From Oscillospiraceae bacterium (lineage in GTDB: Bacteria > Bacillota > Clostridia > Oscillospirales > Ruminococcaceae), in NCBI GenBank assembly GCA_031284525.1, contig JAISZR010000003.1, positions 1-64,000 on the forward strand: a DNA stretch of 64,000 nucleotides, written 5' to 3'. The notes below the pieces were generated by a model. That model saw only the letters and a list, made by a program, of their open reading frames with translations, was not told the origin of the DNA and made no database searches. A program made the position numbers and the translations under genes. Shown here piece by piece: positions 1-64,000 of the stretch (positions are counted from its first letter, which is position 1; each line of letters opens with the position of its first letter).

Positions 1-2301
1 GTTGTTGGAATTCTCGCTTGCGTTACTTGAATCTTGGTTGCTCGAGTTAGAGTTGTTGTTGGATGTGCTGTTCGTACTGCCCGCTGTGTTTCCACCTGCG
101 TCAGAAGCGCTGTTGGAACTGCTGGAATTGATTATTTGGATGTTATTATTGTTGATGATGTTTCCTGCTCCTGCTCCTGCTCCTGCTCCGTCGTTCAGCT
201 TTAAATTGAAGGCTACGGCGTTGCTTATGTTACCAGCGTAATCGACCGCGACGAAGGAGTAGATGCCGGGAACAGTAACGGGATACGAAACGGCCACGGA
301 CTGCCCGCTCACAAGGCAGTTTGCCATGGTGAGTGGCTGCGCTGTGCCTGGCCTCTGCAGAACTATTTTCGCGACGCCGCCCTTCAACTCGTTGAAACCA
401 GATTCGTCAGTGACGATGAAATATATTACTGGTCGCGTGCCTTCCTCGTAGGTGTAGACGCCATTTTGCATGACAATTTGTTCTGCTGTGTTGCTGCCTT
501 TCAAAACAATTCTGGGGCTGATATCGGGAGCTCGCACGTCTGCCAGATAGAGATGAGTACAGCCGATTGCTTGCGCTATTTGTTGTTGCTGCTCGATGAG
601 CACTAGCCAATAGGAGCCTGGTGGAACGCTGTCTGGGATTGTCACCAGATAGCGCTGTCTGAGATCCTCCGGTAGTTTTGTTTCTTTTGAGTATCCACTG
701 ATGGGGGACGGTGTCAGGTTGGTTAGGGAGTCGCCGGTCGGTGATTGTGGCGTCCACGCTCTTACAGTTGGTTCAGGCGTTACGCGCTTGCAAGAGAATA
801 CCTCAAACAGCATGCAACTGACAGTGCCGGTGACTTCCTTACCCCTGGCGACACCGACAACGAATTCGCGATTCGTATATCGCGACATGTTTTCATATAT
901 TTTATCGGTACCTGGGACCTTTGCATGGCCATCAGCACCCAGAATCAGAGGCATATCATTGGCGAGGACGCGAGCGTTCTGAGTGTTAGATAGTGTTTTG
1001 CCGTTTGTGTTGAAGAAACAGAAATCGTTGTCGGCCCCTGATTCATCAACGCCCCATTTCCACATAGCTGGGGTCGACCACCCTGGGTCATCTTCATAAT
1101 AAAAGCCAGCAAAAGTCAACGGGTGCTCCCTTGCGTCGCCTCCTGTCGGGATAGGGTCAGGGATCGCGTAACTGTCCATCAAGGTGAGTGGGTTCCTACC
1201 GTACTCAAAAATATCTGGAATTCCCTCGTTGTCGGCGAGTCGATATCTGAGATCGACCTTCTCGAAAAAGCAAGTCCCTTTGTTCCAGAGCAAATTACCT
1301 TCTCCCCAGCGATCTGGGGCCGTTACACCCGCTACACACGGTACGGCTTTGCCCCAAGCGAGGTGTGTTTGCGCTACGTCCTCCATCGCCTTTAGTGTCA
1401 AAGTCGCGAAGTTTGCTACACAACCACCGCCATACGCACAACCTTTGTCCAAGTGCCAAGCCACGACAGTCGCTGTCCCGCTGTTACACAAGCAACCGCC
1501 GTACCCACCAAACACTGGTTTGCCATTTTCTGGGGCTGGGCCCCACGCAGTGCAACACTTGATGAAACTTCGGTTCCCTATGGTGATGGCGCCCCAAGAC
1601 CAGGAATACGGCAAATCGGCCTCCGCGATTTTGATCTCGCTAGTCAGGAGTAAAGTTCCGGTGTTGCCGTTGTAAATGCCACCACCAGCGCCGAGCGCAT
1701 GGCAATGATGGATGTCGCAGCTCGCTAGAACCGCCTCACCTGCGTTATCTATTGCCCCCCCATTGCCTTTTGTTAGGTTGTTCCTGATTTCCACGCCGCC
1801 GGCGAAAAACTTGCCAGTGGCAGCGACACGGACTAACGGCCCTGTGGCCGCAGCGCTCGTCGGCTTCCAATCGGTTGCTGTGTGTCCCGTGAGGCCACCG
1901 TCCACAAACCCGTCGCCGCAAATGGCTAAATAGCCGCCAGGCGCAACGTCAAACAGCGGCTTTTCTTTTGGCACACTGGGTCCTCGTGTCAGCTTGCGGC
2001 TGACCGCAGTATCCCAGTCTTCTAGGTAAATCGCCAGTTGTAGGCCGGCAGGCACCGTGATGCTCTCCTTGATTACGATGTCAGCGCTCAATGTTATTGA
2101 CTGTTCGCCTTTTTCTTGGGTCGCTTTCGTTATTTCGTCTTTAAGGTTATCCCAAGTACTGACAGTAGCGGTTATGTCGTGCCCCACCCCCCACACACGA
2201 GCGGGCGAACACGCGCACGCCACAACAAAAGATGCTAGTGCCCGGCTTACCCATTTCTTCCAGTGCTTCCTTCTCATTTTCTCATTCACTCTCCGATTCA
2301 T
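1..2301 (-). CDS. Secreted beta-helix (GGAI-repeat) adhesin-like protein, 3' end beyond window edge
   Basis: Minus frame from ATG at 2301 (MNRRVNEKMRRKHWKKWVSRALASFVVACACSPARVWG...) read in triplets to position 1 with no stop (767 codons). Absent from the ORF track, presumably because no stop lies inside the window. Contains GGAIDNAGEAVLASCDIHHC and GGGIYN motifs, a YRQRYLVTIPDSVPPGSYWLVLIE-like block homologous to the 697-aa neighbour, an Ig-like end (SYPVTVPGIYSFVAVDYAGN), and a GAGAGAG plus Asn/Ser-rich tail. Confidence 0.8.
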   Translation of the reverse strand, partial: MNRRVNEKMRRKHWKKWVSRALASFVVACACSPARVWGVGHDITATVSTWDNLKDEITKATQEKGEQSITLSADIVIKESITVPAGLQLAIYLEDWDTAVSRKLTRGPSVPKEKPLFDVAPGGYLAICGDGFVDGGLTGHTATDWKPTSAAATGPLVRVAATGKFFAGGVEIRNNLTKGNGGAIDNAGEAVLASCDIHHCHALGAGGGIYNGNTGTLLLTSEIKIAEADLPYSWSWGAITIGNRSFIKCCTAWGPAPENGKPVFGGYGGCLCNSGTATVVAWHLDKGCAYGGGCVANFATLTLKAMEDVAQTHLAWGKAVPCVAGVTAPDRWGEGNLLWNKGTCFFEKVDLRYRLADNEGIPDIFEYGRNPLTLMDSYAIPDPIPTGGDAREHPLTFAGFYYEDDPGWSTPAMWKWGVDESGADNDFCFFNTNGKTLSNTQNARVLANDMPLILGADGHAKVPGTDKIYENMSRYTNREFVVGVARGKEVTGTVSCMLFEVFSCKRVTPEPTVRAWTPQSPTGDSLTNLTPSPISGYSKETKLPEDLRQRYLVTIPDSVPPGSYWLVLIEQQQQIAQAIGCTHLYLADVRAPDISPRIVLKGSNTAEQIVMQNGVYTYEEGTRPVIYFIVTDESGFNELKGGVAKIVLQRPGTAQPLTMANCLVSGQSVAVSYPVTVPGIYSFVAVDYAGNISNAVAFNLKLNDGAGAGAGAGNIINNNNIQIINSSSSNSASDAGGNTAGSTNSTSNNNSNSSNQDSSNASENSNN

Positions 2302-2546
2302 ATCAGGAATTCCCCTCCTTAGTAGACGACTAAAAATTAAACCAAACCCGTAATGGTACCACTTGTGTTCCTGCTGTCTGTGTTGTAATTCCCGGGTTTT
2401 TGCCGCAAGATCACCAAATCCCGTGCACCGTTTCCCCCGTTGGTTGAACCACTTTTGCTCCTGCGCACGGCCATCATGTCTAGCTGTTTGCTGCGCCTGT
2501 TTGTGCTGCCTGCTGTGGTTCCGCTGTTTTATGCTGGTGTTGTTTG

Positions 2547-4640
2547 TTAGGATGTTGGTTGTGCTACTATGCCATCGGAGCTCCCACCATTTAGCGTTTC
2601 TTGTTTTTGCATTGTGAAAGTTATGCTGTTCTTGTTACGGGCGTGGTCGCCTGCTTCAAACGTGTACTTTCCCGGTGCAGTAACCGGGTATGCAACGTAG
2701 ACTATGTTGTTTTCAACTCTGTAGTGCGTCGCCGGCGACAGCGGTTGGCTGCCTAATGGCCTATCCAGTTTTATTTCTTTCGGTGCGCTGGCCAAATTAC
2801 TCCCCGGGACGCCAGTGGAGTCTGAGAGGGTAAAAGTTATAACAGGAGTGCCGGAACTGTAGCGGTATTCGCCGTCGGTTGGGGTGATTATTTGGCCTCC
2901 TGTGGCTGCTGTGAGAACGGCAGTGTTGGTGAAAGTGGGGGGTGCAACATCAGCCAGATGGATGTGGATATTTCCGATCGCATCTTCATCCTCAAAGACC
3001 ACTAACCAATAGGACCCGGGAGAGAGGTCACCAGGAAGGTTCACCAAAAAGCGTTGTCTTGCGTTCCCCGTGGCGTAGTCTGCATCGTTGCCCGCGTTTC
3101 CTTGCAACGCCACTATAGTGGGCTGTGTAGCTGTTGTAATCTTTTTCCCGGAGAATATGTGGAACAATGCGCAGGTTACACGGCCAGTGACTGTCTTATT
3201 CGGGTCGATTGCAACAACGAGCTGCCGGCCGGTGCGCGTAGACGTGTTTTCGTGTATTTTATCTGTGCCAACGGCATGAGCACGTCCATCTGCGCCCAGA
3301 GCTAGGTGCATATCACCTGAAAGGATGTCGACATTCTGCGGATTTATTAGGCCGTATTTGTTTGGGTTGAAGAAGGCGAAATCGTGGGCTTTCCCGGGTT
3401 CATCAACGCCCAGTTTATGCAGTGGTCCCGTCGACCGATTGGGATCATTTTCAAGAATAAAGCCTGCAACGGTTAACGATCGGTGGTCGTTGTGCGGCGC
3501 TGCCACAGGGTCGGGGATTACGAAATCACGCTGCAGGATGATGGGATTGTTTCCGCTTATAAAAATGTCTGCCGCTTTACCACTGTTCGGATGATTGACG
3601 AAGGTGACGTTGTCGATGCCGCAACGACCGCTGTTCCAGAGCAAATTACCTTCTCCCCAGCGGTTCGGATCTCTTTCCGTTCCGGCGCAAGGATATGCGA
3701 TGCAAGGTTCATCGCCAAACCCGAGCACGCAGTTCATCAGCGTGAGTGTGCCTCCACGGTTCGCCACACAAGCGCCTCCAAAAGCGAAGCACCGTCTAAA
3801 GGCTTGCTGGTTATTTTGGCGGTCGAGTTTGCCGTCGAATACACAGGTTCCCTCGTTGCAAATGGCACCTCCGTATCCTTTTGTCGGTGCGTTTTTCTCT
3901 TTGGTTAGCGCCTCGCTCGCTGTTGCCGCTGTTTTGCAGCTGCGAAATCCTGCCTCACTGTTGTTGGGATCACCCCAAAAATACCATGTGCGCGGTAAAC
4001 TGTCCTTTGGGTACCCCACGGTGAGAGACGCACCGGCTGCATTGAAAATGGCACCGCCGTCACCCACGCACGCGCAAGATGTGAAGTTACAGTCTTTCAG
4101 TTGGATGTTCCCTTCGTTGTGGATGGCACCACCGTTTCCCTTTGTATTTATGTTCAGGCAAAAGTTCGTTTTGTTCGCCCGCAGAGACCCTTTCGCCGAT
4201 ACCTCGACCAATGGTCCGCTGCCAGCGCCTGTTGTGTAGTGTGATGACGGCAACACGTCAGAAGATCCTGAAATAGCGCCGGGTCCGTTCACTATTAACG
4301 TTCCACCGCCAGAAACGGAAAATAGCGGCCCTACGAACGTTCCGCCGGCCGCTGGATTATTCGCTCTGTATAGCGCGTGGCCACACAGGTTCAGCGTGAC
4401 CGTTTTGCCGTGGCCAACAACGATCGTGCTGCTTGCCGCGCGATCGACTTTCAAGTTTACTGTTAGTTGGTCCGCGGCGCCGGGGGCGTTCACTATTTGG
4501 TCTAACCAACAGTTTTCCCCGGTGGGTGCCGCCCGCATTGGTATTGCGCTTGCCTGGCAAACGAAAATCGCCAGCAGGTTTGCCACCCATCTCTGCCGGC
4601 GTTGTTTTACTCTCATCTTCTCATTTACTTTCCGATCCAT
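2547..4640 (-). CDS. Secreted beta-helix (GGAI-repeat) adhesin-like protein, paralogue of the 1-2301 gene
   Basis: 697-aa ORF; MDRKVNEKM start and AAGGAGGGGGAATT-type RBS shared with the left neighbour; signal-peptide-like N-terminus; GNGGAIHNEGNIQLKDCNFTSCACVGDGGAIFN repeats; RQRFLVNLPGDLSPGSYWLVVFEDED block. Confidence 0.85.
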   Translation of the reverse strand: MDRKVNEKMRVKQRRQRWVANLLAIFVCQASAIPMRAAPTGENCWLDQIVNAPGAADQLTVNLKVDRAASSTIVVGHGKTVTLNLCGHALYRANNPAAGGTFVGPLFSVSGGGTLIVNGPGAISGSSDVLPSSHYTTGAGSGPLVEVSAKGSLRANKTNFCLNINTKGNGGAIHNEGNIQLKDCNFTSCACVGDGGAIFNAAGASLTVGYPKDSLPRTWYFWGDPNNSEAGFRSCKTAATASEALTKEKNAPTKGYGGAICNEGTCVFDGKLDRQNNQQAFRRCFAFGGACVANRGGTLTLMNCVLGFGDEPCIAYPCAGTERDPNRWGEGNLLWNSGRCGIDNVTFVNHPNSGKAADIFISGNNPIILQRDFVIPDPVAAPHNDHRSLTVAGFILENDPNRSTGPLHKLGVDEPGKAHDFAFFNPNKYGLINPQNVDILSGDMHLALGADGRAHAVGTDKIHENTSTRTGRQLVVAIDPNKTVTGRVTCALFHIFSGKKITTATQPTIVALQGNAGNDADYATGNARQRFLVNLPGDLSPGSYWLVVFEDEDAIGNIHIHLADVAPPTFTNTAVLTAATGGQIITPTDGEYRYSSGTPVITFTLSDSTGVPGSNLASAPKEIKLDRPLGSQPLSPATHYRVENNIVYVAYPVTAPGKYTFEAGDHARNKNSITFTMQKQETLNGGSSDGIVAQPTS

Positions 4641-4795
4641 ATCGGTAATTCCCCCTCCTTTAACATAGATACAAAATTAAGTCTACTTCTACATAGTATC
4701 ACGTTATTTCTAATTTTTCAAGTGTTTTTAAAAAAATTTAGTTCTTTTGCGCAAACCACCACTGATCGGGGAAATGAAAGGGTGAGAAGGCGTTT

Positions 4796-4951
4796 GGAAG
4801 AACCACGGTCCCCAGCAGACTGTTCGTTGACTAGGCGGCGTTAATTTTTTGGAACCTTTCCTCTCGCACAAGCACAAAGGGTACGAAAATCCCCCGGCTG
4901 AACCGGGGGGACAGCTAATCGCGGGTTCCAACAAAGAACGCCTAGTCTTCC
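4796..4951. repeat. Large nested inverted repeat (structured intergenic element)
   Basis: Nested arms: GGAAGA 4796/TCTTCC 4946; GACTAGGCG 4829/CGCCTAGTC 4939; GGAACC 4851/GGTTCC 4924; CCCCCGG 4891/CCGGGGG 4903. Confidence 0.6.
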
Positions 4952-4985
4952 GCATCGTTTTTTTTCTCCTTCTCCTTCGTCATCA

Positions 4986-6880
4986 TCACATGTTTCCATT
5001 TGGGTTGTACTTATCTTCATCCGCTGCCAATCCACAATTTTCCCAAAGTTCCTCCAAGCGATACACGTTCTTGCCCTTCACCGCAGTGGTGAATTTGGTC
5101 AACGCAGGAGCTGTTTTCCCCTTTTTTCTAGCGAGATTAAGTAAACCCTCGCTTTTTCGCTGGACAAAACTGGTGGGTTCTGCTCGGTGCCACAGTCGAC
5201 GAAGTCGCCTGCCGGATCACCTGTTGGCCTTACGTACAACACGCCATTGTTTTGAATCGCTCCAGCGAAACAGTCATCCTGCGAGATCAGCGAACGGAAG
5301 CGACAATCGAGCAAGAAAGCGGTGCCACGGTTCAAAACCGCTGGCAGAGCCTTAGGCGCTACGTTGTTTGCTAGAGTCAGTCCTTGCATCCGCACACGAC
5401 CGCCTTCTGAAGTGGAGAGGAAGCACCCCGTTTTTGCTAGGCCCTCTAAAAACGGCGGGCGATCCGGCAGAAGAACCGCCGTCCAAGCCGCCGGGCCCTT
5501 CTAGCACCACTTGGGCTCCGCCATCAACAAAGAAAATGGTCGGTATTTGTTTTCCTTCGTGATACGGCAGCCTGTGGATTTTGTGGCCGTTCATTGCACC
5601 ACAACCTCGGTGCCGTTGAAGACGTAATTTGGCGCTGATTCGTAGAGGTCCGTTGTTCGTGCGACACGTTCTACCTGTGCGACACGTTGGGACGCGGTTA
5701 AAAGCGGCACCACTGCAGCCTAAGCAGGCTGTGGGAGAACTGGTAACCTGAGCGGTCGAATGAAGGGGTAACGCCCTGAAAGGCCACATTAATACTCCGG
5801 CGTGCGCATCCCGAGCAGTAAGGGAGACGTGCGAAGCCCGGTGAAGTCGGCAGAGAGGTACCGTAAGCCTAGCAATAGGAACGAAAGTTCGCCTAGTCCG
5901 CGGACGTACTCTATATGCCGGATGTCCATAAAATGCTCAAGGTGAGAATGTTTGAAACATAACTGACGAACCTGCGAATGTACGGGTCTAGAGCACAGCG
6001 GCGCAGAAATGCGTCGACGGGAATGCAGAGACGAGCATAGCCCGATGTGATGTGGCGGCAACGGATTTATAGGTAAAGTGCAACCATGCATCGTTATAGG
6101 CGGTGGAATCACACAGGCCCAGAGCAGGCACCTAAAGGCCGATGAACGGATAGGAGTAACAGAACGTGGAAAACCAGCCACGGGGAGGACGCTACAGTCC
6201 TAAGAAGCGGTCCCGGGCATAATACATAAGCCGGGTTAAGGCTGGAGAAAAGCTAAGGCATGAGCAATGAAGTCTCTGTAATGGGGATGGAGCAAAGGCC
6301 TCTAGTCAGACTGAAAATAGCAGAAAACTCGACCACAAATGGAGTTGAGGCGGCGTCAAAGAGAGATAACATCAGAAAGACGTTACGCCATGCATGAGGC
6401 AAAATACGGACGAAACGCTGGGATAATGCCGGACTGGAAACGACCAGCAGCTGGGGCACTAAAGCTGATACGTCCGTCTACCATACAGCACAACCGCGAG
6501 GCACAAGCTGGAGAGGGAGAGAGCTGCTAGAACTGTAAAAGTGACCACAGGAAAGTCTGATGGAGCGCCGTGTGCGGTGAAAGTCTCATGCACGGTGTGG
6601 GTCGGGGGAAAAGCCGGAGACGATATCAAAGGATTACCTATCGACATAGCTCGATTACCACATACATGGTCGGCTTGCTGTTATGTGTTTGCACCGCTGC
6701 CTTTCTCCATTGCTCTTCTATTACTTTCGACAGCTGGTCACTAGCACCCAAAGTGATCACTTCTGCTGCCTGAACTGCTGGCGTCCAGCTCAGCGCACAA
6801 AACGCGCCAGCCAACACTTTTGCCAGCACTTTCCTGCACCTGTTCTTTCGCTGTTTTCTTCCCATTTCAAAAATCCCCAT
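4986..6880 (-). pseudogene. Third beta-helix paralogue, frameshifted and interrupted by a group II intron
   Basis: N-terminal piece 6638-6880 (MGRKQRKNRCRKVLAKVLAGAFCALSWTPAVQAAEVITLGASDQLSKVIEEQ...MYVVIEL). Continuation below 5659 is spread over frames (NNGPLRISA / NYVFNGTEVVVQ / NGHKIHRLPYHEGKQIPTIFFVDGGAQVVLEGPGGL / RMQGLTLANNV...AGAIQNNGVLYV). At least three frameshifts relative to the intact paralogue. Confidence 0.7.
5659..6647 (+). mobile_element. ORF-less group II intron inserted antisense in the beta-helix pseudogene
   Basis: 5' GTGCGAC; domain V-like GAGCGCCGTGTGCGGTGAAAGTCTCATGCACGGTGTG (about 6562-6599); domain VI-like GCCGGAGACGATATCAAAGGATTACCTATCGACAT ending at 6647. Removing 5659-6647 joins ...VIEL to NNGPL... 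in frame. No reverse-transcriptase ORF inside. Confidence 0.75.
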
Positions 6881-7044
6881 TTAAAATAGATTTGAATTGC
6901 GTTGTTGACACTATCACATCATTTTTAGTTTGTCAAGTACTTTATTAAATTAAAACAAATTTGAGTTACGCCACAAAGTTTGTATTTTTAAATAACATCA
7001 AGAATGAAATATTAGCGGTTTTGGTAATATTAGGTGGAAATGTT

Positions 7045-7092
7045 GATAGGGGTGAGAGCCTGGAGATAATATCAAACGGCTACCTATCCATC
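7045..7092 (+). mobile_element. 3'-end (domain VI) remnant of a second related group II intron
   Basis: gataggggtgagagcctggagataatATCAAAcggcTACCTATCcatcat closely matches the 3' end of the 5659-6647 intron (gccggagacgATATCAAAggatTACCTATCgacat). No complete domain V found upstream. Confidence 0.5.
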
Positions 7093-7166
7093 ATCGAATG
7101 TGTTATAAAGTGTTAGACCTGTGCTGTTTTTTCAAAAGGCCAACGGTAGATTGATTTCTTTCCCTC

Positions 7167-7195
7167 TTTACAACTTGCAGGAAGTGTGCTAAACT
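7167..7195 (+). promoter_or_regulatory. Sigma70-type promoter upstream of rpsO
   Basis: TTTACA - 17 nt - TAAACT. Confidence 0.5.
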
Positions 7196-7318
7196 GGGGG
7201 CGAAGGTTGGGTTGGTTGCCTATTGCTCGGTGGGTTAGAGTTCCTTAGTGAGGGTTTCCCTTTTGCTCTTCGTGCTGGGTGATTTCAGGTTTTGCTCAAG
7301 AGAAAAGGGGGTGTTTTG

Positions 7319-7585
7319 GTGTTAAAAAAAGAGGTAAAGCAGCAGATAATTGAAGAAAATCGAACACATCAAAGTGACACAGGGTCGCCAGAGGTGCAGG
7401 TTGCCATCCTTAGCAAGCGAATTTTGGACTTGACGGAGCACCTTAAGGTGAATAAGAAGGACCACCACGGCAGGCGAGGTTTGTTGCAGATGGTAGGGCA
7501 GCGGAGACGGATGTTGAATTATCTGAAGAAGAAAGATATAGCAAGATACCGCGATATCGTGGCAAAACTTGGGCTCAGAAAGTAA
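7319..7585 (+). CDS. rpsO: 30S ribosomal protein S15
   Basis: [60 protein letters not shown] start with a G-rich RBS is likely. Confidence 0.95.
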
Positions 7586-7684
7586 AGCGCCGGACTTCTG
7601 GATTTTGATCTAGGGGTTCTTTCGCTTTGTGATGCCCAGCCGTGTTTGATTTGTGGCAAATTAGTGTTGGGGAGAGGGATGTTT

Positions 7685-8677
7685 ATGTCAAGGAAAACGG
7701 CGAAAATAGCATGTATTTTTTTGATTTTGATGTTTGGGGCAGTTGGTGGTTTTGGAGCGGCATCTGAAGCAAAGCCGACGGTCGATTTTGCAGATTCGAA
7801 TTTGAAATGTGCGATAAACAAGATGCTTCGAAGGGGAGATGAGGTTCCTATCACCTTGGAAGAACTTGGGGGTTTAAAGACACTTTATGCTTGCGGATTT
7901 GGGATTAGGGATTTGGGTGGCCTTGAATATGCGACGAATCTCGAGCGACTGGAACTAGCCAACAATGAGGTTGTGAGTATTTTGCCGCTTAGTGGGTTAA
8001 TCAACTTGAAAACGTTGATTTTGGAGAATAACAAAATTGAAGATGCAAGTTGCCTGAGTTCATTAACGGGTTTGACAAAGCTTGATCTTTCGGATAACAA
8101 CATCGAAAACATAGATTTTATGGCGAACTTGCGGCATATTGGTTGGTTTGGATGTGCCAACAACAAGGTGGCAGATATTTCGGGCTTAAAAGGTCTCAAT
8201 GAGTTAAATATTTTGGATATTAGCAGCAACAAAATACACTCGATTGAGCCTTTGCGCGGGTGCACCTCACTTGATTGGTTGGATGTGAGTTGGAATTTTG
8301 TTTCGGACATTTCTCCACTTAGAGATTCAACGGGGATATATGAACTGTGGGTAGTGGGGAACCAGGTGGTTGATATCTCCGTTTTAGAACATATGCCGTA
8401 TCTTGTGGACCTTAATTTAAACGAAAACAAAATTCAGAAAATTGATGTGCTTGGGCGTCTCCTGCTCCTGCGGTCACTAGGCCTAGAAAAAAACGCGGTG
8501 AGCGATATTTCGCCGCTTGTGAACCTTAAACAATTGGAATTGTTGGATATAGCATATAATCCGCTTTCAGACTATTCTGTCTTGAAGAAATTACCCCGAC
8601 TGGAAGAGGTATGGGTTGGGGAGGATGCCAGCTCGAAGTTGAGTAATGTGGATAACACGATTGTGGAATGCGTTTGA
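7685..8677 (+). CDS. Exported leucine-rich-repeat (internalin-type) protein
   Basis: Signal-peptide-like N-terminus (MSRKTAKIACIFLILMFGAVGGFGAASEA) followed by about 22-residue repeats (LxxLxxLxLxxNxIxxIxxL), e.g. LTKLDLSDNNIENIDFMANLRHIGWFGCANNKVADISGLKGL. Confidence 0.85.
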   Translation: MSRKTAKIACIFLILMFGAVGGFGAASEAKPTVDFADSNLKCAINKMLRRGDEVPITLEELGGLKTLYACGFGIRDLGGLEYATNLERLELANNEVVSILPLSGLINLKTLILENNKIEDASCLSSLTGLTKLDLSDNNIENIDFMANLRHIGWFGCANNKVADISGLKGLNELNILDISSNKIHSIEPLRGCTSLDWLDVSWNFVSDISPLRDSTGIYELWVVGNQVVDISVLEHMPYLVDLNLNENKIQKIDVLGRLLLLRSLGLEKNAVSDISPLVNLKQLELLDIAYNPLSDYSVLKKLPRLEEVWVGEDASSKLSNVDNTIVECV

Positions 8678-8771
8678 GAGTGTTGGGGCTGTATAGGGCC
8701 TTAAATCATTTACAGAGATGCTATAATAACTGTGTGTTCGTGAGCCGGATGTGGAGGGATTAGGTTAAGTT

Positions 8772-11381
8772 ATGAAGTGGACAAGTGTGGATGATTTGAG
8801 GGAACAGTTTTTGACATTTTTTGAGAAGAAAAATCACATAAGATGTGGAAGTTTCTCGCTTGTCCCCGAGGATGATAAGAGTCTTCTTCTGGTGAACTCG
8901 GGAATGGGGCCATTGAAAAAGTATTTCTTGGGGCAGAAAAAATGTGCAACGAATCGGATGACAAGCAGTCAAAAATGCATCCGAACGCCAGATATTGACA
9001 GGGTTGGAATCACGAGTAGGCACGGAACTTTTTTTGAGATGCTCGGGAGTTTTTCGTTTGGTGACTATTTTAAGAAAGATGCCATTGCGTGGGCATTTGA
9101 ATTTGTTTCTGAAACGATAAAAATGCCGCTTGAGAAACTGTTTATTACTGTTTATGAAGATGATGAAGAGGCATACAACATTTGGGTGGACGAAATTAAG
9201 ATCCCAAAATCCCACATGGTAAAGTTGGGGAAGGCGGACAATTTTTGGGAAATTGGTGCGGGGCCTTGTGGTCCGTGTACAGAGCTTTATTTCGACCGTG
9301 GGGAAGTATATGGCTGTGGGCAAGAAGATTGCAAGCCTGGATGTGATTGTGACCGCTTTGTTGAATTTTGGAACATCGTTTTTTCTGAGTTCAACTCCGA
9401 TGGGAAGGGCAATTACAAGGAGTTAGCACACAAAAATATAGATACTGGCATGGGGCTTGAGCGGCTTGCTTGCATTGTTCAAGGGGTTGATAACCTCTTT
9501 GAAGTGGATTCGGTCAAAAAAGTGATCGCCGCGGTTTGCAAAAAAACTGGCGGGAGTTACAACAGCAGCGAAAAGGATGATATCTCAATTCGAGTGATTG
9601 CAGACCACATAAGAAGTAGTGTGTTCATGATTTCGGATCAGGTGATGCCTTCGAATGACGGACGCGGGTATGTCTTGAGGCGATTGATCAGGAGAGCTGT
9701 GAAGCATGGGAGAAGACTTGGATTGACGGACCCGTTTTTGTTCGAGTTGTGTGACGAGGTTATTAAAGGCAGTCGGTCAGCTTATCCTGAGCTTGAGCAA
9801 AACAGGAAACATATTGAAGATGTGATTAAAAATGAGGAGGAAAAGTTTGGAGAGACACTCGACCAAGGGCTGGAGCTTTTGAGCAACATAATAAGTAGCC
9901 TGAAATCTAAAGTGCTTCCCGGCGAACTTGCCTTTAAACTTTATGATACTTTTGGTTTCCCACTTGAGATAATCGAAGAAATAACCGCGGAAGCTGGTAT
10001 CCAAGTGGATCGCCTAGGATTCGACGAGTTGATGAAAAAACAAAGGCAGACGGCTAGAGATGCAAGAAAAAAAACGGGGGATGCAGGTTGGAAGCCGGGT
10101 GATGTTGATCTCTTTGAGGAAGTTGCAACCTCTTTGTTTGTGGGTTATTCTCAGCTTTGTGTTAAGACTAAGATTTTGGCTTTGGCGAAGGAAGGTGCGC
10201 GAGTCAAAGAGGTGACGCTGGGTGATGTATGCACTTTGGTTGTTGCCCAGACTCCATTTTATTCAACGAGTGGCGGGCAGGTATATGACACGGGTTCAAT
10301 CGAGTGCAAAAACGGAAGATTGGAGGTTACCAACAGCCAAAAACTTCCGACTGGTCAGGTAATTTTAACGGCATCGGTTAGGGAGGGGAACCTTGGTGTT
10401 GATGAAGAGGTCGAGTGCCGTGTTGATCCTGAGCGACGCCAAGCGATATGCAAGAATCATTCAGCTTGCCACATTTTGCAAAAGGCGCTCCGTGAGATTT
10501 TGGGCGAACACGTGACGCAAGCGGGCTCGTACGTTGACGACAAACGGCTGAGGTTTGATTTTGCGCATTTTAAGGCATTGAGTAGGGAACAACTTGCTGC
10601 CACGCAACAAAAAGTCAACGAAGTCATTTTTTCTGGGCAACCGGTAAGTGTTAAAGAAATGCCGATTGAAGAAGCAAAAAAAACGGGGGCAATTGCTCTG
10701 TTTGGAGAAAAATATACGAATGACGTCAGGGTTTGCTCTATTGGAGATTATTCAATCGAGTTTTGTGGTGGGACTCACGTTTCGAACACTTCGCAGATCA
10801 ATATTTTTAAGATTATTTCTGAGTCGTCGGTTGCCGCCGGCATCAGGCGGATTGAGGCAACGACTTCTGCAGGGGTTCTGGCCATTGTTGAACAGAGCGA
10901 CGAATTGCTCTGTAAGATTGCAGAATCGCTAAAGGTTACCAGTATCGGAGAGATTGAAAAGCGGCTTGGTTTGACATTGGAGGAGCTAGCTAATGCGAAT
11001 TTCGAAATTAAGAAGTTGCGCAACCAGAGGATTGAGGCAATGGTCGTCTTGCAGGCTAAAAATGCAAAGCAACTGAATGGCTTAAGCGTGGTTGTGCAAG
11101 TGTTTGACGATTTAAAGCCGGAAGAACTCAGGCCTTTGTGTGACAAACTAAAACTGAGGTTAGTGGATTCGGTGGTGGTCTTAGTTGCGCCTGGTGAGCG
11201 CAATGCCGTTTTGGTGAGCGTTACCGGGAAGGCTCGGGAAAGGTATGAAGCGGTGGATATAGTAAAAGGGGTCTGCGCAGCGCTCGGAGGAGGCGGTGGT
11301 GGCAAAAAGGAATTGGCGCAGGGCAACATTTTGAAGATTCAAGGTCTAGAGGAAGAGGTGTTGAGAATCTTGCAGGGGTGA
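8772..11381 (+). CDS. alaS: Alanyl-tRNA synthetase
   Basis: 869 aa; N-terminal NSGMGPLKKYFLG...TPDIDRVGITSRHGTFFEMLGSFSFGDYFK; editing-domain CGGTHVSNTSQI; GGGGGGKKELAQG. Confidence 0.97.
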   Translation: MKWTSVDDLREQFLTFFEKKNHIRCGSFSLVPEDDKSLLLVNSGMGPLKKYFLGQKKCATNRMTSSQKCIRTPDIDRVGITSRHGTFFEMLGSFSFGDYFKKDAIAWAFEFVSETIKMPLEKLFITVYEDDEEAYNIWVDEIKIPKSHMVKLGKADNFWEIGAGPCGPCTELYFDRGEVYGCGQEDCKPGCDCDRFVEFWNIVFSEFNSDGKGNYKELAHKNIDTGMGLERLACIVQGVDNLFEVDSVKKVIAAVCKKTGGSYNSSEKDDISIRVIADHIRSSVFMISDQVMPSNDGRGYVLRRLIRRAVKHGRRLGLTDPFLFELCDEVIKGSRSAYPELEQNRKHIEDVIKNEEEKFGETLDQGLELLSNIISSLKSKVLPGELAFKLYDTFGFPLEIIEEITAEAGIQVDRLGFDELMKKQRQTARDARKKTGDAGWKPGDVDLFEEVATSLFVGYSQLCVKTKILALAKEGARVKEVTLGDVCTLVVAQTPFYSTSGGQVYDTGSIECKNGRLEVTNSQKLPTGQVILTASVREGNLGVDEEVECRVDPERRQAICKNHSACHILQKALREILGEHVTQAGSYVDDKRLRFDFAHFKALSREQLAATQQKVNEVIFSGQPVSVKEMPIEEAKKTGAIALFGEKYTNDVRVCSIGDYSIEFCGGTHVSNTSQINIFKIISESSVAAGIRRIEATTSAGVLAIVEQSDELLCKIAESLKVTSIGEIEKRLGLTLEELANANFEIKKLRNQRIEAMVVLQAKNAKQLNGLSVVVQVFDDLKPEELRPLCDKLKLRLVDSVVVLVAPGERNAVLVSVTGKARERYEAVDIVKGVCAALGGGGGGKKELAQGNILKIQGLEEEVLRILQG

Positions 11382-11385
11382 TTTT

Positions 11386-12078
11386 TTGGAGATAGCGGGA
11401 CTTGCACCAAATTCAACAGTAGATTACCCGGGAATTTTGGCTGCTGTTTTGTTTACGAGTGGTTGCAATATGGACTGTTTTTATTGCCACAACAGAAAAC
11501 TTATTAACAAAACTTTGGAACTAACTGCTGAAGATACCGTTTTTGCATTTTTGCAGAAACGAAGTGGCTTCTTAGATGGTGTGGTTATTTCTGGTGGGGA
11601 ACCGACTATTCAAAAAGATCTGGTGACATTTGTTGGGGAAATCAAGAGACTTGGCTATAAGGTTAAGCTTGACACAAATGGAAGTGAGCCGGCTGTTGTC
11701 CAAGAGCTTCTTGCCGGTGGTTTGTTGGATTATGTGGCAGTTGATTACAAAGCTCCCTGGAGGAGATATAAAGAAATCTGTAATTATGTGAGAACCGAGA
11801 ATGTGCAGAAAACTCTGGAGGTTTTAAAAAACAGTGAGATAAGCTGGGAAGCAAGGACTACGATGCTGCCGCACATAACGCGGGAAGAATATATTGAGAT
11901 GGCGAGAGAGATGTTCATTTTGCCGAGATATGTGATCAATCAGTACCGCATTCCAGAAGATTTTTTGGAGGTAGATAGACCGAAAATGGAAGTTAGACCT
12001 CATTCAAAAGATTTTTTGCTGGGGGTGGAAAGGGAAATAAAGTCATTTCAGCCGAACGTAATTCTGTGTGGGGTTTGA
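11386..12078 (+). CDS. nrdG: Anaerobic ribonucleoside-triphosphate reductase activating protein (radical SAM)
   Basis: CNMDCFYCHN (CxxxCxxC) motif, GGEPT; TTG start. Confidence 0.8.
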   Translation: MEIAGLAPNSTVDYPGILAAVLFTSGCNMDCFYCHNRKLINKTLELTAEDTVFAFLQKRSGFLDGVVISGGEPTIQKDLVTFVGEIKRLGYKVKLDTNGSEPAVVQELLAGGLLDYVAVDYKAPWRRYKEICNYVRTENVQKTLEVLKNSEISWEARTTMLPHITREEYIEMAREMFILPRYVINQYRIPEDFLEVDRPKMEVRPHSKDFLLGVEREIKSFQPNVILCGV

Positions 12079-12103
12079 GATGGTAAACTCATGGGGGGAT
12101 TTT

Positions 12104-12445
12104 ATGGATCACTGCGTTTTTTGTGACATTGCCGATGGAAAATTAAAAGCGAAAATCCTTTATAAAGATGAGAAAATAATGGCATTTTATGATCTTGAAG
12201 CGGTAGCCCCTATTCATTTTTTGGTGATGTCGAGGGCGCATATTGTGTCTGTTAAGGCTATCAACAAGGAAAATAGCAGCACTGTTTCGGGGATTTTTGA
12301 GGTTATTGCAGCGCTTGCAAAAAAGCTGGAGCTTGTGGACGGCTTCAGGGTAGTTGCGAACAGTGGCAAACTGGCGGGACAAACAGTCAACCATCTGCAT
12401 TTCCATGTTTTGGGCGGCCGTGTCTTTGAGTGGCCGCCAGGTTAA
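12104..12445 (+). CDS. HIT family (histidine triad) protein
   Basis: CVFCDIADGKLKAKILYKDEKIMAFYDLEAVAPIHFLVMSR...QTVNHLHFHVLGGR. Confidence 0.9.
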   Translation: MDHCVFCDIADGKLKAKILYKDEKIMAFYDLEAVAPIHFLVMSRAHIVSVKAINKENSSTVSGIFEVIAALAKKLELVDGFRVVANSGKLAGQTVNHLHFHVLGGRVFEWPPG

Positions 12446-12500
12446 AAAATCGCGAGAGAAATGGCAGCTTAGGACAAAGAGTTACGAATGGAGAGATTTT

Positions 12501-13046
12501 ATGCAGGAGTACTATACGCTGAAAGTTGTGGGATTAGAAAGAAAGTTGCCGATCTGCAAGATTGATGAAGAGACTTCGATTGCCGCATTCATTATGTTTT
12601 CAGATACCGAGCTTACGGTACGGTGCGCGGAAGAGTTAGCGCGAAGAGTTCCGGATTTTGACGTGATTGTCACGGCCGAATCGAAGGGGATTCCACTTGC
12701 TTATGAAATGGCCAAGATAATGAAAAAAGAATATATGGTTGCGAGAAAGCATGCAAAGCTTTATATGCTTGCGCCTGTTGAGGTCCGCGTCAAATCGATT
12801 TCAACCAAGAGTGTTCAAAGTTTGTGCTTGGATTTGCGTGACATGGAGAAATTGGATGGGAAAAAGATACTCATCGTAGACGATGTGATTAGTACGGGAG
12901 GCTCGTTAAACGCCATTAAGGACCTGCTTGAGCAGACGGGCGGGACAGTCGTTGGGCAAGCTGCGGCTTTGGCGGAGGGAGATGCCATCGGCCGTCGTGA
13001 TATAATATATCTAGCCGAATTGCCGATTATTAAGAACAAAAAATAA
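12501..13046 (+). CDS. Adenine phosphoribosyltransferase-like protein
   Basis: PRPP-binding motif KILIVDDVISTGGSLNAI; VIVTAESKGIPLAYEMA. Confidence 0.85.
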   Translation: MQEYYTLKVVGLERKLPICKIDEETSIAAFIMFSDTELTVRCAEELARRVPDFDVIVTAESKGIPLAYEMAKIMKKEYMVARKHAKLYMLAPVEVRVKSISTKSVQSLCLDLRDMEKLDGKKILIVDDVISTGGSLNAIKDLLEQTGGTVVGQAAALAEGDAIGRRDIIYLAELPIIKNKK

Positions 13047-13059
13047 GAGGGGTTATAGT

Positions 13060-13749
13060 ATGTTAGGGTATTATGAATATGGACCACTTTATTGGGCTTC
13101 GTTTATAGCTTTCGCTTTATGTCTAGTGGCAGAGATAGGTGTAAAAACCACATTTAGCAGGTATGACAAAATCAAGGGGAGATCTGGAGCAACTGGAGCG
13201 GATGTGGCGATGGCGCTTTTGAGAGCTGGTGGAATAATTGACGTTAAGGTGGAGCGCATTAGCAAAAATCTCGGTGATCATTTTGATCACACTGCGGGAG
13301 TCATAAGGCTTTCTGAGAAGGTTTATAATGGAAGTTCGGTTGCAGCTCTTGGGGTGGCTGCACACGAAGTCGGGCATGCGCTGCAGTATAAGGAAGGATA
13401 TCTCCCGATTAAGTTGCGGAATGAAATTTACCCTGTTGTGGCCTTCGGATCGAGTGCAGCAATTCCCCTTTTTTTCTTAGGGATGATTCTTTCGCTTTCT
13501 GGGTTGGCACTTGCCGGAATTATTTTGTTTGGATTCGTTGCAGTCTTTCAGTTCGTCACTTTGCCGACCGAGATTAATGCAAGCAACAGGGCACTTGACG
13601 TTTTGAAAACCGCAAAAATTCTGGATGAAGATGAAATTGGGATGGCATCGCGTGTTTTGAGGGCGGCAGCGTTCACCTATGTTGCTTCCCTAGTCATGAC
13701 ACTTGTCAACCTGCTGCGCTTTATTTACACATTCAGAAGGAGAGATTAG
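13060..13749 (+). CDS. Membrane zinc metallopeptidase (YugP/Zn_peptidase_2-like)
   Basis: HExxH in AAHEVGHALQY; hydrophobic segments; SGATGADVAMALLRAGGI. Confidence 0.85.
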   Translation: MLGYYEYGPLYWASFIAFALCLVAEIGVKTTFSRYDKIKGRSGATGADVAMALLRAGGIIDVKVERISKNLGDHFDHTAGVIRLSEKVYNGSSVAALGVAAHEVGHALQYKEGYLPIKLRNEIYPVVAFGSSAAIPLFFLGMILSLSGLALAGIILFGFVAVFQFVTLPTEINASNRALDVLKTAKILDEDEIGMASRVLRAAAFTYVASLVMTLVNLLRFIYTFRRRD

Positions 13750-13791
13750 CTTCTGTATTGCATTTGGGATCACAAATTTGCCTAAAGAGGG

Positions 13792-14508
13792 GTGTTTTAT
13801 GTCACAAAGCTCCCCCGAAGTCCGCTTTATATGAGGAGAATAAAAGTGATACCAGAAATAAACGGAAGGCTAAGGAGTCATATGATCAGAGTGCCAGAAG
13901 AAATCTGGCAAGTTCGCGGAATCAAAATTTTTGGAAAGTTGATTAGGGCCGTGGTCTTTTCAACTGATCTTGCTGTGATAAAAAATGTCAATGCGGATGC
14001 TGTGATTGCAGTTTATCCGTTCACGGCGCAGCCGGTGATTAACCAGGCAATAACAATGGCTGCGGATATTCCGGTGTTTATTGGTGTTGGTGGTGGGGTC
14101 ACAACGGGTCAGCGCGCCATTAACATGGCTATGCAGGCGGAATACCAGGGAGCTCTTGGAGTGGTTTTGAATGTGCCGACCAAGAATGACGTTCTCGAAT
14201 CTATATATGCAGTTGTGGAGATCCCGATTATCGTGACGGTAGTTTCGTCAAACAAAGATGTGATTAAGGAGCGGTTGGAGTCGCACACAGCTATCCTGAA
14301 TGTTTCGGCAGGGGAGAGAACACCGCAGGTTGTTAGTGAAATAAAAAAAGATTTTCCACAGGCTGTAATTATGGCGACTGGCGGACCAACGCCGGAATCA
14401 ATCAAGGCGACGATTGCATCGGGAGCGGATGCCATAACTTGGACACCGCCTACGACAGCCCAAATATCCAAGGAAATGATGAAAGACTATAGGTGCGAAT
14501 ATATTTGA
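13792..14508 (+). CDS. TIM-barrel-like protein (often annotated only as hydrolase); start uncertain (13792 GTG or 13831 ATG)
   Basis: GVGGGVTTGQRAINMAMQAEYQGALGVVLN...ATGGPTPESIKATIASGADAITWTPPTTA. Confidence 0.55.
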   Translation: MFYVTKLPRSPLYMRRIKVIPEINGRLRSHMIRVPEEIWQVRGIKIFGKLIRAVVFSTDLAVIKNVNADAVIAVYPFTAQPVINQAITMAADIPVFIGVGGGVTTGQRAINMAMQAEYQGALGVVLNVPTKNDVLESIYAVVEIPIIVTVVSSNKDVIKERLESHTAILNVSAGERTPQVVSEIKKDFPQAVIMATGGPTPESIKATIASGADAITWTPPTTAQISKEMMKDYRCEYI

Positions 14509-14527
14509 CGGAGAGTACGACAAACGA

Positions 14528-15667
14528 ATGGAAGAAAAACTTTTGGAATTGTTCGGATCAAAAAAGTCCAAACGCGACGCATATATATTGGTGGCTGGCA
14601 GCGTAGGGATCTTAATGAACCTGTTGTTGGTCGCGATAAAATGGATAATTGGAACTTCTGCAAATTCAGTTACATTGATCTCGGATGCCCTTAATAACCT
14701 ATTAGACGCAGGGTGTTCTGTTATTGTGATAATTGGAACAAAATTGGCTCGGAAATCCCCGGACAAAAAGCATCCCTATGGTTATGGGAGAGTAGAATAT
14801 ATCGCTGGGCTTATTGTTTCTGTGTCAATTCTTGTGTGTGGCCTTAGTTTTTTAAAAAGGTCTACGCTTGCGATAGTTCAGCCCCAAGAGGTCCATTTTG
14901 ACATGATCTCTCTTTGGGGAGTTTTAGTTGCTCTTGGCATCAAGATTTTTCTCTGGTGGTATAATAAAAGGGTGGAAACGAAGATTAACTCCCAGATGTT
15001 AAAAGCTGTAAGTATGGATGCATTGGTGGATGTTGCGATCTCTTTGCTCACGTTGGTTGTGGCATTTGTTTCTCTGTTTTCGGATGTTAAGATTGATGGG
15101 TACATAGGGATTGTGGTCTCTCTGTTTGTCATGTATTCTGGCGTGCGATTGATTAGGGAGACGGGTGGCAGTATAGTTGGATATAAAATTGAAAAAACTC
15201 TCGCAGACAAGGTTTATCAGAAGGTTATGGCGCAGGATATAATAAGCGGAGCTCACGATTTGATTTTGCATAACTACGGTCCTAATAGATACATTGGGTC
15301 GATAAATGCCGGGGTCGCCGATTCCCTGACTGTTAAGGAAGTGGCCGATGTTTTTGTGAGACTTAAAAGTGAGATTGATGAGAAGTTTGGAATCTCAATG
15401 ACATTAGGGATTTATTCGGTTGGTGACTATGATGAAAAAACGTTGAAGATAAAATGTGAAGCGCAAAGGATCATTTTAGGGTTCGATAAAGTGCTCAGTA
15501 TCCACGCATTTGGCATTGATAAGGAAGCGAAGGTTATGTATTTTGACATAGTTCTTGCTTTCGAGATGGTAGATGAAAAAGGCTTGAAGTCTGATATCAC
15601 AAGGGCCATTAAAGCAAAGTTTCCAGAATATGACGTTATGATTCACATCGACAGGGAATATACATAA
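14528..15667 (+). CDS. Cation diffusion facilitator family transporter
   Basis: SVTLISDALNNLLDAGCSVIVIIG...KKHPYGYGRVEYIAGL; C-terminal cytoplasmic domain. Confidence 0.92.
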   Translation: MEEKLLELFGSKKSKRDAYILVAGSVGILMNLLLVAIKWIIGTSANSVTLISDALNNLLDAGCSVIVIIGTKLARKSPDKKHPYGYGRVEYIAGLIVSVSILVCGLSFLKRSTLAIVQPQEVHFDMISLWGVLVALGIKIFLWWYNKRVETKINSQMLKAVSMDALVDVAISLLTLVVAFVSLFSDVKIDGYIGIVVSLFVMYSGVRLIRETGGSIVGYKIEKTLADKVYQKVMAQDIISGAHDLILHNYGPNRYIGSINAGVADSLTVKEVADVFVRLKSEIDEKFGISMTLGIYSVGDYDEKTLKIKCEAQRIILGFDKVLSIHAFGIDKEAKVMYFDIVLAFEMVDEKGLKSDITRAIKAKFPEYDVMIHIDREYT

Positions 15668-15689
15668 CAGTGAGGGGGAGACAGTAGAG

Positions 15690-16067
15690 ATGTTTAAACA
15701 CGATTATGTGGAGGAACAGATTGAGATCCTGTGCAAGACGATTGCAGCCATCTTGTTCGGGTCGAGTGCAGTTAAAAAAGTTTTTAAGAAGAGCGATGAA
15801 GAAGATGAGGTAGCAGACCCTGTTGGTGACAGATTGCTTGAATTGACTCTTGATAAGTTTTTGGCGGATGATGTAGCTAAGGCGCGGAGGATGTTACTTA
15901 GTGCCGTTAAAGCAAGTTCTTCTGCTGGGCGTTTAAAAATTGCACTGGAGTTTTATAACAAAGCTTTAGAGCAGGGAAAACTTTCAAAAAGGGAAGCTGA
16001 AGAAGATCTTGCGGAACTCAGAAAAGTTTACCCTATAGATGAAGAGGCTTTCCCCAACGAAGATTAG
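15690..16067 (+). CDS. Small cytosolic protein (DUF6483-like)
   Basis: 125 aa starting MFKHDYVEEQIEILCKTIAAILFG; family recognised by eye only. Confidence 0.6.
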   Translation: MFKHDYVEEQIEILCKTIAAILFGSSAVKKVFKKSDEEDEVADPVGDRLLELTLDKFLADDVAKARRMLLSAVKASSSAGRLKIALEFYNKALEQGKLSKREAEEDLAELRKVYPIDEEAFPNED

Positions 16068-16129
16068 GAGGTTTTGTGGGGAAGATAAAAGTTAACTGCG
16101 TGACGGCGCGCCATCTTGCATTTTATGCT

Positions 16130-16158
16130 TTGACTTACAGAAGACATAATGATATAAT
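16130..16158 (+). promoter_or_regulatory. Near-consensus sigma70-type promoter upstream of murA
   Basis: TTGACT - 17 nt - TATAAT. Confidence 0.7.
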
Positions 16159-16235
16159 ATTCACGATAGAGCTCCCTCGAAGGGATAAAAAGAGCTAATA
16201 AGTGTCGCGACTTTTAAAGATGTATCAAGGGGGGT

Positions 16236-17573
16236 TTGTATTTGTCTGTATTTTTTGTGAGGGGTGGGATCTCTCTGAAGGGAAATGTTTCCATAAGTGG
16301 CGCAAAAAACGCTGCCGTTGCTATAATCCCTGCTGCCCTGATATCAAACACACCATGTACCATAGAAAACATACCTAACATACGTGATGTGGATACATTA
16401 CTTGACATAATTTCGGATATGGGGGCCAGAGTTCAGAGGCTGGACGAACATACGATAGTTATTGATCCAACCCAGTTGGGGTGTCCGGTTGTCCCATATG
16501 AGGTCACAAAAAAAATGCGCGCTTCATATTACATTCTTGGTGCTTTGCTTGGTAGGTTCGGGAAAGCTGACGTTGCGATGCCAGGTGGCTGCAAAATTGG
16601 AGCTAGGCCGATAGATCAGCACATAAAGGGGTTCAGGGCTATCGGGGTCGATATTAAAATGGAAAACGGGATGATTAAAGCGCGGTCTGAAAAACTCGCA
16701 GGCGGATTGGTTTATTTTGATACTGTATCGGTTGGTGCCACCATCAATGTCATGTTGGCCAGCGTTCGCGCTGCGGGGACTACGGTTCTTGAAAACGCCG
16801 CTAAAGAGCCGCATGTTGTTGATGTTGCCAACTTTTTGAATACTTTGGGTGCTGATATTCTGGGTGCAGGAACCGATATAATCAGAGTAAAAGGAGTAAA
16901 GAGTTTGACAGGACGCTCATATTCCATTGTTCCGGACCAGATTGAAGCTGGGACTTTTATGCTCTGCGCAATGGCGACACGCGGAGATGTGGAAATCAGC
17001 AATGTCACGCCGAAGCACCTTTATACTATTACAGATAAGCTTAAAGATGTTGGCGCGGTCATTACGGAATTTGACGATTCCATTCGCGTTCAAATGTCGG
17101 GTGGCATTTCTAACACAAATATAAAAACCATGCCATATCCGGGGTTTCCCACTGACATGCAGCCACAGATGGTTTCCCTCCTTTCCCTAGCAAGTGGGAC
17201 GAGCATTGTTACAGAAGGAATTTGGGAAAGTAGGTTTAAATATGTGGATGAACTTGCCAGGTTAGGGGCGAAGCTCCGAGTTAACGACAGGACGGTGGTA
17301 ATTGAGGGAACTAACCAGTTTACCGCTGCACCCGTTAAAGCAACGGACCTCAGAGCGGGTGCTGCCTTGGTGATTGCTGCCCTTGCTGCCAAAGGGACAA
17401 CCAAGATCGAACACGTTCACCACATTGAGCGGGGTTACGAGGACATCGTTGGCAAACTCCAAAAATTGGGTGCAGATATTGTAAGGTCTGATGATTCTCC
17501 GCTTCCCGGAGCGGCGCATGATTCAGGAACGGGTTCGTTTTCAAGTTATTCCTCGGTAAGAGAGTGCAGTTGA
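16236..17573 (+). CDS. murA: UDP-N-acetylglucosamine 1-carboxyvinyltransferase
   Basis: ISGAKNAAVAIIPAALIS...RASYYILGALLGRFGKADVAMPGGCKIGARPIDQHIKGF; TTG start. Confidence 0.95.
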   Translation: MYLSVFFVRGGISLKGNVSISGAKNAAVAIIPAALISNTPCTIENIPNIRDVDTLLDIISDMGARVQRLDEHTIVIDPTQLGCPVVPYEVTKKMRASYYILGALLGRFGKADVAMPGGCKIGARPIDQHIKGFRAIGVDIKMENGMIKARSEKLAGGLVYFDTVSVGATINVMLASVRAAGTTVLENAAKEPHVVDVANFLNTLGADILGAGTDIIRVKGVKSLTGRSYSIVPDQIEAGTFMLCAMATRGDVEISNVTPKHLYTITDKLKDVGAVITEFDDSIRVQMSGGISNTNIKTMPYPGFPTDMQPQMVSLLSLASGTSIVTEGIWESRFKYVDELARLGAKLRVNDRTVVIEGTNQFTAAPVKATDLRAGAALVIAALAAKGTTKIEHVHHIERGYEDIVGKLQKLGADIVRSDDSPLPGAAHDSGTGSFSSYSSVRECS

Positions 17574-17641
17574 CAAAAAGTTCCCTTCTTTCTGGTTTGT
17601 TTTAAGTTTTGGGAATAATATTATGATATAGGGGGAAGATC

Positions 17642-18568
17642 ATGAAAGTTCGTACGTTTCAACTTTCGATAATCGGGTTAGTTTGTGTGGCTGTGGCAGC
17701 TGGTGTTTGGGTCTTATCAGGCGGTGGTTACCAAGCCGCCAAAAAACATCCAGAGGTCGCGAGGATTAAAGCAAAGTTGCTCGAAGAAGCGAAGAAGGAA
17801 AAAGCAGAGAAGGAGAGTGTTAAATCTACGCCAATGGAAGATACTAAATCAGCGCAAGCGCAGCAAGAGGAGCTCACAAAAGATCTTAAGTTGATGCAGT
17901 TTGAAAACCCCAAAAGAGGCGACACTATTGCCACAATCAAGACCAGTATGGGTGATATCAAGATAAGACTTTTTCCCAAGCAAGCTCCAAAGGCGTGTGA
18001 GAATTTCATTTCCCTTGCCGAGAAAGATTACTATAAGGGTGTTATATTTCACAGAGTTATCAATAACTTCATGATTCAGACCGGTGACCCTGAAGGAACT
18101 GGAATGGGTGGGGAAAGCAAGTGGGGCAAGCCATTTGAAGATGAATTTTCCTCTGATCTTCACAACTTCCGGGGTGCCGTTTCGATGGCGAATAGCGGCC
18201 CGGGAACAAATGGCAGCCAGTTCTTTATTGTTCAAGCTAACGGCCCTGCAGAGGCGGATTCGGCGGAAAGTTCTGAGGTGAAAGAAGCTTACAAGAAACT
18301 TGGCGGGACTCCGTGGTTAGATAATAAACATACGGTGTTTGGTCAGGTTATCGAAGGGTTGGATGTGGTGGATAAAATTGCCGGTGTGGAGGTTGGCGCG
18401 GCGGATAAACCTACCACCGCCATTACCATAACGGAGATAGAAACGAGCAAATACGGTGAAAAGGCCGTGGCCGAGAAAAAGGAGAAGAAGGGGACAGCTA
18501 CAGAAAAGAAATCGGAAACAAAAAGTAAAGCCAAAAAGAAAGAAGGGGCGGGGAATGGATCCGCTTAA
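17642..18568 (+). CDS. Peptidyl-prolyl cis-trans isomerase (cyclophilin type), membrane anchored, with a Lys-rich C-terminal tail
   Basis: FHRVINNFMIQTGDPEGTGMGG...GAVSMANSGPGTNGSQFFIVQ; KKEKKGTATEKKSETKSKAKKKEG tail. Confidence 0.93.
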   Translation: MKVRTFQLSIIGLVCVAVAAGVWVLSGGGYQAAKKHPEVARIKAKLLEEAKKEKAEKESVKSTPMEDTKSAQAQQEELTKDLKLMQFENPKRGDTIATIKTSMGDIKIRLFPKQAPKACENFISLAEKDYYKGVIFHRVINNFMIQTGDPEGTGMGGESKWGKPFEDEFSSDLHNFRGAVSMANSGPGTNGSQFFIVQANGPAEADSAESSEVKEAYKKLGGTPWLDNKHTVFGQVIEGLDVVDKIAGVEVGAADKPTTAITITEIETSKYGEKAVAEKKEKKGTATEKKSETKSKAKKKEGAGNGSA

Positions 18569-19928
18569 CCTGGGCAAGGAGAGGATCCACCTTATTGGTG
18601 TTGGTGGGTCCGGAATTTTCCCGGTTGCTCAGATTTTGAGCGGTTTGAAATATGAGCTTTCTGGTTCAGATATCGCTGATGGGAGTACAGTTCAGCGTGC
18701 TAGGGATCTGGGGGTAAAGGTTTCCATCGGACATGCGGCTGAGAACATTGCTGGTGCCGAGCTAGTTATTTATAGTGCTGCGATTCCGGCTAACAATCCA
18801 GAGTTGGTGGCGGCTTTGCAAAGTAAGATAGAAGTTATGACGCGGGCTGAGATACTGGGGATAATAACTGCAAGGTATAAACGAAGTGTTTGTATTGCTG
18901 GCACGCATGGGAAGACCACAACGACTGCCCTTTTGGTCCAAATCCTACTCGAAAATAATATTGATACTAGTGCCATCATCGGTGGAGTGCTACCGATTTT
19001 GAATGGCAGTGGCCGGTTTGGCCAATCTGATATTTGTGTATGTGAAGCTTGCGAATATGCAAATACATTTTTGGGTCTTGGTTCCAGTGTTAGTGTCATT
19101 TTAAACATTGGCAATGATCATCTCGAGTTTTTTGGCTCGATGGGGAATTTGATTTTGGCATTTGGGCAGTTTTGCCTTCAAACCAAGGATCTCGTGATCT
19201 ATAACGGTGACGATGCAAACACGAGAGAGGCCGTCTCGAGGGCGCCTGTTCGCAAAATCTCGTTTGGTCTTGGGGAATCTAATGACTATTATGCGGCAAA
19301 CATCAAAAGGCTAAGCTTTCAGAGTATCGCTTTTGATCTGTTTAAAAGTGCGGGGAAGTTAGCCTCGTTGACATTTAATATTCCCGGCGAACATAATATA
19401 TATAACGTTTTGGCCAGCCTTGTGGCTGCCATTGAGCTTGGGTTAAATCCCGAACAGTTGACGGCACCTGTTTTCAATTTCAAAGGTGTAAATAGGCGTT
19501 TTGAAGTGCTATATAAATCAGAGGAGTTGACTGTTGTTGATGATTATGCGCATCACCCAACAGAGATAAAAGCAACTCTGACTGCGGCCAGGCAGTCGCC
19601 GCGTAAAAATATTTGGGTAGTGTTTCAGCCGTTTACCTATTCTAGGACAAAGGGACTACTTGACGATTTTGTTGATGCGCTTTCTTTGGCTGATCGATGC
19701 ATAATTACTGACATTATGGGTGGCCGCGAATTTGATGATTTGGGGGTTTCGAGTTTCGATCTTGCGAAGAAGATTCCGGATGCTGTGCAGATCAGCAGTT
19801 TTGATGGCATCGTGCAATATATTGTTGAAAATGTTCCGGAAAACACGCTTTTGATAACTCTTGGGTGTGGGGATATATATAAGGCCGCCGGACAATTAGT
19901 TGAGAGGTTGCGGGGTGGGGATTCATGA
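18555..19928 (+). CDS. murC: UDP-N-acetylmuramate--L-alanine ligase
   Basis: IHLIGVGGSGIFPVAQIL, GTHGKTTTTALL, DDYAHHPTEIKATL; ATG at 18555 overlaps the upstream gene. Confidence 0.93.
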   Translation: MDPLNLGKERIHLIGVGGSGIFPVAQILSGLKYELSGSDIADGSTVQRARDLGVKVSIGHAAENIAGAELVIYSAAIPANNPELVAALQSKIEVMTRAEILGIITARYKRSVCIAGTHGKTTTTALLVQILLENNIDTSAIIGGVLPILNGSGRFGQSDICVCEACEYANTFLGLGSSVSVILNIGNDHLEFFGSMGNLILAFGQFCLQTKDLVIYNGDDANTREAVSRAPVRKISFGLGESNDYYAANIKRLSFQSIAFDLFKSAGKLASLTFNIPGEHNIYNVLASLVAAIELGLNPEQLTAPVFNFKGVNRRFEVLYKSEELTVVDDYAHHPTEIKATLTAARQSPRKNIWVVFQPFTYSRTKGLLDDFVDALSLADRCIITDIMGGREFDDLGVSSFDLAKKIPDAVQISSFDGIVQYIVENVPENTLLITLGCGDIYKAAGQLVERLRGGDS

Positions 19929-20782
19929 GTGATTTTGTAATAACAGCCGATACTGGTGCCGACCTAAATAAATATTTCAAGAAGAAATTTGATACACACT
20001 TTGTCAAATTTCCTTGTTTCTTGAACGAAAAACCGTTCGATAGCACCGATCACGCGGCGTTTTATAACGGCATGAGAAGTGGGGTTGCTGTTTCGACGTC
20101 CCAGATTAATACGGAGGAGATTCGCAACTTTTTTGAACCTTTTCTCAAGGATGGATTCGATATTGTTCATGTTTCTTTTTCTTCCGCTCTCAGTGGCTCT
20201 TTCAGCTGTTGTTGCGCGGCAAGAGAGGCACTTATGGAACGTTACCCGGACAGAAGGATAAGTGTTATCGATTCCAAAGCCGCTGCATCGGGTCAGGGGC
20301 TCCTTTATGCAATTGCTCTGCAGATGCAATGTGACGGCAAAACGTTTGAAGAGATTGTAACTTGGCTGGAACAAAACGTATATCACCTACATCACTTATT
20401 CACAGTTGATAACCTCTCTTATCTCCAACGAGGCGGCAGGATTTCGAAGACGACTGCTGTTGTCGGCGCAGTTCTTGGGGTTAAACCGCTTCTTTTGGTG
20501 GATGCGGAGGGCAGACTTCAGCTTTATTCCAAAACCCGTGGCAGGCGCAGGTCGCTTGACACAATCGTCGGAGATATAAGTGATTACCTTTCTGATATTG
20601 AGAACAAGTTTATGTTCATCTCACATGCAGACTGCCAGGAAGATGCTGAATATTGCGCTAAGCTCATCAGAAAAACTTATCGTTGCGAGGTGTATATTGC
20701 GGATCTTGTCCCGGTGATTGGCGCGCACAGTGGTCCTGGGACCGTGCACATTGCGTTTTTGGGAAAGCGACTTGATTTTTAA
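19925..20782 (+). CDS. DegV family (fatty-acid-binding) protein
   Basis: ITADTGADLNKYF, STSQINTEEIRNFFEPFLKDG, HVSFSSALSGSF. Confidence 0.92.
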   Translation: MSDFVITADTGADLNKYFKKKFDTHFVKFPCFLNEKPFDSTDHAAFYNGMRSGVAVSTSQINTEEIRNFFEPFLKDGFDIVHVSFSSALSGSFSCCCAAREALMERYPDRRISVIDSKAAASGQGLLYAIALQMQCDGKTFEEIVTWLEQNVYHLHHLFTVDNLSYLQRGGRISKTTAVVGAVLGVKPLLLVDAEGRLQLYSKTRGRRRSLDTIVGDISDYLSDIENKFMFISHADCQEDAEYCAKLIRKTYRCEVYIADLVPVIGAHSGPGTVHIAFLGKRLDF

Positions 20783-20869
20783 CACAATGCCTTTGCGGTT
20801 TCGGTTTTGTATGTTCTCGTTGGACATATTGAATTTCGGGTGAATTGCAATGGCCTGACCCAGTTTGTG

Positions 20870-20915
20870 AAAAAGTGGCGACGAGACGCCACCGAGAAGG
20901 TGGTATCTTGTCGCC
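20870..20915 (-). terminator. Rho-independent terminator 3' of the capsid gene
   Basis: Minus strand: GGCGACAAGA..CCACC-TTCTC-GGTGG..TCTCGTCGCC followed by ACTTTTTC. Confidence 0.7.
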
Positions 20916-20954
20916 TGTGTTGTGCCTAATTTTATGCATTGATTGATATTTTGA

Positions 20955-21956
20955 TTATTTCGCTTTGTAGTCTAGGATTTTAACAGCTGATTTGCAGATT
21001 CTTGCAAAACCATAGGTTGAAGTGATTGCGGAACGCTCCAACTGCTTATCTATCAACTTATCATGTTCAACTGTTAGGTTGCCGCTGGTAACCATTTCCA
21101 AGGCAAATTTGTTATCTAGGGCGATAATCGTATTTTTTGGCACAAAGGCTGATTTAATTAGCTTTGCACCGAGCAAAGTTGTTATCTCACCGGTTGATTC
21201 AAATTTAAAACCACTTTTCGAATCCAAAATTTCTTTAAGTCCGAGTAATTGCTTCATCATTTCAGGTGAGATTAAAATCGTGTTCATTTTATATTCTTCA
21301 AAACTATTCCACAGGTCGATCAAATGTTCAAATGCGGGGACCGCTTCAACCGTTTTGCTTTCCGTCTTTGTTGTCCCATCGCCATTTACTAAAATGTCAA
21401 TTGCGCTTTTCAGTTGTTGCTTGGCAATCTGGGCGCCGATCTGCTTCAGCATAATTGTGAATAGTTCGATTTTTTGGTTTTTAACTGATTCATAGCTTGC
21501 AACCATCATTCGACCTGTTTTATTTAACTTAATGAGGTTTTCTTTCAGCTTGATGTTAACGCTTGGTATTTCCGTTCCTTCGTCGATAACTTTAAGTGGC
21601 TCGGCATCTTCGTCGCAATAAATTGTTCGGTAATCAACACCGCTGATCTGTGTTTTTATTGCTACAATGTCGTCCAACATTTTGACACTAGCCATTCCGG
21701 CCCCAACGGCTCTGTACACATATTCCGGGAATAGTGTTGCAGTTTGCGCTGTCCTGAAGAACTTTTCAATGCAGTCAGCGTTTGCGTCTCCTACTTTTAT
21801 GTCAAAGCGTTTGAGTTGCCGTTGATAAGCATCCATCTTCGAAAATTCGTCACTGTAATTACCTGAAGAGTCCAGCTCTTCCAAAATTTCAGAAAAACTC
21901 TTTTCCGCAACTTTATACATATTCTTGTCCAATACGACATTCTTATAACAATCCAT
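20955..21956 (-). CDS. HK97-fold-like phage major capsid protein
   Basis: 333 aa: EYVYRAVGAGMASVKMLDDIVAIKTQISG...SAIDILVNGDG...TILISPEMMKQLLGLKEIL...FVPKNTIIALDNKFALEMV...TSTYGFARICKSAVKILDYK; overall layout of HK97-type capsid proteins, recognised by eye. Confidence 0.65.
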   Translation of the reverse strand: MDCYKNVVLDKNMYKVAEKSFSEILEELDSSGNYSDEFSKMDAYQRQLKRFDIKVGDANADCIEKFFRTAQTATLFPEYVYRAVGAGMASVKMLDDIVAIKTQISGVDYRTIYCDEDAEPLKVIDEGTEIPSVNIKLKENLIKLNKTGRMMVASYESVKNQKIELFTIMLKQIGAQIAKQQLKSAIDILVNGDGTTKTESKTVEAVPAFEHLIDLWNSFEEYKMNTILISPEMMKQLLGLKEILDSKSGFKFESTGEITTLLGAKLIKSAFVPKNTIIALDNKFALEMVTSGNLTVEHDKLIDKQLERSAITSTYGFARICKSAVKILDYKAK

Positions 21957-21997
21957 AAAATCTCTCCTTACCTTATGGTCAATTAAGCTGTTTGCTC

Positions 21998-22999
21998 TTA
22001 AATATAAAAGCTCTTGTGATTGCTTGGCCTATTACTCTCATCTTTTCGCGCAGTTTGGATATATATTCCGCTTGCCAGGCTTCTCTCATTAGCTTTTTTG
22101 AATTCTTGCAACTCCAAAACTGTCATCTTTGAAACAATGCTTTTAATTGTTGCCAAGCTCAAATTTGGCAACGATAAAATATAAGAGCCTTCAACATTTT
22201 TGATCAATTCTTCTTTGAAAGCATCAGCCAATTCACGAACTTCTTCCAGTTCTTCAAGAGCTGAATATATGCTGTCCAAGCATTGCTTAGAAAGGTATGC
22301 ACCATTTCCATCGAAACTTTTGAATCTCTCTTGAAATTCAACCACATCACTCCCCAGTGTCGTTTCTTCTATTTTTCGGTTGCCTTTAACCACACCTGCT
22401 CTTTTTTGGGCCGGAACTGCTACAAACGACCATTCATAAGCATCCGTCGGATTTTCTAAAATCCCGTAGCAAAGAACTTTGTTTCCATTTTTCACATATT
22501 CCTTGCCCTTGACGTGATTGCATTTTGACTTCTTTATGTTTGCCCCACAGATTGCACACACACAACTTTCAACGTTGCAACCCACACTGACCTCTTTTTT
22601 TATCCCGCCATCAATCTCCAAAATCAGGTCCTTGTTCTTCTCACTTTTAATCATATATGCTTTTGCCTTTAGCATATAATAGTCTTCTCCGGTGTGTGTT
22701 TTCTTCTCATTGCCCCTAACAACTTCGGTAAAGAAGATTCGTGCCATCTGATTAGTTCCTTTGGGATCGTGGTCAAAAATTCCGGTCTTACCCAAAAACA
22801 ATTTTTGCAATTTATTTAGTGCACTTACGCTGAAACATTCGAAATCTCGATCTAGATCATTGTCGCACAGCACGAGATTAAAAATGTAAACCTCATCTTC
22901 CTGCAAAGCGCGCCGGGTATATTTGTTAATCAGCCTAAGATCATCTGAACCTTCTTCAGAACTTTCTTTAGCATCTTTAACAACAAATCCTTCTTTCAC
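21998..22999 (-). CDS. Prohead-protease-like (S78-type) protein with a Cys-rich insertion (alternative ATG at 23116)
   Basis: NLVLCDNDLDRDFECFSVSALNKLQKLFLGKTGIFDHDPKG; GIKKEVSVGCNV; AYEWSFVAVPAQKRAGVVKG (candidate His/Ser/Glu active-site blocks); insertion CVCAICGANIKKSKCNH. GTG at 22999 is preceded by AGGAGG. Confidence 0.6.
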   Translation of the reverse strand: MKEGFVVKDAKESSEEGSDDLRLINKYTRRALQEDEVYIFNLVLCDNDLDRDFECFSVSALNKLQKLFLGKTGIFDHDPKGTNQMARIFFTEVVRGNEKKTHTGEDYYMLKAKAYMIKSEKNKDLILEIDGGIKKEVSVGCNVESCVCAICGANIKKSKCNHVKGKEYVKNGNKVLCYGILENPTDAYEWSFVAVPAQKRAGVVKGNRKIEETTLGSDVVEFQERFKSFDGNGAYLSKQCLDSIYSALEELEEVRELADAFKEELIKNVEGSYILSLPNLSLATIKSIVSKMTVLELQEFKKANERSLASGIYIQTARKDESNRPSNHKSFYI

Positions 23000-23142
23000 A
23001 AGACTTTCCTCCTTCCTGCTTTGTTGCAAATTCCCGCCACAACCTTTCAAATGTTGCATCAATTTCTGCAACCTTGTGGCAAAGCAAGAAGTACCTGCTA
23101 GATCAGTGGCGCCCATAAAACCCCCTAAACCCTACTTCGATC

Positions 23143-23265
23143 TTTACGCATTCTTGAAGTTCTTTTTTGAATGCGAAAGAAAAGTTCCAAAAGAAGCAAA
23201 CCAGTGAAGGAAAACGGAATTTCCCAACTGGACTCTTTTGGAACGCTTTTCTCGGGATCTAAAGT
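23143..23265. repeat. Structured intergenic element A
   Basis: CGCATTC 23147/GAATGCG 23169; GTTCCAAAAGA 23184/TCTTTTGGAAC 23234; CCAGT 23201/ACTGG 23227. Confidence 0.55.
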
Positions 23266-23291
23266 TTTTTATTTTGAATTGGGTGGAGGAT

Positions 23292-25499
23292 TTAAGTGTT
23301 ATAGTTGTTAATTGCTTCTATGATATTTTGTTTTTTCAAGAGCCTTTTTGAATAATATATGGTACCAAAGATGATTAACATAACGGCAACAACACAAATG
23401 CAGGAACCTCCCCAAACGTGCGGCCACGAAATTTTAAATATTTCGGGGTTAAGGGTGCGTTTTGAAATCCAGTAAAAACCTCCAACACCCACGGGCACCC
23501 CTATCATGAGTGCCTTGCAGCCTAAAAAGAGGCCTTCAAAGTTGAGCATTCGGTTCATTCCACCCGATGTCATTCCAACGGATTGGAGCATAGCAAACTC
23601 CCTCCGGCGCAGTGCCATGCTTGTTGAGATTATGTTGACGAGGTTGGCGACCACAACCAACGCGAGCATAGTTACGAATACGCCGACTGAAAACCTGACG
23701 AGTTTCTTGATATTGCCTACCACTTTTGCATACAAACTCGGATTTTTTACGTCGTAAGAACCGATTGTTTGATTGTCTAAAATCTCTCTTGCTTTAATCT
23801 CAAAATCGAGATAATCTTGTGCATAAAACTCCCAAATCGTTGTTGGTATGAATTCAGCATCGTCGGCATCTTTGGTAAGAGCCATGAAAGCTTTGGCTGA
23901 CATAAAAATGTTAACGTCGCTAGAAGAAACGTTTTTAGAAAAGAATTCTGGAATTTCTTTTACCTGTGCAGCAACCGTAAATGATTTGGGCTTTGCAAAT
24001 GGCTGTGTGAGTGAAAGATTCCACTCTTTGCCGAAATCATATCGATTGCCGGAGTTAATTAAGATCCCGTTTGGTGCCTGTGTGCTTTTAAAATCCTGCG
24101 GCGCTAACCCCGCACTCAAACAAATCTTGTCAAATTGCTCGTCATCAAGAGCCAAAATATTAACATGTGCTAGGCCGTCTTTACCAGCGCTGATTGTATT
24201 GTTTTTATCTGTCGCGGTTGCCTTGAACTGCCCCTTTTGGAATTTTATTTTGGATGAATAAGGGAGTGCCTCGAGTTTCCTTTCCATTTCCTGCAGTTCA
24301 TCGTCGAGCTCTAGATTATGTCTCCAAAAAGTAATCTGAATTCTACTTAAGTCGTTATGTTCAGCATTTTCGAGTGCGAGTAGATCTTCAACAGTAGTTC
24401 CTGCGGGGGATGGGATTCCACCTGCACCAAATAAGACAATAAGCGTGACGATGCCACAGCAAAGGGCTCGCAGTGTTGTTTTATATTTGGCTTTGTGGCG
24501 TTTTAGAGATTTCGCGGCCATTACCCCTTCAATACCAAAAAGAGAGTTTATAAACCTAGATACTTTTAACGTTCTCGGTTTGATTTTAATTTCTTTTACT
24601 TGCCGAATCGCGTCGATAGCTGGAGTTCGAGCCACTTTAAGTGCTGGGATTAGCGCCGAAATAAAAATGGTAATCAACGCTATAATGATTACTGCAAGTA
24701 CCATTGACCAAGAGAAAACAACTCTAAAATTTGCTAGAGTTATCGAAACGTATTGAGCTACGTAAAACAATTCTCGCAGGAGATTATTAGCAACAGAAAC
24801 ACCAAGAGCGAGAAGCAAAAAGCCGCAAACAAGCCCGATCGGGACTGCGAGTGTTGACATGATTGCCGCCTCGCCAAAAACCAATCTCCGAATCTGATTA
24901 CTTGTTGCTCCCACACTCTTCAAAATACCAAACTGCTGAATTCTTTGTGCTGCCGAGATATAAAAAGCATTAGAAATGATGCTGGTAGACCAAGATATAA
25001 CAATCAAGATTAGAGCGCCGGCAAAGATAACCATGCCCCCAAATAACTGCCGTGCCCCTTCAACGCTTTCAAGTGCGATAAGGGGCCTATTGAACAGCAT
25101 GCGGGATGACTCGCCGTCGGAAGTGTTACCAAAAGAAACGCCTGCTTCAACCCCAATTTGACTCGCTTCTTTGTCAAAATCCTTGCTGAGGTGGGTGCGG
25201 TTGAATTTGACTTCAATGTCGACTCTATTTTCAATATTCCTAGGTTTGATTTCTCCTTTTGAAAATAGTTTGTTCCCCTTGATCTTTTCCGCCTGTTCCT
25301 GTGTTATATTTTGGTATTTGACGTGCCAATCACCGTAACTGCTAACGGCGGAATCTATTATCATCTGCCTGGCACTAACTGCAAGAGCGGAGATTGCAGT
25401 GATCAGAGAAACAGATAGCACAATGCAAAGGAGTGCCATAATGGTCCCTTTTTTGTTTTTCCGCATGTGGGAAATTGAGAGCCGGTTTAAGACGTTCAT
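23292..25499 (-). CDS. ABC transporter permease (FtsX/MacB-like)
   Basis: 735 aa; QRIQQFGILKSVGATSNQIRRLVFGEAAIMS and RRREFAMLQSVGMTSGGMNRMLNFEGLFLG FtsX-like repeats. Confidence 0.9.
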   Translation of the reverse strand: MNVLNRLSISHMRKNKKGTIMALLCIVLSVSLITAISALAVSARQMIIDSAVSSYGDWHVKYQNITQEQAEKIKGNKLFSKGEIKPRNIENRVDIEVKFNRTHLSKDFDKEASQIGVEAGVSFGNTSDGESSRMLFNRPLIALESVEGARQLFGGMVIFAGALILIVISWSTSIISNAFYISAAQRIQQFGILKSVGATSNQIRRLVFGEAAIMSTLAVPIGLVCGFLLLALGVSVANNLLRELFYVAQYVSITLANFRVVFSWSMVLAVIIIALITIFISALIPALKVARTPAIDAIRQVKEIKIKPRTLKVSRFINSLFGIEGVMAAKSLKRHKAKYKTTLRALCCGIVTLIVLFGAGGIPSPAGTTVEDLLALENAEHNDLSRIQITFWRHNLELDDELQEMERKLEALPYSSKIKFQKGQFKATATDKNNTISAGKDGLAHVNILALDDEQFDKICLSAGLAPQDFKSTQAPNGILINSGNRYDFGKEWNLSLTQPFAKPKSFTVAAQVKEIPEFFSKNVSSSDVNIFMSAKAFMALTKDADDAEFIPTTIWEFYAQDYLDFEIKAREILDNQTIGSYDVKNPSLYAKVVGNIKKLVRFSVGVFVTMLALVVVANLVNIISTSMALRRREFAMLQSVGMTSGGMNRMLNFEGLFLGCKALMIGVPVGVGGFYWISKRTLNPEIFKISWPHVWGGSCICVVAVMLIIFGTIYYSKRLLKKQNIIEAINNYNT

Positions 25500-26182
25500 C
25501 TCCCAATCACCTCGTCACTAATAATCTTGCTATCTGCCATTCTCAAGATCCGCTTAGCCTGTGCAGAAATCCTTTCGTCATGTGTGATAATGATAAGAGT
25601 TTGCCCATATTTTTCATTCGAAAGTTTGAGCAGATCTAAAATTTCTTTTGAATGTTTACTGTCTAAGTTTCCGGTTGGTTCGTCGGCGAGCATAATAGCA
25701 GGTTTGTTGATAATTGCGCGTCCAACTGAGACACGTTGTTGCTGACCACCTGAGAGCTGATTTGGGAGATGAGACCTGCGAGATTCCAAACCTAGGAGCT
25801 TGATGACTTCATCCAAATTGTCGGTCTCGCTCTGACCATCTAACAGCCGCGGCAACGTGATGTTTTCAACAACGTTCAAAATCGGGATTAGGTTATAAAA
25901 TTGGTAGATCAACCCAATCTTGCGGCGCCTAAAGATAGCCAGATCGGTTTCATTCAAGTTATACACATTTTGCCCTTCAATGAATACTTCGCCGCTGGTT
26001 GGCCTGTCAACACAGCCCAGTAGGTGCAACAGCGTTGATTTGCCGGAGCCAGAAGCTCCGACAATAGCTACAAACTCCCCCTTTTCAACCGAAAACGATA
26101 CATCATCCAGTGCCCTGACTTCTGTTTCGCCCTTGCCATAAACTTTTGAAAGATGTTTAACCTCTAAAGTTTTATTGCTCAT
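25496..26182 (-). CDS. ABC transporter ATP-binding protein
   Basis: Walker A GASGSGKST, signature LSGGQQQRVSVGRAI, Walker B MLADEPTGNLD. Confidence 0.95.
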   Translation of the reverse strand: MSNKTLEVKHLSKVYGKGETEVRALDDVSFSVEKGEFVAIVGASGSGKSTLLHLLGCVDRPTSGEVFIEGQNVYNLNETDLAIFRRRKIGLIYQFYNLIPILNVVENITLPRLLDGQSETDNLDEVIKLLGLESRRSHLPNQLSGGQQQRVSVGRAIINKPAIMLADEPTGNLDSKHSKEILDLLKLSNEKYGQTLIIITHDERISAQAKRILRMADSKIISDEVIGR

Positions 26183-26204
26183 AACCTCTTGTCCCCTCAT
26201 TCAA

Positions 26205-27881
26205 CTATTTTTTCCCTTCAAATCCCTTTATCAAGTCTTCGCGCTCATGTTCCCTCAGTTTTTTTAACACCTCCTGCATAGGGTATTTTTCAGTGTTTCT
26301 TGGGAAGCCCATTGCGCATTTATAAAAAGTGGCGGCATCCTCAATTGCGCCCAGTTCGACGCAGATCCTAGCAAATATGATGTCTTTTTCTGGACTTTCA
26401 TCAAGTGTTTTCAAATTGGGCAAAAGGCTTTCGAATTTTCCCTCGGTCCAAAGTTTCAACCACTCCTTGTTTTCAACAAATATACTGGCTATTTTACGCT
26501 CTATCGGCGCGTATGACTCGGTCATATCCAAAAACGTTTTTGGGATCAGGCATTCTTTGTTTACCTGTGAATAAATAGCATCGTTAAAAATTTGTATTGC
26601 ATCAAAAACAAGCCCTTGTATGTAATAAACGAAACCTAGCATGGTTAATGCTTTCCGGAGGGATTCGTCGTCCCCTTCTTCAAAGCTAGCATCCATTTTT
26701 TCAGCGCACTCTGTCAAGCTATGGTTTGCAACATATTCTACTAACCCTCTCTCAAGAATAAAATTATATTCCTCCTGGTCACAAGGAAGTGTTTCTTTGA
26801 GTAGTTTTTGCAGGTAATTTTCTCCTATTCTGTTAGTGTTTTTGTTGTTATAAACAAAGCGGACCAGCCAGAACAAAGCTTCATTTGTGTGACCTTGGTT
26901 TTCTGCAAAATGAAATCTGATCAGATTTGCGAAATAGCACTGAAGGTTGTCAACATCGGGCAAGTAGCTTCCATACGCGGTGACGGAGAAGTAATTCACA
27001 AAGACATCTTCATAATTCTGCTTGATGAAATCTCCCACTTCATCTTCTAGAAGGAATTTTTGCAGATATTCAAAGAGTTTCGGTGCGAATTTTGCAATTG
27101 TCGGCAGACCATAAAGCCTTCGTGACATGCCGAGAACAACTAAGATGAAGGCCTCTTTTGCAAACTCGTTATTCTCTCTCAAAGCGGCGAAGATTTCTTT
27201 TAAGAAAACAAAATATTTGTCAAGCTGTGCCACACTAATCGGTTCGAGCATCTCATCCACTTCTTCAAAAGTCACTAAGCAAGCGGCAGTCGTATGGACT
27301 TTTTGTGCCATCAAATAGGCCTCTATGTCAAAGGCCATCCTAGCCATTTCAAAACTTTGCCGTTCATCAAATTTGAGGTTCTCTCGCAAAAATTCGGTCC
27401 TATATATCTTGTTATAGAGTAGTGGCAACATATTTTTACGGACGGCTTCTCTAAAGATTGCCCACCTAGAATAAGAGCAGTTTGAAACGGATTCTAAAAA
27501 TCTCAATTGCAGCTTTTGTTTTTCTAATTGCACTCCAAAACAGACGATATCTGAATGAAAGTTAAGTGCGTAATCCAAGGTTAATTTAAAAGCATCTTCA
27601 TCCAAAGTTTTCATTTCTGGGCTACAAAAGTATAGATAATCAGCTTCTGAAGTTTCGATGATCTTATTATATGTGCTGGCTAAATTGCCATGCAACTCGT
27701 TTATCTTAATTTTGCCTGTCTTAGTGTCCAAGAACTCTCGGTTTGTGCGGCTCATTCCGTCATCAACAATAGTTAAAGATATGTTGTCCCCATAATTTCC
27801 CATCAGAACTCTGTCCGTGAAAGAAGCCACATTTACGGATTTCTTTTTCACCAAAAAAACAAGTTCCATTTTCAGTGCCAT
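26205..27881 (-). CDS. Glycosyltransferase family 2-like N-terminus with a long alpha-helical C-terminal region
   Basis: ISLTIVDDGMSRTNREFL...ASTYNKIIETSEADYLYFCSPEMKTLDEDAF resembles a GT-A fold; C-terminus looks repeat-like. Confidence 0.45.
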   Translation of the reverse strand: MALKMELVFLVKKKSVNVASFTDRVLMGNYGDNISLTIVDDGMSRTNREFLDTKTGKIKINELHGNLASTYNKIIETSEADYLYFCSPEMKTLDEDAFKLTLDYALNFHSDIVCFGVQLEKQKLQLRFLESVSNCSYSRWAIFREAVRKNMLPLLYNKIYRTEFLRENLKFDERQSFEMARMAFDIEAYLMAQKVHTTAACLVTFEEVDEMLEPISVAQLDKYFVFLKEIFAALRENNEFAKEAFILVVLGMSRRLYGLPTIAKFAPKLFEYLQKFLLEDEVGDFIKQNYEDVFVNYFSVTAYGSYLPDVDNLQCYFANLIRFHFAENQGHTNEALFWLVRFVYNNKNTNRIGENYLQKLLKETLPCDQEEYNFILERGLVEYVANHSLTECAEKMDASFEEGDDESLRKALTMLGFVYYIQGLVFDAIQIFNDAIYSQVNKECLIPKTFLDMTESYAPIERKIASIFVENKEWLKLWTEGKFESLLPNLKTLDESPEKDIIFARICVELGAIEDAATFYKCAMGFPRNTEKYPMQEVLKKLREHEREDLIKGFEGKK

Positions 27882-27937
27882 TCTTTTTCACACCCTACCT
27901 GTTGGTTACGGCTTAGATCGCCGCTGCCGCAACTTCA

Positions 27938-28837
27938 TTACCAATTATCTTTATCGAGTTCCGTGTGCGCTAACACACCTCTTAGGGCCTCAATTGCCAC
28001 TTCGATTTGTTTGTCATCTGGTTCACTTGTTGTGATTCGCTGCAACCAAAGGCCGGGGGCAGAGACAATACGTGCCAAAGCGCCATCATGGCGACCCACC
28101 AACTTAATAATTTCGTAACTGATCCCGACCACAACTGGGAACAGCAGTAATTTGCTAACCATTCTGAGTGCTAAGTTCCCCCAGTGAAGCGGCGCGGAAA
28201 TAAGTATACTTATCAGTGTTGTGATAAGCAAGAAGTTTGTCCCGCATCTCGGGTGGAACCTGGTACATTCTCGCACATTTGCGGGAACGAGTTCTAATCC
28301 TTTTTCGTAACAAGCGATAGTTTTATGCTCCGCCCCGTGATATTCAAACAACCTTTTCATTTCTTTCAAAAGAGAAGTTGCCCACATATATGCGACCAAA
28401 ATCACAACTTTGATGCAACCCTCTATAACAGATTTTACCCAATTTCCGCTTTTGTGGGTGAGCGCCTTGGTCAAAAATTGGGGTAACCACGTAAAAATAC
28501 CAATCGAAAGTGCAACTCCCAAAACTGCTCCGACAACACCAACAAGAACCTTCGCCGCTTTAGTAGGTTCTTTTCCGTCTTCGTCTTCATAAAGTCCGGA
28601 TTTTTCCATCGACAAATTCAGATATTTATAACCGTCAATCATCATAACTACCATGTTAAAAAGCCCTCTGACGAACGGCATCTTAAAAAACTTATTAACT
28701 TTTTTGTTCTCAAACTGCTCAGTTTCTATTTTCCCGTCCGGCAACCTGCATGCCAGCACCGTTACTTTTTGACCACGCATTGCAATTCCTTCAATCACCG
28801 CTTGGCCACCTATTGCGGTTTTTTTAATTTCTTTCAT
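27938..28837 (-). CDS. DUF1385 (YqhQ-like) membrane protein
   Basis: AIGGQAVIEGIAMRG; FEYHGAEHKTIACYEKG; CTRFHPRCGTNFLLI. Confidence 0.92.
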   Translation of the reverse strand: MKEIKKTAIGGQAVIEGIAMRGQKVTVLACRLPDGKIETEQFENKKVNKFFKMPFVRGLFNMVVMMIDGYKYLNLSMEKSGLYEDEDGKEPTKAAKVLVGVVGAVLGVALSIGIFTWLPQFLTKALTHKSGNWVKSVIEGCIKVVILVAYMWATSLLKEMKRLFEYHGAEHKTIACYEKGLELVPANVRECTRFHPRCGTNFLLITTLISILISAPLHWGNLALRMVSKLLLFPVVVGISYEIIKLVGRHDGALARIVSAPGLWLQRITTSEPDDKQIEVAIEALRGVLAHTELDKDNW

Positions 28838-28839
28838 TT

Positions 28840-30294
28840 TTACCTTTCCCCACAAACCGGCAGCAAAATTTCTACTGCCGTTCCCCTTCCTTCTGTGCTA
28901 TTGACATTAAGCGTTCCACCATGCAGTGTGACAATTTCGTTAGCCACCGCAAGCCCAATTCCAGAACCACGTTTGGTATAGTTAGCCTTGAAAAATTTAG
29001 TTTTTACTTTTTCCAAATCCTCTTTTTTTATTCCGCAACCGCTGTCTGTTACTTTTACCCCAACGTAGCTAATGCTATCAAACCCCCCAAGAAAAGAGGA
29101 GATTTGAATAACTCCTCCCGCTTCTGTATATTTTAAAGCATTATCGATGATGTTTATCAAAACCTGCTTTAACCGGTTCACATCTGCCATAACCATAACG
29201 CTTTCATGCATATAAACGCCGCGATCAAACAGCAACTTCTTTTCCTCTCTCCTTGCGCGCTCTTCGAACATCCAAGCAGTATCTGCAACGAGCGTTAAAA
29301 TATTTACTTCTCTTTTTTCAAGCTTGGAACTTGTGTTTTGGAACCGTGAAAAATCCAAAAGTCCCTCAACCATCTTAGAAAGCCGATCCGTCTCGGCAAT
29401 AATAATCTTCATTCCTCTCTCCAGCATCCCTTTATCGTCGGCTTCATACGTAACAGTTTCCGCCCATCCTTTGATTGCCGTGAGTGGAGTGCGCAGTTCA
29501 TGGGAAACCGACGAAATAAATTCATTTTTCATCTTTTCGTTTTCACCCAGTTCCTCCGCCATTTTGTTTATCACATCACATAATTCTCCAACTTCATCAT
29601 TAGTTTTCTTCACAATTCGTGTTTTAAAATCACCCTTTGCGATTTTGTTTGCCGTGCGGCTAATAGTCCATATTGTGTTAACGATTGAGCTTGTGAAGAA
29701 GGTGTTTGAAATAACCACAAAAACCAAAACGAGTCCTTCTATGGTCACCAAAATCCACATGATAACGTTTATTTGTTCGTTAACCTCATCCAGAGAAACC
29801 ATAGCTTGGAATGATCCGGATTTATCTTTTAGACTGTGTTCACACATCATGACTTTTTGTGTTCCAAAATCCATCGAGTATATCCTATTCTGTTTGTCTG
29901 TTTTCAGTTTTTTCTTGTTACGGCCCGCATATGTCGGGGTGAATCCGCTTGAGGTGGTTATAACTTTCCCTTTACCCTCATTACCATCTAGCAATAAAAG
30001 TTCCATCTTGTTATTTTCTCCGGCCTTTTTCATTAAGTCGATTATTTCATCGGACATTTCTTTGAACCAACCGTCACAGTTTTTCTTGTCAGACTGTTCA
30101 AGAAGAATGTCTATGGCGGCAAGTTGTGCTTCAATAAAATGCCGAATGTTGCTATAGAAAAATTCTTTGACATAAAGTTTACACATGGCAAAAATCGAAA
30201 CAAGCACGACCATAGTAGAGGCAAAGCTGGTGATTAAACCTTTGCGTGTTACTTTTGCCATTACCAATAGAAAACACCTCGCTGCCTTTTGCAA
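28840..30294 (-). CDS. HAMP-domain sensor histidine kinase (true start may be downstream)
   Basis: FISSVSHELRTPLTAIKGWAET, INIIDNALKYT, GSGIGLAVANEIV. Confidence 0.95.
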   Translation of the reverse strand: MQKAARCFLLVMAKVTRKGLITSFASTMVVLVSIFAMCKLYVKEFFYSNIRHFIEAQLAAIDILLEQSDKKNCDGWFKEMSDEIIDLMKKAGENNKMELLLLDGNEGKGKVITTSSGFTPTYAGRNKKKLKTDKQNRIYSMDFGTQKVMMCEHSLKDKSGSFQAMVSLDEVNEQINVIMWILVTIEGLVLVFVVISNTFFTSSIVNTIWTISRTANKIAKGDFKTRIVKKTNDEVGELCDVINKMAEELGENEKMKNEFISSVSHELRTPLTAIKGWAETVTYEADDKGMLERGMKIIIAETDRLSKMVEGLLDFSRFQNTSSKLEKREVNILTLVADTAWMFEERARREEKKLLFDRGVYMHESVMVMADVNRLKQVLINIIDNALKYTEAGGVIQISSFLGGFDSISYVGVKVTDSGCGIKKEDLEKVKTKFFKANYTKRGSGIGLAVANEIVTLHGGTLNVNSTEGRGTAVEILLPVCGER

Positions 30295-30298
30295 GCTA

Positions 30299-31033
30299 TT
30301 ACTCTTCCCACCTATAGCCTGTGCCCCAGACGGTGGATATATATTTAGGAGTTGACGGTTCGTCTTCGATCTTCATTCGAAGCCTTCGCATGCCCACGTC
30401 GACCAGCTTCCCGTCAGTGATTTTATCTTTTTTTAGGCCTTCCTCCAAGATCTGCGTTCTGCTAAGAGCGACATTCTTATTCTTGAGGAACAGTTCCATT
30501 ATAGTGTATTCTGTGGTTGTCAAATCTAGTAATTCCCCATCTCTAAACACGGCCTTCTTCCGCAAATCCATAATGAACGGCCCCGATTTTAAGATGTGAT
30601 TTTTTATTTCTTCGGTGGGTCTTGCGTCAACTGCCGAGATTCTCCTGCAAAGGGCGTCCACTCGGGCCAAGAGTTCAGAGGGACTAAATGGTTTTGTCAT
30701 ATAGTCGTCGGCTCCCATCATCAGCCCACTAACTTTATCCATCTCTTGTGATTTTGCAGAAAGCATAATGATTCCGATTGTGCTATCGATTTCTCTCACA
30801 TATTTGCAAACTTCAAATCCATCTTTGTGTGGCATCATTATGTCTAGGATTATAACATCCAAGCCATCACTTTTTCTTCGTTCGAATTCGTCAATTGCTT
30901 TTTGCCCATCGCAAACTGCCACAACTTCGTAACCGGCTCGCTGAAGATTAATAACAATAAACTCACGTATCGCTGCTTCATCTTCGGCAATCAATATTTT
31001 TCGCAAGATTAGTTCTCCCCCTTTCCCTTCCAC
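30299..31033 (-). CDS. OmpR/PhoB-type response regulator
   Basis: KILIAEDEAAIREF, DVIILDIMMPHKDGFEVC, winged-helix C-terminus. Confidence 0.95.
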   Translation of the reverse strand: MEGKGGELILRKILIAEDEAAIREFIVINLQRAGYEVVAVCDGQKAIDEFERRKSDGLDVIILDIMMPHKDGFEVCKYVREIDSTIGIIMLSAKSQEMDKVSGLMMGADDYMTKPFSPSELLARVDALCRRISAVDARPTEEIKNHILKSGPFIMDLRKKAVFRDGELLDLTTTEYTIMELFLKNKNVALSRTQILEEGLKKDKITDGKLVDVGMRRLRMKIEDEPSTPKYISTVWGTGYRWEE

Positions 31034-31650
31034 TCATCCCTCAATTTCACCAATTCTGCCGAGAGATCTAGGCCCTTGAGATGCCTCCAAATCACTATTG
31101 CGGCCATGATACAAACGAATAAAAATTCCAAACTAAATCCGTCATTCAAAAGTGCCCACACAATATAGATAAGTGGGAGACTGACCGCTGCACCAACTGA
31201 CCCAACCCCCACATTTTTCGTTTTTATTGCCAGCAAAATGAACACAGCAAAGATTGCTGAAAGGATAAGTGGATTAAGCAGTAGCAAGCCTCCTGCCGCA
31301 GTTGCCACGGCCTTCCCGCCTCTGAACTCGAAAAATATGGGAAAGCAATGCCCCAAAATGGCGGCAATCAAATTCAGATAGTCCAAAGACATGCTAGGTG
31401 TTTCTAAGAATTTGGCACATAGCAGCCTGCCAAGTCCTATTGCAGCAATCCCTTTAGCCACATCTATAATTAAAACAATTACTCCAAGCCTTATTCCAAA
31501 AATACGTGCTACATTTGTCGCTCCTGCGTTTTTACTTCCTAAATCACGAACATCCCTTTTTTTAACTTTTTTTGCGAGCAAAACTGCCACGTTAATGCTG
31601 CCGATTAGGTAGGAAAGCAACATAGATACCGCGCACCTCAAAAATACCAT
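31009..31650 (-). CDS. plsY: Glycerol-3-phosphate acyltransferase
   Basis: SYLIGSINVAVLLAKK, DLGSKNAGATNVAR, GHCFPIFFEFRGGKAVATAAG. Confidence 0.95.
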   Translation of the reverse strand: MVFLRCAVSMLLSYLIGSINVAVLLAKKVKKRDVRDLGSKNAGATNVARIFGIRLGVIVLIIDVAKGIAAIGLGRLLCAKFLETPSMSLDYLNLIAAILGHCFPIFFEFRGGKAVATAAGGLLLLNPLILSAIFAVFILLAIKTKNVGVGSVGAAVSLPLIYIVWALLNDGFSLEFLFVCIMAAIVIWRHLKGLDLSAELVKLRDEWKGKGEN

Positions 31651-31670
31651 TATTTTTGATTCCCCTTTTC

Positions 31671-33005
31671 CTATTCTTGTTTTCCCTTTTCTCTTCTTTC
31701 GCGTGCAATAAGGATAAGTGGTGTCAAGTTCAATTCAAAGACTTTGCGAATTTGATTTTCCAGATATCTCTTGTATGAAGGACGCAACAAATTCAAATGG
31801 TTCACAAAGACCACAAAAGTTGGTGGATTCACCCCGATTTGTGTAATATAATAAATTTTAAGATGCCTTCCTCTATCGGAAGGTGGTTGGACTTTTGTCA
31901 CGGCTTCGGCGAGCATGGCGTTTAAAGTTCCAGTTGCGATTCTTCTTGAATTTTGGTCATAAACACGTTTTATTGCCTCAAAAATGGTGTCTATCCGTTG
32001 CCCTGTCTTTACGGAAACGAAGCAAAACGGAACATACGACATGAAAGCGAATGTTGCTTCCAGCCTCCCTTTGTAGTCGTTAATTGTCTTCGCTTCCTTC
32101 TCGAGCATATCCCACTTGTTAACTACGATGATAATGGCCTTTCCCTTTCCGTGCGTATACCCAGCTATCTTTGTATCCTGTTCAGAAGGGCCTTCGTTGG
32201 CATCAATAAGCATCAAGCAGACATCCGAGTTATCCACAGCTTTGAACGCTCTAATTACGCTGAAGTATTCCAAGTCCTCTTCAACCCGTTTTTTTTTCCT
32301 AATTCCGGCTGTATCAACAAACACAAAGCGCCCATGTTTGTTTTCTATCAACGTGTCTGTAGCGTCTCTTGTTGTTCCGGCGACTTCCGAGACAATCGTT
32401 CGCTCTTCATTTGAAATCCGGTTAACCAACGAAGACTTTCCAACATTTGGTCTTCCCACCACAGAAATTTTCAAAGGTTTTTCCCCAACCGCTTGGCTAC
32501 CCACAAAATTGACGTGTGCGAAAACGGCGTCAAGAAGGTCTCCAATTCCGTATCCCTGCGTTGCCGAGACTTCAAGCAATTTGTCAAAACCGAGATTATA
32601 AAATTCATAAAACTCTGGTGCCGGCTCGCCCAAATGATCACATTTGTTCACGGCAACCATCACCGGTTTGTTAATTCTCCTTAGCATTTCGGCGATTTCT
32701 GAATCTTGGGCTGTGATTCCTGTTTTAAGATCTACCACAAAAATAATAACATCTGCCTGTTCAATCGCGATCTCCACTTGGTGCTTTATTTGACCTAACA
32801 TTACATCGTGTGAATGAATATCCAATCCACCGGTATCCACAAGGGAAACAGTTTTGTTTTGCCATTCACAGTCTCCGTAAATCCTATCTCTAGTAACGCC
32901 TGGAACATCCATGGTAATCGATTTTCTTTCGCCCACAAGCCTGTTAAAGAGCGCAGACTTCCCGACGTTGGCTCTTCCCACAATCGCAACAATTGGCATA
33001 GCCAT
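31671..33005 (-). CDS. der: GTPase Der (EngA)
   Basis: Two tandem G domains: GRANVGKSALFNRL, GRPNVGKSSLVNRI, DTAGIRKKKRV. Confidence 0.96.
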   Translation of the reverse strand: MAMPIVAIVGRANVGKSALFNRLVGERKSITMDVPGVTRDRIYGDCEWQNKTVSLVDTGGLDIHSHDVMLGQIKHQVEIAIEQADVIIFVVDLKTGITAQDSEIAEMLRRINKPVMVAVNKCDHLGEPAPEFYEFYNLGFDKLLEVSATQGYGIGDLLDAVFAHVNFVGSQAVGEKPLKISVVGRPNVGKSSLVNRISNEERTIVSEVAGTTRDATDTLIENKHGRFVFVDTAGIRKKKRVEEDLEYFSVIRAFKAVDNSDVCLMLIDANEGPSEQDTKIAGYTHGKGKAIIIVVNKWDMLEKEAKTINDYKGRLEATFAFMSYVPFCFVSVKTGQRIDTIFEAIKRVYDQNSRRIATGTLNAMLAEAVTKVQPPSDRGRHLKIYYITQIGVNPPTFVVFVNHLNLLRPSYKRYLENQIRKVFELNLTPLILIARERREKGKQE

Positions 33006-33220
33006 TTTTATTTCACGCATCCATTCAGTCATCCCGGCTTACTTACCGGATAAAATTGTACCACAAACCCCAGCTTTTCACAAGCCTCAAATCAGATGTA
33101 TCCTCTGTCCACCTCTATAGCGTACTTAAAACTCAAGTGTAGTTTCATTAGCCCGACTTATTTCTTGAAGTTGACTTTTGGGGGCAAAAATGCGGTCAAT
33201 TCACGGGAGTTGGGTATTTT

Positions 33221-33249
33221 TTGCTTTCCGAATGAAAGTGTGATAAAAT
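33221..33249 (+). promoter_or_regulatory. Sigma70-type promoter
   Basis: TTGCTT - 17 nt - TAAAAT, 37 nt upstream of the ATG at 33286. Confidence 0.5.
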
Positions 33250-33285
33250 GAGGCTGTTAAACTATTAAAAACTGGGAGGGGCTAT

Positions 33286-33777
33286 ATGGCAACAAATAAG
33301 ATTGATGAACTGCTAAACATTCTCGAGCATATGCTCACCAAAGGAGTGAAAGTTCCCCTTTCTGGGGGCAGGGCTTTGGTTTATGTAGGGGAAGCTGTTG
33401 AGATTTTGGAAGAGATTCGTGAGAGTTTGCCCAGTGAAATTCGAATTGCGGGGGATGTGGCTGAGCGTGAGGAAGCGATCTTAGAGAACGCGCGAAAGAG
33501 CGCTCAAATGGCGATCCAAAGAGCTGAAGAGAAGGCCAACCTTTTGGTGAGTGAAGAAGAGATTCTGCAGAGGGCCATGAAAAAGGCGCAAGAAGTGGTA
33601 GCTGAGGCAACAATCAGTGCAAAGGACATAAAAGCTGAAACATATGAGCATTTGAGTGATCTTTTGGACAGCACGGAAAATGGTTTGCTGGGATGTTTGA
33701 ACGATATCAAAAACACCAAGAGTATTCTTAAACAAAACGGCGGAAGGCAAAGTGACATCCGGCTTGCAAAAAGTTAG
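33286..33777 (+). CDS. Coiled-coil protein of unknown function (ATPase/DivIVA-like annotation type)
   Basis: Helical: IRIAGDVAEREEAILENARKSAQMAIQRAEEKANLLVSEEEI. Confidence 0.6.
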   Translation: MATNKIDELLNILEHMLTKGVKVPLSGGRALVYVGEAVEILEEIRESLPSEIRIAGDVAEREEAILENARKSAQMAIQRAEEKANLLVSEEEILQRAMKKAQEVVAEATISAKDIKAETYEHLSDLLDSTENGLLGCLNDIKNTKSILKQNGGRQSDIRLAKS

Positions 33778-34357
33778 TGTGCGGGTAAGGAAGTTAACCT
33801 ACTTTGCACTCACCTTGGCGCTGGTGATTGTGTTGGGTAGTGTTAAAGTTTCAGTTTTTTGGGCTGTTGGCGGTGGGTCTGTGACCCTTTTTAGTATGGT
33901 TCCGATAGTTTGTGGTAGCGTTAAATATGGTTCGCGCTTTGGGGTGCTGCTGGGAATCTGCTGTGGGCTTTTTAAGTTACAAGTGGGCTTTGGAAGGTTA
34001 GTTGCTTTTGGTGCGATGCGGTTTTGGCTGAGTGTTTTATTAGATTACCTGCTGAGTTATGGAGCAATTGGTCTCGCCGGCGCGTTTATGAATACAGGGA
34101 TCAGAAATCTACGTGCTAGACTCTCTTTTTGTGTTTTGAATGTTTTTTCACTGCGCTTTTTGGCTCACACGCTTTCCGGGGTGCTTGTTTGGAAGTCGCT
34201 GCTTATGGGAGCGAATAATTCGGGCAAAATATTCGTGGCGAGTGCATGTTATAATTTATCTTATTTAGTGCCGGAAATGCTCCTGACAATATTGGGAACA
34301 CAAGTTATCGTTTTTTATGCCAATGCTTTTGGGGGCGGATCAAAACAGAAATTATGA
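33752..34357 (+). CDS. ECF transporter S component, thiamine-transporter-like
   Basis: About 200 aa, multiple membrane segments; SVTLFSMVPIVCGSVKYGSRFGVLLGICCGLFKLQVG resembles ThiT. Confidence 0.6.
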   Translation: MTSGLQKVSVRVRKLTYFALTLALVIVLGSVKVSVFWAVGGGSVTLFSMVPIVCGSVKYGSRFGVLLGICCGLFKLQVGFGRLVAFGAMRFWLSVLLDYLLSYGAIGLAGAFMNTGIRNLRARLSFCVLNVFSLRFLAHTLSGVLVWKSLLMGANNSGKIFVASACYNLSYLVPEMLLTILGTQVIVFYANAFGGGSKQKL

Positions 34358-35742
34358 ATTTAATTCTGGTCAAGGAGAAGTCATTTTATAAACTGTTATT
34401 AACCCTTGGGCTGCCCATGGCAGTGCAGGGCTTAGTTTCGTTCGCAATTAATATGACAGATGTCCTCATGGTGCAGCTTGTTGGCGAGAATGAGCTTGGT
34501 GCATGTACAATTGCGAGTTTACCGTTTGTTGTGTTTTTTTTTGTTATATCTGGTGTTAGTGGTGGCGCGTGTATGGTGTGTTCCCAGTATTACGGGCGAG
34601 GGGATATGCCTGCGATAAAAAAAGTTGTTGCTGTTGCGTTAAATGCAATCTTGTTGATAGGCGGTTGCCTTTCGCTTATTTTGGCCTTTTTCCCAAGGGG
34701 TGTTATGCAGCTGCTTACACATGATCAGGTTCTGGTCGGGATTGGGGCGCAATATCTTAAAATTGTGGCTCCGACATACGTTTTGACGGGATTTGTCGCA
34801 ACATACATGCTGGTAATGAGAAGTATCGGAGAGGTCAGATTTGCCCTGTTGTTAGAAATTGTAACATTGCTGCTCAATATCTTTTTGAATTATTTGTTGA
34901 TTTTTGGAAGATTGGGTTTCCCCGCGATGGGGGTTCAAGGTTCAGCGTGTGCAACACTTGTGGCGCGGGGAGTTGCATTCTTGCTTTGCATTTGGTTCTT
35001 AGAAAAGAAAGAAGAAAAGCTTGGTTTCAGGCTTCGTGATTTGTTTGCAAAAAAACAAGGTGTCGCCAAACGATTGTTTAGAGATATATATGCTGTTGTC
35101 GTGGGTGAATTTCTGTGGGGTTTGGGCCTTGCGATGAATAACGTAGTGTTTAGCAAAACGGGATCCAAAGAGCTAATTGCCGCCATCAGCGAGGTCAGTG
35201 TTTTTATGCAGTTCTCTGTTGTTTTCATCGTTGGGTTTGCGACCGCTGTTGAAGTGATAGTTGGTCAGCTTATAGGTCGTGGCGAACAGAAGAAACTTCC
35301 GGCGGTTGTCCGAACGGTAGTGTTGGTAGCGCTGGGGGTTGGTATTTTTTCGGCGGGGTTGACTTTGCTTGTCAGGGATCCTATTCTTAACATGGGGAAA
35401 TTGAGCGTGGGGACAAAGGCCCTTGCCTCTCGATTAATAGGGATAAATGCCGTGGTATTGCTGTTTCTAGCGGTTTCTAGTACCTGCATGACCGGGCTAT
35501 TGCGCGGCGGCGCGGATACGAAGGGAGTTCTTGTAATCGATACACTCTCTTTGTGGTTCTTTGCGGTGCCGTTAGCTTGGGTGGGCCTTCACCTTTTCAA
35601 ATGGGCTCCGGTTGTTGTTTATTTTTGCACCAGAGTTGATGTTTTTGTGAAACTTGTCTTTGCTTTTGTGCGGCTTAAAATTGGTGGCTGGGCAAAAGAG
35701 GTGACCCATATTCCTAGTGAGGGAATCCTTCATGAACAATGA
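34354..35742 (+). CDS. MATE family efflux transporter
   Basis: 12-TM-like; LGLPMAVQGLVSFAINMTDVLMVQLVGENELGAC; SGGACMVCSQYYGRGD. Confidence 0.93.
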   Translation: MNLILVKEKSFYKLLLTLGLPMAVQGLVSFAINMTDVLMVQLVGENELGACTIASLPFVVFFFVISGVSGGACMVCSQYYGRGDMPAIKKVVAVALNAILLIGGCLSLILAFFPRGVMQLLTHDQVLVGIGAQYLKIVAPTYVLTGFVATYMLVMRSIGEVRFALLLEIVTLLLNIFLNYLLIFGRLGFPAMGVQGSACATLVARGVAFLLCIWFLEKKEEKLGFRLRDLFAKKQGVAKRLFRDIYAVVVGEFLWGLGLAMNNVVFSKTGSKELIAAISEVSVFMQFSVVFIVGFATAVEVIVGQLIGRGEQKKLPAVVRTVVLVALGVGIFSAGLTLLVRDPILNMGKLSVGTKALASRLIGINAVVLLFLAVSSTCMTGLLRGGADTKGVLVIDTLSLWFFAVPLAWVGLHLFKWAPVVVYFCTRVDVFVKLVFAFVRLKIGGWAKEVTHIPSEGILHEQ

Positions 35743-36901
35743 TATATATTTTGACAATGCAGCGACGACTATGGTTGGAGAAAGAGTTGCAAAAAGAGTT
35801 TACGAGGTTTTGCTAAGCTCTGCGACAAACCCCTCTTCTTTGCATAAACTCGGGCGATTTGCAAAAGAGATTTTAGAAAATTCCAGAAATAAAATAAGTT
35901 CAATAATAAATTGTGATCCTCATGAGCTTTATTTTACGTCCGGGGCGACTGAAAGCAACATGATTGCACTTTTGGGAACTCTAAAGCCCAAATTCAGAAG
36001 TGGTAGGCGCGTGATAACGACTGCGGTTGAGCACAAATCTCTTTTGGCGTGCTGCAAAAAATTGGAAAACTTTGGTTATGAAGTGATCTACGTTAGACCG
36101 AACAAAGATGGCAGGAACCTAATTGAAGAGTTTGAAGGGCTAGTTGATGAAGACACGGCGCTTGTGAGTGTGATGCATGTTAACAACGAAACGGGAGATG
36201 TCTATGATATAAAGGGATTAGCAAGAGTAGTTAAACTCAAAAATCCGAAAACCTTGTTCCACTGTGACGCTGCACAGTCATTTGGGAAATTTGTGTTGGA
36301 TGTTCGGGAGCTCGGCATTGATGCGATGAGTTTTTGTGGTCACAAGGTTGGCGCTCCCCAAGGAGTGGGTGGACTTTTTTTGAAGAATGGAGTCAGGGCC
36401 TGCTTGTTGGAAGGTGGTGTCCAGGAGTTTGGGGTACGGATGGGAACAGAAAATCTGCCCGGAATCGCTGGATTTGCCGAGGCGTGCGAAGACTTGGGAC
36501 TAGAGTCGGTGGCTAGCAATTTTGAACGGATGAAGTTGTTAAAAGATTTTTTGGTCTCCAAGTTGCTGAAAATTGATGGAATAAGGGTTAATTCAGCCGA
36601 AAATGCATCCCCATATATACTCAATTTTTCGGCTTTAGGGATCCCTGCCCAGGTCATGCTTAACCGTTTGGAGAGGGATGGGATCTTTGTGGGGGTAGGG
36701 GCTGCGTGTTCCAAGAGCAAAGAAAGTCATGTCCTAAAAGCACTTGGTTTTAGCGGTGAAGTTATCAGTTCGGCGATTAGGGTGAGTTTTTGTCAAAAAA
36801 ATGAGATGGCGGAGATAGAAAGGTTTGTGGAAATGTTCAGTTGTGCGGCTTGGGAGTTGCGGGCGAACGATACGAGGGGGAATTTGGGAGTTGGCAGGTG
36901 A
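35732..36901 (+). CDS. Cysteine desulfurase (NifS/IscS-like)
   Basis: IYFDNAATTMVGERV; FCGHKVGAPQGVGGLFLK (PLP Lys); GAACSKSKESHVLKALG. Confidence 0.93.
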   Translation: MNNDIYFDNAATTMVGERVAKRVYEVLLSSATNPSSLHKLGRFAKEILENSRNKISSIINCDPHELYFTSGATESNMIALLGTLKPKFRSGRRVITTAVEHKSLLACCKKLENFGYEVIYVRPNKDGRNLIEEFEGLVDEDTALVSVMHVNNETGDVYDIKGLARVVKLKNPKTLFHCDAAQSFGKFVLDVRELGIDAMSFCGHKVGAPQGVGGLFLKNGVRACLLEGGVQEFGVRMGTENLPGIAGFAEACEDLGLESVASNFERMKLLKDFLVSKLLKIDGIRVNSAENASPYILNFSALGIPAQVMLNRLERDGIFVGVGAACSKSKESHVLKALGFSGEVISSAIRVSFCQKNEMAEIERFVEMFSCAAWELRANDTRGNLGVGR

Positions 36902-37700
36902 GAGTGAGAAATTTTTGGTTGTAACGGATATCGATGGAACATTGCTCCCCGACGCGGCTGTGTGCGTGCCGCAGGTTAACTTGGCGGCGGCGCAGGAAAT
37001 TGTGCGTGCGGGATTCCTTACCGTTGCAACGGGCAGGAGTTGCAGTGCGGCTAGGGAGATCTACAACGTTATAAAAGGGAATGCGCCGGCGATTATATAC
37101 AATGGCAGTTGTATATATGATTATGCGAATGAAAGGCCGCTGTTTGAGAGATGTCATGTTGGACTCACAGCCGATTTGCTTTCGCAGGTTATGGAGAAAT
37201 ATAAGGACTGCGGTATCTTGATGTCCGACATAAAAAATGAATATGTGGTCAGGGACGACGAATACATAACTGCTTATTTCGAAAGGGTCCACATAGCGGG
37301 TAGCTCAGCGGAGTTGCGGGACTGCACGAGGATGTTAAGGGTTGTAATTTCTTGCAGCGAAGAGGAGCAGGACGAGCTATATGAGTTTCTGTGTGGGATA
37401 ACTGGTGAAGAGTTTGAGATAACTAAGTCGGCGAGACATTTTATCGAGATTTTACCGAGTGGAGTTTCAAAAGGGGCGGCGCTTCTTAAGCTGGTTGAAC
37501 TCATGGGGATCTCGATGCGTAACGTTTTTGCCATTGGGGATTATTATAATGACCTTGAAATGCTTGCGCTTGCAGGTCACCCGGTAACAGTGCTTTCTGC
37601 ACCTAGGGATATAAAAAATGCCTGTGAGTATGTTGTGCGCGACCCTGTTGACGGGTCCCTGATGGATGTATTTGACCTGTTGAAGGAGGCATGTGGCTGA
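36891..37700 (+). CDS. Cof-type HAD-IIB family hydrolase
   Basis: VVTDIDGTLLPDAA; IGDYYNDLEMLALAGHPVTV. Start approximate. Confidence 0.88.
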   Translation: MAGESEKFLVVTDIDGTLLPDAAVCVPQVNLAAAQEIVRAGFLTVATGRSCSAAREIYNVIKGNAPAIIYNGSCIYDYANERPLFERCHVGLTADLLSQVMEKYKDCGILMSDIKNEYVVRDDEYITAYFERVHIAGSSAELRDCTRMLRVVISCSEEEQDELYEFLCGITGEEFEITKSARHFIEILPSGVSKGAALLKLVELMGISMRNVFAIGDYYNDLEMLALAGHPVTVLSAPRDIKNACEYVVRDPVDGSLMDVFDLLKEACG

Positions 37701-38512
37701 AAACTTTGATGAAGTTCAACCTGGCCGATAATTTTTCGCTAAAGAATACATTAGAGTGTGGTCAATGTTTTAGGTGGAACGAAGATTCAGATGGCTCGTT
37801 TTGCGGTGTTGTTGGAAAAAAGTACGCAAGGCTCACACAGTGTGGCAAAGAACTCTTCGTTGAAGAATTTGGTGGGAGATCCAGCGCTTGTTTCTGGCAG
37901 AAATACCTAGCATTGGATGAAGATTATCGGATTATAGAATCAAAACTTATGAAAATCCCAATACTGAAAGCGGCATATGAATTTTCCCCGGGGATTAGGA
38001 TATTAAGGCAAGATGTTTGGGAGACGCTTATCTCCTTTATAATTAGCCAAAATAATAATATCAAAAGAATCAAAGGGATTATAAACAGGCTTTCTAAGCT
38101 GGCAGGCACTGAGATTTGTGATGGTGTTTATGCATTTCCGAAACCGGATCAGCTTGTGAAGTTTGACATTGAGGATTTGAGGAGCGTTGGAAGCGGCTTT
38201 AGAGCGAGGTATATATCTTCTGCGGCAAGATTAGTGGCAGAAGGGGTTGTTGATCTGCCGGGGATTGGTTTGATGTCGGATGAAGCGGCGCGCTGCGTGT
38301 TAACGAAAATAAGCGGTGTTGGCCCAAAAGTTAGTGCCTGTGTTTTGCTCTATGGGTTGGGGAGGAAGGCGTGGGCGCCGGTGGATGTGTGGATGAAAAG
38401 GGGACTTTTGAAATATCTCCCAGATGGATGGCCTGCAGAAGTCAAGGGAGTTGAGGGAGTTGCTCAACAGTACCTATATAATTACCTGAGAGTGGGTGGT
38501 GATGGTAGTTGA
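37691..38512 (+). CDS. 8-oxoguanine DNA glycosylase (OGG1-like)
   Basis: TLECGQCFRWNE; ETLISFIISQNNNIKRI; HhH motif LTKISGVGPKVSACVLLYGLGRKAWAPVDVW. Confidence 0.9.
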   Translation: MWLKTLMKFNLADNFSLKNTLECGQCFRWNEDSDGSFCGVVGKKYARLTQCGKELFVEEFGGRSSACFWQKYLALDEDYRIIESKLMKIPILKAAYEFSPGIRILRQDVWETLISFIISQNNNIKRIKGIINRLSKLAGTEICDGVYAFPKPDQLVKFDIEDLRSVGSGFRARYISSAARLVAEGVVDLPGIGLMSDEAARCVLTKISGVGPKVSACVLLYGLGRKAWAPVDVWMKRGLLKYLPDGWPAEVKGVEGVAQQYLYNYLRVGGDGS

Positions 38513-38544
38513 TGTGCATTCTCCCGAGGGTCACTTACCCTTTG

Positions 38545-38690
38545 GGTCCCTAGGCATTCGCGGCAAAGTCGCTTTTTTAAGCATTTCTTAGGTTGCAAAG
38601 AAAGGTTCCAGAAGCAGATCGGGAAAACCGGATAGCTTCTTTGGACCTTCTTACAGTGCTTTTTTCGAGGCAAGAAGAGGGAATTTGATT
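38545..38690. repeat. Structured intergenic element B
   Basis: GCGGCAAAGTCGC-TTTTTT at 38560-38578; AAGGTTCCAGAAGC 38602 / GCTTCTTTGGACCTT 38635; shares blocks with elements A and D. Confidence 0.5.
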
Positions 38691-38717
38691 GATGAACTGG
38701 CAAGTCGGAGGTAGATT

Positions 38718-39707
38718 ATGTTAAATGGTGCAAGCATTTTGATTACTGGTGGAACCGGGTCCTTTGGGAAGAATTGCGCAAAGTACCTGCTCGCAAATTA
38801 TGATGTGAAGAAGATAATAATCTTTTCAAGGGATGAATACAAGCAGTTTATGCTTAGGCAGGAGCTACCCGATCGCAGACTGCGTTTTTTTGTGGGCGAT
38901 GTCAGGGACAAATATAGGTTAAAAAGGGCATTTGATGGCGTTGATTACGTATTGCATGCAGCGGCGATGAAGCAGGTCCCAACCTGTGAATATAACCCGA
39001 TTGAAGCAATCAAAACTAATGTCAATGGGGCCGCAAACATTGTGGATGCGGCTTTGGATGCCGGTGTGAAAAAGGTGATAGCTCTTTCAACAGATAAGGC
39101 AGTTAACCCTATTAATCTTTATGGTGGCACAAAGTTACTTTCGGATAAGCTTTTTGTTGCGGCTAATTACTATGTGGGAGGGAAGGGAACGGTTTTTGCA
39201 GTTGTCAGGTATGGCAATGTGGCGGGCAGCCGCGGTTCCGTTATCTCGCATTTTCAGAATTTGGCTAAAAGTGGGGCTAGAAATTTGCCGATAACTGACC
39301 AGAGGATGACTAGATTTTGGATAGGGATAGATAAGGGGATAGAACTGGCGCTGAAGGCGCTTGAACTTTCCAGAGGTGGTGAGATCTTTGTTTCGAAGAT
39401 CCCATCCTTTAAGGTGACGGATCTTGCTAGGGCGATTCTTCCGGGTTGTGGTTTCGATGAGATCGGAATCCGGGAAGGAGAAAAACTTCATGAGATAATG
39501 ATAACGGAGGCCGACGCCAGATTTGCCAGAGAATTCGAGGATCATTACCTAATATATTCACATCTGAATATGGAACGTGTCTCAGCCGTTTCAAAAAGCA
39601 GCGGAGCGAAGTTGCCGGAGGGATTTAGTTATAGTTCAGATAACAATACATCGTGGCTTGGAGTAGATGAATTGCGTGCTCTTTGCGAAAACATAAAAAT
39701 CATCTGA
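38718..39707 (+). CDS. PseB/FnlA-like NAD-dependent sugar-nucleotide 4,6-dehydratase
   Basis: ILITGGTGSFGKNCAKYLL; DYVLHAAAMKQVPTCEYNPIEAIKTNV; STDKAVNPINLYGGTKLLSDKL. Confidence 0.9.
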   Translation: MLNGASILITGGTGSFGKNCAKYLLANYDVKKIIIFSRDEYKQFMLRQELPDRRLRFFVGDVRDKYRLKRAFDGVDYVLHAAAMKQVPTCEYNPIEAIKTNVNGAANIVDAALDAGVKKVIALSTDKAVNPINLYGGTKLLSDKLFVAANYYVGGKGTVFAVVRYGNVAGSRGSVISHFQNLAKSGARNLPITDQRMTRFWIGIDKGIELALKALELSRGGEIFVSKIPSFKVTDLARAILPGCGFDEIGIREGEKLHEIMITEADARFAREFEDHYLIYSHLNMERVSAVSKSSGAKLPEGFSYSSDNNTSWLGVDELRALCENIKII

Positions 39708-39746
39708 GACGGCCGATGAGATGACCAAGACGGCGGAGGTTTTGGG

Positions 39747-40334
39747 ATGGGCAGTAATGGTATTTGGCGTAGGATAAAGAGTAAAAACGAATTTTTTTTG
39801 ACGCAGTTGTTCATTGCTCCTATTGTGATTTGCGGGAACTCTTGGCAAGCAGGTTTGGTTTTTTCGTTCGCTGTGGTTTTGGTTGTTCTCGCATCAGAGA
39901 TCATCTCAAACACCTTCAGGAGTAGATTGTATGTAAAGTTGGGCGCGATTTTTAACATTTTCATCTCGTGTTTGATTTATATTCCGGTATTTATCTTATT
40001 CAAAGAGAACTATCCTTATGTTGTGGATTCAAACAAGATCTATTTGCCGATTTTGGTTTTGCATACCTTTGCATTTAGTGATTCTAAGGTGTTTACAAAA
40101 ACAGGGAATGCTTACAAGCCTTTTGGGCTGCTAAACAGCGTTCTTTATGTTTTGTTTTTTAGCGTGCAGATACTATTGATCTCGGGGTTGCGAGAGTGGT
40201 TGAGTGGTCACAGGTTTTGGGGCCCGGGAATTGCGGGTTTTGCGTTCCCATTTGGTGGATTCATCATTATGGGATTTGTGTTAGCGGGAATCAACAAGCT
40301 TGCCAAAATCGAGAGTGCGGAACATGAAGCTTGA
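39747..40334 (+). CDS. RnfA/RnfE-family-like integral membrane protein
   Basis: Hydrophobic; ends LISGLREWLSGHRFWGPGIAGFAFPFGGFIIMGFVLAGINKL, resembling the RnfE end. Confidence 0.55.
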   Translation: MGSNGIWRRIKSKNEFFLTQLFIAPIVICGNSWQAGLVFSFAVVLVVLASEIISNTFRSRLYVKLGAIFNIFISCLIYIPVFILFKENYPYVVDSNKIYLPILVLHTFAFSDSKVFTKTGNAYKPFGLLNSVLYVLFFSVQILLISGLREWLSGHRFWGPGIAGFAFPFGGFIIMGFVLAGINKLAKIESAEHEA

Positions 40335-40461
40335 CGGCAAATCCTGGTTGTATACGGACTTCGGGGAATTAGAAAACGAGTTTTGCAAGAAACTAGTCGA
40401 GGCGAGGGGCGCTGCGGTTGCCGTCGGCGGAGTGCCGTTGAAGGCGAAAAGGACATATTGA
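40324..40461 (+). CDS. Small 45-aa ORF, overlaps the upstream gene stop
   Basis: MKLDGKSWLYTDFGELENEFCKKLVEARGAAVAVGGVPLKAKRTY*; possible coupling through an 11-nt overlap. Confidence 0.35.
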   Translation: MKLDGKSWLYTDFGELENEFCKKLVEARGAAVAVGGVPLKAKRTY

Positions 40462-40586
40462 TGTTTGAAAAGGATTTTGATATAATTTCCTTGGATGCGG
40501 GTTTCGTAATCTGTTATTTCAGAACTGAAGGGTCGCTTAGGCCGTTAGCGCGATTCACCAAAAAGTCGGTCGGGGTCCGGCTGTGA
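40461..40586 (+). CDS. Small 41-aa ORF coupled by TGATG
   Basis: MFEKDFDIISLDAGFVICYFRTEGSLRPLARFTKKSVGVRL*. Confidence 0.3.
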   Translation: MFEKDFDIISLDAGFVICYFRTEGSLRPLARFTKKSVGVRL

Positions 40587-40645
40587 AGATTGTTTTTGCG
40601 GGCGCGTGGGAGCATTTTTAAAAGGGTGGGAGGTGTAACACTATT

Positions 40646-41203
40646 ATGATATCAGCGGGAGATTTTAGAAATGGCGTAACGTTCGAAATGGATGGCGTGG
40701 CTTATCAGATAATTGAATTTCAGCATGTTAAGCCTGGGAAAGGTGCGGCCTTTGTACGAACGAAGGTAAGAAATGTGCTCACAGGAGCAGTGATTGACAA
40801 AACGTTTAATCCAACGGATAAGTTCCCGGAAGCATTCATCGAACGAAAAGAGATGCAGTACCTATATAATGAGGACGGCCTTTATTATTTTATGGACAAT
40901 GAGACATATGAGACGGTCCAGATAAGCGGGGACGTTTTGAAATCGAACTTTAAGTTTGCGAAAGAAAATATGGAAATGAAGATCACATCATTTAATGGGA
41001 ATATTTTGGGAGTTGAGCTGCCTTTTTTTGTTGTCCTTGAAGTAACAAAGACGGAACCTGGAGTCAAAGGAGACACCGCAACCAACGTGACAAAGAACGC
41101 AATTTTAGAAACGGGAGCAGAGATAAAGGTTCCGATGTTTGTGAATGAAGGTGACAAAATTAGAATAGATACAAGAACTGGAGATTATATGGAAAGAGCG
41201 TAG
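40646..41203 (+). CDS. efp: Elongation factor P
   Basis: [58 protein letters not shown]. Confidence 0.97.
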
Positions 41204-41402
41204 ATTCTAGTGAGACTTATGGTAGGAGAAAGTAAAAGTTACGCTTTGGTTGAAGAGTGGTAGCAGAAATCGCTTCTTTCCGGTAATGTCTTTTACATAG
41301 CATGAGGTGTTGAAACGCTTGTTGTTTCAACTAAATTGTTGTATAATTTCAATGGTTAACTATTCTCTGGGGGTGGTTCCAGAGGGGCAAAAGGATGTGT
41401 GT

Positions 41403-42068
41403 ATGGAGCTTGAGGATGCGCCAAAAAAAGTGAATAAAAAAAACGTTTTGACTGGTCTGCTTGTATTTGTTTTTGCGCTAGTTGGGTTGGTAGCAGTCTT
41501 TGGTCGGTTGTTCGGCTTCCTTTCAGACATCCTGAGTGGGCGCAATGAAAAGGAAAGGTTGACGAAATTTATTGAACCGGTTTTGATGTGTGATCCGGTG
41601 CCATTTGACGCAGGGGCAAAGCTTAGTGATAGCTTGTTATTTGAAGTGGCAATGAACAACATTTTTCTGAACAGCAAAAAGAAATACGCCAAAAGTGACG
41701 ATAATGAATATATTATTCCGGAAAGTGACGTGGAAGTGAGTGTGGGCGAGTTTTTTGGCACTTCACAAAGACTCAAACATCAGAGCCTCAGGGATTTTTC
41801 CAAATTTTATTGTACTTATAGGCCAGAGGAATCGGCTTACCACGTTCAATTGGCGAGTCAGATTAATGGGTACCTTCCGTTAATTTCAGGTATAGAAAGG
41901 GGAGGTGGTCTGATTCGCCTGACTGTTGGGTATGCTAGACCGCAAATGTTCTTGCGTGATGAACAAGGTGAACTTCAAGTTGACAAAGAAATGATATATG
42001 TGGTCAAAAAAGAGAAGAGTAAGTATAGATTAGTGGCAATTGAGGATCCCGAAACGCCCCGAGAGTAG
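41403..42068 (+). CDS. Single-TM exported protein of unknown function
   Basis: MELEDAPKKVNKKNVLTGLLVFVFALVGLVAVFGRLFGFL; RBS-proximal ATG at 41403. Confidence 0.65.
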   Translation: MELEDAPKKVNKKNVLTGLLVFVFALVGLVAVFGRLFGFLSDILSGRNEKERLTKFIEPVLMCDPVPFDAGAKLSDSLLFEVAMNNIFLNSKKKYAKSDDNEYIIPESDVEVSVGEFFGTSQRLKHQSLRDFSKFYCTYRPEESAYHVQLASQINGYLPLISGIERGGGLIRLTVGYARPQMFLRDEQGELQVDKEMIYVVKKEKSKYRLVAIEDPETPRE

Positions 42069-42110
42069 TTTCTGGAGGAGAGATGAGCAATTCTAGATAA
42101 TGGCCTAAGC

Positions 42111-43478
42111 ATGACTTTTATGGAGGCAATAAGAAATCGCAACGAACAAAGAGCGAGAGCTAACTACTTTGTTCACTCCTATGGTTGTAAGCAAAATGTT
42201 GCTGACTGCGAGCGGATCCGCGGGATTCTTGAGCTTTTGGGGTTCAAGCAGGGGACGAGCACAGAGAAGAGTGACATAATAATATATAATACCTGTGGGG
42301 TGCGACGCACGGCGACCGATAGGGTCCTTGGGAACATTGGGGCTCTAAAAAAGTTGAAAATCAAAAATCCAGAGCTTATTATTGGTGTGTGTGGGTGCAT
42401 GGTCGAGCAAGAGGGTGTGGCAGATTACCTAGCAAGAAGGTTCCCGTTTGTGGATCTTATTTTTGGAACTAATCTGATCCATCATTTGCCGCGGTTTTTG
42501 TATGAAGTTTCGTTTGGGGCGCGGAAAATACGTGAGACAAAGCTCGATGACGGGATTGTTGAAGGTTTGCCGATCAGCCGTGAGGCGGGTGTGGTTGGCC
42601 TTGTTCCCATAACGTATGGTTGTGACAATTTCTGCAGTTATTGTGTAGTCCCCTATGTGAGAGGTCGTGAGCGTAGCAGGGAACCGGAAGTGATCTTAAA
42701 CGAGATACGGGATTTGGTAGCGCAGGGTTACAAAGAGATCACACTTCTTGGCCAAAATGTTAATTCTTACGGCAAGGGGTTGGCTTGCAAGGTTAATTTT
42801 GCTGAGTTGCTCGCAAAGATTGATTCGTTGCCGGGCAGGTTTAGGGTTAGGTTTCTCACGTCCCACCCCAAGGACTGCTCGAAGGAATTGATCGATACAA
42901 TTGCCGGGAGCGAAAAAATCTGTAAACAGATACATCTCCCGGTTCAAAGTGGCAGCGACGATGTCTTAAGGCTCATGAACAGGGGGTACACAAGAGAGCA
43001 ATATTTGGACCTGGTGAGATATCTTAAAGAGAAAATACCTGGTGTGTCGCTTGGCAGTGATATAATTGTGGGGTTCCCAGGTGAAGGTGAACGGGAGTTT
43101 TTGCAAACGTTGAGCCTTGTGAAGGAAATAAAGTTCAACCTGCTATTCACTTTTGTGTATTCGCCAAGGAAGGGAACTAGGGCTGCGGATATGCCGGATG
43201 CGACCCCCAAAGAAGAAAAAAAAGCTTGGCTTGGTCGGTTGTTAAAGGAGCAAGAACTTATTAGTGATGAGCAAAATGCAAAACAGTGTGGGAAGGTCAA
43301 GGTTGTTTTGCCGGAACGTTTTACCGAAACAGCTGGCAAGTCGGTTCTTTTGGGGAAGTGCGGAAATGGGTTCTTGGTGGAATTTGAAGGGGAAAGAGGT
43401 TTGATTGGGGAGTTTGTTGAGGTCAAGATAGTGGGAGCGACAAGAAGAAGTCTGGTTGGCGAAAGAATGACAAAATGA
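42111..43478 (+). CDS. miaB: tRNA-2-methylthio-N6-dimethylallyladenosine synthase
   Basis: SYGCKQNVADCERIRG; CDNFCSYCVVPYVRGRERSR radical SAM motif; TRAM-like C-terminus. Confidence 0.94.
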   Translation: MTFMEAIRNRNEQRARANYFVHSYGCKQNVADCERIRGILELLGFKQGTSTEKSDIIIYNTCGVRRTATDRVLGNIGALKKLKIKNPELIIGVCGCMVEQEGVADYLARRFPFVDLIFGTNLIHHLPRFLYEVSFGARKIRETKLDDGIVEGLPISREAGVVGLVPITYGCDNFCSYCVVPYVRGRERSREPEVILNEIRDLVAQGYKEITLLGQNVNSYGKGLACKVNFAELLAKIDSLPGRFRVRFLTSHPKDCSKELIDTIAGSEKICKQIHLPVQSGSDDVLRLMNRGYTREQYLDLVRYLKEKIPGVSLGSDIIVGFPGEGEREFLQTLSLVKEIKFNLLFTFVYSPRKGTRAADMPDATPKEEKKAWLGRLLKEQELISDEQNAKQCGKVKVVLPERFTETAGKSVLLGKCGNGFLVEFEGERGLIGEFVEVKIVGATRRSLVGERMTK

Positions 43479-43918
43479 GGGAGAGGATGATAATTACGGT
43501 GGGTGTAACTGTGCTTGATTTGTTTCGCGATTTTACCTTAAAGCTTCAGGAAGACGAAATGGTACAAAAATATATGGAGGCCCAAAAACAGGTGGATTCA
43601 GATGAAGTTTTGAACCGGGAAGTTGAAAAATTCAATAGCATCAAGGCGGATTTGAACTTTGAACTTGCAAGGGAATTGAAAGACACAGAAAAAGTAAAGG
43701 AACTGAATTTGGAACTCAAAAAACTTTATGACGTTATCGAAAGCAATCCTAAGATGGTAGCGTTGAATGAATCTAAAACCTCTGTGAATAAGTTCGTGCA
43801 AGATCTGAACTATATTTTGGTAGAAGCTATCAATGGTGCGGATCCCTATGCGGTGGACCCTGATGTTTACTCCTCGTGCCGCGGTGGGTGTTGTTCTTGT
43901 GAGGGAGGCTGTCACTAA
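43475..43918 (+). CDS. YlbF/YmcA family protein with a Cys-rich tail
   Basis: YMEAQKQVDSDEVLNREVEKFNSIK...; tail SSCRGGCCSCEGGCH. Confidence 0.8.
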   Translation: MRERMIITVGVTVLDLFRDFTLKLQEDEMVQKYMEAQKQVDSDEVLNREVEKFNSIKADLNFELARELKDTEKVKELNLELKKLYDVIESNPKMVALNESKTSVNKFVQDLNYILVEAINGADPYAVDPDVYSSCRGGCCSCEGGCH

Positions 43919-44056
43919 TTCCGATCCCCGGTGTCTTTGGGGGTGTTCGCTTTCCAAGCAATCCAGATTAGATGCTTTTTCCCAAAGTTTAGAGTTGTTT
44001 GTTTTGTGTTTTATTTAGTTTCAAATCTTACCACATTGGGAGGGTTAAAGCTGGTA

Positions 44057-46681
44057 ATGGAAATACTTTCCCCCATGATGCAGCAATATTTCAGCATCAA
44101 AAAAAACCACAAGGACCACATTTTGTTTTTCAGAGTTGGTGACTTTTATGAGATGTTTTTCGATGATGCCGTGCTATGTTCCAAGGAACTAGATATCATA
44201 CTAACAGGCAAAGAACGTGGACGTAGAGAAAAGGTCCCAATGTGTGGCGTGCCAATAGTTTCTTATGAGGGATATGTTGCAAAGCTTGTGAGTAAAGGTT
44301 ATAAGGTTGCAATTTGTGAGCAGGTTGAGAGTGTTGTTGATTCAAAGGGGCTTGTTAAAAGAGATGTCGTGAGGGTTATTACGCCAGGCACGATAATTGA
44401 AGATAGCATTTTAAAAGAGGACGAGAATAATTATATTTGCTGTGTGAACTATAGCGGGCTGGATTCTCCCGTTGGAATCTGCTTTGCCGACAGTTCAACA
44501 GGTGAGCTTTTTGTTACGGATATTGATGGCAAAAATGATGAGAATATAGAATATAAGATTGTCAACGAACTTGCGAGATTTTTGCCAAAAGAGATTCTAA
44601 CAACGTCGAAAATAAAGGAACTTGGCTTTGTTATGAGTTTTTTAAAGGGAAGGTTAATGTGTGCAGCTGACGTGTTAGATGCTTCGAAGTTCGATGAAAA
44701 TGTTGCAAGAAGCAGGGTAGTGGATCATTTTAAGCAACCGGTTCTAGAAAAGCTCGGAATAAAAGAAATTTCTTGTGGCGTGGTTGCTTTGGGGGCTTTG
44801 CTTGATTATTTTTATGAGTATCAAAAGAGCGGATTGCAGCGATTTACAAGTATAAACTTCTATAATGAAGCGCAATTTATTAACTTGGGGAGTCAGTCTC
44901 AACGCAATTTGGACATTTTGGAAAACTCACAAACAAAGGGTAAAAAGGGGTCGCTGCTTGGAGTATTAGATAGGACAAAGACGGCAATGGGGAAACGTAT
45001 GATGAAAAAGTATCTTACACGTCCTCTTGTGAATATAGTGATAATAGACCAGAGACTCAGTGCCGTTGAAGAGCTAAGCAAAAACAATACTACACTATCC
45101 GATTTGACTGATTTGTTTGCAAGTGTTTTTGATATCGAGCGGATTTTAACAAAGATCGTGTTTGGGAATGCCAATCCAAGAGAATTGAGAAGTTTGGAAT
45201 TCACTTTGAGAAGGCTGCCCGACATTAAGGATCTTTTAAGAAACATGAGTTCTTCGGGGTTGGCAAGCATCTATAGTAAGTTGGATGTACTCGCAGACGT
45301 CAGAACGCTTATAGACGAAATTGTCTCGGAAGAGCCACCGGTGAACTTTAAAGATGGCGAGATAATCAAGCGTGGACACAATGAGGCTATCGACGAACTG
45401 CGGAATCTTTTGAAAAACTCAAAGGGGTATCTTGCCAAGATTGAGCACGAAGAGCGTCAAAGGACGGGGATAAAAAATCTGAAAGTTGGATATAATAGGG
45501 TATTCGGTTACTTTATTGAACTCTCTAGGCAAAGTTCGGATTTGGTGCCAGATTATTACGTTAGAAAGCAAACTCTTAGCAATTGTGAACGCTACATCAC
45601 AAATTCTCTTAAGGAACTTGAAGAAAAAATACTTACGGCGAATGAACGGCTTCATGATTTGGAGATGCAGGTTTTTAGCCAGTTGATAAAGAGGGTTGCG
45701 GACCAAACGGCGAGGATTGGGCAAACAGCAGCTCTCCTAGCGGAGCTTGATGTTTTGTGTTCGTTTGCGACTGTTTCAGTTTCAAACAGGTATGTAAAAC
45801 CCACAGTTTCTCACGAAGGTGGCATCGAGATTAAAGATGGCCGGCACCCGATTGTGGAAGAGTTAAAAGAACGGGATTGCGCGGAGGGATTTGTTGCAAA
45901 CGACTGTGTGTTGGATAACGATCAAAACCAAGTTGCCATTATAACGGGGCCTAACATGGCCGGCAAATCGACCTATATGAAGCAGAATGCACTTATTGTT
46001 CTGATGGCACAAATTGGTTGTTTTGTGCCGGCATCTTTTGCCAAAATTGGAATCGTTGATGGTATTTATACTAGAATCGGAGCAAGTGATGATATTATGT
46101 CCGGGCAATCCACATTTATGGTTGAGATGAGTGAGGTTGCATATATTTTAAGCAATGCAACACGGAATAGTTTGATTATTTTGGATGAAGTTGGTCGCGG
46201 AACTTCCACATATGACGGGATGAGCATTGCAAGGGCCATTTTAGAATACATTTTGGATAAAGAGGTTTGTGGTGCAAAAACTTTGTTTGCAACCCACTAC
46301 CATGAAATAACGGATATTGAGGGAAGCTTTGCGGGGGTAAAAAACTATAATATTGCGGTGAAAAAACGGGAAAACGATATTGTGTTTCTTAAAAGGATTG
46401 TCAAAGGAGCCACAAACAAAAGTTATGGGATCGAAGTTTCTAAACTATCTAAGTTGCCTGCGCGGGTTGTTGATAGGGCCTCTCAAATTTTGAGTGATTT
46501 GGAGCAAAAACACAAAAGTGCAGGGGTTGTGGCAAGTGATTCAAAAAGTTCGCCTGAATTGGAACCCAGCGTCAGTGAGTTTCTTGAAAAACTTGATGTG
46601 AATGTGCTTTCCCCGATAGAGGCCATGAACGCACTGATTGAATTGAAAAACAAGTATGAAAAAACAAAGGGCGAGGGGTAA
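44057..46681 (+). CDS. mutS: DNA mismatch repair protein MutS
   Basis: SPMMQQYFSIKKNHKDHILFFRVGDFYEMF; ITGPNMAGKSTYMKQ; LDEVGRGTSTYDGMSIA. Confidence 0.97.
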   Translation: MEILSPMMQQYFSIKKNHKDHILFFRVGDFYEMFFDDAVLCSKELDIILTGKERGRREKVPMCGVPIVSYEGYVAKLVSKGYKVAICEQVESVVDSKGLVKRDVVRVITPGTIIEDSILKEDENNYICCVNYSGLDSPVGICFADSSTGELFVTDIDGKNDENIEYKIVNELARFLPKEILTTSKIKELGFVMSFLKGRLMCAADVLDASKFDENVARSRVVDHFKQPVLEKLGIKEISCGVVALGALLDYFYEYQKSGLQRFTSINFYNEAQFINLGSQSQRNLDILENSQTKGKKGSLLGVLDRTKTAMGKRMMKKYLTRPLVNIVIIDQRLSAVEELSKNNTTLSDLTDLFASVFDIERILTKIVFGNANPRELRSLEFTLRRLPDIKDLLRNMSSSGLASIYSKLDVLADVRTLIDEIVSEEPPVNFKDGEIIKRGHNEAIDELRNLLKNSKGYLAKIEHEERQRTGIKNLKVGYNRVFGYFIELSRQSSDLVPDYYVRKQTLSNCERYITNSLKELEEKILTANERLHDLEMQVFSQLIKRVADQTARIGQTAALLAELDVLCSFATVSVSNRYVKPTVSHEGGIEIKDGRHPIVEELKERDCAEGFVANDCVLDNDQNQVAIITGPNMAGKSTYMKQNALIVLMAQIGCFVPASFAKIGIVDGIYTRIGASDDIMSGQSTFMVEMSEVAYILSNATRNSLIILDEVGRGTSTYDGMSIARAILEYILDKEVCGAKTLFATHYHEITDIEGSFAGVKNYNIAVKKRENDIVFLKRIVKGATNKSYGIEVSKLSKLPARVVDRASQILSDLEQKHKSAGVVASDSKSSPELEPSVSEFLEKLDVNVLSPIEAMNALIELKNKYEKTKGEG

Positions 46682-46713
46682 AAGTGAAGCACAAAGGAAG
46701 GTGAAGTGAAACT

Positions 46714-49700
46714 GTGGATCCGAGGGATATAGATTTTGTTCAGATGGAACACGACATTTTGAAGTTTTGGGAAGAGAATCGATGTTTTGAAAAGCTGGTA
46801 AAGAAGAATGCGGGGAAGAAGATTTTTAGATTTCTGGATGGCCCTGTGACGGCGAATAATCCGATGGGGGTTCACCACGCTTGGGGTAGAACTCTTAAAG
46901 ATTTGTTCATCAGATATAAGAGTATGAGTGGGTATACTTCGCATTACAGAAGTGGGTTCGATGGCCAAGGGCTCTGGGTCGAAGTTGAAGTTGAAAAGGA
47001 ACTTGGGTTCAAAAGCAAGCAAGATATCGAGGATTATGGGATTTCTGAATTCACTGACAGGTGTATGGAAAGGGTCAGCAAATATTCAAAAATAATCACT
47101 GAGCAATCTAAAAGGCTTGGACAGTGGATGGATTGGGAAAATTCATATTACACAAATACTGATCAGAATATAGAAGGAATCTGGCAGTTCCTTAAGGTTT
47201 GCCACGGGAACGGCTGGCTCAAAAAGGCAAGTAGACCCATGGCATGGTGCCCGCGATGCGGGACTTCCCTCTCTGAACATGAAATGACCGGCTCTCACAA
47301 ATCTATCGAACACGTTTCGGTCTTTGCAAAGCTGCCGGTTAAGGGGAAAGATTTCGAGATTCTGGTTTGGACGACGACCCCTTGGACGCTTTCTGCAAAT
47401 CTTGCGGTCGCCGTTAATCCTAAAGTTGAATATTTTGTTGTTAAATGTGCGTCACACGAAAAGCCCCTAGTTCTTTGCAAAAACGCAATGGGACATATTG
47501 AGCCCGAAAGAGAGATAGTTGCTAAGCTCAAGGGTGAAGAGTTGGTTGGGCTTGAATATGAAACATTTTTCCCGGAATTTGCCATTCAAAAAGGCCGAAA
47601 GCATGAGATTTTGGGTTGGGCTGATGTTTCACCCGAAGAAGGTAGCGGGATAGTTCACATTGCACCGGGCTGCGGAAAAGAAGATTATGAACTTTGCAAA
47701 CCGCTCGGAATTGAAGCAGTTTGCCCGGTTGATGAGAATGGTGTGTTTTATAGTGATTATGGTTTTTTAAGTGGTAAAAAAGCAAGTGAAGTTGCAGATC
47801 TTATTTTTGAAAAACTAAGCGGGGCAGGGAAGTTATTTAAAACGTTGCCAGTCACCCACAGTTACCCGGTGTGTTGGCGTTGCAAAACAGAGGTGCTCTT
47901 CAGATTAGTTAAGGAGTGGTTCATCGAGACTGCCGAGGTCAGACCGCTTCTGCTTGCGGCAAACAAAACAATCAAGTGGGAGCCAGAATATATTGGCAAG
48001 CGCATGGAAGATTGGCTCTGCAATATGGGTGACTGGAACATTTCGAGAAAACGGTTTTACGGTTTGCCGTTGCCAATTTATGAGTGTGAAAAGTGTGGCA
48101 AGGTGACGGTTGTTGGTTCAAAGGTGGAGCTCGCCTCTCTTAGCAGCGATAAAGTTGGCGACATTCCGCATCTTCACAGACCCTGGATTGATGACGTTGG
48201 GGTAAGCTGCCCTGAGTGCGGGGAGCGCGTGAAAAGAGTTCTTGAAGTTGGTGACGTTTGGTTAGATGCTGGAATAGTCCCGTTTTCAACTCTTTGGTAT
48301 TTTGACGATAGAGAAAAATGGGATAAGCACTTCCCGATTGAGTGGGTAACAGAGATGAACGAGCAGGTGCGGCTCTGGTTTTATTCAATGTTGTTTATGA
48401 GTGTAACTCTGATTGGCAAAGCGCCTTATGAACACGTTTTAGCCTATGCCAGTGTGGTTTCTGAAGATGGTTCAAAGTTTTCGAAGACTGGCCATATGAT
48501 CAAGTTTGATGAGGCAGCAGAAAGGCTCGGCGCAGACGCTGTTAGGTACCTTTATGCGGGTTCTGGGATTGCAAATGACGTCAGGTTTGGGTTTAATTTG
48601 GGCGAAGAAGTTAGAAGAAAGCTGCTTGGGTTTTGGAATATTTACTTGTTTTTTGAAACATACGCGAGCTTAGAAAGACCGGATCTTTTGAACAGACCGG
48701 CCTCAGAGCCAAACGAGACAGATGTGTGGTTGGATGCAAGGGTGACTCTGTTTGCCGAGAGAGCAAGGGAGTCCTATGAAGTTTATGATTCACAGGGGGT
48801 CGTCAGTGAGTTTGAACAGGGGATAGATGACATTTCGAATTGGTATATTCGGATCAACAGAAAGAGATTTTGGCAAGGGGAAACCAATGCGTTTCTTGCA
48901 CTTTTCGATGCAATCAAACGCTTAGCAATCGTAATGGCTCCGATCATCCCGTTTATGAGTGAGTTTATCTGGCAAAATCTGGTGCGTAAACTTAGGCCGA
49001 ACGAACTGCTTTCGGTCCACTTGAATGAGTTCGAGGGGAAGCGTGATCTAACAGAGGCGCAGCTGAAAATTTTAGCAGAAACAGATATAATTCGGCAGGT
49101 GATTACTCTGGCGCTCAAAGCCAGAAACGAAAAGCAGATCAAAATTAGGCAGCCGCTTTCTAAGCTCTATGTGATCGTTCCCAAAGAGCAAAAAGGACCA
49201 GTCACAAACGCAAAAGAAATCATAATGAATGAGGTAAATGTAAAGGAACTTGAGTTGTTAGAAAGTGACGAGAGCCTTTTGACTAAACGGTTGGAACTTG
49301 ATTTCAAAAAGGCCGGTAGTGTTTTGAAGGGGGAGCTGCCAAAATTCAAAAAGGCCCTAGATGAGGCAACAAAAGAGGACCTTGAAGTGGCGGTTGATAC
49401 GATTTTACGTGGCAAAGAGCTGAAAATTTCTGGCTTTGATGATTTTGTTGCCGCTGACCTTTTTGTGGTGAAGAGCGAAACAAAAGATGGGGTGCATCTG
49501 GTTCAAGAAAAAGGGATTTCGGTCGCTCTTGAGACCAATCTTTCAGAAGAACTTGTAAGGGAAGGGATATACAGAGAGTTGTTGCGCAACTGTCAGGTTA
49601 TTCGCAAAGAAGCTGATTTTAGGGTGGACCAACGGATATATCTTGGAATCAGCTCGGATAATGAGTTGCTTGATTCTGTGCTTTCGGAATATAAAGATAA

Positions 49701-49815
49701 GCTGATGGCCGAAACGCTGGCAACAAAATTTGAAAAACAACTTGCAGAAAAACATGTTGAAAAGTCTGTTGTTATTAATGATGGGGTTGTTTTGGTTCAG
49801 ATGAAAGGTGTTTAA
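46714..49815 (+). CDS. ileS: Isoleucyl-tRNA synthetase (divergent isoform)
   Basis: 1033 aa, GTG start; GPVTANNPMGVHHAWGRT (HIGH region), KFSKTGHM at the KMSKS position, editing-domain WTTTPWTLSANLAVAV. Confidence 0.88.
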   Translation: MDPRDIDFVQMEHDILKFWEENRCFEKLVKKNAGKKIFRFLDGPVTANNPMGVHHAWGRTLKDLFIRYKSMSGYTSHYRSGFDGQGLWVEVEVEKELGFKSKQDIEDYGISEFTDRCMERVSKYSKIITEQSKRLGQWMDWENSYYTNTDQNIEGIWQFLKVCHGNGWLKKASRPMAWCPRCGTSLSEHEMTGSHKSIEHVSVFAKLPVKGKDFEILVWTTTPWTLSANLAVAVNPKVEYFVVKCASHEKPLVLCKNAMGHIEPEREIVAKLKGEELVGLEYETFFPEFAIQKGRKHEILGWADVSPEEGSGIVHIAPGCGKEDYELCKPLGIEAVCPVDENGVFYSDYGFLSGKKASEVADLIFEKLSGAGKLFKTLPVTHSYPVCWRCKTEVLFRLVKEWFIETAEVRPLLLAANKTIKWEPEYIGKRMEDWLCNMGDWNISRKRFYGLPLPIYECEKCGKVTVVGSKVELASLSSDKVGDIPHLHRPWIDDVGVSCPECGERVKRVLEVGDVWLDAGIVPFSTLWYFDDREKWDKHFPIEWVTEMNEQVRLWFYSMLFMSVTLIGKAPYEHVLAYASVVSEDGSKFSKTGHMIKFDEAAERLGADAVRYLYAGSGIANDVRFGFNLGEEVRRKLLGFWNIYLFFETYASLERPDLLNRPASEPNETDVWLDARVTLFAERARESYEVYDSQGVVSEFEQGIDDISNWYIRINRKRFWQGETNAFLALFDAIKRLAIVMAPIIPFMSEFIWQNLVRKLRPNELLSVHLNEFEGKRDLTEAQLKILAETDIIRQVITLALKARNEKQIKIRQPLSKLYVIVPKEQKGPVTNAKEIIMNEVNVKELELLESDESLLTKRLELDFKKAGSVLKGELPKFKKALDEATKEDLEVAVDTILRGKELKISGFDDFVAADLFVVKSETKDGVHLVQEKGISVALETNLSEELVREGIYRELLRNCQVIRKEADFRVDQRIYLGISSDNELLDSVLSEYKDKLMAETLATKFEKQLAEKHVEKSVVINDGVVLVQMKGV

Positions 49816-49838
49816 TAAGAGGTGTGGAGTGGTGAGTT

Positions 49839-50696
49839 TTGGAAAAACATATTTTGGAATTTCCGGGTTTAGGGTTGGCGTTTGAGTTGAGAAGGGTTGC
49901 CTTTTCGGTTTTTGGTATGCATATTTATTGGTATGGGTTAATTTTGTTTTTTGCCGTGACTATGGCCGGTATATATGCTTGGGTCAGGGCTAAGGGATTC
50001 GGGCAAAGTGAAGACTCTTTTTTGTTTTTTATAACTTTTGCGTTTGTGGGAGGCGTCATTGGGGCAAGGGCGTATTATGTAGCTTTTGAATATAAAGCTT
50101 TTCAATCGTTTTCTGATGTGCTTAATTTTCGTGCAGGTGGCATTGCGATATATGGCGCTCTCATCGGCGGTGTGATTGCTATGTTTATCACGTCACGTTG
50201 CATAAAGGAGCCACTCCTCCCAGCCCTTGATCTTTTTGCCAATGCGGCCCTTTTGGGGCAGGCTATTGGGCGTTGGGGAAACTTCGTAAATATGGATACT
50301 GTTGGTAAAAACACAAATCTGCCGTGGAGAATGACCAGTTTGCCGATTCAGCGTGATCTTTTCACTGCGCGGGCCCACGGGTTGAATGTGAGTCCCGAAT
50401 TACCTGTGCATCCCTGTTTTCTTTATGAATCAATTTGGTGTCTGATTGGTTTTTTAGTGGTTGCATTTTATGCAAAGAGAAGGAAGTTTGACGGGGAGCT
50501 ATTGCTGATTTATATGATGTGGTACGGCTTCGGTAGAGGTTTGATAGAGTCGCTGAGGATAGACAGTTTGATGTTTATGGGCTTTAGGGTTTCGCAGGTG
50601 CTTTCGATCTTGCTGTTTGTGACTGCTTGGATTGTGTGGCGAAGGGGGAGAAAGCGAGTAGTTCGCGGGTCGCAGTTACAGGGGAATGTGGTGTAG
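49839..50696 (+). CDS. lgt: Prolipoprotein diacylglyceryl transferase
   Basis: IYWYGLILFFAV; GGIAIYGALIGGV; GQAIGRWGNFVNMD; YGFGRGLIESLRID. Confidence 0.96.
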   Translation: MEKHILEFPGLGLAFELRRVAFSVFGMHIYWYGLILFFAVTMAGIYAWVRAKGFGQSEDSFLFFITFAFVGGVIGARAYYVAFEYKAFQSFSDVLNFRAGGIAIYGALIGGVIAMFITSRCIKEPLLPALDLFANAALLGQAIGRWGNFVNMDTVGKNTNLPWRMTSLPIQRDLFTARAHGLNVSPELPVHPCFLYESIWCLIGFLVVAFYAKRRKFDGELLLIYMMWYGFGRGLIESLRIDSLMFMGFRVSQVLSILLFVTAWIVWRRGRKRVVRGSQLQGNVV

Positions 50697-51330
50697 AGAC
50701 TTGGGACAAGAGAGTTTGCTTGAAATTATAGAAATTCTGAAAGAGAAATATGGCAAAATCAGCTGCGAGTTGATTCATAGCGAGGATTATGAATTGATGA
50801 TTGCGGCGAGGCTCTCTGCACGTTGCAAAGATGATCGGGTAAACGTGATTACGAAGCGATTGTTTAGACGATATCCGACGCTTCACTCGTTTGCTAGTGC
50901 TGATTTCAGTGAGGTTGAGGAGATTATTCGGCCGTGTGGACTTTCTAACACAAAGGCAAGGGATATTGTGGCAGCTTGCCAGATGCTCGAGGTGAAATTC
51001 GGTGGAAAGTTGCCGAGTTCCATTGAAAGGCTCATCGAGTTGCCCGGTGTGGGAAGAAAAACGGCAAATCTGATTTTGGCTGAGGTTTTTCATGAGCCCG
51101 CCGTGATTTGCGATGTTCACTGCATCCGAATTTCAAACAAGCTCGGACTTTGCCGTACGAAGGATCCATCAAAAGTAGAGAGGGTCTTGCGAGCGGTTTT
51201 GCCTCCCCAAGAATCGACCGGGTTTTGCCATCGTTTGGTGCGATTTGGCAAGGATGTTTGCCGTGCGAGGAACCCAAAATGTGGGAGCTGCGAACTTGTT
51301 GCTCACTGCGATTGGGTACGGATGGAGTGA
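50686..51330 (+). CDS. nth: Endonuclease III
   Basis: LPGVGRKTANLIL HhH; C-x6-C-x2-C-x5-C cluster CRARNPKCGSCELVAHC. Confidence 0.95.
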   Translation: MWCRDLGQESLLEIIEILKEKYGKISCELIHSEDYELMIAARLSARCKDDRVNVITKRLFRRYPTLHSFASADFSEVEEIIRPCGLSNTKARDIVAACQMLEVKFGGKLPSSIERLIELPGVGRKTANLILAEVFHEPAVICDVHCIRISNKLGLCRTKDPSKVERVLRAVLPPQESTGFCHRLVRFGKDVCRARNPKCGSCELVAHCDWVRME

Positions 51331-51494
51331 CGGTGCGATTTGCAGAAAGGGGTTCTCAAATTGATTTGGTTCTGGATTTTATCTCTGTGTGGTTGTGCCA
51401 GATCAGCAAAAGACCGGGTGCAACTACCACCGCAATAGCATCACGTTGCGAAAGTTAAACCGAGACTGGGCCATGATGCGTTAGCTAGCGGATC

Positions 51495-51524
51495 TTGACA
51501 GATTCGCGGGAATTGTGCTAGAAT
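51495..51524 (+). promoter_or_regulatory. Sigma70-type promoter for rplU-prp-rpmA
   Basis: TTGACA - 18 nt - TAGAAT. Confidence 0.65.
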
Positions 51525-51529
51525 GTGGG

Positions 51530-51600
51530 GGCCGCGTGTTGGAGGGTTCTTCTAAAGGGTTTAAAATCCCTACCTTTCGCAGCGAGATGGTAAAGTAGGT
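51530..51600 (+). promoter_or_regulatory. Possible structured L21 leader
   Basis: CCTACCTTTCGCAGCGAGATGGTAAAGTAGG can fold (CCTA/TAGG, CTTT/AAAG) directly upstream of rplU; family assignment not tested. Confidence 0.4.
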
Positions 51601-51611
51601 GGTCGAGCTCG

Positions 51612-51926
51612 ATGTATGCTGTAATAAAAACAGGAGGCAAGCAATATAAGGTTGCGCCGAACGACGAGATTTATGTTGAAAAGCTCGGGGTAGATGAAGG
51701 TGGAGAGCTAGATGTCAAAGATGTTGTCGCGGTGCACGATGGCAAGGAGTTCACTTTTGACCCCGAAAAATTGAAAAAAGTATGCGTGAAAGCAAAGGTA
51801 CTGAAAAACGGCCGCGCAAAGAAGATGATGGTGTTCACGTATAAACCTAAAAAGAACCAAAAGCGGAAGATGGGGCATCGGCAGGAGTACACAAAACTGC
51901 AGATCTTGGCAATAGAGGGAGTATGA
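51612..51926 (+). CDS. rplU: 50S ribosomal protein L21
   Basis: MYAVIKTGGKQYKVAPNDEIYVEKL...KKNQKRKMGHRQEYTKLQI. Confidence 0.97.
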   Translation: MYAVIKTGGKQYKVAPNDEIYVEKLGVDEGGELDVKDVVAVHDGKEFTFDPEKLKKVCVKAKVLKNGRAKKMMVFTYKPKKNQKRKMGHRQEYTKLQILAIEGV

Positions 51927-52249
51927 TTACAGTTCGGTTTGACCGAGTCGGTGGCAAAGCGAGGCGAGTTAGCGTCTCTGGTCATGCGGAGTATTCGGGT
52001 TGTGGGCAGGATCCCGTTTGTGCAGGGGTTTCATCGGCAGTGCAGATGGTTGTGAATGGCTTGGTAGAAGTTTTGAAGCTCAAATGCGGCGTCCGAAAAG
52101 GCGAAAATGAGGTTGAAGTTCTGCTCGAAGATTCTCGTTCCGAAAACACAAGGGCAGGAGAGATGTTTTTGGAAGCGTTTCGCTTGCATATGGAGCTTTT
52201 AGCAGAAAAATATGAAGGCACGATAAATGTGATAGTAACGGAGGGGTAG
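51923..52249 (+). CDS. prp: Ribosomal-processing cysteine protease Prp
   Basis: SVSGHAEYSGCGQDPVCAGVSSAVQMVVNGL (His/Cys active-site blocks), located between rplU and rpmA. Confidence 0.93.
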   Translation: MITVRFDRVGGKARRVSVSGHAEYSGCGQDPVCAGVSSAVQMVVNGLVEVLKLKCGVRKGENEVEVLLEDSRSENTRAGEMFLEAFRLHMELLAEKYEGTINVIVTEG

Positions 52250-52252
52250 CCA

Positions 52253-52531
52253 GTGTTCATTTTGGATTTGCAGTTTTTTGCGCACAAAAAGGGAGCAAGT
52301 TCGACCAAAAACGGGAGAGATTCAGAATCCAAAAGGCTTGGTGTTAAAAGGGGCGATGGGCAGCTGGTTTTGGCCGGGAACATTTTGATAAGGCAGCGTG
52401 GGACTCATATCCACCCAGGTAACAACGTGCGAAGGGGGACCGACGATACGCTTTTTACAACCATTGCGGGCAAAGTGAAGTTTGAACGAATGGGTCGCAA
52501 TCGAAAGCGTGTCAGTGTGTACGCTGTTTAA
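52253..52531 (+). CDS. rpmA: 50S ribosomal protein L27 with cleavable N-terminal extension
   Basis: [39 protein letters not shown] start. Confidence 0.97.
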
Positions 52532-52901
52532 GGAACCTTTTTAAATTCGCTTAACGATTTCAGTCGCTTTGCAGCGTCTTAGGGGCGGGCAGGCGGTTGT
52601 TTTTTTACATCGGGAAACTCTGTGGGCAGCGCCCGGACCGGCCTAGGGAGCTATATAAAACACGTTTTCTACGGCTTGCCACTGATTACAAGAGAGTGGA
52701 TTGTGGCGGTTCTGGCTATTTTTAGGATATAGGATTCTGCGCTTTGGTGGCAAGCACTGTGAAGGAGGGTCCAGGAGCGGGGAAGTTCTGGATCCTCTTC
52801 TCTGGCTTGTTTCCTAGATGGCGGGTTTCCAAAGCAAGATAAAGACTTGGACGGTTACTAGAGGGCAAGAGGAGAACGCTTCTTTTGGAGGAGAGCAATC
52901 G

Positions 52902-54185
52902 ATGTTTGTTGACGTTGCAGAAATACGTATAAAATCGGGGAGCGGTGGCAATGGAGCGGTTAGCTTTCACCGCGAAAAATATGTTTCTGCCGGTGGACCT
53001 GACGGTGGCGATGGTGGCAAAGGCGGAGATGTTATCTTAAAAGCTGATCCGCACTTAAATACGTTGGTTGATTTTAGGTATCGCGTGCTGTATGTTGCAA
53101 AGGACGGGGAGAATGGTGGCCGCAATAACTGTTCCGGCAAATCTGCACCAGACACAGTCATTCGGGTGCCGAGCGGGACAATCGTGAAGGATAAAGAAAC
53201 GGGGAACATCATCGTAGACATGTCTCAAAAGGAGAGTTTTGTAATTGCGAGTGGTGGTCGTGGAGGACGTGGCAACCAGCATTTTGCAACTTCATCGCGG
53301 CAGGCTCCGCAGTTCGCGATTCCGGGGGAAGATGGCGTCTCTATGGAGCTTATTTTGGAGCTCAAGCTGCTCGCCGACGTGGGATTGATTGGCCTGCCCA
53401 ATGTGGGAAAATCGACCTTAATTTCTGTGATCAGCAATGCAAGGCCCAAGATTGCCAACTATCATTTCACAACTTTGCAACCTAATTTAGGTGTGGTTAG
53501 TGTGGGCGAAGGGGAATCATTTGTGGTGGCGGATATCCCGGGGTTAATTGAAGGCGCTAGTGCGGGAGTCGGTTTGGGGCACGCCTTTTTGCGGCATGTG
53601 GAGCGTTGCAGAATGCTTTGGCATGTTGTTGATGCCGCGGCGCTTGAGGGTGAAAATGCAGTTCAGGGCATCGAAGTGATTAACAAAGAATTGGCATGCT
53701 TTAGTGAAGAGTTGGCTCAAAAACCGCAGGTTTTGGTTGCAAACAAGTTGGATCTTGCGTCAAAAGACCAGGTTAGAGAGTTGGAAGATTACGCAAAATG
53801 CACCAAAGTTCAGTTTTTTGGCGTTAGCGCGCTTGAAAGAAGTGGTCTTGATTCGCTCAAGAAGGCAACTTTAAGGAAGCTTGAAGAGTTGCCTCCAATT
53901 AAGGTTTTTGAATCGGATTTTGACGATGATTTTGCGAAATCCCGCCGGGAAGGAATTGACAACGGGTTTGAAATCGAGGTGGAAGACGGCGTGTTTAGAG
54001 TCAAATCGAAGCTACTTCTCCGGATTTTAAAATCAGTCGATTTGTTTGATTGTGGGGCGCTTTTATATTTTCAGAAAATGCTCGTCAAAATGGGTGTGGA
54101 TGCGCAGTTGCGAGCTCTTGGGATTAAGGAAAAGGATGTTGTGATTATCGATGGAATCGACTTTGATTTTGAGTATACGATGTGA
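52902..54185 (+). CDS. obgE: GTPase Obg
   Basis: MFVDVAEIRIKSGSGGNGAVSFHREKYVSAGGPDGGDGG; GLPNVGKSTLIS; C-terminal OCT domain. Confidence 0.96.
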   Translation: MFVDVAEIRIKSGSGGNGAVSFHREKYVSAGGPDGGDGGKGGDVILKADPHLNTLVDFRYRVLYVAKDGENGGRNNCSGKSAPDTVIRVPSGTIVKDKETGNIIVDMSQKESFVIASGGRGGRGNQHFATSSRQAPQFAIPGEDGVSMELILELKLLADVGLIGLPNVGKSTLISVISNARPKIANYHFTTLQPNLGVVSVGEGESFVVADIPGLIEGASAGVGLGHAFLRHVERCRMLWHVVDAAALEGENAVQGIEVINKELACFSEELAQKPQVLVANKLDLASKDQVRELEDYAKCTKVQFFGVSALERSGLDSLKKATLRKLEELPPIKVFESDFDDDFAKSRREGIDNGFEIEVEDGVFRVKSKLLLRILKSVDLFDCGALLYFQKMLVKMGVDAQLRALGIKEKDVVIIDGIDFDFEYTM

Positions 54186-54226
54186 GTGAAATTGTGAAGT
54201 GAGTTTGCCTTTCACTCGGAGATGTA

Positions 54227-54430
54227 ATGAAAAATTTTCAAGGATATCTGCGGTGTAAAATTTTGAAAATTTTGTTACATTTTGAAGAGCTGGAAAATCA
54301 AGGGGACAGGCGCAAATTGGAAGGTCTTGGGCTTTATATAGGGCAATGCAGTGATTTTGATGTTGTCGAAGTTGCTTTGTTTTACAAATCTCGAAGTGGC
54401 ACTTGTGACAAATATTTTGTTGGAAGGTGA
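54227..54430 (+). CDS. Small hypothetical protein
   Basis: 67 aa in the obgE-nrdD gap. Confidence 0.35.
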   Translation: MKNFQGYLRCKILKILLHFEELENQGDRRKLEGLGLYIGQCSDFDVVEVALFYKSRSGTCDKYFVGR

Positions 54431-54432
54431 AA

Positions 54433-54582
54433 TTGTTCGAATTTTCCGCTTTGTCGTCAATGGCCGGCAGGCTTGACTTTCGTGATGAGATGCACGATAA
54501 TACGTATAGGCTGGTGGCTTTAGGTTGCGGAAAGGCATTGGTTTTGGTAGTGGTATTGATTGGGGGTTATTTTACATGTTAG
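54433..54582 (+). CDS. Small 49-aa ORF with a C-terminal hydrophobic stretch
   Basis: TTG start after GGAAGGTG; ...GKALVLVVVLIGGYFTC*; overlaps the nrdD start. Confidence 0.3.
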   Translation: MFEFSALSSMAGRLDFRDEMHDNTYRLVALGCGKALVLVVVLIGGYFTC

Positions 54583-56729
54583 TACGAGTAAAGAAGAGGG
54601 AAGGGAATCTGGTTCCGTTTATTAAAGACAAAGTAACGCTGGCCATATTCAAAGCTGCTTGCGCCGTTGGTGGTGACGATTGGAGCCGGGCGGAGGAATT
54701 GTGCGAGCAGGTTGTTAATCTGGCCGAGAAGGCCTTTCCGGATGGAATTGCAGAGGTTGAAAGAGTTCAGGATATCGTGGAGAAAGTGCTAATTGAAAAT
54801 GGTCATGCCAAAACGGCAAAGGCGTATATTCTCTACCGTGAGCGGCACAGAACGATGCGGGAGTCGAATGCTCTTATTGATGCGACGGTCAGGATGTTTT
54901 CTGAATATATCGAAGATGAGAGTTGGGAGATTAAAGAGAATTCCAACACACAAAAATCAATAAACGGTATGAACAATTATGTGAGGGAGGCCTTCACCAA
55001 GCAATATTGGTTGAATGAAGTCTATCCGCAGGATGTTAAAGAGGCTCACATATCAGGAGACCTTCACATTCACGATCTTGGATTTTTCGGTTCCTATTGT
55101 GCCGGGTGGGATCTGTATCAGCTGCTGACCAAAGGGTTCGGCGGGGTCGATGGCAAGGTGGAATCAAGGCCTGCTAGGCACTTGCGGTCATTCTTGGGGC
55201 AGGTTGTCAACTCCACTTTTGTAACGCAGGGAGAAACTGCGGGGGCCCAAGCGTGGTCGTCGTTTGATACCTATTGTGCCCCGTTTGTAAGATATGACAA
55301 TTTGAGTTATAAGGCGGTTAAGCAGGCGATTCAGGAGTTTGTTTTTAACCTTAACGTTCCGACCAGAGTAGGTTTTCAGTGCCCGTTTTCTAACATAACA
55401 TTGGATGTTGTTTGTCCTAACAATCTGCGTGACAGAGCTGTTGTGGTTGGCGGCAAAGTGCAAGATGAGACTTATGGTGAGTTTCAGGCTGAGATGGACA
55501 TGGTCAATATGGCGTTTTGCGAAGTTATGATGGATGGTGATTCCAAAGGGCGTGTTTTCACCTTTCCGATTCCAACGATCAACATTACTAAAAGCTTCGA
55601 TTGGGACACGCCGGTTGTGAACAAGATTATGGAGATCACCTGCAAATATGGGGTGCCCTATTTTTCAAACTACATAAATTCCGACCTCTCACCAGAGGAT
55701 GCCCTTTCGATGTGTTGTAGGTTGCGGCTGAACACAGGTGAGCTCAGGAAGCGCGGTGGTGGGCTGTTTGGTTCTAACCCTTTGACCGGTTCAATCGGTG
55801 TGGTGACCTTGAATTTGCCGCGTGCTGCGTTTCTTTCGAAAACAAAAAGTGAGTTTAACGAGCGTTTGGAAAAGTTGATGAAGCTTGCTGTTTCAAGCCT
55901 TGAAATTAAGAGAAAGATTGTGGAATTGCAGACTAAAAAAGGAATGTATCCGTATTCCGCGAGTTACTTGCAGGGGCTTTATGATAGGACTGGCCAATAT
56001 TGGTACAATCATTTTAACACGGTCGGGATCATTGGGATGAACGAAGCTTGCATCAATCTGCTTGGAGAAGATAAAGATCTAACCACAAAAGAGGGGCAAA
56101 AGTTCGCAATCGAGACTTTGAACTACATGCGAGATTTTATCAAGAAGGTGCAGGAAGAGACGGGGCACTATTATAACCTTGAAGCAACGCCGGCGGAAGG
56201 CACAAGCTACAGGTTAGCTAGGAAAGATGTGGCAAAATTCAAAACAATTAAGACCGCAGGTGGCAGTACCCCTTATTACACGAACTCGTCGCAGCTTCCG
56301 GTTGGCTTTACCGATGATATCTTTGAGACATTAGATCTCCAGGATGAGCTGCAGAGCTTATACACAGGTGGGACGGTTTTGCATCTCTATTTGGGGGAAA
56401 ACATCAAAGATATTGAGGTCGCGAAGGCGTTGATTAAAAAGGTGTTCACTAATTATAAGCTGCCTTATATTTCAATAACTCCAACGTTTTCGGTCTGCAG
56501 TGACCACGGGTATATTTCTGGGGAGCACTTTGCGTGCCCTGAATGCGGCAAAGATGCCGAAGTTTGGAGTAGGGTTGTTGGGTTTTTAAGGCCGGTACAA
56601 AACTATAACAAGGGCAAGTATGCCGAGTATATGGAAAGAAAGAAGTACCGAGTTCCGGGTGAACGGAAGCAGGAGGTTCAAGAGGTTACTGTGAAGAATT
56701 TCCCAGCGGAGCAGGAGATAATTGCATAA
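54576..56729 (+). CDS. nrdD: Anaerobic ribonucleoside-triphosphate reductase
   Basis: ATP-cone N-terminus; DLHIHDLGFFGSYCAGWDL; HGYISGEHFACPECGKDAEVWSRVVGFLRPV with a glycyl-radical-type end. Confidence 0.92.
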   Translation: MLVRVKKREGNLVPFIKDKVTLAIFKAACAVGGDDWSRAEELCEQVVNLAEKAFPDGIAEVERVQDIVEKVLIENGHAKTAKAYILYRERHRTMRESNALIDATVRMFSEYIEDESWEIKENSNTQKSINGMNNYVREAFTKQYWLNEVYPQDVKEAHISGDLHIHDLGFFGSYCAGWDLYQLLTKGFGGVDGKVESRPARHLRSFLGQVVNSTFVTQGETAGAQAWSSFDTYCAPFVRYDNLSYKAVKQAIQEFVFNLNVPTRVGFQCPFSNITLDVVCPNNLRDRAVVVGGKVQDETYGEFQAEMDMVNMAFCEVMMDGDSKGRVFTFPIPTINITKSFDWDTPVVNKIMEITCKYGVPYFSNYINSDLSPEDALSMCCRLRLNTGELRKRGGGLFGSNPLTGSIGVVTLNLPRAAFLSKTKSEFNERLEKLMKLAVSSLEIKRKIVELQTKKGMYPYSASYLQGLYDRTGQYWYNHFNTVGIIGMNEACINLLGEDKDLTTKEGQKFAIETLNYMRDFIKKVQEETGHYYNLEATPAEGTSYRLARKDVAKFKTIKTAGGSTPYYTNSSQLPVGFTDDIFETLDLQDELQSLYTGGTVLHLYLGENIKDIEVAKALIKKVFTNYKLPYISITPTFSVCSDHGYISGEHFACPECGKDAEVWSRVVGFLRPVQNYNKGKYAEYMERKKYRVPGERKQEVQEVTVKNFPAEQEIIA

Positions 56730-56779
56730 ACGGGCCCGTGGGTTTGTTCAAATGGTGTGAAGATATGAGGGTATTTTTA

Positions 56780-56815
56780 GAGAGTCACCTTGCAATAGCG
56801 GGTGGCTCTCTTTTT
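56780..56815 (+). terminator. Rho-independent terminator after nrdD
   Basis: GAGAGTCACC-TTGCAATAGCG-GGTGGCTCTC-TTTTT, 10-bp stem with one G.U pair. Confidence 0.85.
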
Positions 56816-56939
56816 GTGTTGTCTGCTTTTTGTTTTTGCAAAGCAGCCGCGCTGCCACAGTCAACCAAGTGTAGGTTAGCTAAGTGCCCAAATCCCGCCA
56901 AAAAGTTCACTTGTTTTGAAGTTGGTTAAAGTTGTGATT

Positions 56940-58127
56940 TTATTCGATGACTTCCTCAGTCTTTATCGAATAGGTATTTTCCAAGATTGATCCTGATTCG
57001 TCCAGCAGCACTCCGTGCAAGGAGGCTTCTGCCTCTTTTATTTCTCTTATTTGTGGGTTAGTTTTTGGGAAATTTGGGACAAAAATGGTACAACAATCTT
57101 CATATGGCAAAATGGAAGTTTCAAATGTCCCTATCTTGCGTGCTATCTCGATAATTTCACTCTTATCCATTCCGATAAGCGGCCTGAAAACGGGCAGAGT
57201 ACAGACTTCCCCTGTGCAGGTTATAGCCTCCAAAGTTTGGCTTGCGACTTGCCCTAAGCTTTCGCCGGTGATTAGCGCGCCCTCATCATTTTCAAAAGCA
57301 ATTTGCGTAGCAATCCGCAGCATAAACCGCCGCATTATAATTGTGAATAATTTTTCGGGACAAAGTTTTTTAATTCGCTCTTGAATGTATGTGAACTCAA
57401 CGGTATGCAACACAGCTTGGCCACAATATTTTGTTAACTTTCTGAACAATTCCACAACCTTTTTGCGGGCAAGCTCACTGGTATACGGTGGGCTTTCGAA
57501 GTGTGTATAGCTAAGATTTAGACCTCTCTTGGCAAGCATATATGCCGCAACAGGACTATCGATTCCTCCTGAAATGAGCACATTTCCCCTGCCACAACAC
57601 CCAACAGGCATCCCACCCAGCCCACGAATCTCAGAAACATAAATATAAGCGCCATCTCGTCTGATTTCTACTTTAAGCGTCAAGTCCGGATTGTGCACAT
57701 CCACGCGAACACCTTTGACATTTTGCAAAATAAATTCACCGATTTGTGGGCAAAGTTCTGCGGAACATGGCACAAACTTTTTATCTATCCGCTTTGCTTC
57801 TACTTTGAAACTGTTAAATGATTTGGATTCCTTTATCAACTGCAAACAACACGACTTTATAGTATCGAGATCTTTGTTACAAAGTTTAGCCTTTCCGAGC
57901 TTGCTGATTCCGAAAACGTTTTTGACGAGTTCTAAGGCTCCATCCAAATCCGAATGCTTTTGATTTGCTCTAACGACGAAGGTTGAATCAGATTCCAAAA
58001 GAGGGAATTCACCCAAACTTTTCAGCTTTTCTTTTATGTTTTTGCAAAGAAGAGCTACAAACTTCCCCTTATTCAGACCTTTCAAGACAATTTCTCCGGG
58101 TTTTATTAAGATCACGTCTTCAAACAC
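56940..58127 (-). CDS. thiI: tRNA 4-thiouridine synthetase
   Basis: IKPGEIVLKGLNKGKF; SGGIDSPVAAYMLAKRG; ITGESLGQVASQTLEAI. Confidence 0.95.
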   Translation of the reverse strand: MFEDVILIKPGEIVLKGLNKGKFVALLCKNIKEKLKSLGEFPLLESDSTFVVRANQKHSDLDGALELVKNVFGISKLGKAKLCNKDLDTIKSCCLQLIKESKSFNSFKVEAKRIDKKFVPCSAELCPQIGEFILQNVKGVRVDVHNPDLTLKVEIRRDGAYIYVSEIRGLGGMPVGCCGRGNVLISGGIDSPVAAYMLAKRGLNLSYTHFESPPYTSELARKKVVELFRKLTKYCGQAVLHTVEFTYIQERIKKLCPEKLFTIIMRRFMLRIATQIAFENDEGALITGESLGQVASQTLEAITCTGEVCTLPVFRPLIGMDKSEIIEIARKIGTFETSILPYEDCCTIFVPNFPKTNPQIREIKEAEASLHGVLLDESGSILENTYSIKTEEVIE

Positions 58128-58405
58128 GGCAATTTCCCCTCAACCAGAAACTGGCCGCACTTTGGCGGCCAATAATCTTTTTTAATATTTAAATTAGGTT
58201 CCAAAAATTTCCCCGCTGTGCCGTTTTGTGGCTAAATTAAAACCCGAAGGTTTCAAATAATGGAGATTCCTTGCATATTTCAGATTTTCTGCCGAGCTTT
58301 AGTTTCATCGCAGACATACCATCCACATCAAGAGATTGTCTCCTCGGAACTAACTGTTGGATTATAAGAAACCACAAATATCGAACACAGCAGGTTCGGC
58401 TGGGA

Positions 58406-58840
58406 TCACTCACAACTGTTGCAACCTTTGTCACATCCCTCGTTGCGATCTTCGTCACAGCAATCACAGTCGCTACCATCCTCATCTAAACAACCACAAC
58501 CGCAGTCATTTTCGTCTTCCGAAACATCAAAAAACTCCGAAAGCTGTTCTGTGAACAACTTCGAAATTTTGGCGAACTCATCCTCATCTTCGAGTAACGC
58601 AAATGTCTCTTCTCCATTTTCTGTAACAGCTTTTGCCACAACTAACTCATCTGACTGTGGATTGTCACCTTCTTCTTCCAGCTCTGCTGTAGAGAGCAGA
58701 GCAAAGTACCGCACGCCGTCCACACATAGCTCGTCTATTATCTCAAATTCATATTCCTTGCCATTTTCGTCCACAAAAACAACAATCTCGGCTTCTGATT
58801 CGAGCTCTTGTTCAATATCCATGTCTTCTTCTGATGCCAT
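58406..58840 (-). CDS. DUF1292 protein with an Asp/Cys-rich tail
   Basis: EIVVFVDENGKEYEFEIIDELCVDGVRYFALL; tail CGCGCLDEDGSDCDCCDEDRNEGCDKGCNSCE. Confidence 0.85.
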   Translation of the reverse strand: MASEEDMDIEQELESEAEIVVFVDENGKEYEFEIIDELCVDGVRYFALLSTAELEEEGDNPQSDELVVAKAVTENGEETFALLEDEDEFAKISKLFTEQLSEFFDVSEDENDCGCGCLDEDGSDCDCCDEDRNEGCDKGCNSCE

Positions 58841-58880
58841 TTCAAATTCCTCCTCAATAGTAAGTATCATCACTGGCTTG

Positions 58881-58909
58881 ATAATAACACTATTTCGTTA
58901 AAAAATCAA
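58881..58909 (-). promoter_or_regulatory. Sigma70-type promoter for the DUF1292 gene
   Basis: Minus strand TTGATT - 17 nt - TATTAT. Confidence 0.55.
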
Positions 58910-59051
58910 CAATGTGCCCTTCGTTGGCTTCGCGCGCGCTGCGGCTGTGTCCCTCAAGCTTGTATGGCGAGATCACTTTTACTTTTTCTAACTCTTGCAA
59001 AAGTGGACGGTGCCAAACCACCCAATCTACCAAGGTCGATAGTCAACACTG

Positions 59052-61358
59052 TCAATCGATCACGAGATTTGTGTAGTTGGCCATTAGCCTTTTTATTCCA
59101 ACTCCCTCGAATTCAATCTCTAGGAGTTGATCATTACCGGATGAATTGACTTTTTTTACCCTCCCCAGTCCAAATTTGGGGTGTCTAACCACTTCTCCTC
59201 CAGCGAATTTGGGCCCATTGTGCCGGGAACTCATTTCACTTTTGATATATCCAACGTACCCGCTTCTTCTGACCTGCTTCTTTTGCCTCACTAGGTTAGT
59301 GGGTTTTTCATCAAGGTGAATTTCGCACAAATCTTCCGGAACTTCTTTGAGAAATCGTGAGGGTTTGTTAAACGATGTTTTACCAAGGTAAGTTCGCCTT
59401 CCAGCCCGCACTAGGAATAATCTTTTTTTTGCCCTTGTAAACCCAACATAAGCTAGTCTTCTTTCTTCTTCCAGTTCTTTTTCGTCAAAAAACACCTTGT
59501 TGCCGGGGAAAATGCCATCTTCCATCCCCACGATGAAGACATTTTCGAACTCCAGCCCCTTCGCAGCATGCAATGTCATCAAATTGACGCAGTCTGTATC
59601 TGTTTCTGGATCTTTCAAATCCTCGCTGATTGCAATATCATTCAAAAACCCCTCTAGTGTGGGGTTTTCTTCAGTTTCCGAATAAATTAGCAGGTTAGAT
59701 TTCAATTCGCTTATGTTTTCAAGTTTGCTCATCCCTTCCAGTCCGGCCTTCCTGAGCATGTCCCTGTAACCGGTTTTCTCCATCAATACGTCGATAAAAT
59801 CCGGCAAATTCGTTGTTTCAAGATCGTTTTTTAGCTCACAGATCAACGCTGCAAAGCCCTGTAATTGGCGACTTTCCGTGGCGGTCTCAATTGCCTCAAA
59901 CAGGCTTTTGCCTTCACTTTGTTTGATTTCATAAAGTGTGGCAATTGCCTTCGTCCCAATTTTGCGTTTTGGTTCGTTGATAATTCTGAGCAGCCTAATT
60001 TCGTCATTTCTGTTGACTATGACGTTTAGATAGGCTAGGATATCTTTGATTTCTTTTCTTTCATAGAACTTAAGGCCGCCGAAAATGCGATAGGGCAGGC
60101 TTTTCTTAGAAAAGATAGCTTCGATCACATTTGATTGAGCGTTCATTCGGTAAAGCACGGCGCAGTTGCTATATTTGCCGTTTTGTTTGATTATTCCCCG
60201 GATTTTTTCTGCAATGTATATAGCCTCTCGATGCTCGTCCTCGGCTTTGAAAATTTCAACTTTGGATCCTTCTTCATTTTGTGTCCAGAGCTTTTTCCCT
60301 TTTCGCGACGGGTTGTTGGCGATCACCGCGTTGGCAGCGGCCAATATATTTTGCGTGCTTCTGTAATTTTGCTCTAGCCTGATCAATTTAGCCCCTTTAA
60401 AGTGTTTTTCAAAGTTCAAAATGTTGTCTATGTCTGCGCCTCTGAACCTATATATACTTTGATCGTCATCTCCTACAACGCAAAGATTACCGTGCTCTTT
60501 GGCCAACAACTGCACCAACACAAATTGCGCGTAGTTAGTATCTTGATATTCATCTACCATAATGTGGCTAAAACGGTTTTGGTACCGCGTCAAAACTTCG
60601 GTATTTTGGCGCAGCAGGGATACAGCTAGCATAATTATGTCATCGAAATCTACTGCATTCCCAGCCCTGAGTTCGGCCTGATACGTCTTGTAGATTTCGG
60701 CAATAATCGACTTTCTGTAACTTTCGGCCACTGCACTTTGATAAGCATCTGGTGTTAAAAGATTGTCTTTTGCACGCCCTATCTCGGCAAGGACCAAGTT
60801 GACACTAAAAGTTTCCTCGTTCACTCCCCTAGCTTTAAAAATGCGCTTGATTAGCTTTTTTGAGTCATCAGTGTCATAAATTGTGAACCCTCTATTAAGG
60901 CCCGTTTCATCGATGTGATTGCGTAAAATTCGCAAACAGAGCCAGTGAAATGTTCCGGCATTAACGCTGTCAGCCGCTTCCCCAACTGTCTGTTTAAGGC
61001 GTTCCTTCAATTCCATTGCCGCCTTGTTTGTAAAGGTTATAGCCAGAATATTCCAAGATTTTACCTGTTTGCCCAAGATGCCGTCGTAGCTCACCCAGTC
61101 GATGTTTTCGGCATCTTTGTTTTTAAGTTGCTCTAAAGTAGCCTCATTTACGTGATCAGGTGCAACAAAGTTAAAATCTATGCCATACTTTATCATGTTG
61201 CGAATACGGTTTACGATGACGGTTGTTTTGCCGCTCCCTGCGCCGGCCAAGATTAAAACGGGCCCTGTCAAATTCCCGATAGCTGCTTGCTGCTGTGTAT
61301 TCATATCACTAAAATAATGCTTTATTAAGTCGGTTTTAAGACTATTAGAGGGTTCCAT
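59052..61358 (-). CDS. pcrA: ATP-dependent DNA helicase PcrA/UvrD
   Basis: LAGAGSGKTTVIVNRI; VDEYQDTN; VVGDDDQSIYRFRGAD; TLHAAKGLEFENVFIVG. Confidence 0.95.
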   Translation of the reverse strand: MEPSNSLKTDLIKHYFSDMNTQQQAAIGNLTGPVLILAGAGSGKTTVIVNRIRNMIKYGIDFNFVAPDHVNEATLEQLKNKDAENIDWVSYDGILGKQVKSWNILAITFTNKAAMELKERLKQTVGEAADSVNAGTFHWLCLRILRNHIDETGLNRGFTIYDTDDSKKLIKRIFKARGVNEETFSVNLVLAEIGRAKDNLLTPDAYQSAVAESYRKSIIAEIYKTYQAELRAGNAVDFDDIIMLAVSLLRQNTEVLTRYQNRFSHIMVDEYQDTNYAQFVLVQLLAKEHGNLCVVGDDDQSIYRFRGADIDNILNFEKHFKGAKLIRLEQNYRSTQNILAAANAVIANNPSRKGKKLWTQNEEGSKVEIFKAEDEHREAIYIAEKIRGIIKQNGKYSNCAVLYRMNAQSNVIEAIFSKKSLPYRIFGGLKFYERKEIKDILAYLNVIVNRNDEIRLLRIINEPKRKIGTKAIATLYEIKQSEGKSLFEAIETATESRQLQGFAALICELKNDLETTNLPDFIDVLMEKTGYRDMLRKAGLEGMSKLENISELKSNLLIYSETEENPTLEGFLNDIAISEDLKDPETDTDCVNLMTLHAAKGLEFENVFIVGMEDGIFPGNKVFFDEKELEEERRLAYVGFTRAKKRLFLVRAGRRTYLGKTSFNKPSRFLKEVPEDLCEIHLDEKPTNLVRQKKQVRRSGYVGYIKSEMSSRHNGPKFAGGEVVRHPKFGLGRVKKVNSSGNDQLLEIEFEGVGIKRLMANYTNLVID

Positions 61359-61411
61359 TTATTAAATCTCCTCACACCATCGTTGGTGGGAACTCTATCA
61401 ACTCCCTTTCA

Positions 61412-61420
61412 ATTATAGCA
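61412..61420 (-). promoter_or_regulatory. Extended -10 element upstream of pcrA
   Basis: Minus strand TGCTATAAT; no good -35 seen. Confidence 0.35.
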
Positions 61421-61604
61421 CAAAACAGTGACTTATGGGTGGAATTTAAAATTTGAATAACGGCACATATTATGATACTCTATGATCAGAGAGGGTAGTG
61501 TGTTTTGTATAGAGGTCGCAATCGTGCTTGTGCCAAGCTTTCGGTTCGTGCATCAGGCCACAGGAGTAGTTGAGGAAATATCCACCCAAAAGGAATGAGA
61601 CATA

Positions 61605-63788
61605 TTGAAAAGGCCGTTTTTTGTAATAGGAATAGTGTATCTGGCGGCAACACTTCTTGCGGGTATTACTGAAGGTTTTGTTAGTCAGGCACTTGGAATT
61701 TTGCTGGTACTGTTTGTGCCAGTTTTTTCCCGGTGCGTAGCACGCACGAGGTTTGGCAAAAACAAAAAAGAGATAGGGATAATAATGGTTACCGCTTTGG
61801 TCGCGGTTAATCTTTTAAATTTTCATTATCTTAAAACCACATTGCCAGCAGAAGGACTTGTTGGGCAGATGGCTAAGATAGAGGGAGAAGTTAAGGATTT
61901 TGCAGCTGGAGAAACTAAGCCAATTTATGTGATTAAGGCGAAGGTTGAAACGGATAACGAGACTCATGAAAATGTGAAGATGTTGCTCTTTTTGGATAAA
62001 GAAACGCGTTTGGAAAGGTTTGAAAGAATTTCTTGCGAAGTTAAGTTTTCAAAAATCAAAAAGAACCTGCTGTTCGATGGTAGTGAATACTATAAGGCAA
62101 AGGGCATACGGCTTTCTGCAAGACCGCTCGGTGAAATCATAACCATGCAGCCGCGAAACAGCTTATCGGCTCGAATGGGGTTGATCAATGAATATATAAA
62201 ACACAATATCGAAGAGACCTTCACCGGATATCAAGGTGATTTGATGAAGGCGATTATTTTAGGTAATAAATCTGAACTTTCACGGGATTGCAAAAATGCG
62301 TTCAAAAGGGGCGGAATCTACCATATTTTGGCTGTTTCAGGCTTGCACATGAGCATTGTGACACAGTTTATTTATCTGATTCTTTCGAAACTCAGGTGCA
62401 GTCGAAAAATCAGTGCAGGCAGCGCAATCGCCGGAGCTTTCCTTTTTGTTTTGGTAGTAGGACCTTCCCCTTCAGTCGTTCGTTGTGCGGCGATGACAAT
62501 TATCTATTTCTTGGGGGAAATCATCGGTAGAGAAGCGGATTCGCTGAACAGCCTGGGTTTGGGACTTATTCCGTTGTTAATTTGCAACCCGTATTCTGTG
62601 TTTGATATTGGGCTGCAGCTTTCATTTTTGTCAACTTTGGGGATCATCGCTTGGGGACCGCGCCTAGCGGAGCAGATGGAAAAGTGGAAATGGCCCAAAT
62701 TCTTTAGGGAGTCGCTCTCGGTGAGTTTTGCGGCAACTGGCGCAACCCTGCCGATTATAGCATGCAAATTCAATGAAGTTTCTTTGGTTGCACCCCTGAC
62801 TAATTTGCTCTTGATGCCATTAATCCCCTGGACACTTATTTGTACGCTACTTTTTGCAATTGTCAAACCGCTGCTTGGCAGTGGGTTTTTCTATAAATGT
62901 GCGGTGCTAATCGTGGGTGGCTTGGTTACATTGTTTGTTGATATTGTCCGCATTTTTGCAAGCTTCCCGCTCAGCAAACTCCAGTGGTGGCAAATGGCTT
63001 TATGTTGCTGCTGTGTGGCAATTTTGTGGTTGCTTCGGCACTCAAAGATCCAAAAGCTGATGCACATCGAAAACAGCAAACGAACGGGATTGCTCGTCTG
63101 CTGGATTTCTCTATTTCTGTTGGTTGTGGGCAGTCTCAGTTTTTGGTGGTTGCAAAGGTGCACATCGCGAATTTTTATCTTGCCAGGGAGTGGCAACGTG
63201 TTAATCAATTGCGAAGGGAAGAATTTATTAATTGGAGCAAACCGGACAAAAGGGTATCTTAATCAACTGAACTGGGCGCTGGATCAGACAAACAAAAGTG
63301 ATCTAGATATATTCATCTGCAGAGAAAGCGAATTTAGTGCAGATCTCATTGAGAAAATATGCGAAAATTTCGATGTGGATAACATTTTAACAGAAGAGAA
63401 AATCCGAGTTGTGTTTGAAGAAAAACGGGACTTACCGAAGGTGCGGCAGCTTAAAGAAATGGAAAAGTTTGTGCTTGGAGAAAAAGCATTCCTTAAAGTT
63501 GCAGATGGCATTGCGGCGTTTGAGTGTAACGGGAATTTGACCGTTATTTTGGAACCTGACGCGGATCTTGTGGGCCTTTCTGAAGTTATCAGGGAAGCAG
63601 ACAACATTGTTATGAGCAAAAAGACAAAGTTGCCAGCGGCGGTGTTGAATTCTCAGAAAGTGATTGTTTATGACCTCAAATTAACGTCAACGAGCGACCT
63701 CTCAAGCGGTGACTATGAAGTTTACACACCAAGGTCAGATAAAGTCTTAACGCTCTCTTTAAGGGATGGCAAAACAGCGGTGAAGTGA
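61605..63788 (+). CDS. comEC: ComEC/Rec2 family DNA-uptake channel
   Basis: GDLMKAIILGNKSELSRDCKNAFKRGGIYHILAVSGLHMSI; VVGPSPSVVRCAAMTI; TTG start; degenerate C-terminal beta-lactamase-like domain. Confidence 0.9.
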   Translation: MKRPFFVIGIVYLAATLLAGITEGFVSQALGILLVLFVPVFSRCVARTRFGKNKKEIGIIMVTALVAVNLLNFHYLKTTLPAEGLVGQMAKIEGEVKDFAAGETKPIYVIKAKVETDNETHENVKMLLFLDKETRLERFERISCEVKFSKIKKNLLFDGSEYYKAKGIRLSARPLGEIITMQPRNSLSARMGLINEYIKHNIEETFTGYQGDLMKAIILGNKSELSRDCKNAFKRGGIYHILAVSGLHMSIVTQFIYLILSKLRCSRKISAGSAIAGAFLFVLVVGPSPSVVRCAAMTIIYFLGEIIGREADSLNSLGLGLIPLLICNPYSVFDIGLQLSFLSTLGIIAWGPRLAEQMEKWKWPKFFRESLSVSFAATGATLPIIACKFNEVSLVAPLTNLLLMPLIPWTLICTLLFAIVKPLLGSGFFYKCAVLIVGGLVTLFVDIVRIFASFPLSKLQWWQMALCCCCVAILWLLRHSKIQKLMHIENSKRTGLLVCWISLFLLVVGSLSFWWLQRCTSRIFILPGSGNVLINCEGKNLLIGANRTKGYLNQLNWALDQTNKSDLDIFICRESEFSADLIEKICENFDVDNILTEEKIRVVFEEKRDLPKVRQLKEMEKFVLGEKAFLKVADGIAAFECNGNLTVILEPDADLVGLSEVIREADNIVMSKKTKLPAAVLNSQKVIVYDLKLTSTSDLSSGDYEVYTPRSDKVLTLSLRDGKTAVK

Positions 63789-63809
63789 CCTTTAGGTGCT
63801 CTGGCACTT

Positions 63810-63925
63810 CAAATAAGTTCGTTTTTTTGGCCTTTCCCGCGTTTGCGAGGATAGCTTGCCCCCTTTGTATGAAGAATCCAAAAGGAGCAAGTTTTGGGGA
63901 AGGGGCCGCGTTTTTTCGCCTTCAA
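63810..63925. repeat. Structured intergenic element D
   Basis: GGCC...GGCC outer arms, GCTTGCCCCCTTT/AAAAGGAGCAAG inner hairpin, TTTTTT tracts; shares blocks with A and B. Confidence 0.45.
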
Positions 63926-64000
63926 ATGTACGACCTCAGAAGGTGAAGGCATCTTTGAAATCGTCTTTCAGTCTTTCAAAAAAGTTCCTACGTTTTGCGT

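Follow-up and report, generated by a model that had tools for sequence, protein, structure and literature searches.

A prohead protease-capsid gene pair as the probable head unit of a dispersed gene transfer agent in a reduced Oscillospirales genome

Introduction

Gene transfer agents (GTAs) are regarded as expensive to maintain and readily lost, and phage genes are among those that a strongly reduced symbiont genome would be expected to discard. The main structural genes of RcGTA stay in one large cluster. PBSX-type defective Bacillus prophages have the order TerS-TerL-portal-protease-capsid-sheath-tube-baseplate, and PBSX is known to enclose random host DNA without transferring it productively. 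The protease and capsid of HK97 suffice for a mature shell.

Among described systems, FpGTA of Faecalibacterium comes closest to the genes analysed here in its host and its gene content, as compared by description and gene order. Its heads of ~40 nm hold ~9 kb of random host DNA; one operon encodes a TerS without an obvious DNA-binding domain, TerL, portal, scaffold and capsid, a second encodes baseplate, fibre, holin and endolysin, and every Faecalibacterium genome examined carries the system (Borodovich et al. 2026, PMC12946183). That a GTA can be spread over separate loci is already known from RcGTA, which has five in R. capsulatus (Kogay et al. 2022, PMC9662315).

We analysed a protease-capsid gene pair in a 64,000-nucleotide stretch of DNA (the window) from a 772 kb Oscillospirales genome, G000. 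The first-pass annotation had described the pair as isolated. In our reading, the pair probably provides the head unit of a complete GTA that derives from a phage, was inherited vertically and has been split into at least five units.

Results

Protease and capsid genes in the window

Both minus-strand open reading frames (ORFs) are intact and lie where they were first annotated (Table 1). The call of an HK97-like capsid held up. The capsid ORF matches Pfam Phage_capsid_4 (2.1e-13) and the PHROG major head protein (4.5e-84), and its AF2 model (pLDDT 81.6) has the HK97 fold, for which a check by structure prediction had been proposed. Structural matches of the model begin at 4.5e-12 (phage NF5 capsid) and also include HK97, encapsulins and the RcGTA capsid 6tb9.

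Table 1. Features of the window and dispersed units of the candidate GTA in G000 (window positions unless a contig is given)
Feature	Location	Strand	Remarks
HK97-fold major capsid gene (candidate GTA)	20955..21956	-	333 aa; Pfam, PHROG, AF2 and structural matches
Prohead protease/scaffold gene	21998..22999	-	Likely start GTG 22999; longest ORF from 23116 (372 aa)
Shine-Dalgarno-like AGGAAGGAGG of protease	23008..23017	-	Sequence
Terminator-like hairpin and T-run 3' of capsid gene	20877..20894	-	
GTA box, palindrome GTTGC-N10-GCAAC	23053..23072	.	Shared upstream element of dispersed units
ComEC-like competence protein, 727 aa	61605..63788	+	Possible DNA-uptake partner, outside the particle
TerS-TerL unit	C1:308637-310206	-	
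Portal unit	C7:137796-138926	+	
Protease-capsid unit	C7:20955-22999	-	In the window
Connector/baseplate module	C6:3946-8052	+	
Small membrane protein and Amidase_2 endolysin	C1:161415		Found via GTA box

A PDB sequence search gave no match. For the protease, nothing in the PDB matched by fold either, and a library of viral models was therefore used, in which the top Foldseek match was 'Prohead serine protease' (1.5e-17). The head maturation protease family PHROG_18299 was reached by 5 of 18 protease homologues (best 2.5e-5). In the protease alignment His116 (GIFDH) and Ser177 (EVSVG) are invariant, and the C-terminal part is helical and scaffold-like. Pfam peptidase S78 gave no match for the ORF, so that its exact peptidase family is not fixed; of the first-pass call of an S78-like protease, the prohead protease part holds up. 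Six further residues (C180, C187, C190, C199, H201 and C216, numbered on the 372-aa ORF) are invariant across the homologues and lie between the likely catalytic serine and the DAYEWSFVAVPAQ motif, forming a probable zinc site.

The palindrome upstream of the unit falls inside the N terminus of the longest protease ORF. For this reason, and because of the AGGAAGGAGG motif, we moved the start, which is probably GTG 22999 and not ATG 23116. The 'strong terminator' ascribed to the pair corresponds to a terminator-like hairpin, but hairpins of this kind are no commoner here than in shuffled sequence.

The pair is flanked by degV and by an ABC transporter (FtsX and ABC_tran domains), as annotated, and other genes of the family's phage cluster are absent from the 64-kb window, again as annotated. 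The interval from the ABC permease gene to the protease unit also holds a long imperfect inverted repeat, GTTCCAAAAGA...TCTTTTGGAAC (window ~23179-23253), distinct from the GTA box. Elsewhere in the window, RNA domains of group II introns (D1-D4-5 and domain V families) lie within ~900 bp at 5735-6647 (+), each scoring above its Rfam gathering threshold.

An intact cluster in larger relatives

In capsid searches, 131 of 299 family genomes and 78 of 397 order genomes had a homologue, almost always in single copy; in the family, double matches mostly proved to be fragments that align to separate parts of the query. Most of the larger family genomes carry one cluster of 10-13 kb, with host genes directly on both sides, in the order TerS-TerL-portal-protease-[~115 aa]-capsid-connectors-(sheath-tube)-LysM-like-baseplate hub-gp25-J-tail fibre. 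This intact ancestral cluster was seen in ~20 relatives, with no lysogeny module beside it, and its gene order is kept in other families of the order. An active prophage would have contiguous integration, replication and packaging genes; this description does not fit the scattered genes of G000, nor the intact clusters of relatives, which are flanked directly by host genes.

In some genera degV-like and trmL-like genes flank the intact clusters. We did not use degV linkage as evidence of synteny because degV lies on the other side of the clusters and perhaps represents different paralogues. Phosphate genes, judged from their sequences, follow the cluster in two genera: pstS- and pstC-like genes with phoU in G003/G257, and phoU-phoB-phoR-like genes in G163/G230.

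The same capsid is encoded by at least 369 IMG/VR stretches and by several fecal 'Bacteriophage sp.' records. The IMG/VR contigs examined have a median length near 10 kb and show the GTA gene order, and MT835508.1 looks like a chromosome with the cluster inside. Many such virus records may be GTA clusters listed as viruses. The order-wide, nearly always single-copy distribution of the capsid points to GTA clusters behind many of the short 'proviruses' that viral databases list for gut Oscillospirales.

Dispersed units in reduced genomes

In each of three genomes of the window's genus the protease-capsid pair stands alone at its locus, in a different place each time. Because nothing else remained there, TerL, portal and baseplate hub profiles were run on the small genomes (n=6, two genera, 0.7-0.9 Mb). 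In all six, TerL is an open frame at a distance from the capsid; all six also have a baseplate hub, and five have a portal match. The profile search found no portal in G162, a less complete MAG. In G176, likewise less complete, the portal ORF is interrupted (two pieces of 60 and 326 aa, L077:9142-10288); that of its sister G088 is intact. The pair is hence not isolated in the sense first proposed, and the description of a capsid and protease without packaging genes does not extend beyond the window, since the genome holds intact genes for TerS, TerL, portal, baseplate and lysis at other loci.

In G000 the units at other loci are intact and single-copy. The sequences show that the candidate GTA comprises TerS-TerL, portal, protease-capsid, connector/baseplate and membrane protein-amidase units, all intact and single-copy, with the structural ones belonging to one ancestral cluster. 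Intermediates of the break-up are visible, since two arrangements are only partly split: in G068 TerS-TerL still adjoins the tail module, with portal and protease-capsid elsewhere, and in G229 TerS-TerL and portal lie 2 kb apart in opposite directions. Scattering by a transposon was considered and rejected, as the 455-aa ORFs near several units are mutually unrelated. A reverse-transcriptase-like ORF (YMDD) lies ~1 kb after protease-capsid in both genomes of the sister genus (G088 L024:11396-12448).

That the genomes compared are all MAGs is the one point favouring an origin of the pieces in mis-assembly or a contaminating prophage. Against this, the units lie inside contigs of 225 and 316 kb in G000 and 389 kb in G068, with host genes flanking, the same split recurs in 6 MAGs of two genera, and the gene trees match rpoB. 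We give an artefact of assembly or binning a negligible chance.

The packaging genes also bear on whether capsid and protease were kept alone as a protein shell, an encapsulin-like nanocompartment as the first-pass annotation had suggested. Only these two genes remain in the window, the HK97 pair is enough for a mature shell, and encapsulins are among the fold matches of the capsid. An encapsulin, however, is a shell alone with cargo genes and without portal or terminase; here portal and terminase are kept, TerL, TerS, portal, baseplate and lysis genes are intact elsewhere behind the same upstream palindrome, and no shared cargo-like neighbour is linked to the pair in the three genomes of the genus. 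The loci of TerL, portal and baseplate found in the profile searches rule strongly against a shell of this kind, which we regard as very improbable.

In TerL the Walker A (GAIRSGKT) and Walker B motifs of the ATPase and the aspartates of the nuclease are intact. In both reduced genera TerS is missing its entire N-terminal DNA-binding region, which most other family members keep, and no remnant of this domain was found upstream of TerS in these genera. The sheath is absent from the tail modules of the reduced genomes. Sheath and decoration genes seem to have been lost there, and the particle may therefore be reduced. A partial contractile injection system in G000 (C1 ~259.8-264.1 kb; L225:3493-7777), with a Phage_base_V spike, GPW_gp25 and a 1020-aa baseplate-wedge-like protein, is separate from the GTA tail module.

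These features weigh on a PBSX- or tailocin-like particle. Such a particle would come from a domesticated defective phage, would package host DNA or form a head-tail structure for killing relatives, and would deliver no genes. The larger genomes do carry contractile-type genes (sheath, baseplate J, wedge), and PBSX itself is known to enclose random host DNA without transferring it productively. The tail modules of the reduced genomes, by contrast, have no sheath, and constraint on head, terminase and portal is close to that on rpoB. DNA packaging kept so strictly is not required for killing, and loss of the TerS DNA-binding domain is as described for GTAs. We consider a particle of this type unlikely.

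A shared palindrome and a lysis pair

Aligned upstream regions of the G000 units share a 20-bp palindrome, the GTA box, 42-73 nt 5' of the first start codon. G068 (97% complete, 700 kb) has exactly four box sites, each in front of one of its four GTA units. The seven sites of G000 comprise four at known units, one at a new unit and two inside unrelated ORFs. A reversed control pattern occurs 0-1 times per genome in the two reduced genera (g1 and g88). Among the family's intact clusters the exact box stands before TerS in 8/20 (0.0 expected from shuffles), and in 12/20 with at most one mismatch (0.18 expected); in other families of the order only one of the scannable clusters has the exact box. 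The simplest history would take a single control site before one operon to one site before every fragment.

The amidase gene at the new unit was found because a box site in G000 pointed there. It encodes an Amidase_2 endolysin that matches PHROG lysis families (best 1.3e-44). No family match was found for the small membrane protein beside it, so that 'holin' is a guess; G162 has the same pair with its own box, and the two genes are a probable lysis pair.

A T-run follows the box hairpin at many sites and is missing at several (G000 protease, G000 TerS and G088 portal). Because of the sites without a T-run, we prefer, with reserve, to read the box as a DNA operator and not as an RNA terminator.

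Selection and inheritance

The capsid, protease, TerL, portal and hub trees all show a correlation with the rpoB tree (Mantel r 0.38-0.57, p<=0.006), and the two reduced genera are sisters in every gene tree. Between G088 and G176, dN/dS is 0.044 for capsid, 0.059 for protease, 0.063 for TerL and 0.047 for portal, with 0.023 for rpoB; dS is 0.32-0.65 for the cluster genes versus 0.48 for rpoB. Between G000 and G229, dN/dS is 0.057 for TerL and 0.036 for portal, at a dS of about 1.0, like rpoB. Capsid identity within the window's genus is 70-74%, that of rpoB 72-76%. Taken together, these values speak strongly against a recent transfer, and also against neutral decay. These comparisons indicate that the GTA units are vertically inherited, co-diversify with the host and are under purifying selection. 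The relaxed selection (dN/dS near 1) named beforehand as a sign of decay was not seen, and the first-pass terms 'domesticated' and 'GTA-like' are borne out by intact frames, vertical inheritance and strong purifying selection.

The same values bear on the possibility of a prophage or satellite relic in decay. The break-up of a phage-derived cluster and the absence of some genes (sheath, D6) would fit this, and relatives do carry the full cluster of which decaying leftovers had been envisaged here. The genes were nevertheless kept: dN/dS is 0.04-0.06, frames are open and full-length, divergence is like that of rpoB, and the units are retained in independent reduced genomes, each scattered unit keeping its palindrome. 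On the dN/dS values we reject prophage decay, and a relic, satellite or otherwise, is barely credible.

Discussion

The dispersed GTA agrees with three of six published GTA features (Kogay et al. 2022, PMC9662315). GTAs encode caudoviricete-derived proteins able to form a virion-like particle; the genes recognized here by sequence and fold are those for capsid, protease, portal, TerS, TerL and baseplate hub, together with gp25- and J-like ones. GTAs are fully endogenized, often at multiple loci (at least five in G000), and mostly vertically inherited; here trees and synonymous distances follow rpoB. Further features are particle DNA that is mostly random host DNA, delivery to other cells and a genome of their own that cannot be fully packaged (PMC9662315). 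The scattered G000 loci cannot be packaged together, a TerS without its DNA-binding domain agrees with packaging of random host DNA, and the presence of ComEC (in the window) and DprA, both intact, is suggestive of delivery.

From these genes we infer particle production and DNA transfer. In some cells, a single regulator acting at the box would induce every unit at once. The capsid would assemble on its own N-terminal region and the scaffold part of the protease, and the protease would mature it. TerL and the shortened TerS would fill the heads with random host DNA, a short sheathless tail would be attached, and the amidase would lyse the cell. Sibling cells would then import the DNA, possibly with the help of ComEC and DprA, which are conserved here and widespread among bacteria.

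The host bacterium is probably protist-dwelling. An ATP/ADP translocase marks the Acutalibacteraceae 'small genome clade' of protist endosymbionts, in a paper whose main text contains neither the word phage nor the word capsid (PMC10579323). Reduced members carry the translocase gene; it was not found in G000 itself, whose assignment to Acutalibacteraceae we infer. A 343-aa leucine-rich-repeat protein in the window (7646-8677, +; LRR_4 4e-35) fits a eukaryote-associated lifestyle.

Even a genome as strongly reduced as this one thus appears to have retained a GTA. That it is kept with near-rpoB constraint though its genes are no longer together is strong evidence of host benefit. We tentatively suggest that in protist-dwelling reduced Clostridia the GTA may have become fully cellular, shattered into box-controlled units like a host regulon, and kept because recombination among the symbionts of one host cell, with uptake by ComEC and DprA, offsets asexual gene decay. 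Its retention here makes the question of what GTAs are for testable in a minimal genome, and the box offers a handle for finding the regulator and missing parts, the lysis pair having already been reached that way.

FpGTA resembles this system in its host, of a related gut family (Ruminococcaceae), in gene order and in a TerS without DNA-binding domain. It differs in having two operons, whereas here the structural cluster itself is split into at least five box-tagged units in a 0.77-Mb genome. With RcGTA and the Rhodogtaviriformidae the shared features are domesticated caudoviricete genes, host co-diversification and several loci (PMC9662315). The RcGTA capsid 6tb9 is also among the fold matches of the window capsid. 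RcGTA, however, keeps one large cluster and belongs to a different phage lineage and bacterial phylum. The larger genomes share the PBSX-type gene order from TerS to baseplate; unlike PBSX, the reduced genomes have no sheath and scattered genes, and no lysogeny module was seen beside the clusters. Encapsulins share the HK97 fold of the capsid, but here protease, portal, terminase and baseplate genes are kept, and there is no cargo linkage. Our search found no papers on GTAs in Acutalibacteraceae, and, as far as found, what is new relative to these systems is the breakdown of a structural cluster into separate units, each tagged with a box, within a genome smaller than one megabase.
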